Origin: a virus
Length of the DNA stretch: 47,037 nt
IMG/VR virus record: IMGVR_UViG_3300008266_000095
Location: 1-47,037 of that record
Reading direction: 5' to 3' (one strand)
Both the position numbers and the translations under genes were made by a program. Under the pieces are notes generated by a model. That model was not told where the DNA came from. It made no database searches and was given only the letters and a program-made list of their open reading frames with translations. Below are positions 1 to 47,037 of this stretch, in pieces. Within the stretch, counting starts at the first letter, position 1. The number at the start of each line of letters is the position of its first letter.

Positions 1-92
1 AGCGCCGTCTCGATGGACGGAAGCTGGCCGACCGCTGTGACCAGCGAGCCGAGCGCGGTCACGAGGGATTGAATTTTCGTCAGAAAGTCCAT
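1..92 (-). CDS. Small 41-aa protein, partial copy at the left edge
   Basis: This is the 5' part of the gene complete at 46890-47015, present a second time because the contig ends overlap. It starts with ATG at 92 on the minus strand and runs off the left edge. The upstream AGGTGA at about 100 is the likely ribosome binding site. See the complete copy for a description. Confidence 0.6.
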   Translation of the reverse strand, partial: MDFLTKIQSLVTALGSLVTAVGQLPSIETA

Positions 93-114
93 GTTTCACC
101 TGTGCTGCAAGACA
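1..114. repeat. Terminal direct repeat, left copy
   Basis: These 114 bases are identical to the last 114 bases of the window (46924-47037). They cover the 5' part of the 41-aa leftward gene and its ribosome binding site. The simplest reading is that the contig is a closed or circularly permuted genome whose ends overlap, giving about 46,923 unique bases. A true short terminal repeat cannot be excluded from sequence alone. Confidence 0.95.
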
Positions 115-117
115 ATT

Positions 118-199
118 CCCCGGCGGGGTCTACTTGGTGTCGGGCACAGCCCTTTTTTCACCTTTGGTCGGGCCATATGCCCTCCGCTCCCCGCCGGGG
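118..199. repeat. 11-bp inverted repeat between two late genes
   Basis: CCCCGGCGGGG at 118-128 and its exact reverse complement CCCCGCCGGGG at 189-199 bound the gap between the 118-aa gene (207-563) and the 41-aa gene. Each arm can also fold alone as a 4-bp stem with a 3-base loop. Between them lie GGGC-ACA-GCCC followed by six T (142-158) and a CATATG. On the leftward transcript this could be a weak terminator or processing stem. The spot, beside terminase-region genes and at the contig junction, also makes it a possible packaging signal; that is speculation. Confidence 0.5.
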
Positions 200-206
200 G
201 ACCATC

Positions 207-563
207 TTATTCTCGCGGTTCTACCACGTCTTGGAACTCGCCGTCAACTATCTCGCCGTCGATCACGTCCAAAATATCTTCGATGCCCTTGGAGGCCATC
301 GCCTCGGGCTGCTTCTCGACCATCTTGACCCAGACCTTGGTGATGAACTCGCCGTAATTGTCCTTGGCCCACGCCGCGAGCTTCAGGTCGCCGCCGTTGG
401 CCTCGTAGGCGAACTGGACCGAGCGCCGGGTCCGCTTGCCGTCCGGGGCCTGTACCATGTCCGGGATGAGCGCAACAGGCAGTTCATCCAGTTGGCGCTG
501 GAGGTCTGCCGCTGCGGCGTTCGAGCGGATGATGGCGATTTGCTCCGGCGTGTATTGGGTCAT
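207..563 (-). CDS. Hypothetical protein, possible small terminase subunit
   Basis: This encodes 118 aa, predicted soluble and acidic at the C terminus. No catalytic motif is visible. The N terminus looks helical (MTQYTPEQIAIIRSN), followed by a segment FAYEANGGDLKLAAWAKDN at about 51-69 that resembles the helical part of some small phage terminase subunits. On the circular map it lies upstream of the large terminase in the same leftward arm, with a decoration-like gene and two small genes between. The small terminase role rests on position and a loose resemblance only. The 106-aa gene directly before terL is the other candidate. It follows the SPFH gene (571-1107) with a gap of 7 bases and is probably cotranscribed. 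Confidence 0.75.
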   Translation of the reverse strand: MTQYTPEQIAIIRSNAAAADLQRQLDELPVALIPDMVQAPDGKRTRRSVQFAYEANGGDLKLAAWAKDNYGEFITKVWVKMVEKQPEAMASKGIEDILDVIDGEIVDGEFQDVVEPRE

Positions 564-570
564 GCGCCGG

Positions 571-1107
571 TTATAGCTTCAAAGGCTGGTCGCTGTAAAG
601 TCGTACGGCCTGTTGCGTCGGAGAAAACTCGTTGAAGGTCACGCGCTCGATCTTGAGCCCCCAATCCTTCACCTTCGTCGTCAGGGTGTCGCGCAGCGAG
701 CGCTGAAGCTTGCCCATGCCCCCGTTGAGCATAATCTCGTCGTACGACTGAGCGTTGATGCGCTCCGTGAGGTGCCCGGTGATTTCGCCGCGCAGGCTGT
801 CTTCCCAGCGGTAAATCTTGGTCTGGAGCGCGACCGGGTCGAGGATGATGATTTCCACGTTCGCGGCAATGGTGATCGTCTTGCCGTCGTGCGTGCCGAT
901 GGTCTGGGTGTCGAACTGGCGCACCTCCGGCACCTTCGCCATCTCAACGATGTGCTGGAAGAACGGCACGCGCCAGTTGATACCCGTCTTGAGCGGCTTC
1001 CTCTCGGCCTTGCCCAGCGTAAATCGTACGGCGTGATTGTACTCGTAGACCATGTCCACGGGGTTGAACGCTTGGAGCAGGTTCCAGACGGGTTGAAGCC
1101 AGTCCAT
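571..1107 (-). CDS. SPFH (stomatin/prohibitin/HflK-type, Band 7) domain protein
   Basis: This encodes 178 aa. After a short hydrophobic or amphipathic N terminus (MDWLQPVWNLLQAF) the sequence follows the SPFH pattern. GINWRVPFFQHIVEM at about 43-57 resembles the G-hh-hPF start. An HDGKTITIAANVEIIILDP strand pair follows, then helical stretches with SLRGEITGHL and the SYDEIMLNG turn, and finally KVKDWGLKIERVTFNEF, the typical W-G-h-x-h-x-x-h end. SPFH proteins form membrane-bound rings or cages that control proteases or lipid domains. Bacterial HflKC holds the FtsH protease, which matters in several phage infections. No long C-terminal coiled coil is present, so this is a minimal SPFH module. 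Start and stop overlap neighbouring genes as TAATG at 1107, which indicates translational coupling. I am confident of the fold but not of the role. Confidence 0.8.
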   Translation of the reverse strand: MDWLQPVWNLLQAFNPVDMVYEYNHAVRFTLGKAERKPLKTGINWRVPFFQHIVEMAKVPEVRQFDTQTIGTHDGKTITIAANVEIIILDPVALQTKIYRWEDSLRGEITGHLTERINAQSYDEIMLNGGMGKLQRSLRDTLTTKVKDWGLKIERVTFNEFSPTQQAVRLYSDQPLKL

Positions 1108-1310
1108 TACGTCTTCGCCTTCTCAGCGTGAGCCTTGGCGTTCTGATGCTCCCACAGGAGGCTCTTGCCCAGCGGGTTGCCCTTGTGGTCCCAGCGGTCG
1201 CCGTTGGGCGTGATCCAGTCCCAGCAGAACCGCCGGAACACCGCGTCCTTGGGGATGGACGGGAGCCGGACGGGGGTGGGGTCGTCAAGTCTGGGCAGCG
1301 GGGTAGGCAT
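1107..1310 (-). CDS. Hypothetical protein, 67 aa
   Basis: This is a small basic protein with a Pro-rich N terminus (MPTPLPRLDDPTPVRLPS) and a Trp-rich middle (FCWDWITPNGDRWDHKGN). No family is recognised. Its stop codon overlaps the start of the SPFH gene (TAATG), so the two are probably translated together. A GGAGG-like element lies just upstream of ATG 1310 (reverse of cctcc at 1316-1320). Confidence 0.7.
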   Translation of the reverse strand: MPTPLPRLDDPTPVRLPSIPKDAVFRRFCWDWITPNGDRWDHKGNPLGKSLLWEHQNAKAHAEKAKT

Positions 1311-1330
1311 CTGGTCCTCCGACCTAGGGG

Positions 1331-1549
1331 TTAACGCTTCGGCCTTGTGATCTGGGGCACGACGTTCTCGGCGGCTTTCGCAGCGGCGGCCTGAGCGGCC
1401 ATGCGCTTGGCGATTTCCGCCTGCACGACCGGGTCTTTCGACCGCTCGTTGCTGTGCTTCACCGGCTTGCCGATCACCTGTGTCGGCGGAGCGGGTTTGG
1501 GCGGCGGGGGTTTACCCGACATCGCGTCCGAAAGTTTCTTGTATGCCAT
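1331..1549 (-). CDS. Hypothetical protein, first gene of the leftward arm
   Basis: This encodes 72 aa if translation starts at ATG 1549. An in-frame TTG at 1594 would add 15 residues but has no better ribosome binding site. The protein is low in complexity: a Lys/Pro-rich stretch (KPPPPKPAPP) is followed by an Ala-rich helix (EIAKRMAAQAAAAKAAEN). It is the first gene after the control region and lies downstream of the candidate leftward promoter at 1707-1736. No function is recognised. Confidence 0.6.
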   Translation of the reverse strand: MAYKKLSDAMSGKPPPPKPAPPTQVIGKPVKHSNERSKDPVVQAEIAKRMAAQAAAAKAAENVVPQITRPKR

Positions 1550-1669
1550 GGTCAGTCCAGCCGTGTGGTTGTGAACGCGCACCATGCCAGCCAAGCCGCC
1601 CCGTGTCCAGTGTGAATTTTGGAATTTTGTAGTTTCGTGTATGTGGCATTCTGCGAAAGCGATAATGCT

Positions 1670-1684
1670 TGGCCGCTGAGGTAC
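1670..1684 (+). repeat. Control-region motif, copy A
   Basis: TGGCCGCTGAGGTAC is one of five copies of the consensus TGGCCGCTNRGTTACC. Its first 11 bases are the exact reverse complement of copy B (1743-1753), and the two flank the candidate leftward promoter at 1707-1736, as operator sites would. Confidence 0.6.
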
Positions 1685-1706
1685 ATTAGCATGGTCTAGG
1701 AATTTG

Positions 1707-1736
1707 ATTTTATTACGAAAAGCCCTATTACGGCAA
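1707..1736 (-). promoter_or_regulatory. Candidate sigma70-type promoter, leftward
   Basis: On the minus strand TTGCCG (1736-1731) is followed after 18 bases by TAAAAT (1712-1707), matching the -35 and -10 consensus at 4/6 and 5/6. It points at the leftward gene at 1549 and lies between two inverted copies of the 11-bp motif. No experimental support exists. Confidence 0.45.
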
Positions 1737-1742
1737 GAACGG

Positions 1743-1753
1743 CTCAGCGGCCA
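1743..1753 (-). repeat. Control-region motif, copy B
   Basis: CTCAGCGGCCA is the exact reverse complement of the first 11 bases of copy A. It stands just upstream of the -35 element of the candidate leftward promoter. Confidence 0.6.
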
Positions 1754-1858
1754 CGAACCACCCCCCCCTACCCATAGTGGTTAACAGGGGGTTAGGCACT
1801 ACGCGGCCTCGCCACCCCGTTAACTAGGTAACGCATTGATAACGCTATGCTTTATCAT

Positions 1859-1874
1859 GGTTACTGAGCGGCTT
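1859..1874 (-). repeat. Control-region motif, copy C
   Basis: GGTTACTGAGCGGCTT reads AAGCCGCTCAGTAACC on the minus strand, a near match to the consensus. With copy D it forms an imperfect inverted repeat with 12 of 14 positions matching. Confidence 0.55.
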
Positions 1875-1920
1875 GGCCACTAGGTTAATGCAAGGTTGAT
1901 AGCCATGTGATAATGTAACA

Positions 1921-1936
1921 TGGCCGCTTAGTTACC
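1921..1936 (+). repeat. Control-region motif, copy D
   Basis: TGGCCGCTTAGTTACC is the fullest copy of the motif and is used here as the reference for the consensus. It pairs with copy C in opposite orientation about 50 bases away. Confidence 0.6.
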
Positions 1937-2032
1937 GATGGGTTAGCACATTGCATAAAAACTAGGCCGCAACGTTTATGCACCAGAACGGGGCGTATTA
2001 TCTTAGCACGGCCTCGTCTGGCACATGTTCTG

Positions 2033-2041
2033 AATTGGGAC
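2033..2041 (+). repeat. TTGGGAC motif, copy 1
   Basis: AATTGGGAC. The same core appears inverted at 2166-2174 and directly at 2350-2358 and 2379-2387. It may be a second protein-binding element of the control region. Confidence 0.4.
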
Positions 2042-2049
2042 TAACAGAT

Positions 2050-2083
2050 AATGTACTTAAACATAGATAATTATAAGTACATT
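2050..2083. repeat. AT-rich perfect inverted repeat
   Basis: AATGTACTTA (2050-2059) and TAAGTACATT (2074-2083) are exact reverse complements around a 14-base AT-only-like loop. The surrounding 60 bases are the most AT-rich stretch in the window. This could be a DNA-unwinding element or a regulator site. Confidence 0.6.
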
Positions 2084-2129
2084 CTCCTTTAATTTCAAAT
2101 GAGGTTCCGGCCATTCTGTTAACGATTGA

Positions 2130-2144
2130 GTAACCGAGCGGCCA
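2130..2144 (-). repeat. Control-region motif, copy E
   Basis: GTAACCGAGCGGCCA reads TGGCCGCTCGGTTAC on the minus strand and matches the consensus at nearly all positions. Confidence 0.55.
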
Positions 2145-2165
2145 AGCGGCTGGGCGTTCCAAACT

Positions 2166-2174
2166 GTCCCAATT
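2166..2174 (-). repeat. TTGGGAC motif, copy 2 (inverted)
   Basis: GTCCCAATT is the exact reverse complement of copy 1 (2033-2041). Confidence 0.4.
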
Positions 2175-2349
2175 ACACACAGAACGGAGCGGCAACGTTT
2201 CGAGAACATAACGGGAACGAAACGAGCACAAAAGCGGAACGAACCGTGAACTCTCCCACATCGCGTTACACGAAGGCTCGGCTACCCTAGTGGCCTAGAC
2301 CCGTCGTACGTCTGTAGACCCCATAGGAGGCCCGTGTAACGCATTCGCA

Positions 2350-2387
2350 CTTTGGGACACCATTATGATACATTATCGCTTTGGGAC
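2350..2387 (+). repeat. Direct repeat CTTTGGGAC, two copies 29 bp apart
   Basis: CTTTGGGAC occurs at 2350-2358 and 2379-2387, with ATTATGATACATTATCG between them. The spacing is close to three helical turns, so two bound proteins would sit on the same face. It lies upstream of the first rightward gene, and an operator role for the rightward arm is plausible. I found no convincing -35/-10 pair here. Confidence 0.45.
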
Positions 2388-2512
2388 GGCGGAACAAACT
2401 GCCAACCCCATAGAAAAGCCTGATAAAACAAGGCTATTGCCGTACGGCATGAGATGTGCAATCGTACGTGTGGGCGTTCATTCCGGCCGCCCTTGGATCG
2501 AAGGATTATCAC

Positions 2513-2788
2513 ATGGCTACGCTCGCTCAGATGAAAAAAGCCCGCGCCAACCTTGCCGCATGGCGGGAGCAAGACGCACGGGACGGCCTCATTCTGGTCT
2601 ATGTGCAGAACGCGGACGGCACTCACCACACCCTCAACTCCCACACCCCGGCACTCGGCGGCCAAGCGAACGCGGAACGCCAGCGGGCGGAATGGCTGGC
2701 CCGTCAGCCCGGCTTGGACATCCGCATTGAGGCGCTTTCCGTTGCCGATGTGGTGGCAAAGGTTGCCGCGTCTGTCTCAATCCGCTAA
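2513..2788 (+). CDS. Hypothetical early protein, first gene of the rightward arm
   Basis: This encodes 91 aa. ATG 2513 is chosen over an in-frame ATG at 2456 because a GAAGGA ribosome binding site precedes it and the longer N terminus looks non-coding. The protein starts MATLAQMKKARANLAAW and ends with an Ala/Val-rich helix (VADVVAKVAASVSIR). No motif is recognised. As the first gene after the control region it is probably expressed very early, possibly against the host; that is inference from position. Confidence 0.65.
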   Translation: MATLAQMKKARANLAAWREQDARDGLILVYVQNADGTHHTLNSHTPALGGQANAERQRAEWLARQPGLDIRIEALSVADVVAKVAASVSIR

Positions 2789-2801
2789 CCCCTCAACCCT
2801 C

Positions 2802-2825
2802 GCTCCCGGCAATCCAGCCGGGAGC
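2802..2825 (+). terminator. Strong hairpin after the first early gene
   Basis: GCTCCCGGC (2802-2810) and GCCGGGAGC (2817-2825) form a perfect 9-bp stem with a 6-base loop 13 bases after the stop codon. It is followed by only ATTTA, so it is not a classic U-tract terminator. It may attenuate transcription or protect and process mRNA. Confidence 0.4.
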
Positions 2826-2842
2826 ATTTAGGAGCGCTGCTA

Positions 2843-3004
2843 ATGTTTACCCCTCGCAAATTCGGCAAACGCCTTAGCCCCGCAACCGTGGCGGCCAAGT
2901 CAGCCAAGGCGGAGGCCGTTGCCGTTGTCCGGGAATGGATGGGCGAGCGAGCCCCGGCTGATACCGTCAACCGCCTTGCTGCCCAGATTGCCCGCCGCGC
3001 CTAG
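2843..3004 (+). CDS. Small basic protein, 53 aa
   Basis: ATG 2843 lies 8 bases after GGAG (2831-2834), and the frame ends with TAG at 3002-3004. The protein starts MFTPRKFGKRLSPATVAAKS, followed by an Ala-rich helix and the end QIARRA. It is basic and Ala-rich with codon use like its neighbours. It sits tightly between the first early gene and the AAA+ gene. No family is recognised. Confidence 0.6.
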   Translation: MFTPRKFGKRLSPATVAAKSAKAEAVAVVREWMGERAPADTVNRLAAQIARRA

Positions 3005-3031
3005 CGCCTCACCCCTACAGGAACTCACCAC

Positions 3032-4159
3032 ATGATAACGCTTTCCGTCTCTCCCGACTTCATCAACGTTAGCGGCGATACCTACACGGTACGCCACCAC
3101 ATCCGCAAAGCGGGCGGCCTCTGGATGGCCGCACCGGGCGGAGCAAAGGGCGGGCATTGGCGCGTCCCGAACAACCCGACAAACCTAGCGGCCATGGAAG
3201 CCCTCGCCACGGGCTCGCCAGTGCCGGAAGCGCCCCAAGCCCCGGAAGCGCCCGCCGTACGTCAGGCGGCCACGCCAGCGCCCGCCGTGGACCTCTCCGC
3301 CTATGCGCTCAAGCGTGACTTGGCGGCCACGCAATCCGACCTCTCCACCCTGACGCACAAGCTGGGCGCTCGCCTGACGGCCTTGGAGGAGATGCGCCCG
3401 ACCGTGCTGCACATCGCGCCGCGTGAGGAGGGGCTAGCGCCCATCGTGATTGATAGCGCGCACGTCATGCTCCCGCACCTCATCCAATCCCTAGCGGCGG
3501 GGCTTCACGTCTGGATTGCTGGCCCGTCCGGGAGCGGCAAGACGCACGGGGCGGAGCAAGCGGCCAAGGCGCTCGCCCTCACGTTCCGCCTGCAAGGCGC
3601 TATGACCATGGCGCACGAACTCACGGGCTTTGTGGACGCGGGCGGCAAGTATCACGAAACGCCCTTTGTCACATCGTTCCGCACCGGCGGCCTCATCCTT
3701 CTGGATGAACTCGACGCGGGCAGCAATGAGGCGTTGCTGGCCCTCAATGCGGCCTTGGCGAATGGCGTCATGTGCTTGCCCAGCGGCGAGATTATCCGGG
3801 CGCACCCTGACTTTAAGTGCATCGGGAGCGCTAACACTTTCGGCGCTGGCGCAACGGCGGAGTATGTCGGGCGCACCCGGATTGACGCGGCCTTCCTGCA
3901 ACGCTTTGGGGCTCGCCTGACATGGGGTTACGATGAAGCCCTAGAGCGGGCTATCAGCGGTAACGAGGGCTTTGCCCGCCGCGTCCAGAAAGCCCGCGCG
4001 AACGCCAAGGCGCACGGGATCAAAGTGCTGATTACGCCCCGCGCCAGTCAGGCGGGCGCTCGCCTCATCGCGGCGGGCTATACGTCCGATGAAGCGGCGA
4101 GCATGACTTACCTTGCCGACCTGACACCCGAACAACGCCGCACCGTGGAGGCCGTCTAA
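3032..4159 (+). CDS. MoxR/CobS-type AAA+ ATPase
   Basis: This encodes 375 aa. An N-terminal part (1-60, with TYTVRHHIRKAGGLWMA) and a Pro/Ala linker with a short coiled coil (about 88-120) precede the AAA+ core. Walker A is AGPSGSGKT at 163-171, Walker B is LILLDELD at 221-228, a sensor-1-like GSAN lies at about 266, and RIDAAFLQRF at about 283-292 carries the likely arginine finger. This matches the MoxR/CobS/CbbQ group, which work as hexameric remodelling ATPases paired with VWA-domain partners. The next gene, 1 base downstream, indeed has a MIDAS motif. The pair probably acts as one chelatase-like or remodelling machine; its target is unknown. Confidence 0.88.
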   Translation: MITLSVSPDFINVSGDTYTVRHHIRKAGGLWMAAPGGAKGGHWRVPNNPTNLAAMEALATGSPVPEAPQAPEAPAVRQAATPAPAVDLSAYALKRDLAATQSDLSTLTHKLGARLTALEEMRPTVLHIAPREEGLAPIVIDSAHVMLPHLIQSLAAGLHVWIAGPSGSGKTHGAEQAAKALALTFRLQGAMTMAHELTGFVDAGGKYHETPFVTSFRTGGLILLDELDAGSNEALLALNAALANGVMCLPSGEIIRAHPDFKCIGSANTFGAGATAEYVGRTRIDAAFLQRFGARLTWGYDEALERAISGNEGFARRVQKARANAKAHGIKVLITPRASQAGARLIAAGYTSDEAASMTYLADLTPEQRRTVEAV

Positions 4160-4160
4160 C

Positions 4161-5060
4161 ATGCCGCGCATGATCGAATTTAAGTGCGACGTTCTGCAAG
4201 GCCGCAATCATGCCTTCATCGGGGAAAGCGTGGACGATTGCGCCCGCTGGATGCGGACGGGCGGGGCTAACACCCCGCACCGGCCTAGCGCCCGGACATG
4301 GGAAGGGCTGGCGAATGGCGATACCTCCCGCGTGGCCCGTGCTGACAAGCTGTTAGAGCAAGTCGCCACAATCACGCTCACGTCTGACAACCTGCCCGCC
4401 ATTGAGCGGGTTGTGAGCGGCGGCCTTGCTGACGTTCCGGCTTACCTGTCGGGCTCGCCTGTCGCCATGCGCCAGCGCCGGAAGCGGGAAGCCCCTAAGC
4501 CCCTCACCATGGTTGTGGACATCTCGACTAGCGCCAGCGTGTCAGACGCGGGCATTGAGCGCCGGGGCGTTGCCGTGCTGGCCCTCATTCAGAAGCTTAT
4601 GCAATCGGGCCACCCGGTCACGCTTTACATAGCGGAGGCGAGCGGCCTAGCGGGCGGCATGTCCTACCCTTACAACGGGTTTTTCATCACCCGGCTGGAT
4701 ACAGCCCCGCTTGACCTTGCCCGCCTATGCTGGGCGCTCACAACCCCGGACATGGCGCGGGTTGTCGGGTTCACGGCGGAGTGCAGGCTTGTGCCGGGAA
4801 GCGATGGCGCGGGCATTGGCTGGCCTAAGCTGACGGGCGGGCGCTCTTGGACCAATACCGGCGGGCGCAATGACTTCCCGGCGCAACGCCAAGTCTGGGC
4901 GGATATTCTGGGCGAGCCGGTCAATTCAATCATGGTTGTGCCGCCTGTTTTCGGCTCTAACCCGGCTGACTATCCTTTCCTGTCGGGCGACACTGGCGCG
5001 GCGCAATGGGTTAGCGAGCAATACGCCAAGGCCGTTGCTCTGGCGCAAGAATTGAACTAA
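4161..5060 (+). CDS. VWA/MIDAS-type partner protein of the AAA+ ATPase
   Basis: This encodes 299 aa. The middle holds TMVVDISTSASVS, where D120, S122 and S124 form a DxSxS metal-ion-dependent adhesion site, followed by a helix (GVAVLALIQKLMQSGHPVTLYIAEAS) typical of a VWA-like fold. The N-terminal part (IEFKCDVLQGRN) resembles phage proteins found beside CobS-like ATPases. A basic linker (RQRRKREAPKP) sits before the VWA core. VWA partners of MoxR ATPases recruit substrates through Mg2+. It starts 1 base after the ATPase stop, so the two are coupled. This gene and most of the ATPase gene hold no CGTACG, one of the longest such gaps. Confidence 0.8.
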   Translation: MPRMIEFKCDVLQGRNHAFIGESVDDCARWMRTGGANTPHRPSARTWEGLANGDTSRVARADKLLEQVATITLTSDNLPAIERVVSGGLADVPAYLSGSPVAMRQRRKREAPKPLTMVVDISTSASVSDAGIERRGVAVLALIQKLMQSGHPVTLYIAEASGLAGGMSYPYNGFFITRLDTAPLDLARLCWALTTPDMARVVGFTAECRLVPGSDGAGIGWPKLTGGRSWTNTGGRNDFPAQRQVWADILGEPVNSIMVVPPVFGSNPADYPFLSGDTGAAQWVSEQYAKAVALAQELN

Positions 5061-5103
5061 CGTACGTCAAACGGGCCAAGCGCCCCAAACGGAGACACTT
5101 CAC

Positions 5104-5688
5104 ATGGCTACCCCGACCCTTGACCAATATGGCGACTTTCAGGCGGCCTTCCAACATCTCAACCTTGAGTTGTTCGGCGGGGCGCTCCCCGATACCATGC
5201 TGACGCTCGCACGCTCCCGCCATGCGTCCGGCTATATCATCCCGGACGGGTTCCACATGCGCGGCCAAGAGGGCGGAGAGAAGACGCCAGAAATCGGCCT
5301 CAACCCCATACGCTTTGCCAATCGTACGGCGGAGGAGGTGCTAGGCGCTTTGCTGGCGGAGATGGTCAAGCTTGCCCAGCACGCGGACGGCACGGGCTCG
5401 CCTGACAACTATCTGAATAAGGACTATTACCGCCGCATGGAAGCCCTACGCGAGCCCTTCCAAGTCGCGGCGGCTCACCTCATCGCGAACGGATGGGCCG
5501 TGCGCTATGTCGCCCCGCGCATCACGGAACGGGAAGCGCAACGCCAAGAGAGCAAGCGCAATTCCAAGACGAAATACACCTGCCCCATTACGGGACAGAA
5601 CGCATGGGCCAAGCCCGGCGCAACGCTCTACACGCGGGAGGGCGCTAACGCTGGGCAACCCATGCAAGCGCAAGCGGCGGAGGGCTAG
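5104..5688 (+). CDS. SprT-like protein with a degenerate active site
   Basis: This encodes 194 aa. The N-terminal pattern TLDQYGDFQAAFQHLNLELF, then GALPD, SGYIIPDGF and IGLNP, follows the SprT-like family, a class of zinc metalloproteases related to Spartan. The active-site helix should read HExxH but here is A85-E86-M-V-K89 in GALLAEMVKLAQH, so both zinc-binding histidines are missing. The C-terminal zinc ribbon normally has four Cys, but YTCPITGQNAWAKPG keeps only one. The rest of the fold is well preserved, so this looks like a pseudo-enzyme kept for binding rather than a decaying gene. It follows the AAA+/VWA pair by 43 bases. A GGAGA ribosome binding site precedes ATG 5104. Confidence 0.75.
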   Translation: MATPTLDQYGDFQAAFQHLNLELFGGALPDTMLTLARSRHASGYIIPDGFHMRGQEGGEKTPEIGLNPIRFANRTAEEVLGALLAEMVKLAQHADGTGSPDNYLNKDYYRRMEALREPFQVAAAHLIANGWAVRYVAPRITEREAQRQESKRNSKTKYTCPITGQNAWAKPGATLYTREGANAGQPMQAQAAEG

Positions 5689-5692
5689 CGCC

Positions 5693-5827
5693 ATGCTCAG
5701 GGTATTGGAACGGATTGAACTGGCGGCCACGGTTGCGGTATGCGCGGCCATGGCTGGCCTAGTCGGGTTCACGGCCTTTGCGCTGGCCCGTTGCTTTGTT
5801 GGAGGGTTCTTCCATGGCATGGCGTGA
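5693..5827 (+). CDS. Small single-span membrane protein, 44 aa
   Basis: ATG 5693 follows GGAGGG by a good distance and lies just after the SprT-like stop. After MLRVLERIE the chain is hydrophobic from about 10 to 36 (LAATVAVCAAMAGLVGFTAF), a likely transmembrane segment, and ends FHGMA. The end overlaps the next gene by 14 bases. The function is unknown. Confidence 0.6.
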   Translation: MLRVLERIELAATVAVCAAMAGLVGFTAFALARCFVGGFFHGMA

Positions 5828-5999
5828 GGAGATGGGCGGCCTATTCGCCCCGGCGGAGCGCATGGCCCGCGAGATAGCCCTAGACCTTGCCGAGTGTCGG
5901 CGCGGCCTAGAGGCTCAACGTACGGCAGACATCAGCCTGACGCGCGCCTATGCGGCCAAGCTGGAGCAGATGACAGAGGAGGGCCACGGTCTTGACTAA
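5814..5999 (+). CDS. Hypothetical protein, 61 aa
   Basis: ATG 5814 follows GGAGGG within the end of the membrane-protein gene, so the two are probably coupled. The protein is helical and acidic (MAWREEMGGLF, then REIALDLAECRRGLEAQR). No family is recognised. Confidence 0.6.
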   Translation: MAWREEMGGLFAPAERMAREIALDLAECRRGLEAQRTADISLTRAYAAKLEQMTEEGHGLD

Positions 6000-6198
6000 T
6001 CGCATCCCATACCTTGCGGCGGCCTATGCCATCAATGAGGAGCGCCAGCGCTGGACGCCCTCTAACTCTGGCCCGGAAGCCCGCGCGCACCTCACGGAAG
6101 CCCTTGACCGGCTGGCGCATAGTCTGGCAAGGCAATTGCAACCTGACGCCCACGCGGCCTTTATGGAACGCAGCGGCACAATCAAGCGGAGAGACTGA
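5992..6198 (+). CDS. Hypothetical protein with TTG start, 68 aa
   Basis: Translation most likely starts at TTG 5992, because a strong AGGAGG lies just upstream and no ATG is available. The start overlaps the previous stop by 8 bases. The protein begins MTNRIPYLAAAYAINEERQR and is helical throughout. No family is recognised. Confidence 0.6.
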   Translation: MTNRIPYLAAAYAINEERQRWTPSNSGPEARAHLTEALDRLAHSLARQLQPDAHAAFMERSGTIKRRD

Positions 6199-6201
6199 CA
6201 C

Positions 6202-6720
6202 ATGGAAAACCCGTTCAAAGGATGGGACCGGGGCTTTAACGTCATGGTCCTGCGGATGGCGGAGATTGTCGCCCCGTCGTTCCAGCGTGGCCCAGACGCC
6301 CCCGAGACGCTGGAAGCCCTCACGTCGTACGTCGAGAAACACGGCAACATCAAGGTTTCAGACCAGAACATGGCGGGCAACGTGTTCGGGAGCGACGATG
6401 TAAACCTCGCGTTCCGTGCGTGGCACGACTGGACGCACTGGCGGCATCAGCTACCGTTCACCCCGGAGGGCGAGCGCGCGGCCTATGAGCATCAGCTTAC
6501 GGACATGATGAAGGTCTACGGCGTCGATGCAACGTCGATGCGATGGGCGCAAATGCTCTATGCGGAGGTTGTCGGCCAGACGGAATACAAAGAGCGCTGG
6601 GGCGTGTTCCCGCGCGAGCAAATGGCCTTCGACCTCGCCTATCTGGTCAACCCCCATGCAGCCGTCGAGATGGGCGGCTTTCACGCCCTCGACCTTACCG
6701 GAGCGCAAGCCAATGTCTGA
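6202..6720 (+). CDS. Conserved-looking hypothetical phage protein with a His-rich motif
   Basis: This encodes 172 aa. The centre has FRAWHDWTHWRHQLPF at about 70-85, with three His and an Asp spaced H-D-x-x-H-x-x-H, which could bind a metal. EHQLTDMM and FDLAYLVNPHAAVEMG follow. I do not recognise the family and assign no activity. The stop overlaps the start of the next gene by 8 bases. Confidence 0.7.
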   Translation: MENPFKGWDRGFNVMVLRMAEIVAPSFQRGPDAPETLEALTSYVEKHGNIKVSDQNMAGNVFGSDDVNLAFRAWHDWTHWRHQLPFTPEGERAAYEHQLTDMMKVYGVDATSMRWAQMLYAEVVGQTEYKERWGVFPREQMAFDLAYLVNPHAAVEMGGFHALDLTGAQANV

Positions 6721-6958
6721 CGCCTTCACCCGCGCCATGGACGCCATGGACGCCGTACGACTGCAATGCACGATCCACCCGGACGAGCGCATCACGATCA
6801 CCAAGCTCCAAGCCCAGAAGCTGCACGAGCATGGCGTGGCCCATCCCGGCGAGGACTGCGACGGCCCATGCTACACGCTTGCGGACGGCAAGGGCTGGCT
6901 GGACGTTGAACCCATCCTAGGCGGCTCCACGCAATTCGTGGACTTCCTGCGCCAATAG
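6713..6958 (+). CDS. Hypothetical protein, 81 aa
   Basis: It starts at ATG 6713 inside the end of the previous gene, with GGAG upstream. The sequence includes LQCTIHPDERITITKLQAQ and a CDGPCYTLADGKGW segment; the three Cys and several His could form a small metal site, but no known pattern fits. A CGTACG palindrome lies at 6754. Confidence 0.65.
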   Translation: MSDAFTRAMDAMDAVRLQCTIHPDERITITKLQAQKLHEHGVAHPGEDCDGPCYTLADGKGWLDVEPILGGSTQFVDFLRQ

Positions 6959-7037
6959 CCCGAGGCGGCTAAGCCTGCCGTACGACATGGGCGGTAGGCG
7001 GGACCAGCTAGCAGGTGTCCTTAACAACAGCTAGCAG

Positions 7038-7076
7038 CCGCGCGATAGGGGTTGTCTCCTTACCCTAGGCGCGCGG
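7038..7076 (+). promoter_or_regulatory. Hairpin in the 6959-7100 gap
   Basis: CCGCGCGATAGGG (7038-7050) pairs with CCCTAGGCGCGCGG (7063-7076) with one small internal loop, giving about 12 bp. Just before it CAGCTAGCAG occurs twice (at about 7007 and 7029). There is no U tract. It may separate two groups of early genes by attenuation or RNA processing. Apart from this and a CGTACG at 6979 the gap holds no gene I can support. Confidence 0.4.
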
Positions 7077-7100
7077 CACAACATTTGCGAGGATCACACC

Positions 7101-7304
7101 ATGACACAGACAAAAACCAAGCCGGTCGGGTTCGTTTACAAAGGCGCGAAGGCGTCTTACTACCGACTGCAATACGGCTACTATAACACAACGCCCGACG
7201 CTGCGTCCGGCTACCCGCGCCTGAGCGCCATTATGAAGCTCAAGGGCGAGAACGCCGTGGACATCTTCAAGGCGTGCGATGGCCTGCCGGAGAGCGAGCG
7301 ATGA
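7101..7304 (+). CDS. Hypothetical protein, 67 aa
   Basis: This is a small basic, Tyr-rich protein (KASYYRLQYGYYNTT). It begins MTQTKTKPVGF after a GAGGA-type ribosome binding site. No family is recognised. Its stop overlaps the next start as ATGA. Confidence 0.65.
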   Translation: MTQTKTKPVGFVYKGAKASYYRLQYGYYNTTPDAASGYPRLSAIMKLKGENAVDIFKACDGLPESER

Positions 7305-7480
7305 GCAAGCGCAAGACAATCTCTATCCTTGTGCGCGTCAGCATCCCGCGCGACATGTCGGCGTCAGACGGGCGGCGCGAGGTTCGCAACCTGATCCGGC
7401 ACGGCGTCGGCTACTTCACCAATGCGGGCGACGATGACGGCGTGAAGCTGAAAGGGTGCCGAGGTGTCAGGAATGCTTAA
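7301..7480 (+). CDS. Hypothetical protein, 59 aa
   Basis: It starts at ATG 7301 in an ATGA overlap with the previous gene. The protein is basic with a beta-like start (KRKTISILVRVSIPRDM) and the end KLKGCRGVRNA. It overlaps the sulfotransferase-like gene by a few codons. No family is recognised. Confidence 0.6.
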   Translation: MSKRKTISILVRVSIPRDMSASDGRREVRNLIRHGVGYFTNAGDDDGVKLKGCRGVRNA

Positions 7481-8018
7481 GCGCATGGTCATAGCTCTGC
7501 CCCGGTCTGGCACAACATGGGCGGCCAACTTCTTCAGCGTGCCCGGCGAGACGATGGTGCATGATCCCCTGTACCACACCCACTATTCCGACTGGAACAA
7601 GACGTACGACGCGGTAAGCTGCACGGGCATCTACGACTGGCCCGAGTTCGTGGCGGCGCAGACGTGTCCCATCCTGATCCTTCACCGGCCCCTGCACGAG
7701 ATACGGCTGAGCATCTACCAGCGCTATCAGGAGGGCTCTAACTGGCTCCTGCCCGATGCTGAGCAGCGCCTGCTGCGTCTGGAGCGGCCCGGCGTGATGG
7801 TGGCGCACTGGCGCGGCCTGTTCAATCCCGAGATAGCGGCGCGCATGTGGCGGCATCTGCACATGCCCGCGCAGTTCGACGCCGTACGACACAAGGAACT
7901 GTCGAAGATGCGGGTTGACCCGGTCAAGCCCGAGCCCGACGACGCGGACCAAGGCTTGCACCGCAGGCTCATGGCCGAGTTGCGCGAGCGCGACGAGCGT
8001 GCTAGGAACGTGGTCTAG
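7473..8018 (+). CDS. Sulfotransferase-like protein
   Basis: This encodes 181 aa from ATG 7473, preferred because GAGGTG at 7461-7466 is a fitting ribosome binding site. GTG 7464 would add 3 residues. The N terminus has IALPRSGTTWAANFF, the 5'-phosphosulfate loop of PAPS-dependent sulfotransferases (P10-R-S-G-T-T-W16). LILHRPLHEIRLSIYQRY at about 68-85 has the R...S spacing (R72, S80) of the 3'-phosphate-binding motif. The protein is short for the family (usually 250-300 aa), so it is a minimal domain. A phage sulfotransferase could modify host glycans, a small molecule or a protein; nothing here shows the acceptor. Neighbours are small genes of unknown function. Confidence 0.7.
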   Translation: MLKRMVIALPRSGTTWAANFFSVPGETMVHDPLYHTHYSDWNKTYDAVSCTGIYDWPEFVAAQTCPILILHRPLHEIRLSIYQRYQEGSNWLLPDAEQRLLRLERPGVMVAHWRGLFNPEIAARMWRHLHMPAQFDAVRHKELSKMRVDPVKPEPDDADQGLHRRLMAELRERDERARNVV

Positions 8019-8027
8019 GAGGCACAC

Positions 8028-8666
8028 ATGGGCCGATTTAAGACTAGCGATGTCGTGCGCTGGCCTCCCGAGGTCAAAGAGGCCGCGAAGCTTGTGATGG
8101 ATTGGGCGCTCGACAATAGCGAGGCCAGCGTCACACAGCCCCTTCTGAGCGCCGCGCTCGCCGTGATTAACGGGAACTACAAGGCCGACGCCATCAAGGA
8201 CGGGCTCGACAAGCCTGACGGACGTACGACGCAATACGGCGTCCGCATAGCGGCGGTGCATCCCGAGAGCGGGGACTACCTCGCAGCCGGGCCATGGACG
8301 TACGGCCTAGCGGGCATGGACAGTGTCTGGAAGTATGTCTCCGAGAACGCATGGCAGCTATACGAGGGCATGGAAGCTATGCCCATCGAACTCACCGAGG
8401 CCGATCTGCGCGAGCGCACCAATACGGCACGAGTGGCGATGTCTCGCCGGGCTGACGGCGTGGCCGTGGTCCGTGTCCGCTTCTCATGGCAGAAGAAATT
8501 CGAGCGCAAGAACATCCGGCGCGGCGCAGACCCGAGCGAGGTTGTCGCCACGTCATGGAGCACACAGGCGGCACAGGTTAACGTCTGGATCGCCCCGACT
8601 GAAGCGGCCCGAGCTATGGACGTTGCCGAGCGCGCGGCCCGCCACCCCTTGGCCTATCTGGAGTAG
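8028..8666 (+). CDS. Hypothetical protein, 212 aa
   Basis: A good GGAGG ribosome binding site precedes ATG 8028. The protein mixes helices (EVKEAAKLVMDWALDN) and beta-like parts (TTQYGVRIAAVHPESGDY). A basic stretch FSWQKKFERKNIRRG lies at about 152-166. It has no signal peptide, membrane span or motif I recognise. It holds two CGTACG copies (8223, 8299). Confidence 0.7.
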   Translation: MGRFKTSDVVRWPPEVKEAAKLVMDWALDNSEASVTQPLLSAALAVINGNYKADAIKDGLDKPDGRTTQYGVRIAAVHPESGDYLAAGPWTYGLAGMDSVWKYVSENAWQLYEGMEAMPIELTEADLRERTNTARVAMSRRADGVAVVRVRFSWQKKFERKNIRRGADPSEVVATSWSTQAAQVNVWIAPTEAARAMDVAERAARHPLAYLE

Positions 8667-8672
8667 CGTACG

Positions 8673-8981
8673 ATGGACGTGATTGTTGACAAGCTCTGCC
8701 CGCCAGCGGGCTTTGGCTCTGGCGCGACCCATGGCCGCCGTACGTTCGGCGCTTCACTGGTCAGTGCGCCCGGCCCGTTCTGGATCAGGAAGATCAAGCT
8801 GACGCCCGAGGGGTACGATCCCGGCGGTGCTTATTGGGGACCAGCGCCCCGCCCGCATGGGAACGACCTGTACGGCTACCTGTCCACGAATGGGACGATC
8901 AGCGGCTTCGTGTGGGCCAAGGATCGCAAGGAAGCCAAGACCCGACTGAAAGAGCGTCACCCCAACGCCAAGATGGCCTGA
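8673..8981 (+). CDS. Hypothetical protein, 102 aa
   Basis: The start ATG 8673 directly abuts a CGTACG palindrome (8667-8672). Features are a Gly-rich centre (DPGGAYWGPAPRPHGNDLYG) and a basic end (AKDRKEAKTRLKERHPNA). The G-G-x-Y-W-G...L-Y pattern recurs in phage proteins of unknown function. No role is assigned. Confidence 0.65.
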   Translation: MDVIVDKLCPPAGFGSGATHGRRTFGASLVSAPGPFWIRKIKLTPEGYDPGGAYWGPAPRPHGNDLYGYLSTNGTISGFVWAKDRKEAKTRLKERHPNAKMA

Positions 8982-8988
8982 AACCTGC

Positions 8989-9045
8989 ATGTTGTTCATG
9001 GTAGCGTTAGTATGTGTCATTCTGTTCGCGACGAAGGAAGACTAG
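8989..9045 (+). CDS. Possible 18-aa hydrophobic peptide
   Basis: ATG 8989 to TAG 9045 fits exactly into the gap between two genes and reads MLFMVALVCVILFATKED, one short membrane-like helix with a charged end. No clear ribosome binding site is seen. It could equally be chance. Confidence 0.2.
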   Translation: MLFMVALVCVILFATKED

Positions 9046-9048
9046 CCA

Positions 9049-9294
9049 ATGCGACAGCACGAGGTTGCCATCTACAAGCCCGGCGAGCCGATGCGGGACG
9101 TACGACCGTCTGCCCATCGGATCAAGACGATCCGCGAGCCGGACGGCACAGTAGTAGGGTTCGGCGTGACGGCACCGGGCGGCGAGGTAATCGTGACCCG
9201 CTGGGCGACGATGGGCGCGGCCCTCGCGAAGCTGAACGAGACGTGTGACTACATTTACGGCCCCATGTGGCGGCCAAGGGAGGAAGTGCGATGA
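9049..9294 (+). CDS. Hypothetical protein, 81 aa
   Basis: GAAGGAAG precedes ATG 9049. The middle (GTVVGFGVTAPGGEVIVTRW) looks like a small beta sheet, followed by one helix. It ends in an ATGA overlap with the next gene. No family is recognised. Confidence 0.65.
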   Translation: MRQHEVAIYKPGEPMRDVRPSAHRIKTIREPDGTVVGFGVTAPGGEVIVTRWATMGAALAKLNETCDYIYGPMWRPREEVR

Positions 9295-9782
9295 CTACCG
9301 AGGCATACAGCCCCAAGGTGGGCGATGAGGCGTGGATCACCGAGCGGCGCTATGGTGAGACGAAGGCGCTCTACAAGGGCAAGGTCAGCAAGGTCACAGC
9401 CACGCTGCAAGTCGTGGTGGACTACCCCTATCAGGGCCGTACGCTCCAACTGCGCTTCAAGCCCTCGCGCTACACGAGCAAGGATTGGGACGCCATGGGG
9501 CAGTCCACCTACTCGAACACCTACTACGCCCTCTACACCGGCCCCGGCCTGAATGACGCCGTACGTCTGAAGCTGCGGCGCGAGCACGCGATCATGCGCG
9601 GCGGCTACAGGCTGAGCGCGGCGCTCAAGGTCGTGAAAGACCTTCACTTCCGCTACGACGACAAGCCCGAGCAGATGGCGGCGCACCGCGAAGTGGTCCA
9701 GAAACTGCTTGACGCCATCGACGCCAACGTGGAACTGCACAATATGCCGGAGCCCCCGGCTGAACCGGAGAACGACGAATGA
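9291..9782 (+). CDS. Hypothetical protein, 163 aa
   Basis: It starts at ATG 9291 in an ATGA overlap, with GGGAGGAAG upstream. Residues 1-60 look like a beta-rich, SH3-like fold (KVGDEAWITERRYGETKALY, then GKVSKVTATLQVVVDY). The rest is helical with an acidic, Pro-rich tail. No known motif is seen. It ends in an ATGA overlap with the next gene. Confidence 0.65.
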   Translation: MTTEAYSPKVGDEAWITERRYGETKALYKGKVSKVTATLQVVVDYPYQGRTLQLRFKPSRYTSKDWDAMGQSTYSNTYYALYTGPGLNDAVRLKLRREHAIMRGGYRLSAALKVVKDLHFRYDDKPEQMAAHREVVQKLLDAIDANVELHNMPEPPAEPENDE

Positions 9783-10231
9783 ACATCGCGAAGACCATCA
9801 TCGACGGCCTGAGCTTCTACGAGCGCCGCGCCGTACGTCACAAGGCCCGGATGGAGCAGCGCCGCGAGCGCTACCTGAACCCGCCCGACAAAGACCTCGC
9901 CCAGCGCGTTCCGCACCCGGCGACGTTCGTGAAGCCCGCCGACCGCAAGGCATGGCCGCACTTCCTGTCCAAGCTGGCGCTCGCCTGCGGCGTGTCGCTG
10001 GAGGACGCGGAGAAGCTGTGCAGCTTCCGTCACGGCGCTGGCCCCAACCGCTTCAACTACTGGCAGAGGAAAGGCGATGAGAAACAGACAACGCGGCGGC
10101 GTGCTTATCGCGACAGCGAAGCGGGGCAGGAAGCCCGTGCAAAGGCGGACGCACGCTATCGTTCTGCCGTACGGGCGCAATCGGCTGCGGGCATCGCTCG
10201 CATGGCTCGTCTCGCCGCCGGTCGTATTTAA
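9779..10231 (+). CDS. Basic hypothetical protein, 150 aa
   Basis: It starts at ATG 9779 in an ATGA overlap. The protein is strongly basic and helical (FYERRAVRHKARMEQRRER), with a central part around ALACGVSLEDAEKLCSFRHG, and may bind nucleic acid. Its last 50 codons overlap a second reading frame (10077-10268). Third-base G+C is lower in this frame over the overlap, so the end may be evolutionarily constrained by, or secondary to, the other gene. Confidence 0.65.
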   Translation: MNIAKTIIDGLSFYERRAVRHKARMEQRRERYLNPPDKDLAQRVPHPATFVKPADRKAWPHFLSKLALACGVSLEDAEKLCSFRHGAGPNRFNYWQRKGDEKQTTRRRAYRDSEAGQEARAKADARYRSAVRAQSAAGIARMARLAAGRI

Positions 10232-10268
10232 GGCGCTCCTGATCGGGGCGTGGTGCATCGGAGGATGA
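10077..10268 (+). CDS. Possible overlapping small membrane protein, 63 aa
   Basis: ATG 10077 follows AGAGGAAAGG and the frame ends 1 base before the next gene's ATG (TGACATG), the spacing of a real operon member. The N-terminal half is basic (MRNRQRGGVLIATAKRGRKP) and the C-terminal half is hydrophobic (LAWLVSPPVVFKALLIGAWC), one likely membrane span. Third-base G+C is high, as in neighbouring real genes. It overlaps the 150-aa gene by 155 bases in another frame, so one of the two may be spurious at this end. Confidence 0.4.
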   Translation: MRNRQRGGVLIATAKRGRKPVQRRTHAIVLPYGRNRLRASLAWLVSPPVVFKALLIGAWCIGG

Positions 10269-10269
10269 C

Positions 10270-10527
10270 ATGATACTTGACAGGAAACACCCGAAGTTCT
10301 GGCACGGCAAGGTCCGTGTCAGCGAAACCGTGCTCGACGGCGTCACCCGCTATATGGCGGAGTGGCGTTCGTACGGCGGCGAAGACTGGTGGTGGAAGAC
10401 GGTCACGAAGGCGAAGGGGCAGGACGAGTTCTTCCCGTCGCTCGCCCTCGCCCAGCTTGCGGCCAAGCACGCATGGGACAACGACGAGAGCGTGGCCCGT
10501 CAACTGCGCCGGAAGGTCTGGCCGTGA
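10270..10527 (+). CDS. Hypothetical protein, 85 aa
   Basis: GGAGGATG precedes ATG 10270. The protein has a Trp-rich core (WRSYGGEDWWWKTVTK) and a helical end. No family is recognised. It overlaps the next gene's GTG start by 4 bases (GTGA). Confidence 0.65.
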   Translation: MILDRKHPKFWHGKVRVSETVLDGVTRYMAEWRSYGGEDWWWKTVTKAKGQDEFFPSLALAQLAAKHAWDNDESVARQLRRKVWP

Positions 10528-10889
10528 CACCGGCAGAAGCGGCGGAGATACTGTTTCCCGGCCTAGGCTTGCGGAACATCGACGCCGGTATGCAGGCGGA
10601 GATACGCGAGACGTTTGCGCTCATGGTGAAGCTGGACCACCCGGATCAGGGCGGCACAGGAACCATGGTCGTACGTCTGAAGGAAGCGAAGAACGTCCTG
10701 CTCGACCACACGAACGGCGTGAAACCTGCATGTCCAGTCTGCAAAGGTAAAGGCACGGTGAAGGGCACGAAGTTCAAGCCCATCCCCTGTCCACGAGGAT
10801 GCAATGGGAAAGCGAAAGACACCGCGAGCGCAACGATCAAGCGCGCGACCCCCGGCGGAGGCAAGCGTGGCTTCACGATCCCGTCTTGA
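10524..10889 (+). CDS. Mini J-domain protein with zinc-finger-like Cys pairs
   Basis: This encodes 121 aa from GTG 10524. Residues 20-62 look like a J domain: a helix (EIRETFALMVKLD), then HPD at 39-41 in DHPDQGG, then helix III (VRLKEAKNVLLD). A zinc-finger-like region follows with CPVC at 70-73 and CPRGC at 89-93, like one module of DnaJ's CxxCxGxG region. HPD is the motif that stimulates the ATPase of Hsp70, so the protein may recruit host DnaK, for example for replication or assembly. The tail is basic and Gly-rich. The end overlaps the next gene. Confidence 0.65.
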   Translation: MTPAEAAEILFPGLGLRNIDAGMQAEIRETFALMVKLDHPDQGGTGTMVVRLKEAKNVLLDHTNGVKPACPVCKGKGTVKGTKFKPIPCPRGCNGKAKDTASATIKRATPGGGKRGFTIPS

Positions 10890-11685
10890 GGCGGCGGAAT
10901 ACCATCAGGCGATGCAGCGCTTTCTGGAGGGCCACATTAACGTCATGCCCGTGGAAGGCGAGCCGCGTATCCGCGTGCGCCGCCCGCCGACGTTCACCCT
11001 GTCCGGCTATGGCGACGAAGTGTCCATCCGGCCCGGCGACTATGTGCGCGTTGACGACGTGCTCATGGACGAGGCGATCAGGACCGAGGAAGTCGCGGCC
11101 CTCACAAGCCCCGCCAATGCGCCTGTAGAGGCCGCGCTGGAGGAAGTAGCCCTCAACCGGATCGACGCCCTCAACGCAGCGATGAGCCCTCCTGCGCCTC
11201 CTGTGAAGCCCGCCAAGCCCGCTTCCATATCCGAGGAGCGGTTGCGGGCAAGCAGCGAGTACATGGACAACATGCTAGCCAGCCTGATGCGTAGCATGAC
11301 GCACGGCGAAATGGCGAGGCATATTAGGTTCCCTGTCGATGAGCCCAGACACACCACCCGCACCGACCGCGTCCAGATCGACGTACGACTGCATGAAAGG
11401 CAGGTTCCAGAAGCCATGAGCGCCGAAGCACAAACGTTCAAGCAGATGATTAAGCGCGGGCTCGACAAAGAGCTTCTGAAGGCGCTCGTGGCAACCGAGG
11501 GGTTCGGCCTCACCAAAGAGGATTGGGAGGTGCTTCGTACGTCGCTGATCGAGATAGTGCAGGCACATTCCCGGCTTTACTACCGAGGCGAGGTGATGGA
11601 CGACAGTGCTACCGTCACGTTCGAAATCCCGAAGATGACCCTGAGCTTCCGTATGCCGGTTGACAGGCTGCGAGACGGTCTGTAG
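10867..11685 (+). CDS. Hypothetical protein, about 272 aa
   Basis: The start is uncertain. GTG 10867 has a strong GGCGGAGG just upstream and limits overlap with the J-domain gene to 23 bases; ATG 10804 would give 293 aa. The first part is beta-like (SGYGDEVSIRPGDYVRVDDV). An Ala/Pro-rich linker (SPPAPPVKPAKPA) and a helical middle follow. The C terminus ends in beta strands (DSATVTFEIPKMTLSFRM). No motif is recognised. It lies just before the primase-helicase gene. Confidence 0.65.
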   Translation: MASRSRLEAAEYHQAMQRFLEGHINVMPVEGEPRIRVRRPPTFTLSGYGDEVSIRPGDYVRVDDVLMDEAIRTEEVAALTSPANAPVEAALEEVALNRIDALNAAMSPPAPPVKPAKPASISEERLRASSEYMDNMLASLMRSMTHGEMARHIRFPVDEPRHTTRTDRVQIDVRLHERQVPEAMSAEAQTFKQMIKRGLDKELLKALVATEGFGLTKEDWEVLRTSLIEIVQAHSRLYYRGEVMDDSATVTFEIPKMTLSFRMPVDRLRDGL

Positions 11686-11715
11686 AACGGACCCTCGCGA
11701 GGCACCGGAGCGCCC

Positions 11716-13971
11716 ATGGACGAAAAAGCCCTCATTGACCTTGCGCGTTCGGGCATCTCGAAAGAGGACGCCGAGGCATCCGGCATGTTCTATGTCGAGA
11801 ACGCGCAGACAATCTTCCCCGAGTTCCGAGCCCTCCCGGCGCTCGTGATCCCGTACTTCCACCCGACCGAGGCGGATAGTCAGGGCGTGCTGCCCATGAC
11901 GTTCGTACGAAAGGGCCAGCCCGAGCAGTTCGCGCGTGTGCGCTACCTCCGCTTGCCTCCGGCTCCGAAGGACAAGAAACCGCAGCGCTATGACCAGCCG
12001 AAGCAATCCGGCGTGCAGGCGTATTTCAGCCCGCTGTTGAACTGGCCCGACATTTTCGAGAGCACGGACCAGCCCATCTACTTCACCGAGGGCGAGAAGA
12101 AAGCCGCTGCCGGAGCGGCGCAGCTATTCCCCGTCATCGGGCTGGGCGGCGTCTACAACTTCAAGGACAAGGGCGCTGCCAACGAGTTCCTGCCGGTGCT
12201 GGCCTCGATCCCGTGGGCCGGTCGTACGGTCTACATCGTGTACGACAGTGACTATGCTACCAACCCCGACGTTCGCATCGCGTGCGACCGCCTCGCCTCC
12301 GAACTGAGCCTGAAGCGCGGCGCAATTGTGAAGCTGGTCGTGATCCCGAACGGGCCGAAGGGCGACGACGGCAAGCCGACCAAGCAGGGCCTTGACGACT
12401 ACCTTGTGACGTACGGCGTCGAGGCGTTCGAGAAGCTGGTGCTGGAAGCGCCGGACCTCCGCAAGATGGACGCCGAAGTGCTGAACCTGAACAGCGACGT
12501 GGCCTTCATCGAACACGACGGCGTGATCTATGACTTCAAGACGCGCGCCTATCTCGACAAGGCGACCTTCCTGAACGGCTCCGAATACTCGACGCGCTTC
12601 GTGGCGCAGGCCGGGCTACAGGGCAACAAGGTCAAGCGCATCCAGCTTGCCAGCGAATGGCTGGTCCACGAGAAGCACCGCCTCTACCGGGACACGACGT
12701 TCGACCCGGCGACCATGGAACGTACGTTGGACCGCGCAGACGGCGGCAAGAGCCTGAACCTGTGGGAAGGTCTGCCCGAGAGTGAGCCCGGCGACGTGGC
12801 CCCCTTCATGGCGCTGCACGACTACCTGTTCTCCAACCTGCCGGAACAGGACCGCCCGCTCGCGCTCAACCTGCTGGCGTGGAAGGTCCAGAACCCGGCG
12901 GAGCTTCCGCGTATCGCGATCACCCTTCTGGGCGTCGGCAAGCAGGGCTCCGGCAAGTCGCTCTGGGCATCTATCGTACGGGACGTGTTTGGGACGTACG
13001 GCGTCTCGATCCCCTCGTCGGCGCTGGTGTCCGAGTTCAACCCGTGGATGGAAACGAGCCTCTGTGTAGTGATTGACGAGGCCGAGCCCGAGCACGTCTC
13101 CAGCAAGGCGGGCTCCTCCGCCCTCAAGAAATACATCGCAGACGAACGGAACCAGCTTCGCGACCTCTACCGCAAGGGGCGGCAGGTGGACAACCGCTCG
13201 CTAGTGATCCTGACATCGAACCATCCCGAAGTGGGACACCACGAGGAAGGCGACCGCCGCAACTTCGTCGTGTCTGCCCCGGCCAAGCATCCCGAGGGAC
13301 CGGCATTCTATGACCGCGTCGGGGCTTGGGTCCGCAAGGGCGGCGTGAAGCACCTCCGACACTTCCTTCAGACGTACGACCTGAAGGGCTGGCGACCGCC
13401 GCCGGTGGCACCAATGACCGCAGAGAAGCGCATGGCCGCTGCCGAGAGCCGCAGCCCGATCCAGCGCATCGGCATGGCGATGAAGGAAGCGCGCGGCGAC
13501 GGCTTCATCATGGCAACGCTCGACAAGATGCAACTGTGGGCGTCCGAGAACGAAACGAGCCCGAACCAAGAACGGGCCGCCCGAGCGCGCGAAATCGCGC
13601 ACAGCATTATGAACTGGCCCATCCGGCCCTACTATACGCCGGAGGAGTTGGCGACCATGCTGCCGGAGATTGCGTCCATGCTGGGCTATGTCGGCAAGGG
13701 CTTCAACGGCAACGTGCCCGGCAAGATCAGCCGGGAGCTTCGCAGCGTGCAAATTCCCTACCTGTTGAACAAGGACCATCCCGAGGGCTTCATGTACCGG
13801 GGCTCGCGCCAACAATTCCTTGTGGTCGCGGCGTTTGAGGACTATGACGCTCCCATGGGCCAAGACGACTTCGACCGGATGGCCCGTGAGTGGCCGACGT
13901 ACGGCCAGCTTCGTTTGGCGTCTTCCGACCCTCGGGCACAGAAGCTGCAAGTGAAGCACGGAGGCAAATAG
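11716..13971 (+). CDS. Primase-helicase (TOPRIM-like plus SF3-type helicase)
   Basis: This encodes 751 aa. The N-terminal third has a TOPRIM-like module of the DUF3854 type: YFTEGEKKA at about 122-130 (catalytic-type Glu) and IVYDSD at 174-179 (the DxD-like site), then QGLDDYL. The central part has an SF3-like helicase core as in DUF5906 proteins: Walker A GVGKQGSGKS at about 406-415, Walker B VVIDEAE at about 450-456 and motif C LVILTSNHP at about 496-504, followed by RRNFVVSAP. The protein should make primers and unwind DNA at the fork, working with the family A polymerase encoded downstream. Five CGTACG copies lie within it. Confidence 0.88.
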   Translation: MDEKALIDLARSGISKEDAEASGMFYVENAQTIFPEFRALPALVIPYFHPTEADSQGVLPMTFVRKGQPEQFARVRYLRLPPAPKDKKPQRYDQPKQSGVQAYFSPLLNWPDIFESTDQPIYFTEGEKKAAAGAAQLFPVIGLGGVYNFKDKGAANEFLPVLASIPWAGRTVYIVYDSDYATNPDVRIACDRLASELSLKRGAIVKLVVIPNGPKGDDGKPTKQGLDDYLVTYGVEAFEKLVLEAPDLRKMDAEVLNLNSDVAFIEHDGVIYDFKTRAYLDKATFLNGSEYSTRFVAQAGLQGNKVKRIQLASEWLVHEKHRLYRDTTFDPATMERTLDRADGGKSLNLWEGLPESEPGDVAPFMALHDYLFSNLPEQDRPLALNLLAWKVQNPAELPRIAITLLGVGKQGSGKSLWASIVRDVFGTYGVSIPSSALVSEFNPWMETSLCVVIDEAEPEHVSSKAGSSALKKYIADERNQLRDLYRKGRQVDNRSLVILTSNHPEVGHHEEGDRRNFVVSAPAKHPEGPAFYDRVGAWVRKGGVKHLRHFLQTYDLKGWRPPPVAPMTAEKRMAAAESRSPIQRIGMAMKEARGDGFIMATLDKMQLWASENETSPNQERAARAREIAHSIMNWPIRPYYTPEELATMLPEIASMLGYVGKGFNGNVPGKISRELRSVQIPYLLNKDHPEGFMYRGSRQQFLVVAAFEDYDAPMGQDDFDRMAREWPTYGQLRLASSDPRAQKLQVKHGGK

Positions 13972-13981
13972 GAGAGCCAAC

Positions 13982-14401
13982 ATGACACAGTTTCGCCCGA
14001 ACCAGCCCGGCGCACCGATCCCCGCGAACATGGGGGCCGTGGCCGACGAATACGCCCAGACCCGTCAGTTTCGGCTGGCGATGGAAAAGATCGTGGAGCC
14101 CGTGCAGGAGCGCGAGAGCGAACTCCGCCAGCACATGATTAAGAACCTCGAAAAGAGCCGGGACGAGGGCAAGGACACCGGAGCGGCAGGGAAGCTGTAC
14201 CGCGTCCAGATCAAGGACAAAGAGACGCCCAAGGTCACGGATTGGACCGTGTTCCACGGCTACATCCAAGAGACGGGCAGATTTGACTTGCTCCAGAAGC
14301 GGCTGTCTGATAAAGCCATCATGGAAATGGTGGACGCGGACCAGACGCCGGATGGCATCGAAACCGTTCTCGTTCCCGACGTTTCAGTTACCAAGGTCTA
14401 G
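13982..14401 (+). CDS. Hypothetical replication-linked protein, 139 aa
   Basis: GGAG precedes ATG 13982. The protein is acidic with a helical centre (MEKIVEPVQERESELRQH) and a second half with KLYRVQIKDKETPKVTDW. No known motif is seen. It sits between the primase-helicase and the probable ssDNA-binding protein and is cotranscribed with them, so a replication accessory role is likely but unproven. Confidence 0.7.
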   Translation: MTQFRPNQPGAPIPANMGAVADEYAQTRQFRLAMEKIVEPVQERESELRQHMIKNLEKSRDEGKDTGAAGKLYRVQIKDKETPKVTDWTVFHGYIQETGRFDLLQKRLSDKAIMEMVDADQTPDGIETVLVPDVSVTKV

Positions 14402-14410
14402 GAGGACCAC

Positions 14411-15226
14411 ATGAGCACGAACCTCATCAACCGTACGGGCCAGCCCGGCACAGCCGTCGCCCTCAACGACGAACGCTGGCGTCAGGCCGCCGCAGAGTTC
14501 CTTGAGCGCGAGCCCGAGGTATCCTCCTCCTACCTGTCCACCAAGGGCGGCGTCTTCCGCGTGGGCGATGACGAACTCGGCACCGAGATTTGTGTCGTGA
14601 TCGCTGACGCCATCCGCGAGAACACCTTCTACGAGGGCCGCTACAACCCGGACGAGCAGAACGCTCCGAAGTGCTACGCTTTCGGGCGCAGCGACGACGA
14701 GATGATCCCGCACGAGACGATGCAGAAGCACCCGGACTACTTCGTTCCGCAGGCGGAAACCTGCGGCAAGTGTGACTGGAACAAGTGGGGCTCCGCTGCA
14801 CAGGGCGCTGGCAAAGCCTGCCAGAACCGCCGCCGCCTCGCCCTTCTGCCCGCCGGTGTCTACGGCGAGGACGCCAATGGCCGTACGCTCGACATCTACG
14901 ACACGCCGGAGCACTATGCCTCGGCGGATCAGGTGACGCTGAAGCTGTCGGTCACGTCGGTCAAGAACTGGTCGAAGTACGTGAAGAAAATCGCGGACAC
15001 CACGGGCCGCCCGCCGTACGGCGTCATCACGCGCATCTTCATCACCCCCGATGGCGATGACCAGTTCCACATCAACTTCGAAATGGTCGAGCCGCTGCCG
15101 GACGAACTGTTCGACACCATCCAAGCCCGTCACGAGCAGATCGGGCCGACCATGGCGAAAGCCTACACCCCGCCTTCTGAAGACGGAGGCCCCAAACGTG
15201 GCGCGGGCCGAGTGAAGCGCCGCTAA
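14411..15226 (+). CDS. Probable ssDNA-binding-type replication protein
   Basis: This encodes 271 aa, with GGAGG before ATG 14411. The middle has a Cys cluster, CGKCDWNKWGSAAQGAGKAC (C117, C120 and C136 by count from the start), which looks like a zinc site, followed by NRRRLALLPAG and beta-rich segments (DQVTLKLSVTSVKNWSKYV, then GVITRIFITPDGDDQFHINF). The C terminus is basic (KRGAGRVKRR). Proteins with this layout occur beside phage primases and polymerases and are often taken as ssDNA-binding proteins. The call rests on context and general layout; no OB fold can be proved by eye. Confidence 0.6.
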   Translation: MSTNLINRTGQPGTAVALNDERWRQAAAEFLEREPEVSSSYLSTKGGVFRVGDDELGTEICVVIADAIRENTFYEGRYNPDEQNAPKCYAFGRSDDEMIPHETMQKHPDYFVPQAETCGKCDWNKWGSAAQGAGKACQNRRRLALLPAGVYGEDANGRTLDIYDTPEHYASADQVTLKLSVTSVKNWSKYVKKIADTTGRPPYGVITRIFITPDGDDQFHINFEMVEPLPDELFDTIQARHEQIGPTMAKAYTPPSEDGGPKRGAGRVKRR

Positions 15227-15245
15227 CCGCCGTACGGAGGAACCT

Positions 15246-15521
15246 ATGGCAGACGAAGTTCAACCCGGCCTCTCGGACAAAGAGAAGGCCCTCGCCAACG
15301 CGCTGATCGAGACTGCGACCGCGCAAGACGTGACTGACGCTGAAGTGGCTTCCGCCGCCTCCGCCCTACTCGCTGGGGCTGTGGCCGGTATGCTGGGCCT
15401 CGGCGGCGAAGACACGGACCCGGACGAGTACATCAAGTTCGTGGGATACTTCCACACCCGGATCGAGGAGTTCGCGCTCGCCTTGCTCCATGAAGTTGCA
15501 GCGCCAGAGCAAGAGGGCTGA
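15246..15521 (+). CDS. Hypothetical acidic protein, 91 aa
   Basis: The ribosome binding site GGAGG overlaps a CGTACG palindrome (15231-15236). The protein is acidic with an Ala/Gly-rich hydrophobic centre (ASALLAGAVAGMLGLGG) and the end FALALLHEVAAPEQEG. The centre is too short and too small-residue-rich for a confident membrane call. No family is recognised. The next gene starts 1 base later. Confidence 0.65.
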   Translation: MADEVQPGLSDKEKALANALIETATAQDVTDAEVASAASALLAGAVAGMLGLGGEDTDPDEYIKFVGYFHTRIEEFALALLHEVAAPEQEG

Positions 15522-15522
15522 T

Positions 15523-15873
15523 ATGGCGATCCGTCGCATCGAAGAACAGAACCGCACCGTCACTGACGAGGGCATCCACGAGCCGGGCTATCCGGCCAAC
15601 GAGCCGCCGCCAGCCGTCGAGCATTCGTCGTACGGCCTGCCCGCCGAGGCGAAGCTGAAGCTCAAGACCATCGCCTCGAACATCATCTACTGCGATGAAC
15701 GTACGAAGGAAGTGGCCGAGGAGCGCAAGCAGTTCTACGCGGAGGCCAAGGCCGCCGGGTTCGACGCGACGGCGCTGCGGCAGGCCATGGCGTTCCTCAA
15801 GGACGAGGCCGGTCGTACGGAAGCCGAGCAGCTTCGCGACCTCTACGTCGAGGCGCTGCGCGAACGGGAATAG
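15523..15873 (+). CDS. GapR-like (DUF2312) DNA-binding protein
   Basis: This encodes 116 aa. The C-terminal half follows the GapR pattern: LKTIASNIIYCDERTKEV, then FYAEAKAAGFDATALRQAM at about 68-86, then AEQLRDLYVEAL. In GapR of Alphaproteobacteria this region forms the helical dimer that clasps overtwisted, AT-rich DNA ahead of polymerases. The N-terminal 40 residues are extra and unrelated. In a phage it could organise or protect the replicating genome, or mimic the host factor. It is the best clue that the host is an alphaproteobacterium. It sits in the replication operon. Three CGTACG copies lie on it. Confidence 0.7.
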   Translation: MAIRRIEEQNRTVTDEGIHEPGYPANEPPPAVEHSSYGLPAEAKLKLKTIASNIIYCDERTKEVAEERKQFYAEAKAAGFDATALRQAMAFLKDEAGRTEAEQLRDLYVEALRERE

Positions 15874-15934
15874 GTGGCACACCAGTTGCATACCTGACTA
15901 CATCATCAACGAACTGTCCCGGAGGACACACGCT

Positions 15935-16390
15935 ATGACTACCGACACGAAAAAGACCGAAGCCGCCAAAGAGCCGAAGCAGCCCTCGCCGCCGGTGCTC
16001 ATCCACGGCCCGGCTGGTTCCGGCAAGACGCTTCTGATCGACCTCCTCGTGAAGTTCTACGAGAGCGACCGCGTCGAGGACGGCTACACGCTGCCCAAGG
16101 ACCGCGAGGACGGCCCGCGTGAAGGGCGCTGCCGTTTCAGCCATCTGAAGCCCGGCACGCTCTACCTCACGAACGAGCCGCAGACGGAGGAAGACATGAT
16201 GCACGCTGGCCTCGGCCACGGCGTCTTGGTCCTCTCCATCTACGAGGCGATGGAAACCATGGGCAAGGCCAAGGGCAAGACCATGACCGAATACACGCTG
16301 GAGCGCTTCGTGACGGCGATGCTGAAGGGCGCGCTGGGCATGGACGGTCCCCGCCGTGGCGGCGGCGCTCCACGGTCGCCGTTCGGCTGA
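15935..16390 (+). CDS. Small P-loop NTP-binding protein
   Basis: This encodes 151 aa, with GGAGGA before ATG 15935. Walker A is IHGPAGSGKT at about 23-32. Later hydrophobic strands (TLYLTNEP and HGVLVLSIYEAM) may hold Walker B-like and sensor positions, but no clear DE pair is seen. The C terminus is Gly/Arg-rich (GPRRGGGAPRSPFG), a common nucleic-acid-binding tail. It lies between the GapR-like gene and DNA polymerase. It may be an ATP-dependent replication or recombination helper; the exact family is not recognised. Confidence 0.65.
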   Translation: MTTDTKKTEAAKEPKQPSPPVLIHGPAGSGKTLLIDLLVKFYESDRVEDGYTLPKDREDGPREGRCRFSHLKPGTLYLTNEPQTEEDMMHAGLGHGVLVLSIYEAMETMGKAKGKTMTEYTLERFVTAMLKGALGMDGPRRGGGAPRSPFG

Positions 16391-16592
16391 CGAGACGCCC
16401 GCCTGAACATGGAGCCCAAGACCCCAAAACCGGGTACGGGCCTTGGAATGGCGGGCAACTGAGCACGGCCCGGAGGTGTTGCAACGTACGGCGCAAACCG
16501 TAACTGCGGGCTGGGAGACGGCGGGGCTGATACCGGCGAGGGCTTTGCGGCCCAGACCATGGGAACCCCGCCGTCGTGATTTGGAGCGTACG
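16391..16592 (+). ncRNA. Structured 200-base leader, candidate ncRNA or cis-regulatory RNA
   Basis: No convincing gene fills this gap. It holds a perfect 10-bp inverted repeat, GACGGCGGGG (16517-16526) with CCCCGCCGTC (16566-16575), enclosing a smaller GGGC/GCCC stem at 16540-16553. A second pair, CGGGCC (16437-16442) with GGCCCG (16467-16472), lies upstream. CTGGG (16511-16515) could instead pair with CCCAG (16551-16555), so two folds compete. It ends at the ribosome binding site of the next gene. Two CGTACG copies occur (16485, 16587). High G+C makes some stems likely by chance. Confidence 0.35.
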
Positions 16593-16934
16593 ATGAACCT
16601 CGGCCAGATGTCGCCATCTCTCGCTGCCCGGACCCTGTCCATGGCGGCCTTCATGTACTACAAGTGCGACTACTCCGCCATCTCGGACGCTGACAATGAC
16701 GCGCTGGCGAAGTACGTCGCGCGCAACTTCGACCTGATCGAGCCCGAGATGCAGGAGCGCCTTGAGAGCGCCGACGCGATCCTCGCGACTACGCACCACA
16801 TTCTCATCTCCCGTCAGACGTACGAAGCGGCCTTCCAATGGGCCTTCGACTTCGCTGGCCCTTACCCTGCATTCGTGGTAGAGGCTGAGCAGGAGACGCC
16901 TACCGGCATGGTGGGCCTGATGGGAGTGGGCTGA
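16593..16934 (+). CDS. Hypothetical protein, 113 aa
   Basis: ATG 16593 directly follows GGAGCGTACG, so the ribosome binding site and a CGTACG palindrome are fused. The protein is helical and acidic (SLAARTLSMAAFMYYKCDY; DAILATTHHILISRQTYE). The frame stays open about 150 bases upstream, but without a good start. The stop overlaps the polymerase ATG, which suggests coupling. No family is recognised. Confidence 0.65.
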   Translation: MNLGQMSPSLAARTLSMAAFMYYKCDYSAISDADNDALAKYVARNFDLIEPEMQERLESADAILATTHHILISRQTYEAAFQWAFDFAGPYPAFVVEAEQETPTGMVGLMGVG

Positions 16935-18886
16935 TGATCCCGCCGAACTGTGTCGTTCTCGACTTCGAAACACACCCGATCACTGAAGACGTTGCGTGGA
17001 AGCCGCCGGAGCCGACCGGCTTCTCGTTCAAGCTGCCCGGCGGTCGTACGGTCTACCTGCGCTGGGGACACCCGAGCGGCAACAACACCACACGCGAGGA
17101 CGCCGAGCGCGTCCTGAAGACGATATGGGCCAGCCCGTTCCCGGTGCTGTTCCACAACGCCAAGTACGACATGAGCGTGGCGTATCATCACTTCGGCCTG
17201 CCGGTGCTCCCGTGGAACCGCTTCCACGACACCATGTTCCTAGCCTACCTCGACAACCCGCACGCGCGGCGCATGGGGCTGAAGGAACTGGCCGCCGACA
17301 AGCTCAACTGGCCCGCCGAGGAACGTGACGCCGTGGGCGAGTGGCTGTGGGAAAACCGCGCCATGGTCTATGCCAAGACGGGACGCCGCCTGAGCCGCAG
17401 CAACGGCAAGGTGTCCAGCGTTGGCGAGTTCTTCTGGCTCGTGCCCGGCGACATCCTCGCGCCCTACGCCATAGGCGACGTGGACCGTACGGAGGGCATC
17501 TTCAACCACCTCCTCCCCTCGATCCTCGAACGCGGCATGGGTCCGGCGTACGACCGGGAACGTCAACTGCTGCCCATCCTGATGGAGAACGAGCGCGGCG
17601 GCATCGACGTTGACATACAGGGTCTGGAGGAAGACCTCGTCACCTATCAGGAGGCGTTCGAGCAGGTGGAGGCGTGGCTTCGTACGACGCTCAACACGCC
17701 CGGCCTGAACTTCGACGCAGACGGCGACGTGGGTGACGCCCTCGTACGAACCAACTCGCTGCAAGGCGACGTGGTGATCGGCAAGAACGGGAAGCTGAGC
17801 GTCAGCAAGGTCAACCTCCTGCCCGCCAACTTCAAAGACGAGCGCCTGTTCCAAGCCCTCGGCTACCGGAACCGGCTGAAGACGTGCCTCGAAATGTTTA
17901 TGAAGCCGTGGCTGGCGCAGGCGAAGCGCCGCCCGGACGGACGTATCTCGACCAACTGGAACCAGACACGAGGCGGCGATGGCGGAACGCGGACGGGGCG
18001 GCCCAGCACGACGAACCCGAACTTCCTCAACATCAGCAAGGACTTCGAAGGACGGCCAGACGGCTACGTTCACCCAGATTTTCTGGGCGTTCCAAAGCTC
18101 CCTCTCGTCAGGAAGTATATCCTGCCCGATCCGGGTCACGTCTTCCTGCATCGTGACTTCGACGGACAAGAACTGAGGGTTTTCGGTCACTTTGAGAGCG
18201 GCAAGCTTCACGCTGCCTACCACGAGAACCCCAGCCTAGACGTTCACACGCTGGTCATGGAGGACATCCAGCGGCTGAGCCCTGACACGAAGCTCGACCG
18301 TACGAAGGTCAAGATCATCAACTTCCGCACCATCTACGGCTCCGGCGTGTCCGGCCTCGCCATCGCGCTGGGCTGCGATCACAAGACGGCGAAAGAGTTC
18401 AAGGCGGTCCACGCGAAGGCTCTGCCGGGCATGAAGATTTTGAACGAGGAGATTAAGCGCCTCGTCGGTCGCGGCATCCCGATCATCACATGGGGCGGTC
18501 GCCAGTACCATCCCGAGCCCAAGACGTACGACGAAGACACCGGGCGCTGGAAGGACTACGTCTACAAGCTCCTGAACTACCTCGTGCAAGGCTCCGCAGC
18601 GGACCTGACTAAGCAGGCCATCATCGACTGGTGGAACGATCCGCGCCGCGATCCGCGCACGCGCTTCCTCGTCACCGTCTACGACGAAATCAACATCTCG
18701 GCCCCTATCGAGATTGCGGCACAGCAAATGCAGGTGTTGAAGGAACAGATGGAGAAGCAGCGTATCTCTGTGCCCATGCTGAGCGCCGGTAAGTGGGGCT
18801 TCTCTTGGGGCGACGTGGTCGGCATGAAAAAGGGCGAGACGCGGCCCGAGCGGGAGGTGTTCGAGGCATGGCTGGCGGCGGCATAG
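16934..18886 (+). CDS. Family A DNA polymerase with 3'-5' exonuclease domain
   Basis: This encodes 650 aa. The exonuclease domain starts with VVLDFETHPI (D10 and E12 of exo I). The polymerase domain has motif A HRDFDGQELRVFGHF at about 406-420, motif B KVKIINFRTIYGSGVSG at about 459-475 and motif C LVTVYDEINISAP at about 577-589. Motif C has Tyr where most family A polymerases have His (VHDE); the catalytic Asp is kept. The start overlaps the previous stop by 3 bases and the end overlaps the HNH gene by 19 bases. This is the replicative polymerase, working with the primase-helicase. It lacks the 5'-3' exonuclease domain of bacterial Pol I, as usual in phages. Confidence 0.93.
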   Translation: MIPPNCVVLDFETHPITEDVAWKPPEPTGFSFKLPGGRTVYLRWGHPSGNNTTREDAERVLKTIWASPFPVLFHNAKYDMSVAYHHFGLPVLPWNRFHDTMFLAYLDNPHARRMGLKELAADKLNWPAEERDAVGEWLWENRAMVYAKTGRRLSRSNGKVSSVGEFFWLVPGDILAPYAIGDVDRTEGIFNHLLPSILERGMGPAYDRERQLLPILMENERGGIDVDIQGLEEDLVTYQEAFEQVEAWLRTTLNTPGLNFDADGDVGDALVRTNSLQGDVVIGKNGKLSVSKVNLLPANFKDERLFQALGYRNRLKTCLEMFMKPWLAQAKRRPDGRISTNWNQTRGGDGGTRTGRPSTTNPNFLNISKDFEGRPDGYVHPDFLGVPKLPLVRKYILPDPGHVFLHRDFDGQELRVFGHFESGKLHAAYHENPSLDVHTLVMEDIQRLSPDTKLDRTKVKIINFRTIYGSGVSGLAIALGCDHKTAKEFKAVHAKALPGMKILNEEIKRLVGRGIPIITWGGRQYHPEPKTYDEDTGRWKDYVYKLLNYLVQGSAADLTKQAIIDWWNDPRRDPRTRFLVTVYDEINISAPIEIAAQQMQVLKEQMEKQRISVPMLSAGKWGFSWGDVVGMKKGETRPEREVFEAWLAAA

Positions 18887-19236
18887 ACGAGCGGCCTCGC
18901 GACGAAGGCCCGAGACAGTCTCAGTGGGACAAGGTCGTACGGCGGATCATCGTGGCCCACACCGGCTTCGAAACGCCGTGCTGGCTCTGGCAGGGGCCGA
19001 CGAGCGGCAAGGGCCGGGGCGGCTTCTACGGTCGCATGGCGTTGTTCGGGCAGACGGTCGCCGTCCACCTCGTCATGTTCTGTGTGGCGTACGGCTTCCT
19101 GCCCGGCAAGAAACAGGTTGACCACAAGTGCCGTCAGAGGCTATGTTGCCGACCTTCGCACTTGGAGATGGTCACGCCCAAGGTGAACGCGAAACGCCGT
19201 GACAAGGCCCGGAGGCCCCCAGATGCGAATGTCTAA
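18868..19236 (+). CDS. HNH endonuclease (HNH_3 type)
   Basis: This encodes 122 aa from ATG 18868, which has GGGAGG upstream inside the polymerase gene. PCWLWQGPTSGKGRGGFYGR, then VAVHLVMFCVAYG, then KKQVDHKCRQRLCCRPSHLEMV is the usual order of small phage HNH proteins, with VDH as the first His block and CxxxxHLEMV as the last. It may nick or cut DNA as a free-standing homing-type endonuclease, or serve recombination. Its overlap with the polymerase end is the kind of site where homing endonucleases settle. The tail is basic. Confidence 0.85.
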   Translation: MAGGGIDERPRDEGPRQSQWDKVVRRIIVAHTGFETPCWLWQGPTSGKGRGGFYGRMALFGQTVAVHLVMFCVAYGFLPGKKQVDHKCRQRLCCRPSHLEMVTPKVNAKRRDKARRPPDANV

Positions 19237-19444
19237 CGACGAAGTGTTCGGTGAGTTCACGCTCCGCAAGGAAGTCGAGAGCGAGCATTGCGGTATGGGC
19301 GACCACATCGACTTCACATGGCACAGCGTCTATGTGGGAGAGCCTGACCCCTACAAGGGCGCGCTCGCGAAATTCAAGGTCCGGCAGCACGCCGACGCCT
19401 TCATCAAAGCGGCCTCGAAAGCGGTCATTGGAGCACTCAATTGA
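19223..19444 (+). CDS. Hypothetical protein, 73 aa
   Basis: ATG 19223 follows GGAGG by 7 bases and overlaps the HNH gene end. ATG 19229 is an alternative. The protein includes FTLRKEVESEHCGMGDHIDF and a helical end. No family is recognised. The end overlaps the TTG start of the next gene (TTGA). Confidence 0.6.
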   Translation: MRMSNDEVFGEFTLRKEVESEHCGMGDHIDFTWHSVYVGEPDPYKGALAKFKVRQHADAFIKAASKAVIGALN

Positions 19445-20211
19445 CCCTCTCGATCCTCGGCTACAGCGCGACGTACGACGGCAAGCCTCTCAAGCTCCCA
19501 GACGCTTGGAGCTATTCCCGGCTGGCTGACTATGAGACGTGCCCGGCGCGCTTCGCCTACAAGTACATCATCAAGATACCCGAGGCGGAGAACGAAGCCT
19601 TCGTACGGGGCAACAAGGTCCACAAGATCGCGGAGCAGTACGTCAACGGCGAGGGGCCGTACGCTGGAGCCGGATGGACCGACATGGTCCCGACCGAGAT
19701 TGCCAGCTTCAGCGCCCTGTTCAAGCTGATCCGCTCTGACCCTGTCGGCGTGTTCACCGAGCAGCAATGGGCCTTCACCGACAAGTGGGACGTGACCGGC
19801 TGGTTCGCCAAGCCGCCGAAGGCCGCGTGGGTCCGCAACATCGTGGACTTGGGCCTCAACCACGGCGACGGGCACATGACGCTCATCGACCACAAGACGG
19901 GCAAGAAATACGACACCAACCGCGAGCAGGTGGAGCAGTTCGGCATGTCCGCACTCCTCCGCTTCCCGGACGTTCACACCGTCGAGACGCGCCTGTGGTA
20001 TCTGGACAGCGGCGAGGAGGTGAAGTCTGGCACCGGCAAGACCGACCTCCCGTTCATCGTACGTCAAGACCTCCCAGCCCTGAAGACGAAGTGGAAGCAG
20101 CGCACGGAGCCCATGTTCGCGGATCGCCAGTTTGCGCCGCGCAAGAACAGCAAGTGCCGCTGGTGTCCGTTCTCCAGCCAGAACGCCGGTGGACCGTGTC
20201 GCGTCGGCTGA
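19441..20211 (+). CDS. PD-(D/E)XK nuclease, Cas4/RecB/AddB-like, with Cys cluster
   Basis: This encodes 256 aa from TTG 19441 (GGAG upstream, TTGA overlap). SYSRLADYETCPARFAYKYI at about 24-43 is the typical N-terminal motif, and GNKVHKIAEQY the His-containing helix. VDLGLNHG with TLIDHKTGKK at about 147-156 supplies the D...(D/E)xK-type site (D151, K153). C34 plus C239, C242 and C253 match the four-Cys iron-sulfur arrangement of Cas4 and AddB. The likely role is a 5'-3' or ssDNA exonuclease in phage recombination or DNA processing. The neighbours are VRR-NUC and a SNF2-type helicase, a nuclease-helicase cluster. Confidence 0.85.
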   Translation: MTLSILGYSATYDGKPLKLPDAWSYSRLADYETCPARFAYKYIIKIPEAENEAFVRGNKVHKIAEQYVNGEGPYAGAGWTDMVPTEIASFSALFKLIRSDPVGVFTEQQWAFTDKWDVTGWFAKPPKAAWVRNIVDLGLNHGDGHMTLIDHKTGKKYDTNREQVEQFGMSALLRFPDVHTVETRLWYLDSGEEVKSGTGKTDLPFIVRQDLPALKTKWKQRTEPMFADRQFAPRKNSKCRWCPFSSQNAGGPCRVG

Positions 20212-20555
20212 AGCCCCTAGCGGAGCAGACCGAGGACTACGTCCGTGATCCCGCCGTACGCTGGGCGAAGGCCAACGGCATCCTCCACGAGCGCAACCAC
20301 AAGGGCAAGGGCGCGGCGACCGGCTGGCCCGATGACCGCTTCTATTTTGGCTCAGGACATGCATACTACGTTGAGTTCAAGCGCCCTGTCAGCCCCAAGA
20401 TCACGGAGCGGCAGAAATACATCGTACGACTGTTGAAAGACGCAGGACATGACGTGGACTTCCACGACCAGTCAGACGCGGCGATTGCAAGCCTCAAAGA
20501 ACGTCTGGATACCTTCGGAGGGGCAGGGCTTAGCAGTCGAACACCTCATCCGTAA
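20196..20555 (+). CDS. VRR-NUC domain nuclease
   Basis: This encodes 119 aa. The likely start is GTG 20196, overlapping the previous gene by 16 bases. The centre AATGWPDDRFYFGSGHAYYV then EFKRP gives the PD...ExK site (P-D-D near 49-51, E-F-K near 64-66). ERQKYIVRLLKDAGHDVDFH completes the VRR-NUC pattern. Such small domains act as structure-specific nucleases, often beside SNF2 helicases in phages, as here. The gene end overlaps the helicase start by about 107 bases in another frame. Confidence 0.82.
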   Translation: MSRRLKPLAEQTEDYVRDPAVRWAKANGILHERNHKGKGAATGWPDDRFYFGSGHAYYVEFKRPVSPKITERQKYIVRLLKDAGHDVDFHDQSDAAIASLKERLDTFGGAGLSSRTPHP

Positions 20556-22545
20556 TGGATCGGCTGTTCTCTGGGCCGACGTGGGCGCAGGCAAGACCTC
20601 AATCTCTCTCACGGCCTTCGCAGCCCTCCAGAAGATGGGCATGGCGAAGCGCGCCTTGGTCATGGCGAGCGTCCGCATCTGCCAGCTTGTGTGGCGGCAG
20701 GAAGCCGCGAAGTGGGAGCACACGAAACACCTCCGCGTCGAGTTCCTGCACGGCCCCAAGAAAGACAAGATGCTTGAGGAGGGGCTTCGGCTCCTGCCCG
20801 GCCTCGGCGGGGTAGACATCTTCCTCGTGAACTACGAGGGCCTTCCGTGGCTCTGCGACAAGTACAAGGGCAAGGGCGGCCTCCCGTTCGACACCATCAT
20901 CGCGGACGAACTGACCAAGCTCAAGAAACACTCCGGCGTACGATTTAAGGCGCTCCGCAAGGCGACCATGAGGACGGCCCGGAAGTGGGGCCTGACCGGC
21001 ACGCCAGCGCCCAACGGCTACCTCGACCTGTTCGGCCAGTTCCTGTGGATCGACGGCGGCGCGAGCCTCGGCAGCTACTTCACGCACTACCGGGACACCT
21101 ATTTCGAGCCGGACTGGAACGGCTATGACTACGTGCTCCAGCGCGGCGCAGAGGCGCGGATCAAGGAACGCATCAAGGACATCATCTTCCGGCTGGAGTA
21201 CAACGACCGCCCCGGCATCAGGAACAATGACATCCCCGTGGCCCTGAGCGGCCCGGCCCGCAAAGCGTGCGACACGATGCGGAAAGAGATGCTGCTGAAC
21301 GTCCCCGGCGGCATGGTGACAGCGGCCAACGCAGCGGCTGTGTACCAGAAGCTGAAGCAGATGGCGAACGGCGCTGTGTACCTGAGCGGCCAAGAGCTTG
21401 CCAGTCGTACGGCGAAGGAGTGGGTCGTCATCCACGACGACAAGCTCGACGCGCTGGTGGAACTGATCGAGCAGTTGAACGGGCAACCTCTGCTGGTGGC
21501 GTATCAATACGGCCACGACCTCATCCGTATCAAAGAGAGACTGAAGAAAGAGTTCGGCTGGGACGTGCCCTATATCGGGGCAGGCGTCAGCGAGGCCGAG
21601 GCGCTTCGCATCCAGACGGAGTGGAACCAGAACAAGCACCCTGTCGTGCTCATGCAGCCGCAGAGCGCCGGGCACGGGCTCAACTTCCAAGAGGGCGGCG
21701 CGGGCCACCTATGCTGGTTCTCCGCTGACTTCAACCTCGAACTGTACGACCAGCTTATCGGGAGGCTCCGCCGCAAGGGCAGCACCGCTGAGACGGTCAT
21801 CGTTCACCGCCTGATCGTCCAGAACAGCCTTGACGAACTGGTGTTCGAAGCGCTAGAAGAAAAGGACACCACGCAGGTACGACTGTTGCAAGGTATGCGA
21901 CGAGTGCTTCATGGTGAGCCAACTGAGCCGCGCCCGGCGGAACCGGGCAACACGGAGGATGATATGACAATCCGACGCCTACCCGCGCAGGGAGCCGCCA
22001 ACGCGCCGCCTCCTCCGCAACAACCTGCCCCGCAACGTCCGGCTCCGCAGCCGCAACAACCCGCAGCCGCCGCCCCGCGCGTCGTGCCGAAGGGCTGGGG
22101 CGGTCAGACCGGCGCAGCGGCGGCGCAACCTGCCAGCCCGCAGGCCGGTGCGATCCAATCCAAGCTGCAAGGCGCTGGGTCGTACGTTCCGCCTGTCGAG
22201 CAGGAGGAGGAAGCGCCCGAGACGAACGTTGCTGACGCGGCGCTCGCTCACATGAACGAGGCCATGGGCATGGCGATCCAGTCGGACGCTGACGGCGATC
22301 CCAACACGCCGCCTGCCCCCGCAGCGGCCCCGCCTGCTTCCAAGCCTGCGGCCCGCCGTCGCTCCTCGGCTCCGGCTCCTGCATCCGCCCCGGCGGCTCC
22401 GCAGGAAGACCCGAACCGCTTCGCCCCTGCGGCGGAGACAGCGGCCCAAGGCCAACAGGCCACTGTGGACCTTCACTTCCACGGTACGCCAGACGCAGTC
22501 GCCCACGCGATGCGCCAGTTCATCGCCGCCTTCAAAGCGGCTTGA
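20449..22545 (+). CDS. SNF2/DEAD-type helicase with a Pro/Gln/Ala-rich C-terminal tail
   Basis: This encodes 698 aa from ATG 20449. The first 18 residues overlap VRR-NUC, and the conserved part starts near WIPSEGQGLAVEHL. Motif I is WADVGAGKTS at about 42-51, motif II DTIIADEL at about 151-158, motif III GLTGTPAPNG and motif VI QLIGRLRRKGST at about 432-443. Residues after about 505 are low in complexity (APPPPQQPAPQRPAPQPQQ) and end in a small conserved-looking part (VDLHFHGTPDAVAHAMRQF). At 21964 an in-frame ATG has GGAGG upstream, so the tail may also be made as a separate 193-aa protein. The role is probably fork remodelling or recombination. Confidence 0.88.
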   Translation: MTWTSTTSQTRRLQASKNVWIPSEGQGLAVEHLIRNGSAVLWADVGAGKTSISLTAFAALQKMGMAKRALVMASVRICQLVWRQEAAKWEHTKHLRVEFLHGPKKDKMLEEGLRLLPGLGGVDIFLVNYEGLPWLCDKYKGKGGLPFDTIIADELTKLKKHSGVRFKALRKATMRTARKWGLTGTPAPNGYLDLFGQFLWIDGGASLGSYFTHYRDTYFEPDWNGYDYVLQRGAEARIKERIKDIIFRLEYNDRPGIRNNDIPVALSGPARKACDTMRKEMLLNVPGGMVTAANAAAVYQKLKQMANGAVYLSGQELASRTAKEWVVIHDDKLDALVELIEQLNGQPLLVAYQYGHDLIRIKERLKKEFGWDVPYIGAGVSEAEALRIQTEWNQNKHPVVLMQPQSAGHGLNFQEGGAGHLCWFSADFNLELYDQLIGRLRRKGSTAETVIVHRLIVQNSLDELVFEALEEKDTTQVRLLQGMRRVLHGEPTEPRPAEPGNTEDDMTIRRLPAQGAANAPPPPQQPAPQRPAPQPQQPAAAAPRVVPKGWGGQTGAAAAQPASPQAGAIQSKLQGAGSYVPPVEQEEEAPETNVADAALAHMNEAMGMAIQSDADGDPNTPPAPAAAPPASKPAARRRSSAPAPASAPAAPQEDPNRFAPAAETAAQGQQATVDLHFHGTPDAVAHAMRQFIAAFKAA

Positions 22546-22570
22546 CCTCTCGCTCCACCGCGAGTAACTT

Positions 22571-22605
22571 GGGGCCTTCCTTAACGGGGAGGCCCCCTTT
22601 GTTTT
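22571..22605 (+). terminator. Rho-independent terminator overlapping the endolysin start
   Basis: GGGGCCTTCC (22571-22580) pairs with GGGGAGGCCCC (22586-22596) over 10 bp with one G-U pair, loop TTAAC, then CTTTGTTTT. It stands 25 bases after the helicase stop. The 3' arm includes GGGGAGG, the only good ribosome binding site for the endolysin, and the T run contains its TTG start. The stem could therefore also hide that site. Confidence 0.75.
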
Positions 22606-23057
22606 CCACCAAGCACTTCCGCATGGCCGAGTTCCTGCACTCGGACACCGCCGTACGGCTAAAGATCGCCAACCACCCGACGCCTGAGCACGAGGCCAAC
22701 CTCCGCCGTACGATGGGCTTCATGGAGCAGGTGCGCGAACTCGGCCACGGCCCCATCATCATCACGTCGGGCTATCGCAACCCGGAGGTGAACCGCCTCG
22801 TCGGCGGAGTGCCGGACAGCGACCACGCCCTCGGGCACGCCTGCGACTTCTACTTCAAGAAGTGGCCCATCCGCTTCGCCGCTCGGGAACTGGCGACGGC
22901 CCTCGTCGGCCATCCGACCATCCAGATACCCTTCGACCAGTTCATTCTGGAGCAGGATCGGGGCGTCATGCACATCAGCTTCCACCCGCGCGCCCGGCGT
23001 CAGATACTCACCCAGCTTGGCGGGCCGGGCTCCAAGATCGTGAAAGGTATCCGCTAA
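22599..23057 (+). CDS. Endolysin, peptidase M15 (D-Ala-D-Ala carboxypeptidase-like)
   Basis: This encodes 152 aa from TTG 22599, chosen because GGGGAGG lies upstream and the resulting start FSTKHFRMAEFLHSDTA matches the usual M15 N terminus; ATG 22623 has no ribosome binding site. IITSGYRNPEVNRLVGG and DSDHALGHACDFYF carry the zinc-site pattern (SGYR, then SxHxxGxACDF), and HISFHP at the end supplies the last His. It should cleave peptide cross-links of the cell wall. It heads the lysis genes with both spanins directly behind, and sits behind a terminator that may delay its expression. Confidence 0.88.
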   Translation: MFSTKHFRMAEFLHSDTAVRLKIANHPTPEHEANLRRTMGFMEQVRELGHGPIIITSGYRNPEVNRLVGGVPDSDHALGHACDFYFKKWPIRFAARELATALVGHPTIQIPFDQFILEQDRGVMHISFHPRARRQILTQLGGPGSKIVKGIR

Positions 23058-23323
23058 TGGACTGGACAGACACCGCCGTACGGGGCATTGTAGCCGCCGT
23101 CATCGCCATCTTCGCTGGGGCCGTTCTCTGGGCGGCCAAGAGGCAGGGCAAGACCGAACAGCGCTTGCAGGATGAGCTTGCAGGCGAGAAGACCAAAGCC
23201 GCCATAGAGGACAAATCCGATGCGTCTGCTGAAGCTGCTGATACCCGCAGCGCTCCTACTCGCCATGATGAGCCTGCCATCGTGCGTGACACCTCCATTC
23301 CCGGCTGGCTCCGCCGCGACTGA
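23057..23323 (+). CDS. Inner-membrane spanin (Rz-like)
   Basis: This encodes 88 aa. MDWTDTAVRGIVAAVIAIFAG begins a single N-terminal membrane span (about 9-27), followed by a charged coiled-coil-like part (KRQGKTEQRLQDELAGEKTK) and an Ala/Asp-rich end. It starts on the last base of the endolysin stop (TAATG), and the lipoprotein partner is nested in the +1 frame. This is the classic Rz layout. It would link inner and outer membranes to break the outer membrane at lysis. Confidence 0.75.
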   Translation: MDWTDTAVRGIVAAVIAIFAGAVLWAAKRQGKTEQRLQDELAGEKTKAAIEDKSDASAEAADTRSAPTRHDEPAIVRDTSIPGWLRRD

Positions 23324-23603
23324 CGAGTTCGTCACCAAGGACGCCGTACGACGGATGTATCCGCCGATCCTGTTGTCGTCCAGTGACAGTCTGACGTACG
23401 GCACGGCCTGCCAGATCGTAGAGCACAACGTCACCTTCTATTGCGAAAACCCCGGCAGCTTGCGGCCACCGGGGTTCCCTCAGTCACTCTGTCAGCCGTC
23501 GCGGCTTAGCGTTTGCGAGCAGGTGCTCGGACCGCCTTCACCGCCGGAGCCTTCCGACGAGACGCCGGTTTACGAGCCGCCGGAGCAGCCTTCCGAGGCT
23601 TGA
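23220..23603 (+). CDS. Outer-membrane lipoprotein spanin (Rz1-like)
   Basis: This encodes 127 aa. The signal peptide MRLLKLLIPAALLLAMMSLP is followed by SC, giving a lipobox L-P-S-C with the acylated Cys at 22. The mature part is Pro-rich (VTPPFPAG; PPSPPEPSDETPVYEPPEQP) and has five further Cys. It overlaps the Rz-like gene by 104 bases in another frame and is longer than typical Rz1. Its last 98 bases overlap the convergent MazZ-like gene (23506-24330) on the other strand, so the two arms meet without a spacer. Confidence 0.78.
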   Translation: MRLLKLLIPAALLLAMMSLPSCVTPPFPAGSAATDEFVTKDAVRRMYPPILLSSSDSLTYGTACQIVEHNVTFYCENPGSLRPPGFPQSLCQPSRLSVCEQVLGPPSPPEPSDETPVYEPPEQPSEA

Positions 23604-24330
23604 TCCGGTTGATCCCGAGGGCTTCCTTGCCCTTGGGCGTCACCTCGAACTGCGAGCCGGAGTAGAAGTCGAACTCCGCGATCCAGTTCTCGTCCGCGCC
23701 AGACTTCTCCACGCCCTTGGGCCACTCGCCGGTCAGCGCATACCATTCGCGCGGATCGGTGATGATCGTGGCTTCCGGGCCGAGAACGGCCTGAAGCGCC
23801 GCCAGCACGTCCTTCTCGGAAAGCGGAGCCTTCCGTACGGCGGCTTTCACGTCGCCCTGTTCTTCGAAGTCGCTGAACGACTTGAAGCCAGCTTCCGGCC
23901 TGCCGCCGAGGATGCGGTCAACCGGCGTGTCGAGCGTCTGGGCCTTGGCCCCTTCGTACGACTTGACCGGCGGAGCGTTGGAGGTGCCGCGTCCGGGGCT
24001 GTAGCCCTCGGCAATCAGTTCCTCCTCAAGCACGGCCAGCGCACGCCACGCCAGACCGGCGGAGTGACGGCGGCCTTCGTTGTCGTAGCCGCCACGCTCG
24101 CGCAGGTGGCGCGCGGCAGCGTCGGCGTGATCCGCCGAGTTGTAGCGCGACCAGTGCAGCTTCTGGCCGGGGTTGTGCTTCTCGTTCGCGAAGTAGGAAT
24201 GCTCCGCGACCGCCGCGAGGGCGTTCGGGAAGTAGTCGTGGAGGCCGGTCGCAATCGGAACCTGCTTCCGGCGAGCGCTATCGCCGTCCCCGTAGTAGTA
24301 GGGAGCGTCTTTGGCGTTTTCGTTGTTCAT
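23506..24330 (-). CDS. MazZ-like dATP/dGTP diphosphohydrolase domain protein
   Basis: This encodes 274 aa. The N-terminal part fits the dGTP diphosphohydrolase N-terminal (DUF5664) pattern: KQVPIATGLHDYFPNALAAV at about 22-41, HNPGQKLHWSR, DHADAAARHLRERGG and AGLAWRALAVLEEEL. Family members with MazZ activity turn dGTP to dGMP and pyrophosphate in phages that use 2-aminoadenine. A spacer and a second region (EFDFYSGSQFEVTPKGKEAL) follow, and the C terminus is very basic (KPASRRKAPAVKAVRAPARKR). No PurZ-like synthetase is seen in the window, so a Z-genome is not implied. It is the last gene of the leftward arm and overlaps the convergent spanin gene. Confidence 0.7.
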   Translation of the reverse strand: MNNENAKDAPYYYGDGDSARRKQVPIATGLHDYFPNALAAVAEHSYFANEKHNPGQKLHWSRYNSADHADAAARHLRERGGYDNEGRRHSAGLAWRALAVLEEELIAEGYSPGRGTSNAPPVKSYEGAKAQTLDTPVDRILGGRPEAGFKSFSDFEEQGDVKAAVRKAPLSEKDVLAALQAVLGPEATIITDPREWYALTGEWPKGVEKSGADENWIAEFDFYSGSQFEVTPKGKEALGINRIKPRKAAPAARKPASRRKAPAVKAVRAPARKR

Positions 24331-24448
24331 AGTTCACCTCTCGGTTGATTAGGGCCTAGGATCGTCACTGGTGAGCTTCAGCCCTCCGGCACACCAGCGT
24401 AGCGGCCTAGTCGCGCAAGGCGGGTCACGCCTCACGCCACGAGGAAGT

Positions 24449-25108
24449 TTAGATGGCTTCGGCCTGTCTGGCTAGCGCAGCGAACGCCTCGACACACTGG
24501 AGCCATTCTCGCTTGGCTTGACGCCACGAGATTTCATCGAACAGCCGTACGGGCAGGTTCGGGATCGGGTCGAAGCCCTCCATGGCATACCACGCCTGTT
24601 TGGCAGGCTGCATGACGATGGCCTTCTCGTTCGCGATGATCCTTCGGTCGTACGCTCGAACGATGTCTGTCTCTTTCTCCGGGACCGGGATGCCCTGACG
24701 ACGGAGGCTTCGCCGCATCGCCGCGTTGGCGGCCCGGCTCATCCGGCGGAACTCCGGGTTGCGATCCTTGATCGGGCTCCGCATGTCGCCGTAGTAGGCT
24801 TCCTCGCCGTCGTGGAACAGCGCGTCCAGCACTAGCACCGGATCATGCGTCTCCTCCCAGATGGCGTAGGCGAGGGCCGTCTGATGCTGGGCCACCCAAT
24901 AGGGGTAGATGGCCGCGCCGCCGTAGCGGGAGATGGTCGCCGTCTGATGGGCGATGTCTTCCAGCACGTAGAGATTGCCGTCGAGCTTGTCGTCGTTGTA
25001 GTAGAACGCCTCGCCCGTGTAGGTCTGGCTCCAGAAGTCCCGGTCGCCGGGGTTGTTCTGGATGTCGTCCAACTTCGCGACCAGTCGTGCGTTATCGTCT
25101 TGGGCCAT
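24449..25108 (-). CDS. HD-domain phosphohydrolase (YfbR/DatZ-like)
   Basis: This encodes 219 aa from ATG 25108, which has GGAGGT just upstream; ATG 25120 is an alternative. H54 and H75 are followed by LDALFHDGEEAYYGDMRSPIK, where H99-D100, E103 and D108 reproduce the HDxxExxxGD signature of YfbR-type nucleotidases. A later Asp in RAYDRRI could complete the metal site. Related phage enzymes hydrolyse dATP (DatZ) or deoxynucleoside monophosphates. It lies upstream of the MazZ-like gene on the same transcript, suggesting a joint role in shaping the dNTP pool. The substrate cannot be read from the sequence. Confidence 0.78.
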   Translation of the reverse strand: MAQDDNARLVAKLDDIQNNPGDRDFWSQTYTGEAFYYNDDKLDGNLYVLEDIAHQTATISRYGGAAIYPYWVAQHQTALAYAIWEETHDPVLVLDALFHDGEEAYYGDMRSPIKDRNPEFRRMSRAANAAMRRSLRRQGIPVPEKETDIVRAYDRRIIANEKAIVMQPAKQAWYAMEGFDPIPNLPVRLFDEISWRQAKREWLQCVEAFAALARQAEAI

Positions 25109-25135
25109 TGATACCTCCATGGCGCTGTCAATGCA

Positions 25136-26914
25136 CTAGGCGTGCCACCTTCCGTCCCATATCGTAATCATCTGGCGCTTGCCGTTCTCGTGGATCACGC
25201 AGAAGCTGATCGACCAGTTGCCCGGCGAGCCCATGGCGTATTCGAGTTCGAGCACCATGACGCCTACCTGCCACGCGCCGTTGAGGATGCCCGCGCCGTG
25301 GCCGTGGCCGATGACGACCTTGCGGCCAAGCAGGGACAGGTTCTTCAGCGAGCCGCGAGCGCCACCGGCACCGAGGTCGCCGTGGAAGCCAAGCTCGATC
25401 CCGCCGCCAGCGTTCTTGCAGACGACGTACGACTGACCGGGCTCCAGCCAGAGGGTGTTCGGGATGGGGCCGTTGAAGCTTTCGACCGCGCACTTCATGG
25501 CGTTGAAGGACACGCCCTCGCGGAGCGCGCGGAGGTAGGCCAGATGGACCGTCCCGGCGAACTCGGCATTCTCCAAGTCCCAGCGCCAGTCAACCTCGCG
25601 CAGATAGCGTTCGAAGTGCCGGTCATGGTTCGAGTTGACCACGACGTTCTCCACGCCGGGGCGGGAGGCCATCCACAGGAAGCGGTTCGTGCTCTCGTAC
25701 TCCGCCTTGATCGACTTCTGCTGCACGACCTTCAGGGCGTACATCTTGTAGGGGTCGCGGCGGTTGTGGTGGCCGAACTCAAAGTCCGCGAGGTCATGGA
25801 AGATTTGGCGGCGCGGCTTGATCTGGTCGAGGATGCCTCCAGCGCCCCAGCACAGGTCGCGGATTTGCTGGGTCAGGTGGATTTCGTGGATGTCGCCCCA
25901 GACGATGGTGTTCGAGCCCTTCGCCTTCGTCACGCCCTCGGCGGAGAAGATGAGCGTGCCCTCGGGCCGTACGTCGTAGATGCGGCCAGCGCCGTCCGTG
26001 TTGAGTTGTCGTACGAACCAGCGGCCCTCGTGATCGACTTCAACGAGGAGCGCGCCGTAGATGTGATCGAACTCGGCCTTCTGTCCGGCCTTCCGCTGGA
26101 TGTAGTTGCGCTTGGTGATCGCGCCTGTCGTGTACTGGAGCTTCGCGGCGTCTCCCGGCGCGGTCGCGATGCTGACCATGTGCTGCCGTACGTGCGGGAA
26201 GATGGACGAGTTGCGGTAGTTGTAGTTCTGGAGCGCGGACAGAGGCTCAGACGCGGTCGGCCAGTTGTTGAAGTGACCGTTCCAGATGAGGCCCTTGCCA
26301 AGCTGGATCATCTCGTCAGCCGCGTACGGCTCGATGCGCTCGTCGTACCACTCGGCGTCGTCGTCGCTCGCCCGGCCTGTGCCGCGCTTGCTGGAGCCGT
26401 CCTTCGACTTGTTGTAGGTGAAGGTCGAGATGAGCATTTCGGCGCTGTCGTACTCCGCCATGACTTGCAGAGCGGCCCACGTCGGCTCGTGGAGCAGCGT
26501 GTTGTTCTGGGCCGCCATGGTGATGTAGCGCGCCACCTTTCCCTTCGCCGGGAAGGGTCGTACGATGGGCTGGCGCGCGTCGTCGGAGCCGACGAGCTTC
26601 GGCTTGATGCCGCGCTGCGAGGCGGTCTTGATGCGGTGCTGGAATGTCGAGGGTGAGATGCCGAGGGCTTCAGCCGCTGCGGCTTGTGTTCCGTACACGG
26701 ACAGTGCGTCAACGACGGCCCGGCAGTCTTCGTCGGACAGGGCCGCTGCGCCACCACGGACGATGTCGCGGACCTTGATGCCCGCCGCCTTCGCCTCAAC
26801 GAGCCGCGAGCGGAACGTGCTGCGGGACATGTTGAGTTCTGCCGCCGCTTCCTCCGCAGAGGTGGAGCGGTTGTAGGCAGATGCGATTTTCTGGAGTTCT
26901 TTCTTCGTGGTCAA
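25136..26914 (-). CDS. HTH-metallophosphoesterase protein, T5 A1-like layout
   Basis: This encodes about 592 aa from TTG 26914 (GGAGA upstream); GTG 26950 would add 12 residues. Two helix-turn-helix-like repeats come first, EEAAAELNMSRSTFRSRLV at about 19-37 and AAAAEALGISPSTFQHRIK at about 67-85. The C-terminal half has metallophosphoesterase motifs in order: VWGDIHEIH (about 335-343), VVNSNHDRHFERYL (about 420-433; SNHD in place of GNHD) and VIGHGHGAG (about 530-538). T5 A1 is a metallophosphoesterase-like protein needed for host DNA breakdown and second-step transfer, and similar proteins occur in other phages. DNA nuclease activity is thus plausible but not shown. Confidence 0.75.
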   Translation of the reverse strand: MTTKKELQKIASAYNRSTSAEEAAAELNMSRSTFRSRLVEAKAAGIKVRDIVRGGAAALSDEDCRAVVDALSVYGTQAAAAEALGISPSTFQHRIKTASQRGIKPKLVGSDDARQPIVRPFPAKGKVARYITMAAQNNTLLHEPTWAALQVMAEYDSAEMLISTFTYNKSKDGSSKRGTGRASDDDAEWYDERIEPYAADEMIQLGKGLIWNGHFNNWPTASEPLSALQNYNYRNSSIFPHVRQHMVSIATAPGDAAKLQYTTGAITKRNYIQRKAGQKAEFDHIYGALLVEVDHEGRWFVRQLNTDGAGRIYDVRPEGTLIFSAEGVTKAKGSNTIVWGDIHEIHLTQQIRDLCWGAGGILDQIKPRRQIFHDLADFEFGHHNRRDPYKMYALKVVQQKSIKAEYESTNRFLWMASRPGVENVVVNSNHDRHFERYLREVDWRWDLENAEFAGTVHLAYLRALREGVSFNAMKCAVESFNGPIPNTLWLEPGQSYVVCKNAGGGIELGFHGDLGAGGARGSLKNLSLLGRKVVIGHGHGAGILNGAWQVGVMVLELEYAMGSPGNWSISFCVIHENGKRQMITIWDGRWHA

Positions 26915-26964
26915 GCGTGTCTCCGTGGGACATGGCCGATGGTCTGCCACGGATACAGCAAGGC

Positions 26965-27246
26965 TTATGCCTCGTCAACCTTCGCTTCGATCCGGTCAGC
27001 GCTTTCCTGAACCGCGTCGAGTTGGGCGTGCGTGACGATGCCCGAGAGCATCACGGCCTTGTGCTGTTCTTGCTCGCGCCGGTCCTTGCGGATCGTCGCC
27101 CATGCGTGGACGAGGAAGCCGAGGAAGGCCACGAAGGCAGACAGGATCACGGCGATGTCGGAGACACTGAGGCCCCAGAACACGCCGGTCGCCATCGCGC
27201 CGCCGTACATTGCAGCCTGCCCGCCGGTGTCAATAGTCGAGTTCAT
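26965..27246 (-). CDS. Holin candidate, two membrane spans
   Basis: This encodes 93 aa from ATG 27246; ATG 27270 is possible but overlaps the upstream gene. GGAMATGVFWGL (about 11-22) and VSDIAVILSAFVAFLGFLVH (about 24-43) are two hydrophobic helices, followed by a charged tail (ATIRKDRREQEQHKAV). This is the plan of small class II phage holins. It lies on the other strand from the endolysin, so the assignment rests on topology alone. Confidence 0.55.
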   Translation of the reverse strand: MNSTIDTGGQAAMYGGAMATGVFWGLSVSDIAVILSAFVAFLGFLVHAWATIRKDRREQEQHKAVMLSGIVTHAQLDAVQESADRIEAKVDEA

Positions 27247-27250
27247 TTTG

Positions 27251-30043
27251 TTATCTCGCTGAAGTAACATTTCCGACGTTAAGCCCTAGCAAGAAAGATC
27301 GTACGGCGTCAACAATTACCTTGCGTTGTTGTTCCGTTTTCGCGAGGCGATTTACGAGCCGCGACACATATGCCGCATCCCGATTGAGCACAGCGCTCGC
27401 GATAGCTTTCGCGCCGTTGTTCGAGATGCCCAGATGCTGGAACGCCTTGATGGCGCGCTTGCCGACTGCGGTTGCGTAACCGGGTCCGGCGCGGCCCATG
27501 AGGGACGCTCCGGCTTCGATTGCGGTCGCGAGTTCTTCCGGCAGGCCGCCGTCATCCTTCGTACGGGCGGAAGCTTTCGAGTAGTTCGCCGTGGCGCGCG
27601 ACTGCGTACGACCGATGGCCTGTGCGCGGTCGGCAGTCTCCTGACCGGCAACGCGCGCGAGCTTGCGGCCCGTGCTGGGCGTGGCGAGTTCTTCGACAAC
27701 CTTGATCGCGCTGGCCGGGCTCTGGCCTGCTTCGTCGGCAATGGCTCCACGCGCGACAGAGCCGACGTTTTGCGTCGTGCCTGCCGTCGCTGCGGCGAAC
27801 TCGCCCTCGGTCGAGGAGAGGACTTTGGACGCGGCGCGGAGGGCATTCTTGTCCTTGGCGAGCGTGACCTTGATCGCGTCGATCTGGGCGGTCGCGGCGC
27901 GGCGCAGTTCTTTCAGGCGCTGGGCAAGGCCCTCGCTCAGTTGACCTTGGTTGCGGCGCGCGATGTTGGCAATCTCGGCCATCTCCTCGCGGATGCGAGC
28001 GACGTTCTCCATCGTGGCGTTCACGGTCTGCACGATGCGCTCGCCTTCACGGCCAGCGACACGACGGACTTCGTCAGCGTTGCGGAGGATTTTGGAGGCC
28101 GTACGAAGGGCTTCAGTACCGCCGCGCGAGGACTGCGCGATGGCGTCGAGCGCGCCGTCACGAGCACCTTCGCGGAGCCAGCGTGCAGCGTCTTCGCCGC
28201 CGGTTTCCGCCGCCCGAGCGACACGGCCTTCGATGTTGGCCGCAGCCGCCGGAGCTTTCTTGCCGAGGATCAGGTTGGCCGTACGACGGGCTTCAAGGCC
28301 GCGCTTGGTGCCAGCGAACACGTCGAGGTACTTCGTACGATAGTCCGGGACTTGCTTGGCCGCCTCGGCGCGGAGCGCGTTGGCGCTTTCGCCCAGCGAC
28401 CACTTCACGCCGTTCGCGTCGGTGCCGCCTTGCGAGAGCACGCGGCGAAGGGTGTCGATGTCACCGATCTTGAGATTGACTTCCGCGCCGGTGCCGAGGT
28501 CTTCAGCCGCTTTGATGAGGCTGTCTCGGGCCTCGCCTGCGGGCATGGTGCGCGCCTTGGACGAAAGGATTTTGGCAACGTCGGTCGGGTCGGCGGGCAT
28601 GTTGGCCTTGACCCACTCCGGCGAGAGCTTCACCGGCTGTTGGGCGAGGCCGCCTTCGCGGCGCATGAGGCGCGTGGTGTACTGGCGCAGGGCCGCGTCA
28701 ACGGCCTCCTCAGTCTCGATCCCCTGCCCGGCGCGCTGGAGCACGGCAGACAGGCTGTCACCGGCCTCTGCGATTTGCTGGTCTTCCAGCGCCTTGGCAG
28801 CGGCGATATTGTCGTCTTCCAGACGGCGCTGGTTGTTGACGATGTCGGTCGTCTCGTCAGCCGCCTCGTTGGCCGTACGACGAACAGCACCAGCCTCGCG
28901 GCGGGCGATGTCGGTCACATCACCGATGGCTTCGGACGCTGTCTGCGTGTCGCCGGTCTGGCGGAGCGCGGCTGCGACTTCGTCAGGACGGGACAGGGCA
29001 GCGGCTTCCTCGCCAGCTTGGAACGTGTCGGACGCGCCTTTACGGCCCCGCGAGAGGCGTTCAAACTTGGCCGCCGTCTCGGGGTTCACGACGGAGAGGA
29101 TGTTGGCGTCCACGCCGTTGACCTTGACGTATTCGTCAAGCGCCTTCCGAATGTCCGCGACCGGCATTTTAAGCTGGCGCGCGATGCCTTGCACGTCGGC
29201 TTCCGGGATTTTGAACTCGTCGGTGGCCTTCGCCGCCGCGCCGGAGAACTTGCGCTCGATGCGCGGCAGGGCGTAGTTGAGCGTCGGCTTGATGACCTTG
29301 TCACCAACGCCTTGGAATATCTTGCCGAGCGTGGCAGCGAGCAGCGCGTCTTGAGCCACCTTGTCCGCGCTCTGGCCCTCTGCGAAGCCGTGGAGGCCAG
29401 CGATGGTCGCGGCTTCACCAGCCACGCCGCCGACGATGGGAATACCGCTCTTGAGGACTGCGCCGGGCGCGGCTACGGCGCGGAGCGCGTTGCCCGCATA
29501 GCCAAAGCCCATGACATCGCCAACGAGGGACGCGAGCCCTTCCTTTTCGCGAAGCTCGTCAGCGAACTTCTTCGTACGACTGACCTTTTCATCGAACGTG
29601 CCAGTCTCGCGGCCAGTGACCGCGTCGGCAGCTTCCGAGACGCCAGCGATGACCCAATCGTCAACCGGGCCGAGCACGTTGGTCGCGGCGCGGCCCGTCG
29701 CTTGCAGCGCTTGGCCCGAGCCTTGGGCGAACCGTTGGCGGGCCTCGTCGGCGTCGATGTCGGCCTTCGTGAAGCCGCTCGACACGTTACCGATGCCCAC
29801 GAGGTTGGGGAGCCGGTCGAGGCCGGTCAGGAACTTGTCAACGCCGGACTGCGGCTGCTGAGCCGTTTCGCCACGGTTGGACTGCACGCGCTGCGTTCCA
29901 GCCTGCGTCGGGCCGCTGGCCGGAGCCGGGCCACGGGCCTTGTGCTCTTTGATGAGGGCAGCGATGTCTCGTGCGTCTTGCTGCGCGCCAGCGGCGTCAG
30001 CTTTGTCGAGCATCGCATAGAGCCGGTCGAGTTCGGGGTCCAT
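27251..30043 (-). CDS. Large ejection-type (internal virion) protein, 930 aa
   Basis: The N terminus MDPELDRLYAMLDKADAAGA, with Ala-rich helices and KAR/GPAPAS spacers, is typical of large internal virion proteins of podoviruses. The chain is almost entirely helical and Ala-rich, with a hydrophobic stretch near 190-235 (FGYAGNALRAVAAPGAVLKS). No lysozyme or transglycosylase motif is visible. It is the third of three consecutive ejection-type genes, in the order expected for P22 gp7-gp20-gp16. It would leave the head with the DNA and help it cross the cell envelope. It starts on the last base of the previous gene's stop region (overlap at 30043). Confidence 0.65.
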   Translation of the reverse strand: MDPELDRLYAMLDKADAAGAQQDARDIAALIKEHKARGPAPASGPTQAGTQRVQSNRGETAQQPQSGVDKFLTGLDRLPNLVGIGNVSSGFTKADIDADEARQRFAQGSGQALQATGRAATNVLGPVDDWVIAGVSEAADAVTGRETGTFDEKVSRTKKFADELREKEGLASLVGDVMGFGYAGNALRAVAAPGAVLKSGIPIVGGVAGEAATIAGLHGFAEGQSADKVAQDALLAATLGKIFQGVGDKVIKPTLNYALPRIERKFSGAAAKATDEFKIPEADVQGIARQLKMPVADIRKALDEYVKVNGVDANILSVVNPETAAKFERLSRGRKGASDTFQAGEEAAALSRPDEVAAALRQTGDTQTASEAIGDVTDIARREAGAVRRTANEAADETTDIVNNQRRLEDDNIAAAKALEDQQIAEAGDSLSAVLQRAGQGIETEEAVDAALRQYTTRLMRREGGLAQQPVKLSPEWVKANMPADPTDVAKILSSKARTMPAGEARDSLIKAAEDLGTGAEVNLKIGDIDTLRRVLSQGGTDANGVKWSLGESANALRAEAAKQVPDYRTKYLDVFAGTKRGLEARRTANLILGKKAPAAAANIEGRVARAAETGGEDAARWLREGARDGALDAIAQSSRGGTEALRTASKILRNADEVRRVAGREGERIVQTVNATMENVARIREEMAEIANIARRNQGQLSEGLAQRLKELRRAATAQIDAIKVTLAKDKNALRAASKVLSSTEGEFAAATAGTTQNVGSVARGAIADEAGQSPASAIKVVEELATPSTGRKLARVAGQETADRAQAIGRTQSRATANYSKASARTKDDGGLPEELATAIEAGASLMGRAGPGYATAVGKRAIKAFQHLGISNNGAKAIASAVLNRDAAYVSRLVNRLAKTEQQRKVIVDAVRSFLLGLNVGNVTSAR

Positions 30044-31347
30044 TAGTCCCTCCCGTACATGGCGTCCAGTTCAGCGCGCCGGGCGGGCGAGACTGTCGGG
30101 GCGGTGGCAGGGGCGGCAGGAGCCGCGCCGGGCGCGGGAGTAGCGGTGAGAGCCGGGCGACCGATGCGGTTGGGGTCCGCGAGACGTGCCTGTGCGAAGC
30201 GCTCGAACTTGTTGATCGCTTCCATGCGGGCTTCGTACGATCCAGACTTGCCCAGCATGGCCGTCCACGTATCTTTTTCCGCGTTGCTGTCGAACAGACG
30301 CGAGGACATGCCCGGCGAGTTGATGAGGCTGGTGAGCAGCATCGTCGCCGTGTCGTCAATCATCTTGCGCTGACCCTCTTTCGGGTCGCCGGTGAGCGCG
30401 CCGATGAAGCGGCCCGCCGGGTTGTCGCCGGAGAACAGGTTCGCGATGGGGTCGGCGTCAGGGCCAGACGAGGTGATCGCGCCAGACGCCACAGCGTCGT
30501 TAAGCTGCGTACGCATGTCGTTGATGGTGCCTTGCAGCGCGTCGGCAGCGGCAGCGGCTTGCTCCGGCGTCTGGGCTGCATCAGCCGCAGCGCCGCCACG
30601 CGAGCGCTCGTTCATGTAGCCGGTCTGGGCCTTGATGTACTCGTTGGACAGGCGCTTGCCTTCGGCGTCGAGGCCGAACATGCGGTCGTCGGGCTTGACG
30701 CCTGCGACTGCGCCGGGCTTGTCGCGCGAGCCGGTGTTGTAGAACGTGGGCTTGCCGTCCGGGCCGATGCCGGTGACAGTGCCCGTAACCGTCTCTTGGC
30801 CCATCAGGCCGTCGCGCATGGCTTTAAGGCCCGTGGCGAGGTCAGGGGCTTGGGCGAGCACTTCGAACAGTTGGGGCAGCTTCTGCGGGTCGGTGCCGAG
30901 TTGGGCGGCCATGGCCGGGGGAATGCGCTGGGCGATTTCTTGCACGGTCGTAGCGCCCGAGGCTTCGATGGCGTCGAGCATTCGTACGGCGGCCTCGCGC
31001 TCGCGCTGACCGGCTTCGGCTGCATTGTCGGCCACCATGCCCTCTGTCTGCACAGTGGTCTGCTTGGTGCCTGCGCGCGTGCTTTCGAGGGTCGCGCCTT
31101 GCTGTTCGACCGCGCCGGGGTGAAGCTGACGGCGCTGTTCGATGCCTTCGGTCTGGCCGAGGTTGACGGTGTCGTATCCCTGTGCGCCGTACGTCGCGAT
31201 GCGCTCCGCGCGTGCCGCGTCGGAGAGCTTGGCGGTTTCGTCTTCACGGGCGTCTTCGACCGTACGACGTTGGGCGATGTAGTTCTGTTCTTCGCGCGCC
31301 CGCTTGTTGGTGTCAACTGCGATGGCGGTCGGCCAGATGTTATACAT
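30043..31347 (-). CDS. Ejection-type protein, P22 gp20-like position
   Basis: This encodes 434 aa. It is Ala/Gln-rich and helical (EQQGATLESTRAGTKQTTVQ), with a Pro/Ala-rich end (TATPAPGAAPAAPATAPTVS). No enzyme motif is seen. Composition and position between the gp7-like gene and the 930-aa gene suggest an internal ejection protein. The start ATG 31347 lies 13 bases after the upstream gene, with GGAGGA before it. Confidence 0.65.
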   Translation of the reverse strand: MYNIWPTAIAVDTNKRAREEQNYIAQRRTVEDAREDETAKLSDAARAERIATYGAQGYDTVNLGQTEGIEQRRQLHPGAVEQQGATLESTRAGTKQTTVQTEGMVADNAAEAGQREREAAVRMLDAIEASGATTVQEIAQRIPPAMAAQLGTDPQKLPQLFEVLAQAPDLATGLKAMRDGLMGQETVTGTVTGIGPDGKPTFYNTGSRDKPGAVAGVKPDDRMFGLDAEGKRLSNEYIKAQTGYMNERSRGGAAADAAQTPEQAAAAADALQGTINDMRTQLNDAVASGAITSSGPDADPIANLFSGDNPAGRFIGALTGDPKEGQRKMIDDTATMLLTSLINSPGMSSRLFDSNAEKDTWTAMLGKSGSYEARMEAINKFERFAQARLADPNRIGRPALTATPAPGAAPAAPATAPTVSPARRAELDAMYGRD

Positions 31348-31359
31348 GAAGTCCTCCTA

Positions 31360-31989
31360 TTACGTGCCGGGCGGTCGGCTGTCGCGGATCGCGCCGACGA
31401 CGTTCTTCGCCGCATCGCCCCACGCTTGCGCCTGTCCAGCGCCGACTTGCATCTGCGAGCCCGCGTTGCCCGAGGCTACGCCCGTGGCTGCGCTGGCGAT
31501 GGTCTGGTTCGCGGCCAGACCTTGGTTGGACTGGTTCATCAGTTGCCCGATGTAGTTGTTGAAATACTGCTGGCCGAGGCCGGAGCCGAACCGCTGGGTC
31601 GCCTTGAGCGTTGCGCCAGACTTGAGCATCCCGCGCGCCGCCGCGTTGCTGTTGAGGGCGTCGATGCCCGCGTTCAACTGCGTCTTGTAGCCCGCGCTGT
31701 CGAGGTAGTTCTGGAAGCCCGCTTGCGACTGCGAGCCGGTGCCTGCGATGGGCTGGCCGGTGGCAGGGTCGATCTGTGCGGGCTGCTGCGGGCCGCCGAT
31801 GCCGAGCAGGGCTTGTGCTTGGTTGAACGCCGCCGCTCCGCCGGGCGCGTACGTCTGGCCGAGGTCGCCACCAACGACACGCTGGTAGCCCTTTTCACGT
31901 TCTGCGGCTGCGACTTTTGCGGCTTTCTTCTGCGACGAAGCCCCGAAAATGGCTCCACCAATACCGACCGCTGCGCTGATCCAAGGCAT
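31360..31989 (-). CDS. Ejection/DNA transfer protein, P22 gp7-like
   Basis: This encodes 209 aa. MPWISAAVGIGGAIFGASSQ is the typical hydrophobic, Gly-rich start of podoviral DNA transfer proteins. Helical Gln/Ala/Gly-rich sequence follows (AAFNQAQALLGIGG; LDSAGYKTQLNAGIDALNSN; FGSGLGQQYFNNYIGQLMNQ). It is the first of the three ejection-type genes. It should travel into the host with the DNA. Confidence 0.72.
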   Translation of the reverse strand: MPWISAAVGIGGAIFGASSQKKAAKVAAAEREKGYQRVVGGDLGQTYAPGGAAAFNQAQALLGIGGPQQPAQIDPATGQPIAGTGSQSQAGFQNYLDSAGYKTQLNAGIDALNSNAAARGMLKSGATLKATQRFGSGLGQQYFNNYIGQLMNQSNQGLAANQTIASAATGVASGNAGSQMQVGAGQAQAWGDAAKNVVGAIRDSRPPGT

Positions 31990-32013
31990 ACTTCTAGTCT
32001 CCAGATACGCTAG

Positions 32014-32041
32014 GCCCCGCCGTACGACAGTACGACGGGGC
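32014..32041. repeat. Hairpin between holin and ejection genes, built on CGTACG
   Basis: GCCCCGCCGTAC (32014-32025) and GTACGACGGGGC (32030-32041) are reverse complements except for one pair (G-U in RNA), with a 4-base loop. One arm holds CGTACG at 32021. No U tract follows in the leftward direction, so a processing or attenuation role is more likely than full termination. Confidence 0.5.
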
Positions 32042-32050
32042 TGGAGCGTG

Positions 32051-32311
32051 TTAGCCTGCGCCTCCCGATTTCGGCGCTTTCTTGCCGACCGGGGTGCTCG
32101 TGACGAGACGCATCAGGACACCGATGGTCGCGACGAGAGAGATTGCGCCGCCGAGGATCACGTCGAACTGGTTCGAGATATACTCGGAGGTCAGATGGGC
32201 GGCGTCGGTGGCAGGAATGACGTTGAGCGCGACCAGCACGCCGACGAGGGCGAGGATCGCTTGCACGATGATCGTACGGAAGCCTTTGAGGCCATTCAGA
32301 ATTTCAGTCAT
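32051..32311 (-). CDS. Holin candidate, two membrane spans, 86 aa
   Basis: Two hydrophobic helices are clear: IIVQAILALVGVLVALNVIP (about 14-33) and VILGGAISLVATIGVLMRLV (about 51-70), with a basic tail (GKKAPKSGGAG). The size and charged tail match small phage holins. It lies between the tail fibre and ejection genes, with its own candidate promoter at 32387-32416. It may alternatively be a small virion membrane protein. Confidence 0.6.
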   Translation of the reverse strand: MTEILNGLKGFRTIIVQAILALVGVLVALNVIPATDAAHLTSEYISNQFDVILGGAISLVATIGVLMRLVTSTPVGKKAPKSGGAG

Positions 32312-32386
32312 TTCGGGTTCTCTCTGCTGGAACGCTTGGTAAGATATAACCCTTTTACTCTCGTATAGTGCTCTACGTCAAGCAAG

Positions 32387-32416
32387 ATTATACGGCAGAG
32401 AACGACATTACGTGAA
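32387..32416 (-). promoter_or_regulatory. Candidate sigma70-type promoter before the holin candidate
   Basis: On the minus strand TTCACG (32416-32411) is followed after 18 bases by a perfect TATAAT (32392-32387). The -10 overlaps the stop codon of the tail fibre gene and the downstream gap is AT-rich. It would give the 86-aa membrane protein and the ejection genes their own transcript. Confidence 0.45.
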
Positions 32417-33926
32417 CGCCGTCCACTTGGGAGGCTGTCGGAGAGTTCGTCGTCAGGAAGAAGCCACAGTGCGTGACGCTGGCTACCCACGTCGCCTTGG
32501 CTTCCGTCCACGCGAGGTTGAAGTTCTCGCCGTCTTTCGAGGTCCACAGTTCGAGGTTCGAGGCTGTCAGGCGCAGTTCCATCCACACAGGCCCCATGTC
32601 GGTGAAGCTGCGGTTTTCAGCGTCACCGGGCGATGCCGAGTATGCGCCTGCTGCGCTGTAGCGCATGGGGCGGAGAGCGGGCGTACGGCCCACGTTTAGG
32701 ATACCTGCGCCGATGTTGTAGTAGCGGCCCGTACCGTTGTCGTTAACGAACAGCCCCCACGAGCGGAAGATGGCTTGGTTAAGGTTCGGCTGGAACAGCG
32801 CACGCATGGTGAACGGGTTCCCCGCGCCGTTGGGCACAGCCCGGCGACCATAGATGATCCGGTCAAGCGAGCCCGCCACGCTGGTCACGCTGGCGTACAT
32901 GCCGCGCGTCGTGTCAACGATGGTGCCGTTACCGGCGGTGCTTTGCAGGGCCGTCAGGCCCGTTCCTGCGAGCGTGGGAGGTGACGGAGCCACAGGCCAG
33001 TAGGGTGCAGCCCCGGCCATCGGGAAGGCCACCTGTCCCTCAAGGAACACGGCATAGTAGCCGCCGACGCTGGCGCTGACGGCTTGACCGTTGGACAGGC
33101 CGACCGTGGCGTAAGAGCAGGCGAGCAGGACGGTCGTGCCCGGCGCGTTGATGGTCCATGCGTCGTCCGCGTTGAAGCTCGCGCCGGATACGCGCATGGC
33201 GGTAGTGCCAATGCCCGAGGCGTTGGTCACGGAAATCATGTAGGTCGTGCCCACAGCGAGGTTCACCGGCGATGCGAACGCAAATCGTACGGCGAGCAAG
33301 TCAGTGCCGGGCACGGCCACGGTTGCCGACGTAGCCAGTACGGTCGTGATCTGGCCCGTGGCGGGGTTGCAGGAGGAAATCTGCATGTAGTGGTTCTGGC
33401 CTGCGCCAGCGGGGTCGATGTGCGCCCACGCCGCGTCGATCACGAGCGGAGCGGTCGGCGTGAAGGGCAGGCCCTTGGTGGCCTGTGCGGTCGCTGAAGC
33501 CTGCGGCACGTCGCCAGTCGCGCCCTTGAAGAACGATGCGCCTCCGCCGCCTCCGCCGCCGGTGATCGGAACGTCAACTACCGCCGTGATCCGGCCTTTC
33601 TGGTCAACGGTGATCTGCGGCACGTTGGTCGCATCGCCGTACGTTCCGGGCGTGACTGCTGTGTCAGCGAGGCCGATGGGTACGATGGTGCCGCCGAGCG
33701 GGCCGCCGCCGGTGATGGGCGTGGTGGTCGTGATCTGCTTGGCCGCGAGGGCGTTGACGAGCGCTATGGCGCTGTCGATGTCCTCGGCAGTCGTCACGTT
33801 CTTGCTGCGCTGGCCGAGCCAGTTTCGCAGGAAAGCGTCGGTCGCCGTCCCGTCCGGGTTGACGATCCGCATGTTCTTGTCGATGGGATCAACGCCGAAG
33901 CGGGTCAGTATGGACCGGCGGGCCAT
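32388..33926 (-). CDS. Tail fibre or tail tip protein
   Basis: This encodes 512 aa. The N terminus (MARRSILTRFGVDPIDKNMR; FLRNWLGQRS) resembles virion-attachment parts of phage fibres. A motif TPGTYGDATNVPQITVDQKG at about 91-110, common in trimeric fibres, is followed by seven Gly in a row, probably a hinge. The rest is beta-rich with a final lectin-like domain (WMELRLTASNLELWTSKDGE). It likely binds the host surface. The start overlaps the stop of the next upstream gene (33926). Confidence 0.7.
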   Translation of the reverse strand: MARRSILTRFGVDPIDKNMRIVNPDGTATDAFLRNWLGQRSKNVTTAEDIDSAIALVNALAAKQITTTTPITGGGPLGGTIVPIGLADTAVTPGTYGDATNVPQITVDQKGRITAVVDVPITGGGGGGGASFFKGATGDVPQASATAQATKGLPFTPTAPLVIDAAWAHIDPAGAGQNHYMQISSCNPATGQITTVLATSATVAVPGTDLLAVRFAFASPVNLAVGTTYMISVTNASGIGTTAMRVSGASFNADDAWTINAPGTTVLLACSYATVGLSNGQAVSASVGGYYAVFLEGQVAFPMAGAAPYWPVAPSPPTLAGTGLTALQSTAGNGTIVDTTRGMYASVTSVAGSLDRIIYGRRAVPNGAGNPFTMRALFQPNLNQAIFRSWGLFVNDNGTGRYYNIGAGILNVGRTPALRPMRYSAAGAYSASPGDAENRSFTDMGPVWMELRLTASNLELWTSKDGENFNLAWTEAKATWVASVTHCGFFLTTNSPTASQVDGVHVMSFSAV

Positions 33927-34747
33927 TAGGTAATCTCCACGCTCGCCCTGTCGATGCGTCCAACGCCGCCGTAGTCGGTGATGTCGATGACGCGACCGGG
34001 AGATTGGAACGAGCCGAGGCTCATCCAGTCGATCTGCTGCGTGTTCTCGCCGGGAACGAGCACGATGATGCTGTCTGCTGGTGCGTCGTACGTCACGCCT
34101 TGGTCATCCGAGAACGTCAGTTCGATGGTCGGAGCCGGTGCGCTGGGGTCGCCCACGCTGGCGTAAAGCTGCAAGCTGTCGTGCGTGGCCCAGCCGAAGC
34201 CGGACTGCGGGATGATGGCCGTGACCGTACGGCGGATGTCCTTGAAGCCCTCGTCCCGGAAGGTTTCCGGGTCGATCAGCCACACAGTCGGGTTCTGCCG
34301 GTCAGCCGCGACGATGCGGTCGTCAGAGCCCCAATTGAGGCCGACGTATGCGTTCCAGCCAGTGTCGAAGCCTTCCGTCTTCCACTCCGCCCATTGCTTC
34401 GTGGTGAGGTCATAGACGAAGGTGCCTTCCTCGCCCAGATGCAGGACGTAGAAGCGGTGACCGTCCATGGTGAAGCCCCACGCGCGCAGGCGGAGGTCTT
34501 CCGGTGCGCCGACGCCGTAGACACCAAGGGCCAAGAACTGCGACGTGGACGTGTTGGCTTCGCCCGAGACAGGGCTTTCCTCGACAACCGCGAGCATCAG
34601 TGCTTGAGAGGTGATCGCGTATTCGGCCAAGGGTGTACCGTCGATGATGCCCAGCGCAACAAACTGCGATGTCAGGGTTTCCGTAGGGAACCCCGACACT
34701 ACAGCAAGTGCGACGGCTTGGGAAGTGTAGCCGAGTTCGGCAGACAT
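33926..34747 (-). CDS. C-terminal half of a P22 gp10-like hub protein, with TSQ repeats
   Basis: This encodes 273 aa. Residues 8-80 hold four repeats of about 20 aa starting TSQ (TSQAVALAV, TSQFVALGI, TSQALMLAV, TSQFLALGV). From about 83 the sequence LRLRAWGFTMDGHRFYVLHL then GTFVYDLTTKQWAEWKT matches the second half of gp10-like tail-hub (packaged DNA stabilisation) proteins, up to the strand-rich end. The first half is encoded at 36940-38178, and the 726-aa LamG gene lies between. The two halves probably still form one hub structure around the tail tube. The repeats have no counterpart I know in P22 gp10. Confidence 0.62.
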   Translation of the reverse strand: MSAELGYTSQAVALAVVSGFPTETLTSQFVALGIIDGTPLAEYAITSQALMLAVVEESPVSGEANTSTSQFLALGVYGVGAPEDLRLRAWGFTMDGHRFYVLHLGEEGTFVYDLTTKQWAEWKTEGFDTGWNAYVGLNWGSDDRIVAADRQNPTVWLIDPETFRDEGFKDIRRTVTAIIPQSGFGWATHDSLQLYASVGDPSAPAPTIELTFSDDQGVTYDAPADSIIVLVPGENTQQIDWMSLGSFQSPGRVIDITDYGGVGRIDRASVEIT

Positions 34748-34759
34748 AGCGCGCCTCCC

Positions 34760-36940
34760 TTACGACGTACGGGTGATCCGCAGCCGTCCGTTCAGGACCG
34801 ACGTGGGCGTGAGTGCCGCGCCGGTGTCGGGGTCTTCCTCGATCATGTCCGCACGATAGGTCGGGGTCGGGGTCAGAGCGTTGTCGGCTCCGTCTGCCGC
34901 GTTACCGTCCACCACGAACGATTTCTGCTGCGTGGCGTTGTCGGTATCCAGCCATTCGCGACCGATCAGGAACAGGCCGCGAAGGCCGGTGGCGGTCGGC
35001 GGTAGAGGATCGAACGAGAACTCCTGCGGTGCCGGGATGTCTGCGCCGCCGACGAGCGTTGCGCCGCTGAGCCACGAGCCGTCCGTGGTCGTTTCGGTCG
35101 AGACAATCGAGTTGCCTGCGACACCTGCGACAATGGCGGTTGCGGTGAACTGCGTGAGCGGGTTCGGGCCGAGCGCGGCGGTGGCTGACAGGTTGACCGT
35201 CGTGCCGGTGCCGTAGACTACGCCTTCGCCGGGGCCTTGGTTGATCGCGTTGACGAGGTTGTCGAGGCATTCGGCCTCATCAGCGCCGATCAGCACGTCG
35301 TTCGCGCCGACGAGGGCCGCAACCCATTCGTACGTCGTGCCGCCAAGCGTGACTGTTTCGGCGGCGACCGGAAGGCCGAGCAGTTGGAACGTGTTGCGCG
35401 CCTTCAGGTAGTAAGCCTCAAGGAAGCGGTCGTCGTACGGCGGCTGCGAGCCCAGCATCCGGTAGTTCTTGCCGGTGCCAGCGTCCGAGTGTTCCTGCCG
35501 CGCCGTGATGCCGCGAACAGTGATCGTTCGTACGGCAGCGCTTTCGTTCACGACGGACTGGTCGTAGCCTGCGAGAATTTGCACGGACGCGAAGTCCGGG
35601 TCGCCGCCGACCGTGCGCGGGAACTCCGCCGCCGGGGGCGTGAAGTTCGCGGTGTAGCGAGCCACGCCGGGCGTCGTACGAATTTCGTCTTGGAAGCCGT
35701 GGAACGACGTGTTGGCGAGCAGGGTCGTGCCGGTGCCGCTGATTTCGCCGCCGATGCAGAGCTTGGCCCCGGTGGTGGCAGCGAAGTAGGTGTTGGCGTC
35801 TGCTTCGTCGGTTCCGATCTGGATACCGTCGATGAACAGGCGCGTGACGCCGCCGTCACGGCACACAGCGATGTGATACCAGTGCGCCGGGTCGAAGTCG
35901 AAGATGACGCTGATGACCGGGTCGAGGGTGCCCAGCGTGCCATCCGTGGTGATTTCCCAGCGAAGGCGACCATCGTTGATGTCCGGGCCGTACTTGACGA
36001 GCCGGTACGAGCGCGCCGCGCCGGTGGCGTTCCACTTGCCGAAGAACGTCCACAGGTTCGTGGTCGTGGGCGTAGACGAACTCGGGCGGAACCAGCCTTC
36101 AAGCGTGAAGTCAGCGGAGCCGAGGTCATCGGCAGCGACCGCGCCAGCGTCGAGTGCGCCGTTCGTGCCTGTCGAGATGAACAGGTTTCCTGCGCCGTAA
36201 AGCTGGAACGGGCGCGGGGTGAACTCGGACGGCGGGATGTCGGCGGTCGGCCACAGGGTCGCCACGCCGGAGATGTTCGGCCAGTCGTCGTTGTATGTGC
36301 CGGTGAGGCTGTAGGGGACCATGAAGTCAACCCACCAGTTCACGGGGCCAGCGGACGCGCTGGAGGTGTTGCCTTGGCAGATTTGGGTCGCGGTGCCTGC
36401 GAATGTGAGGCCCGTGCCGGTGATGCCGGACGTGCCGCCGATCCTATCGACGCCATCGACGCGAATTTCGACTTCAGCGGTGCCGGAGCCGAAAATGATT
36501 TGGCCTTGGATTTTGTGTGCCGTGTTGGCGAAAATGCACGGCACGACGGTCTGCACTACGAGGGTGCCCGCCGAGTTGTATAGCGCGAGGTTTCCGTCCG
36601 TGGTCAGCGCCATGCGGAAGATGTCGTTGTTTCCGCCGTCGCGGAAGATGACGGGCCACGTACGGTCGTTCGTGACGGGCAAGGTGTCGAACTGGACGCG
36701 CGTAGCGAAGCCGATGGAAGCGAACGAGCCGCCCAGCACGCGCCGGTAGAACGCATCGCGCGGGCCGGTGCCGGGGCCGTCGCCAAGGCGCAGCCAGTAT
36801 TTCGTGGGGTCGAACGAAGGCACAATCGGGGTCACACCCTGATAGCCGACCGTCTGCCCGAGCGCGGCGTACAGCCCGTTGAGCATGAGGTCACGGTCGC
36901 CGCCGTAAATGTCGTAGTTGTCAGCCCAAAGCAAGCTCAT
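34760..36940 (-). CDS. LamG/concanavalin-like domain virion protein
   Basis: This encodes 726 aa. There are two jelly-roll-like regions. The first lies at about 80-210 (RVQFDTLPVTNDRTWPVIFR; EIRVDGVDRIGG). The second, at about 255-445, has ADFTLEGWFRPSS, HWYHIAVCRDGGVTRLFIDG and FHGFQDEIR, the standard LamG strand pattern. A beta domain near 540-640 (TVTLGGTTYEWVAALVG; VLIGADEAECLDNLVNAIN) also occurs in the neighbouring 412-aa protein. The protein probably binds glycans on the host surface or decorates the tail. It sits between the two halves of a gp10-like hub protein and looks like an insertion that brought its own receptor-binding module. Confidence 0.72.
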   Translation of the reverse strand: MSLLWADNYDIYGGDRDLMLNGLYAALGQTVGYQGVTPIVPSFDPTKYWLRLGDGPGTGPRDAFYRRVLGGSFASIGFATRVQFDTLPVTNDRTWPVIFRDGGNNDIFRMALTTDGNLALYNSAGTLVVQTVVPCIFANTAHKIQGQIIFGSGTAEVEIRVDGVDRIGGTSGITGTGLTFAGTATQICQGNTSSASAGPVNWWVDFMVPYSLTGTYNDDWPNISGVATLWPTADIPPSEFTPRPFQLYGAGNLFISTGTNGALDAGAVAADDLGSADFTLEGWFRPSSSTPTTTNLWTFFGKWNATGAARSYRLVKYGPDINDGRLRWEITTDGTLGTLDPVISVIFDFDPAHWYHIAVCRDGGVTRLFIDGIQIGTDEADANTYFAATTGAKLCIGGEISGTGTTLLANTSFHGFQDEIRTTPGVARYTANFTPPAAEFPRTVGGDPDFASVQILAGYDQSVVNESAAVRTITVRGITARQEHSDAGTGKNYRMLGSQPPYDDRFLEAYYLKARNTFQLLGLPVAAETVTLGGTTYEWVAALVGANDVLIGADEAECLDNLVNAINQGPGEGVVYGTGTTVNLSATAALGPNPLTQFTATAIVAGVAGNSIVSTETTTDGSWLSGATLVGGADIPAPQEFSFDPLPPTATGLRGLFLIGREWLDTDNATQQKSFVVDGNAADGADNALTPTPTYRADMIEEDPDTGAALTPTSVLNGRLRITRTS

Positions 36941-38178
36941 TAGCCGGTCCTTTCCGCTTTCCGTGCGCGCCGAATGCGTTCCTCGATACCATGGTTCGAG
37001 ATGCGCTGTTGACCGCTTCCACCTACTGCATACACGATGCCGTCGTGTCCCACAACAATAACTTCAGGGTCCAGACGTACGGCGGTGCCTTCCAGCGCGC
37101 CTTTGCTGAAGCTCCGCCCTTGGAACTGGCTGAAGGGCACGTCGGCCTCGCCAGACAGGTAGTAGGCGTCCGTGGACTGCTTGTTGAAGCACCAGACTTG
37201 GTCCCCGATAGCCATGAGGCTGATGCCCTCGTCGGGCAAGCTTTCGCTCTCGAAAAAGTCGAGCGGGTCGATCAGGAACTCGCCGGGGCGGATGAAGTAG
37301 ATGCGCTGGCTGTTGGACACGAGGCACAGGACGAAGCCGCCGATGACGGCCAGCGACACGATAGCCACGTCGTCGGGGGTCGGAATGCCGCTGAGCGCGT
37401 CGTTGACGCCGCCGAGGAGGGTTGCTGCGGCGAACGAGCCGGTAGCCATGGTTTCGACGGTCGTGTAGGCGTTGCCTGCCGTGCCGCCCACGCGCGCGTA
37501 GAAGGTCAGCGTCTGGTTGCCCAACACCTCTGTAGGGCTCCACTCGGACGCGATGAAGGTGTTCTCCACGGTGCCGCTGGCGTAGGCGATGTTGACCGTC
37601 TCGGGGACGCTGTTGACGGCGTCCGCAAGGTTCTGGAGGGTTTCCTCGTTGTTCGCGCCTATCAGCACGTCGCCGGGCACAGCCAGCACGGTCTTGAAGG
37701 CGTAGCCGATGCCGTTGAGGGTCACAGTCTCGCCGTTGGAAATAGCGCCAGTGACCGTCAGGACGCCCGTGGCGCGGCTCCCTTCGCCGTCATAGAACTG
37801 GAGCAGCGTGCCGTCTGCGATGAACATGTATTGGTCGGTGCCCGCCATGGAGGGAGCGCCGTCACCTTGGATGGTGCCGCCGATGGCCGTCTTCGTGCCG
37901 TCCTTGTCGAGCCGGAACAGGGCGTTGCCAGAGACGACGAACAGCGTGCCGTTGAACGTGCCCTCCTGCGCGAACTCGTTCCTGATCGGGCCGGTGCCGA
38001 ATGCGTCGAGGAAGGTCGTGCCGGGGCGTGAGAGGAGGGAGACGCCGTCAACCGCGTTCGCAGGGTTTTCCTCGAAAAAGCGGTTAATCATCTTGATTTC
38101 GGGCATACGCCCATAGCGCCGCGAGTATGCGCCGACGCCAAGCGGGATAGGTTGCGGCTGGGGAGTGTCTTCAGCCAT
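36940..38178 (-). CDS. N-terminal half of a P22 gp10-like hub protein with an inserted domain
   Basis: This encodes 412 aa. GAYSRRYGRMPEIKMINRFF and LSRPGTTFLDAFG at the N terminus, and VIGGFVLCLVSNSQRIYFIR, DPLDFFESESLPDEG and QRISNHGIEERIRRARKAE near the end, follow gp10-like hub proteins. Those normally continue with a segment like the one found at 34747-33926. A domain at about 130-255 (ETVTLNGIGYAFKTVLAVPG; VLIGANNEETLQNLADAVN; GGTAGNAYTTVETMATG) is inserted in the beta propeller-like part and also occurs in the LamG protein. It probably seals the packaged head and connects portal and tail. Confidence 0.7.
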   Translation of the reverse strand: MAEDTPQPQPIPLGVGAYSRRYGRMPEIKMINRFFEENPANAVDGVSLLSRPGTTFLDAFGTGPIRNEFAQEGTFNGTLFVVSGNALFRLDKDGTKTAIGGTIQGDGAPSMAGTDQYMFIADGTLLQFYDGEGSRATGVLTVTGAISNGETVTLNGIGYAFKTVLAVPGDVLIGANNEETLQNLADAVNSVPETVNIAYASGTVENTFIASEWSPTEVLGNQTLTFYARVGGTAGNAYTTVETMATGSFAAATLLGGVNDALSGIPTPDDVAIVSLAVIGGFVLCLVSNSQRIYFIRPGEFLIDPLDFFESESLPDEGISLMAIGDQVWCFNKQSTDAYYLSGEADVPFSQFQGRSFSKGALEGTAVRLDPEVIVVGHDGIVYAVGGSGQQRISNHGIEERIRRARKAERTG

Positions 38179-38939
38179 TAGCCGTTAGGCTCCCAGCCGG
38201 GGCCGCCCCAAGACTGGAACGAGTTGAAGTTGATGGTGTCGGGGAAGTTGGCCGTGGGCACTTCCTGAGCATAGCGCGCCTTGAACTGCTTCATGCCGTT
38301 CTGGGCGATGCCAGCCGTGATGGCGTTCGGCTCTTTGCCGTAGAGCGGGCACAGTCGTACGGCGAGCAGCGCCACCCAGAAGTCATCGAAGCTGTCCGGG
38401 AACGGGACTTGGTCGGTTTCCGCAAGCGGGAAGTCGAGGGCGATCCAGTTCGCGAGGTCGGCGCGATACAGCCACAGGAGCGGGCCTTCCGGGTTCGTGT
38501 TAATCACGATGGACTGCGCGCCTTCGATCAGGCGACCGTTGGCGTTGAGCGTGAGAGGGTAGGCGGTGAAGTCGGAGGCCACGTTGACCAGCGCCATCCG
38601 CGCGCCATCGGGCGGGACGTTCTGGAGGTAGGCCGTGAAGGGGCCGGTGGCCGCGCTCAGGGACACGAGCAGGCGGCTGTTCGGTGGCGGGCCTTTGTAG
38701 ACGCTCGCCGGGGTTGTCGGGTCGGAGGGGTAGAGCGGGTAGCGGTTGTTCACGCTTCCGGCGTACGGCAGGTTCCAGTCAAGCAGAAGCTCGCCCTCGT
38801 CGGTGCCGAGCATCGACTTGATGAGCCGGTTCAAATAGTCAAGGGCCTCCGCAGCTTGGGCTGCGGAGGGTGTCTTGCCAATCGCGATCAGGTTGTTCTC
38901 GCGAAAGCAGCGGTTGACGATTTCTACCGCCGTGGTCAT
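38178..38939 (-). CDS. P22 gp4-like head-to-tail adaptor
   Basis: This encodes 253 aa. Residues 1-60 (TTAVEIVNRCFRENNLIAIG; AAQAAEALDYLNRLIKSMLG) are the typical helical start of gp4-like tail accessory factors. The middle is beta-rich and the C-terminal part has DFWVALLAVRLCPLYGKEPN, then AGIAQNGMKQFKARY. It should bind the portal and start tail assembly. Its size (P22 gp4 is 166 aa) is larger because of the central beta part. It lies between the coat region and the gp10-like gene, the expected order. Confidence 0.78.
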   Translation of the reverse strand: MTTAVEIVNRCFRENNLIAIGKTPSAAQAAEALDYLNRLIKSMLGTDEGELLLDWNLPYAGSVNNRYPLYPSDPTTPASVYKGPPPNSRLLVSLSAATGPFTAYLQNVPPDGARMALVNVASDFTAYPLTLNANGRLIEGAQSIVINTNPEGPLLWLYRADLANWIALDFPLAETDQVPFPDSFDDFWVALLAVRLCPLYGKEPNAITAGIAQNGMKQFKARYAQEVPTANFPDTINFNSFQSWGGPGWEPNG

Positions 38940-38942
38940 CGG

Positions 38943-39356
38943 TTAGCCTTTGGCGAGTTCTGCGAGGGCTTCGATCAGTTCCTCGTCGGTCGTGGCCGGG
39001 TCAACTTCGAAGTTGGCCGCTTCCAGCGTGACGATGGCCGCAGCACGGTCGAAGGCCGGAGCCTCGGGCGCAGGGGCGGGGACTGCCGAGATGGCAGCTT
39101 CAAGCGGGGTTTCCGCCGGAGGCTTCTCGGCTTTCTTTCCGCCCTTACCCTGCCGTACGACGGCGGGGGTGGTGGTCGGAGTGATCGGCGGTTTCGGCAC
39201 AGCGGGCTTGGCCTTGCCGACCTTGGACGGATGGTCAACGAAGCCTTCGTCGGCGGCCTGTGCGTCTTCGTCAGCCGTGAGCACAACGCGCGTTGCGTCG
39301 TCCTTGCCGTAGCGCATGGCCGGGTAGGGGTGGTCGGCTGGATTGTAGTGGGTCAT
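38943..39356 (-). CDS. Hypothetical virion-region protein with LEM/HeH-like end
   Basis: This encodes 137 aa from ATG 39356, preferred over ATG 39398 because AGAGGA precedes it. The N terminus is MTHYNPADHPYPAMRYGKDD, then a Lys/Pro/Ala-rich linker. The last 35 residues (VTLEAANFEVDPATTDEELI, then EALAEL) look like a small helix-extended-helix module. It sits between coat and adaptor genes and may be a minor head or head-completion protein. The capsid terminator separates it from the coat gene. Confidence 0.6.
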   Translation of the reverse strand: MTHYNPADHPYPAMRYGKDDATRVVLTADEDAQAADEGFVDHPSKVGKAKPAVPKPPITPTTTPAVVRQGKGGKKAEKPPAETPLEAAISAVPAPAPEAPAFDRAAAIVTLEAANFEVDPATTDEELIEALAELAKG

Positions 39357-39396
39357 GTAGTCCTCTCGGGTTTCAGGAGCAGTTCGGAAGCCTGAC

Positions 39397-39428
39397 ACAA
39401 AAGAGGCCCGGTTGCAAGCCGGGCCTCT
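39397..39428 (-). terminator. Rho-independent terminator after the coat gene
   Basis: On the minus strand AGAGGCCCGG pairs with CCGGGCCTCT (10 bp, arms 39419-39428 and 39402-39411), 7-base loop, followed by TTTTGTG. It lies 22 bases after the coat stop and would raise the relative yield of coat mRNA over downstream tail genes. Confidence 0.75.
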
Positions 39429-39449
39429 CTGTTTCTTTCGTCAGGGCGC

Positions 39450-40751
39450 TTACGTCAGGGAGACGCCGCTGAAGCGCGTGCCGAGGAGTTCGTCCACGAC
39501 GTTGCCGCCGTAGATGGTGTCCCAGCGGTGGATGTGTGCGCCGGTCTGGATGTCCGAGCCGCGCCAGTAGCGGATCGAGATACCCGTCTCGGGGTCGGAA
39601 GCGAAGCTCGACACGCCGGTCTGCGGCGTCACGAGTTGGGCGCTGACCATCTGGATGGCCGACTTGTGCCATGCAGCGCGCTGGCTGAAGGACGAAGACG
39701 GGTTGCCCGCGAAGGACAGGACCGCATCGTTGGCCGGGATGGCCGAGGCCGTCGCGAAGGCCGTGTTGACGCGCTGGGTCGCCAGCGAGCCGCCGGTGTT
39801 CGGAACGATGATCGCCGGGGAGATGGTGAGCGTGACTGCGCCAGCGCCGTCAGCCTGAGCATCGTTGACGATGGTGAACTGCATCAGTTCCGCCGCGCCG
39901 TTCGCATCGGTGACGATGGCTTGCGTGCGGGGGTTGATGCGGAACACGTTCGGGATCGTGAACACTTCGCCGCGCTTGAAGGTCGCGGAAGCACCGGCGC
40001 TTTCGAGGATCAGGGACTGCGTCATGCTGTCCTTGACCGTCTCGTAGTTGACGTTCTGGTTCGCGCCGTTGACTTGCGCTGCGCCGGTCTGCGCGCGAGT
40101 GCCGGTCGTGAGGACGCCCGGAGCCTGCGTGCGGTAGTAGTCGATGTCCGAAAGCATCGGGATACGCGCTTTCTTCATCGCGTTCGAGGCTTCCTGCGAC
40201 ATGAACTTGTCGATCAACGAGGCTTGGACGCCAGCGCTGTCGCGGATCGTCATAAAGCCGACGCGGTCGGTCGTGGGGACCGCGAGGTTTTCGAGGCGTT
40301 CCCAGACCGGGATTTCCTGCTGCGGCGAACCGAGGCGGAAGTCGGAGGCAGTCGCGCCGGGGGCTTGCACCCACGACGGGAACTTCTGGATGAAGCCATG
40401 CAGGTAGCTGTCGATGCCCTGCGCGAGCGCAGACGCGGCAGACTTCATGGTCTGGGCGCGAATGAGTTCGTTGTAGGACTGGACCATTTGCAGGTCCGTG
40501 ATCGAGATGTGGACGTTCGAATACTGGTCCACCTTCACGTCGGTCGAGCCGGTGACGATGTCCTGCACGTCGAGCGCCGGGCCGGAGGTCATCACGAAGC
40601 GCGGAGGACGCTTGACGCTGATCTTCAGGCCGTTCTTGTCGGTGACTTGGTTGGTGAACTTCGTGTCCACCAGCTTGCCCATGACAAGGTTGTTCTTGAC
40701 CAGCAAGAGCATGACGTTGGCATAGACTTGGTCGTTCAGAAACTGGTTCAT
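39450..40751 (-). CDS. Major capsid (coat) protein, P22 gp5-like
   Basis: This encodes 433 aa, almost the length of P22 coat (430). The start MNQFLNDQVYANVMLLLVKN, then LKISVKRPPRFV and SITDLQMVQSYNELIRAQTM, is typical of P22-type HK97-fold coats. The segment AQADGAGAVTLTISPAII fits the coat's inserted Ig-like part. It forms the icosahedral shell with the scaffold encoded directly upstream. The gene contains no CGTACG, although nearly all others do. A terminator follows. Confidence 0.85.
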   Translation of the reverse strand: MNQFLNDQVYANVMLLLVKNNLVMGKLVDTKFTNQVTDKNGLKISVKRPPRFVMTSGPALDVQDIVTGSTDVKVDQYSNVHISITDLQMVQSYNELIRAQTMKSAASALAQGIDSYLHGFIQKFPSWVQAPGATASDFRLGSPQQEIPVWERLENLAVPTTDRVGFMTIRDSAGVQASLIDKFMSQEASNAMKKARIPMLSDIDYYRTQAPGVLTTGTRAQTGAAQVNGANQNVNYETVKDSMTQSLILESAGASATFKRGEVFTIPNVFRINPRTQAIVTDANGAAELMQFTIVNDAQADGAGAVTLTISPAIIVPNTGGSLATQRVNTAFATASAIPANDAVLSFAGNPSSSFSQRAAWHKSAIQMVSAQLVTPQTGVSSFASDPETGISIRYWRGSDIQTGAHIHRWDTIYGGNVVDELLGTRFSGVSLT

Positions 40752-40780
40752 TTTGGTGCCTTTCTAGGGCGAAGGGGTTG

Positions 40781-41926
40781 TTATACGCTTTGGGCTTTCA
40801 CCCGAGCCGCTTCCTCTGCCCTCATCATGGCTTCGAATGCGGCGAAGTCTTTCGTTCCAGCGTCAGTCTTGTACTGCCCGCCAGCGCCTCGCACCCGTGT
40901 CTGGGGCTTTGGTGCCTTGGGCAGATGGCCTGCCGCTCCGTCCTTCGCCGTGCTTTCGCCCTCGCCGGGCTTCGGTTGCACGAACCGGGCTTCCAACTTT
41001 CCGAACTCCGCAGCTTGACGGACTAGCGGGAGGTCGAATATCCGGCGGCTTTCCGCCGGGTCAGAAGCGAGTGCGTAAAGTACGTCATCTCCGACTTCGC
41101 TGTCAACAGCCATTTCCCACATTTGTTTGGAAAGTTTCCAGTCGGCTGTGCTCTTGAGGACTTTGTCCTCAAAATCGGGGTTTTTCGCAGCGCCCTTCTC
41201 GATGACGGTGCCCCAGCGCGCCGTACGTTCGGCTTCCGCCGTACGCTGGGCTTGCTCCTGCTGGGCCGCTTGGTTCTTGGCCGCGAGCTTGGCGATGGAC
41301 TGTTCGACACGGTATTCCACCATGGCGTCCTGATAGTTCGGGTCGTATTCACCGAACTCGTAGTCCTTGGGGTCGGGCTTGGCCGCGCCGGTTTCCGGGG
41401 CGGGGGTGGCCGGTGTCTTGGGCTTCGGCTTCTCGCCACGAGCAGCGGCTTCCTCGACTTCGCGAGCGCGAGCCTCGGCAGCTTCGGCCCGGCGGAGGGC
41501 GGCGGCTTCGCGCGTGTCGGCCTCGTGGCGCTCGCGCACCAGTTCGCCAAGGCGCTTTTTCAGCGACGGCTTGTTCGGGCCTTTCTTCTCGTCGGCGGCC
41601 TTCTGTTCCGGGGTCTTGGCGTCTTCGGCGGCCTTCTGTTCCGGCGTGAGTTCGTCGTCCTCGTCCTCGTCAGTGGCGTCGTCGTCACCGGCGGGGGCGG
41701 CGGCAGCGGCTTCCTCGGCCTGTCGGTCAGCGATCTGACTGGACGGGCGGGGACCGTCGCCGGGGGCGTCGAGTTGGGCAGCGCCGGTGGCTTGGCCCGC
41801 TTCCTCTTTCGCCATCTGGGCCTCGAACTCCGCGAAGCTGGAGAAACCAGCCGTCGAATTGGTGGAGGCCGCTTCACCCGGCTTGAGCGCCGCGTGGTCG
41901 TTGCCGTTGTTAACTACGTCTGCCAT
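40781..41926 (-). CDS. Scaffold protein
   Basis: This encodes 381 aa from ATG 41926 (GGAGG upstream). It is highly charged and helical: acidic early part (GDDDATDEDEDDELTPEQKA), Lys-rich LKKRLGELVRERHEADTREA, an Ala/Glu coiled coil, and a conserved-looking end (FARFVQPKPGEGE-like region, then basic). This composition, and its place between portal and coat genes, is that of P22 gp8-like scaffolds, which guide procapsid assembly and then leave. It is longer than P22 scaffold (303 aa). Confidence 0.78.
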   Translation of the reverse strand: MADVVNNGNDHAALKPGEAASTNSTAGFSSFAEFEAQMAKEEAGQATGAAQLDAPGDGPRPSSQIADRQAEEAAAAAPAGDDDATDEDEDDELTPEQKAAEDAKTPEQKAADEKKGPNKPSLKKRLGELVRERHEADTREAAALRRAEAAEARAREVEEAAARGEKPKPKTPATPAPETGAAKPDPKDYEFGEYDPNYQDAMVEYRVEQSIAKLAAKNQAAQQEQAQRTAEAERTARWGTVIEKGAAKNPDFEDKVLKSTADWKLSKQMWEMAVDSEVGDDVLYALASDPAESRRIFDLPLVRQAAEFGKLEARFVQPKPGEGESTAKDGAAGHLPKAPKPQTRVRGAGGQYKTDAGTKDFAAFEAMMRAEEAARVKAQSV

Positions 41927-41927
41927 T

Positions 41928-44237
41928 TTATTCCTCCGTGGGGGTTTCTGGCTCTGGGGGTCGTACGTCCATACCATCTTCGCGACCGCCGTTCAAGGTG
42001 AACTCGGCTTCCTCGGGTGGATTAAGCTCGTGGAGGGTCTGCGCGATGTTGATGTGGTTCTGGGTGTCTGCGTGTCGCTGTTGCTGGCGCAGGCCCTCGT
42101 TCTGAAGCTGCTGGGCCTCGACTTGACCGGCCATGAGCGGGTCTTCCGTGACCACACCGACTTGGCCGGTTTCGGCCTCGATCTTGGCGGTTTCCGCGAT
42201 GGTTTTGTCGATGCCGACGATGGTAGCGACCGCCTGAGCGTTCGTGGACTTCGTCTGGGCTTCCAGATGCGCCGTACGGGCCTTGAGTTCCGCGACCTTG
42301 TGCGCGAGTTCGGCCATCTGAAGCTCTTGCATCTTCAGCGCGATTTGCTCCGCCATAGCAGCCTTTTGCTGCGAAGCCTGCATGGCCTGCTGTTCCTGCG
42401 GCGTAAGCTCGCCGGGGTCGATTTCCTCTTGCGCGAGCGGGTTCGCTTTCTTGAGGCGCTTGGAGATGCGCTCCGCGCCGGGCCAATCCATTTCCTCGAC
42501 CATGATGTCGAGCGCCGGGGCCATGGCCTCGGGGTTGGCGTTCTGGAGGGCCATCATGCTCTCGACCGCTTCGACGCGGCGCGTGGTGTAGCTCGGGCCG
42601 GTCGTGACGGTGATGCCGTACGAGCCGTCGCAGATGTCCACGCCGCCCGCTTGGTTGATCTTCGCGAGGTCGGCCTTGCCGTCTTCGCCAATCGTACGAA
42701 TGGTGCGCGCTGTGTCGTAGAAGTCGGGGATCAGTTCGTTGATCGTACGACCGCACTCCTCGATAGCCCCGTTGAGGTTCGAGAAGTAGATCACGCTGCC
42801 GAGTTCGGACACGCGCTGGCGGGCGTTCAGGGCCTTCCCGGAGACTTCGTTGGACTGCTGGCCCAGCGCCGCCTCGTGCATGTTGAGCACGTCCTTGATG
42901 TCCTGAGTAGCCATATTGGCCTCTTGGATCAGGGCAGGCTCGATTTGGGCAGGCTGGACTTCCTGCGGTTCTTGGCCGCTGTCGCCGTTCCAGAGGAGCA
43001 GCGGGTCATCGGTCAGATGGCTGTTGCGCCATTTGCTTTCGAAGCCTTGGACGGCCTCTTTGGTCGCCTTCCACTTCGCGCGGGGCGTCTGCATCAGCTT
43101 TTCAACGATGACGGAGCGCCAGTAGTTGTGGATGCGCTGCGGGTCTTTCGCGAAGCGGATCATGCCCCAGCGGTGGCGCTCGTCGCCAATGAATACTTCC
43201 CAGCCGGGAACCCGGAACACGGGCACGCGCGAGCAGTTGAGCTTCGTCGGCCCTTCAAGGATGTCGGTCGCGGAGAGCTTGTAGATTTCGACGTACGGTC
43301 GAAGGGCCTCGCGGATGTACTTCTCGCCGGTGATCGGGTTGACCGCGATCAGCTTTTCGTACGTCGCCGGGTCTTGATCCGTCACGTCTATGACCTTGCC
43401 GGTCTGGGCGTTCAGGATGACCGTGCGGACTTCGTGCAGGAGCCTGTAGAACTTGACGATGCGGACGGTATCGACCGTGTACCAGCCGGTGGCCGTCAAC
43501 TGCGCCAGATAGGTCGTGTCGCCGCCGAACTCGCCCATGGATGCCCACGGGTAAGCGTTCTTGAACGCCTTGCGGGAGATGCGCTCCTCAACGAAGACGT
43601 GCGTGGCGTCCCGGCCCGAGGGCTCGATGCTGATGTGATCCCACACGACGGCCAGCGGGTCCGGGATGCGGACGATTTTCAGGTCTTGGTGGAAGACGTT
43701 GTATTTCGCGTACTCGTGGTCGAGCGCGAAGTTGCCGAGGCCGCCGACGAGGCTGTTCTGGAGCGCTGTGTCGTACGCCAGATCGGCGCGCGAGTGCTTC
43801 TCGATGCTGCGGATCAGGCCCTGCCGCACGCGGGCTTTTTCCTTCGTGCCGCCCTCGTCCGGGATGACCTTGATGACCGTCTCGTTCAGGAGGCGGTTGC
43901 CCATGATTTGGGCGACGTACGCCGGGAGACGGTTGATCGTCATAACGGGCTTTTTGGCCCCGACACGGCGGCGTTCGGTGTCCACGTCCCATTGCTTGCC
44001 GATCAGGAAGCGGGCGTCATCGACCATTGCCTGAGTGTTCAGGAAGTCGGCGGTCACGTCGTCGTTGTAGGTCTGGACCGCGTAGCGGAGGAACGATTGT
44101 TCGTCGTCAAATCCGTCCGGGAGGTCGAAGTCCGGCTTTTTGGTTTCCGGGTCGTTGTTGTCGAGCCGCGCGCGGTCGTCGTTGACGAACATGGACGAGG
44201 CGTCTCGTACGGCGGGCGAGTTGATTAGTTCGGCCAT
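41928..44237 (-). CDS. Portal protein, P22 gp1-like
   Basis: This encodes 769 aa from ATG 44237, which overlaps the terminase stop (TAATG). The first 60 residues are acidic. DARFLIGKQWDVDTERRRVG and KPVMTINRLPAYVAQIMGN mark the portal core, followed by DPLAVVWDHIS and FISRKAFKN-like regions. The C-terminal part is a long helical, Gln/Ala-rich barrel (MQASQQKAAMAEQIALKMQE). P22 portal is 725 aa, also with a barrel. It forms the dodecameric ring through which DNA is packaged and ejected. Confidence 0.87.
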   Translation of the reverse strand: MAELINSPAVRDASSMFVNDDRARLDNNDPETKKPDFDLPDGFDDEQSFLRYAVQTYNDDVTADFLNTQAMVDDARFLIGKQWDVDTERRRVGAKKPVMTINRLPAYVAQIMGNRLLNETVIKVIPDEGGTKEKARVRQGLIRSIEKHSRADLAYDTALQNSLVGGLGNFALDHEYAKYNVFHQDLKIVRIPDPLAVVWDHISIEPSGRDATHVFVEERISRKAFKNAYPWASMGEFGGDTTYLAQLTATGWYTVDTVRIVKFYRLLHEVRTVILNAQTGKVIDVTDQDPATYEKLIAVNPITGEKYIREALRPYVEIYKLSATDILEGPTKLNCSRVPVFRVPGWEVFIGDERHRWGMIRFAKDPQRIHNYWRSVIVEKLMQTPRAKWKATKEAVQGFESKWRNSHLTDDPLLLWNGDSGQEPQEVQPAQIEPALIQEANMATQDIKDVLNMHEAALGQQSNEVSGKALNARQRVSELGSVIYFSNLNGAIEECGRTINELIPDFYDTARTIRTIGEDGKADLAKINQAGGVDICDGSYGITVTTGPSYTTRRVEAVESMMALQNANPEAMAPALDIMVEEMDWPGAERISKRLKKANPLAQEEIDPGELTPQEQQAMQASQQKAAMAEQIALKMQELQMAELAHKVAELKARTAHLEAQTKSTNAQAVATIVGIDKTIAETAKIEAETGQVGVVTEDPLMAGQVEAQQLQNEGLRQQQRHADTQNHINIAQTLHELNPPEEAEFTLNGGREDGMDVRPPEPETPTEE

Positions 44238-45868
44238 TACATGCCCATCCAAGAGTTGGAGTGCCCCGTCGCGAACGGGTCCACAATCTCACCTGTATCG
44301 CGCACCTCAACCCAAGTGTCAATGATGGTCGGGTCCGGCGCAGGCTTTTCCTCGGCCCACGACGAGAAGTAGCTCAGGTCTGCGAACGTCAGGGCGATGG
44401 CGTCGGCCAAGTCGGGGCTTCGGATGCCCTTGGCGCGCATTTCGGCCTTCGACATGAGTTGCAGGTCGTTGTTGAGGGTAGGCTTGATCGGGGTGGCCGT
44501 CAAGTCGGCTTGCAGGTCGTCGCGGTCGGGGATTTGGACCCCGTCCTCCTGTTCGAGCCAGCGCTTCAGCCGCTCGTGCATCTCCGCCCGGCGGTTGACC
44601 GGCCCGGCCACCTTCGGTTTGGCGTGTTTTGCCTGCGATTTCGCGCCAAAGTTGACCGCTTTGACCACGTCGGCGTACTGCGGCCCCGCCGCGCGCAGGA
44701 AGTTGATGAGATAGCGCCCGATGCCGCCGCTGTCGATGAAGACTGCCGCCGGTTTGTCGTCGCGGATGATTTGCTTGACCCACTCCAGCGCTTCGGGCTC
44801 CGTGACGCCCATGCGGAAGTCGATTTTCGTGACCTTGTGGCCGCGCCGGTGGGCGATTGCGAAGCGGTCGCCGCCGTCTCCCGCCGGGTCCACGCCGATG
44901 ATGAGCGGGCCGGACGCCTCAACGCGCCGCTTGCGCGCCTTCAGCACGGTCAGAGGCTTGATAAGGCTCGATTTATCGGCAGACTGGAACGCCTCGTCGG
45001 GCGTGGCCGGGTATTCCTGCTTGAATTTGCCCACAGAGCCAAGCTCTTGGATTTTGTAGCGCCGCCAGCACATCTGCTCGTCGTCAAGCTGGAAGGCTTC
45101 GGCGTACTCAACCTCGGACATCTCGCCTTCCTCGGCGGTCACGTCCAGTTCGAAGTGCTCAGGCAACGTACGACGGTATTCGGTGCTCCAGTACCACGGC
45201 ACGAAGATCGCGATGTAGTCCCCGATCCCTCGTACGGCGTCCTGCCATTTCGACCAGAACTCGCCGGAGGTGCCGTTGGCGGTGCTTTCGAGGATGACTT
45301 CGGTGCCCGGCAGGAGGGCGACGGTCTGCACCGACGCCGCGAAGTGCTCCGTGTCCGATTTCCAGAAGCCGACCTCGGAACCGTGGAACAGGGTGTTGTT
45401 CTGGCCCCGGCCCGCGCCCTTCGAACCGGCGGTGGCGACGGCGTATTTCGACTGAAGGCGCTCGAACGAGAGTTCCTTGATGTTGGCCCGGCCCGTCTTC
45501 GGGGCGATGGGGTTCGCGCGGTGGTAGCGGTCCACCATCTGGAAGATGGCGTCTGCGGAGGCTTGCTCGTGCGAGAGGATGAAGGCGTGCTGGTTCTTGA
45601 ACAGCGAGGTGCGCCAGTAGAAGCGCCCTTCAACGTACGTCGAGATGCCCTGCTGACGCCCTTTCAGGATCAGGCAGCGCACGTAGCCGAATTGGGCCTT
45701 CTGGGCCTCGATACGCTCGTGAACGTACATCTGCGGCGGGTTCATCGTGAACGGCACGATGTTGGACGCCTTGTCCCGGATTTTGAGGCATTGCTCCGCA
45801 AACGTCGGGAACGACGCGCGGTAGCGCTTCACGCGCTGAATTACCTCTGCCGGGGTGATCTGGCTCAA
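44237..45868 (-). CDS. terL: Terminase large subunit
   Basis: This encodes 543 aa. The ATPase domain has CLILKGRQQGIST at about 65-77 (Walker A variant), TLFHGSEVGFW at about 159-169 (Walker B) and VILESTANGTSGEF at about 191-204 (coupling motif). The RNase H-like nuclease domain has LIIGVDPAGDGGDRFAI at about 320-336 (first metal-binding Asp), then FIDSGGIGRYL and SPDLADAIALTFADL near the end. It drives DNA into the head and cuts it. Start and stop overlap neighbouring genes by 4 and 1 bases, so the packaging genes are tightly coupled. Confidence 0.9.
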   Translation of the reverse strand: MSQITPAEVIQRVKRYRASFPTFAEQCLKIRDKASNIVPFTMNPPQMYVHERIEAQKAQFGYVRCLILKGRQQGISTYVEGRFYWRTSLFKNQHAFILSHEQASADAIFQMVDRYHRANPIAPKTGRANIKELSFERLQSKYAVATAGSKGAGRGQNNTLFHGSEVGFWKSDTEHFAASVQTVALLPGTEVILESTANGTSGEFWSKWQDAVRGIGDYIAIFVPWYWSTEYRRTLPEHFELDVTAEEGEMSEVEYAEAFQLDDEQMCWRRYKIQELGSVGKFKQEYPATPDEAFQSADKSSLIKPLTVLKARKRRVEASGPLIIGVDPAGDGGDRFAIAHRRGHKVTKIDFRMGVTEPEALEWVKQIIRDDKPAAVFIDSGGIGRYLINFLRAAGPQYADVVKAVNFGAKSQAKHAKPKVAGPVNRRAEMHERLKRWLEQEDGVQIPDRDDLQADLTATPIKPTLNNDLQLMSKAEMRAKGIRSPDLADAIALTFADLSYFSSWAEEKPAPDPTIIDTWVEVRDTGEIVDPFATGHSNSWMGM

Positions 45869-46185
45869 AAGAAAACACAGGCTCCTGTTGCGCCCTCGGG
45901 CATTTTCGTCAGTTGAGCGATGTGGTTGAAGCGCTCGAACTTCCGAGTGTCGAAGAACATGGCCGCCGCGTCAGCCGGTCCCTTCCACGCATACCATTGG
46001 CAGTCGGCGGGCAGGGCGTCTACGGGAGCGACCAGTTCTTTTCCGAACTCGGTAGCAAGGTACTCGTACGGATCGAGCATGTCACCCGATTTCTTCCGTC
46101 GTACGCGCTTTTTCTTGAGGATTTTCGGCGGTTCAGCGTCCGAGATTTGCTCGCCGGGCTGGTCGTCGGGTATCTGTTCGGCCAT
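45865..46185 (-). CDS. Hypothetical packaging-region protein, 106 aa
   Basis: It overlaps the terminase start by 4 bases. An acidic N terminus (MAEQIPDDQPGEQISDAEPP) is followed by a very basic patch (KILKKKRVRRKKSGD), then a folded part with DCQWYAWKGPADAAAMFFD. The basic patch could bind DNA or the acidic parts of another virion protein. The position directly before terL is that of small terminase subunits, but no HTH is seen. The role remains open. Confidence 0.7.
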   Translation of the reverse strand: MAEQIPDDQPGEQISDAEPPKILKKKRVRRKKSGDMLDPYEYLATEFGKELVAPVDALPADCQWYAWKGPADAAAMFFDTRKFERFNHIAQLTKMPEGATGACVFF

Positions 46186-46201
46186 AGGGTAGTCCTCCTA
46201 C

Positions 46202-46244
46202 AAAAAGGCAGCGGCCCCTGCGCCGGAGGAAACGCAGGGGCCGC
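46202..46244 (-). terminator. Rho-independent terminator after the decoration gene
   Basis: On the minus strand GCGGCCCCTGCG (arm 46244-46233) pairs with CGCAGGGGCCGC (arm 46222-46211) over 12 perfect bp, followed by TGCCTTTTTG. It separates the abundant decoration-like gene from the terminase operon. Confidence 0.78.
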
Positions 46245-46282
46245 AGGGCGACCGGGGCATGAAGCTAGGCCGGTGCCCGAGC

Positions 46283-46762
46283 TTAGACCGGGACGAACGC
46301 CGGGTTCTGACGGACTTGGATCAGGCACTGGACAGTGCCGCCAGCGACAGGCTGGGCCGCGAGCGTGACGCCGAGGATTTGCTCGTCGGTGGCCGCCGCC
46401 GCAGCGACTGAGCCGCCAGCGTCAACCGCAACTTCGACGCCTTCAGTGATGGCGGCGGTGGCGCGGAGCGTGGCGATGGGGTAGCCCTTCAGGATGATGG
46501 CGAAGGTGTCGCCCGCCACGAAGGCGTCCTCGGGCTTTTTGCCCTGCGTGGCGTTGTAGAACTCGCCGGGCTCGTAGTTGACGCCAGCGCCGGATTGGGC
46601 GGTGGGGCCTTTGCCGACGAAGATGTGGGCCGGGTCGTTGACGCCGCAAATGGTCGCGGTCGGAACGTCACCGACAGTCGTGTTCGCGAGCGTGTAGGGG
46701 GAGTTCGGAACCAGAGCCGCCGCCGGTTTGACGAGGATGGTCGGGTAGGGTTGGAAGCTCAT
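46283..46762 (-). CDS. Capsid decoration-like protein
   Basis: This encodes 159 aa, beta-rich and with little charge: MSFQPYPTILVKPAAALVPN, VAGDTFAIILKGYPIATLRA, VEVAVDAGGSVAAAAATDEQ and ILGVTLAAQPVAGGTVQCLI. The pattern of VAGD, a Gly-Gly turn and ILGVTL resembles small head decoration (DUF2190-like) proteins. A candidate promoter lies upstream and a strong terminator directly follows, as expected for an abundant virion protein. It sits upstream of the terminase operon. Confidence 0.65.
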   Translation of the reverse strand: MSFQPYPTILVKPAAALVPNSPYTLANTTVGDVPTATICGVNDPAHIFVGKGPTAQSGAGVNYEPGEFYNATQGKKPEDAFVAGDTFAIILKGYPIATLRATAAITEGVEVAVDAGGSVAAAAATDEQILGVTLAAQPVAGGTVQCLIQVRQNPAFVPV

Positions 46763-46805
46763 GTCATTTGCCTTTCGGGGCGGTGGTGGTTGGTAGATAC
46801 TCAGA

Positions 46806-46833
46806 CTTCTAGCAAACGTAGCGAGCCTGTCAA
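46806..46833 (-). promoter_or_regulatory. Candidate sigma70-type promoter before the decoration gene
   Basis: On the minus strand a perfect TTGACA (46833-46828) is followed after 16 bases by TAGAAG (46811-46806), a weak -10. A CGTACG palindrome lies just upstream at 46843. It would drive the decoration gene, and terminase by readthrough. Confidence 0.4.
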
Positions 46834-46889
46834 TAGCTGCGACGTACGTTTGAATTGAATTTCCGCGCTCAGCCCAGAAGGCGCGAGCC

Positions 46890-47015
46890 TTACAGGTTGT
46901 CGAGAAACGTGTTGAAGTTGGTCAGCGCCGTCTCGATGGACGGAAGCTGGCCGACCGCTGTGACCAGCGAGCCGAGCGCGGTCACGAGGGATTGAATTTT
47001 CGTCAGAAAGTCCAT
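46890..47015 (-). CDS. Small 41-aa protein, complete copy
   Basis: It starts at ATG 47015 with AGGTGA upstream and ends at TAA 46890. The chain is MDFLTKIQSLVTALGSLVTA followed by VGQLPSIETALTNFNTFLDN and a final Leu. It is an amphipathic helix with a repeated LVTALGS/LVTAVGQ unit and heptad-like spacing, so a small coiled coil or membrane-touching peptide is likely. The gene lies between the possible small terminase and the decoration gene. No family is recognised. Confidence 0.6.
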   Translation of the reverse strand: MDFLTKIQSLVTALGSLVTAVGQLPSIETALTNFNTFLDNL

Positions 47016-47037
47016 GTTTCACCTGTGCTGCAAGACA
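46924..47037. repeat. Terminal direct repeat, right copy
   Basis: This is identical to bases 1-114. It contains the start and most of the 41-aa gene. See the left copy for interpretation. Confidence 0.95.

Follow-up and report, generated by a model that had tools for sequence, protein, structure and literature searches.

The P22 gp10-like tail hub of the virus studied here is distributed over two genes with a third gene between them, in a window that comprises the whole analysed stretch of 47,037 nucleotides (IMG/VR record IMGVR_UViG_3300008266_000095). Hubs of this family are conserved ring proteins closing the tail, and the gp10/gp12 hub is described as being among the most conserved podovirus proteins. 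We consider it probable that the locus encodes a gene-split nozzle of the P22 gp10/T7 gp12 kind, produced by one cassette insertion and made of two re-associating hub chains, with a separate adhesin-like protein probably held on a set of SQ strand repeats. The features are listed in Table 1.

Table 1. Position and basis of the features at the hub locus.
Feature	Position	Strand	Basis
Upstream gene, 253 aa, head-tail adaptor position	38178..38939	-	PHROG 637 (weak), gene order
hubN gene, 412 aa, N-terminal part of P22 gp10-like hub	36940..38178	-	PHROG 578, profile of relatives
Passenger domain D1 in hubN, about residues 136-260	37399..37773	-	tblastn cross-match
Inserted gene, 726 aa (insN + LamG + D1 + insC)	34760..36940	-	Pfam, AlphaFold2
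insN, concanavalin-A-like, residues 1-226	36263..36940	-	HMM match, tblastn
LamG domain, residues 267-402	35735..36142	-	Laminin_G_3
D1 in inserted protein, about residues 513-634	35039..35404	-	tblastn, HMM
insC, C-terminal beta-sandwich, residues 640-725	34766..35023	-	HMM match, tblastn
hubC gene, 273 aa	33926..34747	-	PHROG 578, Foldseek
Four SQ strand repeats, starting at residues 7, 25, 45 and 67 of the 273-aa protein	34514..34729	-	Motif scan
Hub C-terminal part, residues 80-266 of the 273-aa protein	33950..34510	-	AlphaFold2/DSSP, Foldseek
Downstream gene, 512 aa, probably needle or fibre	32388..33926	-	Position only

Two genes for one hub

By profile search, the 412-aa protein corresponds to positions 4-284 of the 486 in PHROG 578 (head closure Hc3, P22 gp10-like hub, tubeB; E=3.9e-32), and the 273-aa protein continues from its residue 87 onward with positions 289-450 (E=3.8e-18). 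The first-pass annotation had proposed just such a division of one gp10-like hub, with the continuation following residue 83 of the 273-aa protein, and it had correctly placed the three open reading frames on one strand, the 726-aa gene lying between the hub pieces. Six-frame searches for the family, in the whole record and in eight related ones, returned no further hub copy besides the two pieces. A profile of hubN relatives matched residues 180-288 of P22 gp10 (E=4e-10) as well as Sf6 gp8. The PDB E-values to Pam1 obtained with two of the alignments are inflated, because Pam1 itself was present in them; the independent hub evidence consists of PHROG 578, the P22/Sf6 profile matches and Foldseek.

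In Foldseek, the six best PDB matches of the predicted 273-aa fold were the hubs of Pan3, Pam1, P22 (gp10) and Sf6 (gp8), with E-values of 2.8e-9, 2.3e-7, 2.6e-7 and 7e-6, respectively, over about 195 columns. The hub part of the model (pLDDT about 80-96) consists of a four-strand blade (residues 89-122), a three-strand blade (133-158) and then platform strands, as assigned by AlphaFold2/DSSP. The propeller-plus-platform fold is accordingly indicated by model and Foldseek for the C-terminal part and by the profile match to solved hubs only for the 412-aa part, to which we attribute, by inference, the N-terminal platform strands and about five blades. Sialidase matches of the 273-aa profile were set aside, as they rest on a strand-turn stretch of ~30 residues. 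In T7 gp12 and SU10 gp17, an N-terminal strand closes the last blade and the platform is built from N- and C-terminal strands mixed (PMC6702177, PMC9509320).

The hub locus is part of a podovirus structural module, where it is flanked by adaptor and needle/ejection genes; terminase, portal, scaffold and major head protein are encoded upstream and a DNA-ejection protein downstream (PHROG profile, E=3.8e-19). The 253-aa protein matches the PHROG 637 adaptor weakly (E=0.0098), and a gene of its type precedes hubN in relatives. The 512-aa protein had no significant family match in the PHROG profile search, and its N-terminal 114 aa are kept in relatives. PHROG 578 hubs are otherwise defined as one gene and one polypeptide, while two genes are found in the window as well as throughout the clade of split loci described below; the locus is therefore classified as a split form of the family and not as an ordinary member.

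The inserted unit

A LamG gene had initially been named as the element splitting the hub. The 726-aa protein does carry a Laminin_G_3 domain (residues 267-402; E=1.6e-12, 48.3 bits against a curated cut-off of 27.6), and its AlphaFold2 model (mean pLDDT 84) has LamG/galectin-type folds in tandem, but LamG and a further domain occur inside the middle gene only in one subclade, the window included, whereas most split loci have a concanavalin-A-like middle gene of ~350 aa without a second LamG. The core kept in all three-gene loci, as judged by HMM, is insN plus insC. By tblastn, insN matched the short forms in loci L020 and L021 (E=1e-9 and 1e-8, respectively) and insC those of relatives (E=2e-6 to 1.5e-7). 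Short inserted proteins match PHROG 2448, a profile of tail proteins of about 335 aa, over its full length (e.g. L079, E=1.2e-22, and L020, E=5.7e-29), while the window copy, which adds LamG and D1, has no direct match at E<=1 and is joined to the short relatives via insN and insC. The splitting gene thus appears to have encoded a ~350-aa concanavalin-A-like tail protein, kin to PHROG 2448, with LamG added later in the subclade. The passenger domain D1, of about 120 aa, is common to the 412- and 726-aa proteins, with about 40% identity across relatives (tblastn), and is missing from hubN of L019-L022, L027, L072 and L080, of which L027 lies in Sphingomonas segetis YJ09. This sharing, like the SQ repeats described below, had not been noted in the first-pass annotation. 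Compared with the hub, insN is far more variable (36% versus about 65% in close pairs). The inserted protein is made separately and is most likely an exposed adhesin-like appendage of a sugar-binding type, which may bind receptors.

The first 83 residues of the 273-aa protein form a stretch of four SQ repeats, modelled as short strands with low AlphaFold2 confidence. Arrays of at least three repeats were detected by motif scan in 40 of 44 three-gene loci, the other four having 0, 0, 2 and 2 detectable units, but in none of seven two-gene and 27 unsplit loci, nor in 4365 other ORFs and 880 shuffles, with a motif that was trained on the same locus set that was scored. Two-gene loci are without inserted gene and SQ repeats alike. 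The SQ repeats therefore seem, from their distribution, to travel with the inserted gene, and the inserted unit would be larger than the one gene originally assumed, the SQ stretch of the 273-aa protein belonging to it too.

In Mesorhizobium phage Cp1R7A-A1, a homologue of the inserted gene is followed by a 103-aa SQ-repeat protein. In virus S20, a homologue is situated between a DUF2460 gene and a gene whose product carries SQ repeats ahead of a baseplate hub domain (PF09931, E=1.1e-37). Outside hubs, no SQ array was found at three of five inserted-gene loci examined first, nor at any of eight examined later, so the link between gene and SQ repeats is not universal. A scan for the cassette elsewhere relied on a single pattern specific to split-hub loci; these dominated the result, which says little about other settings. 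A tentative extension, which we hold to be somewhat less probable than its opposite, is that SQ is a portable docking strip, with one concanavalin-A-like adhesin per repeat, which together with the adhesin gene has been plugged into unrelated hubs, i.e. the podovirus nozzle and the S20 baseplate hub. The podovirus insertion would then have broken the hub gene and opened a lasting port in the propeller, which the two-gene branch later used again for a quite different domain of ~400 aa. Profile searches with this ~400-aa domain gave only weak propeller-like Pfam matches, below cut-off, and it is therefore left unnamed.

One split lineage and its origin

Although the split had been put forward as a single case, 73 of 108 classified loci have the same three-gene order as the window, another eight have the two-gene version and 27 carry an unsplit hub. 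After dereplication, 51 split and 26 unsplit loci entered the tree, where the split loci fall into a single clade (bootstrap 100, SH-aLRT 99) that is recovered with each hub half alone, and from this one ancient event is concluded. Chance is excluded, since the pieces tile PHROG 578 and the arrangement recurs in 73 loci. The split is the fixed state of a whole short-tailed phage lineage, in which the halves have been passed on as separate, complementary genes. Single-sequence scans of viral and genome contigs with the 273-aa protein found no relatives, and alignment-based searches were required to detect them. The collections searched held no virion, protein or isolate for any split locus.

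As we picture it, one ancestral insertion would have brought a cassette of two parts into the hub gene, entering where two propeller blades meet. One part would be the gene for the concanavalin-A-like tail protein, and the other the SQ strand repeats, with which the downstream hub piece would since have begun. Both hub pieces would be made as separate chains and then re-associate into one hub, given that strands from each of them are required for the last blade and for the platform. The inserted protein, made apart, would probably dock on the SQ repeats. The three-chain hub proposed earlier is not supported as such: the hub fold is supplied by two of the chains.

A rather unlikely variant is that a homing endonuclease made the original break and that tail genes moved in later. 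Aeh1 nrdA and T4 gene 60 were split by such enzymes (PMC2988022), and in the relative IMGVR_UViG_3300044957_000285 an HNH endonuclease gene (PHROG 3322, E=2.5e-30) lies between hubN and the inserted gene, just upstream of the latter. This gene was noticed in that relative only and not in the window, and may be a later arrival; moreover, such a beginning concerns origin, not function, and is compatible with the cassette insertion.

It is improbable that the 412-aa protein alone is a shortened hub, the 273-aa C-terminal module now serving to anchor the inserted protein instead. The two are indeed separate chains, the SQ extension gives hubC a new role, and S20 joins the SQ module to a hub of a different type. 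However, hubC is kept in full, hub fold included, in every split locus with enough contig, so that the partnerless close relatives that would have spoken against a shared hub were not encountered. Its pairwise distances follow those of hubN (r=0.88, against 0.53-0.72 for the domains of the inserted protein), and loss of the inserted gene in two-gene loci was not accompanied by loss of hubC. The predicted last blade is also three-stranded and, going by the closure described in PMC6702177, would need a hubN strand.

Some broken phage genes are known to be rejoined at the RNA or protein level. Rejoining of the hub pieces into one chain, by an intron, a trans-splicing intein or ribosomal bypassing, is nevertheless very improbable. 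Rfam had no match in 33000-39500, the junctions were judged to hold neither an RNA element nor a terminator, and the Pfam matches of the three proteins included no intein family. The middle gene and hubC each have their own start and ribosome-binding site, and the SQ repeats at the start of hubC are explained by no intein or intron boundary. Junctions lie at translational-coupling distances in most split loci, and in the window they overlap or nearly touch with all frames open, as first described: the 412- and 726-aa genes overlap by 1 nt (TAATG), a 12-nt gap containing the ribosome-binding site AGGGAGG precedes the 273-aa gene, and this in turn shares 1 nt with the gene that follows (TAATG).

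Lastly, the window comes from a single metagenome-derived virus record, but an error of assembly or sequencing, or a recent disruption of one genome, can be dismissed, given the independent contigs (73 loci of the same order and eight two-piece loci in one clade), the open frames and the even G+C (0.61-0.67) across the region.

Comparison with known systems

No published split of this hub was found in the open-access papers searched. A permanently two-chain clade means that a propeller can be broken between blades while presumably still holding DNA under pressure and opening on command, making the clade a natural split-protein test of propeller closure. A mobile adhesin-plus-anchor cassette that fits unrelated tail hubs is likewise suggested, and annotation pipelines may label such hub pieces as separate or unknown proteins.

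The closest known systems are P22 gp10, Sf6 gp8 and the Pam1 and Pan3 needle heads, which the present hub resembles in profile, in predicted C-terminal fold and in gene position after the adaptor. These members, like all solved hubs found in this analysis, are single chains, whereas here there are two chains with a gene between them, SQ repeats and D1. T7 gp12 and SU10 gp17 are likewise propeller-plus-platform hubs with extra domains between blades (PMC6702177, PMC9509320), but their inserts are part of the same continuous chain, while the present insert breaks the gene apart and is a protein of its own. Genes broken in two by insertion are exemplified by Aeh1 NrdA, T4 topoisomerase gene 60 and phage 25 gp43A/B, and the pieces of NrdA and gp43 have been shown to reassemble as functional enzymes (PMC2988022). 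Such enzymes were broken mainly by endonuclease genes; here, the broken protein is a structural ring and a tail gene occupies the break. The dual tubeA tails of Phi-GT1 are also a large rearrangement of a podovirus tail ring from one ancient event (PMC10386132), although there tubeA, the adaptor, was doubled, whereas here tubeB, the hub, is split.

The hub gene of the window

The 47,037-base record is of the podovirus type, with recognisable terminase, portal, scaffold, major head protein and DNA-ejection protein. Its hub locus comprises five minus-strand genes, and the junctions at the split are either 1-nt overlaps or a 12-nt gap containing a ribosome-binding site.

Features of the window and of related loci, with positions in each sequence
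Sequence	Position	Strand	Feature
Window		-	Adaptor-position gene, 253 aa; first of five in transcription order
Window	36940-38178	-	412-aa protein (hubN); second
Window	34760-36940	-	726-aa protein (inserted gene); third
Window	33926-34747	-	273-aa protein (with hubC); fourth
Window		-	512-aa gene; fifth and last
Window	37399-37773		D1 passenger domain (~120 aa) in hub piece
Window	35039-35404		D1 in inserted protein
Window	25136-26950	-	604-aa protein near structural genes; N-terminal helix-turn-helix repeats (HTH_8, E=3e-7)
Window	3032-4159	+	AAA ATPase, PHROG 249 (labelled porphyrin-biosynthesis), E=5e-51
L005 (close relative)	3648-4160	-	HNH endonuclease gene (PHROG 3322, E=2.5e-30) between hubN and inserted gene
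L013	1450-2928		492-aa ORF upstream of adaptor; several D1 copies
L122	2006-4192		Tandem pair of inserted-type genes between hubN and hubC
L135 (S20)	7300-8799		LamG-like stretch and four SQ repeats, then baseplate hub attachment domain PF09931 (E=1.1e-37)

The first-pass annotation had described a gp10-like hub split by an inserted LamG gene, and the split itself is real: the 412-aa and 273-aa proteins match PHROG 578, the P22 gp10-like hub family, at the complementary positions 4-284 (E=3.9e-32) and 289-450 (E=3.8e-18), and no further copy was found in the record. A profile built from relatives of the 412-aa protein matches P22 gp10 residues 180-288 (E=4e-10), placing the break near residue 288. 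In the AlphaFold2 prediction for the 273-aa protein, confidence is high from residue 83 onward, and a PDB comparison ranks six hub entries highest: Pan3, Pam1, P22 (three entries) and Sf6. The hub of the window is encoded as two chains, interrupted by a two-part cassette of adhesin type; the original observation holds, while its interpretation was right in part.

Distribution and origin of the split

By applying profiles from the first relatives to the ORFs of 134 loci and the window, we found three genes (hubN, inserted gene, hubC) in 73 of 108 classifiable loci, two genes (hubN and a longer hubC gene) in eight, and one unsplit hub in 27. The split is shared by a whole lineage and is not an isolated case. 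Dereplication left 44 three-gene, seven two-gene and 27 unsplit loci, and in a tree of 77 a single branch separates all split loci (bootstrap 100, SH-aLRT 99), a grouping present in all 200 bootstrap trees checked and reproduced by the N-terminal and C-terminal parts each alone. Two-gene loci cluster inside the split clade (98/68). The split hub is of single, ancient origin. Although the tree is unrooted, fission is the simpler direction, as the hubs of P22, Sf6, Pam1, Pan3, T7 and SU10 are single chains. Eight related whole records have PHROG 578 only at two adjacent, complementary places, the N-terminal part being given in one of them as two matches in the same frame. Genome contigs supplied two split loci, labelled Sphingomonas segetis and Chthoniobacterales MAG.

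As to what opened the hub gene, homing endonucleases have split phage enzymes, which function as two chains (PMC2988022). Such an endonuclease may have opened the insertion site here, since an HNH endonuclease gene occupies this exact junction in one close relative, but a single case does not establish this origin.

The inserted gene and the SQ repeats

LamG is not what broke the hub, as had been supposed: the middle gene of most split loci encodes about 350 aa, of which only the segments insN and insC are conserved, and LamG and D1 are located between these in the window's subclade. The short forms are members of PHROG 2448, a family whose relatives occupy the distal tail region of other phage genomes; the 726-aa protein has no direct PHROG 2448 match and is tied to them via short relatives. 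insN has a concanavalin-A-like fold (for L020 and L085, Laminin_G_3 scores close to the cut-off) and is far more variable than the hub (36% vs about 65% identity in close pairs). This variability, and the resemblance of the 726-aa model to laminin LG pairs and galectins, would suit an appendage that is exposed and may bind glycans.

The cassette's second part is the N-terminus of the 273-aa protein, with four short strand repeats (SQ repeats) of the type YTSQAVALAVVS. Of the 44 three-gene loci, the set on which the motif was also trained, 40 carry an array of three or more units; there is none in the seven two-gene loci, 27 unsplit loci, 4365 other ORFs or 880 shuffled N-termini. Two-gene loci have neither inserted gene nor SQ repeats; fused ahead of hubC they have some 400 aa of unrelated sequence, with only weak, propeller-like family matches (L070, L072, L078, L080, L094, L101, L106). 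Outside the clade, in loci absent from motif training, the pair was found twice. In Mesorhizobium phage Cp1R7A-A1 the gene after the inserted-gene homologue encodes 103 aa of SQ-like repeats; in Tetraselmis viridis virus S20 the homologue is flanked by a DUF2460 gene and an SQ-repeat baseplate hub gene. The named host of S20 is a green alga, although these genes are of bacteriophage tail type. No SQ array was found at eleven other loci with inserted-gene homologues outside the clade.

Probable assembly of the hub

As the inserted gene and the SQ repeats are present together and lost together, the inserted protein may well dock on the repeats. Distances of hubN and hubC over the relatives correlate (r=0.88) more strongly than either does with the inserted protein, shared descent alone giving some correlation. 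The 273-aa model shows one blade with all four strands, a further blade with three, and platform strands. The last propeller blade of T7 gp12 and of SU10 gp17 takes its closing strand from the N-terminal side; the platform is the chain's entry and exit route for the propeller, three platform strands being of N-terminal origin in T7 (PMC6702177, PMC9509320). If the topology is the same here, the last blade and the platform would each be built with strands from both chains, so the 412-aa and 273-aa proteins would have to co-assemble.
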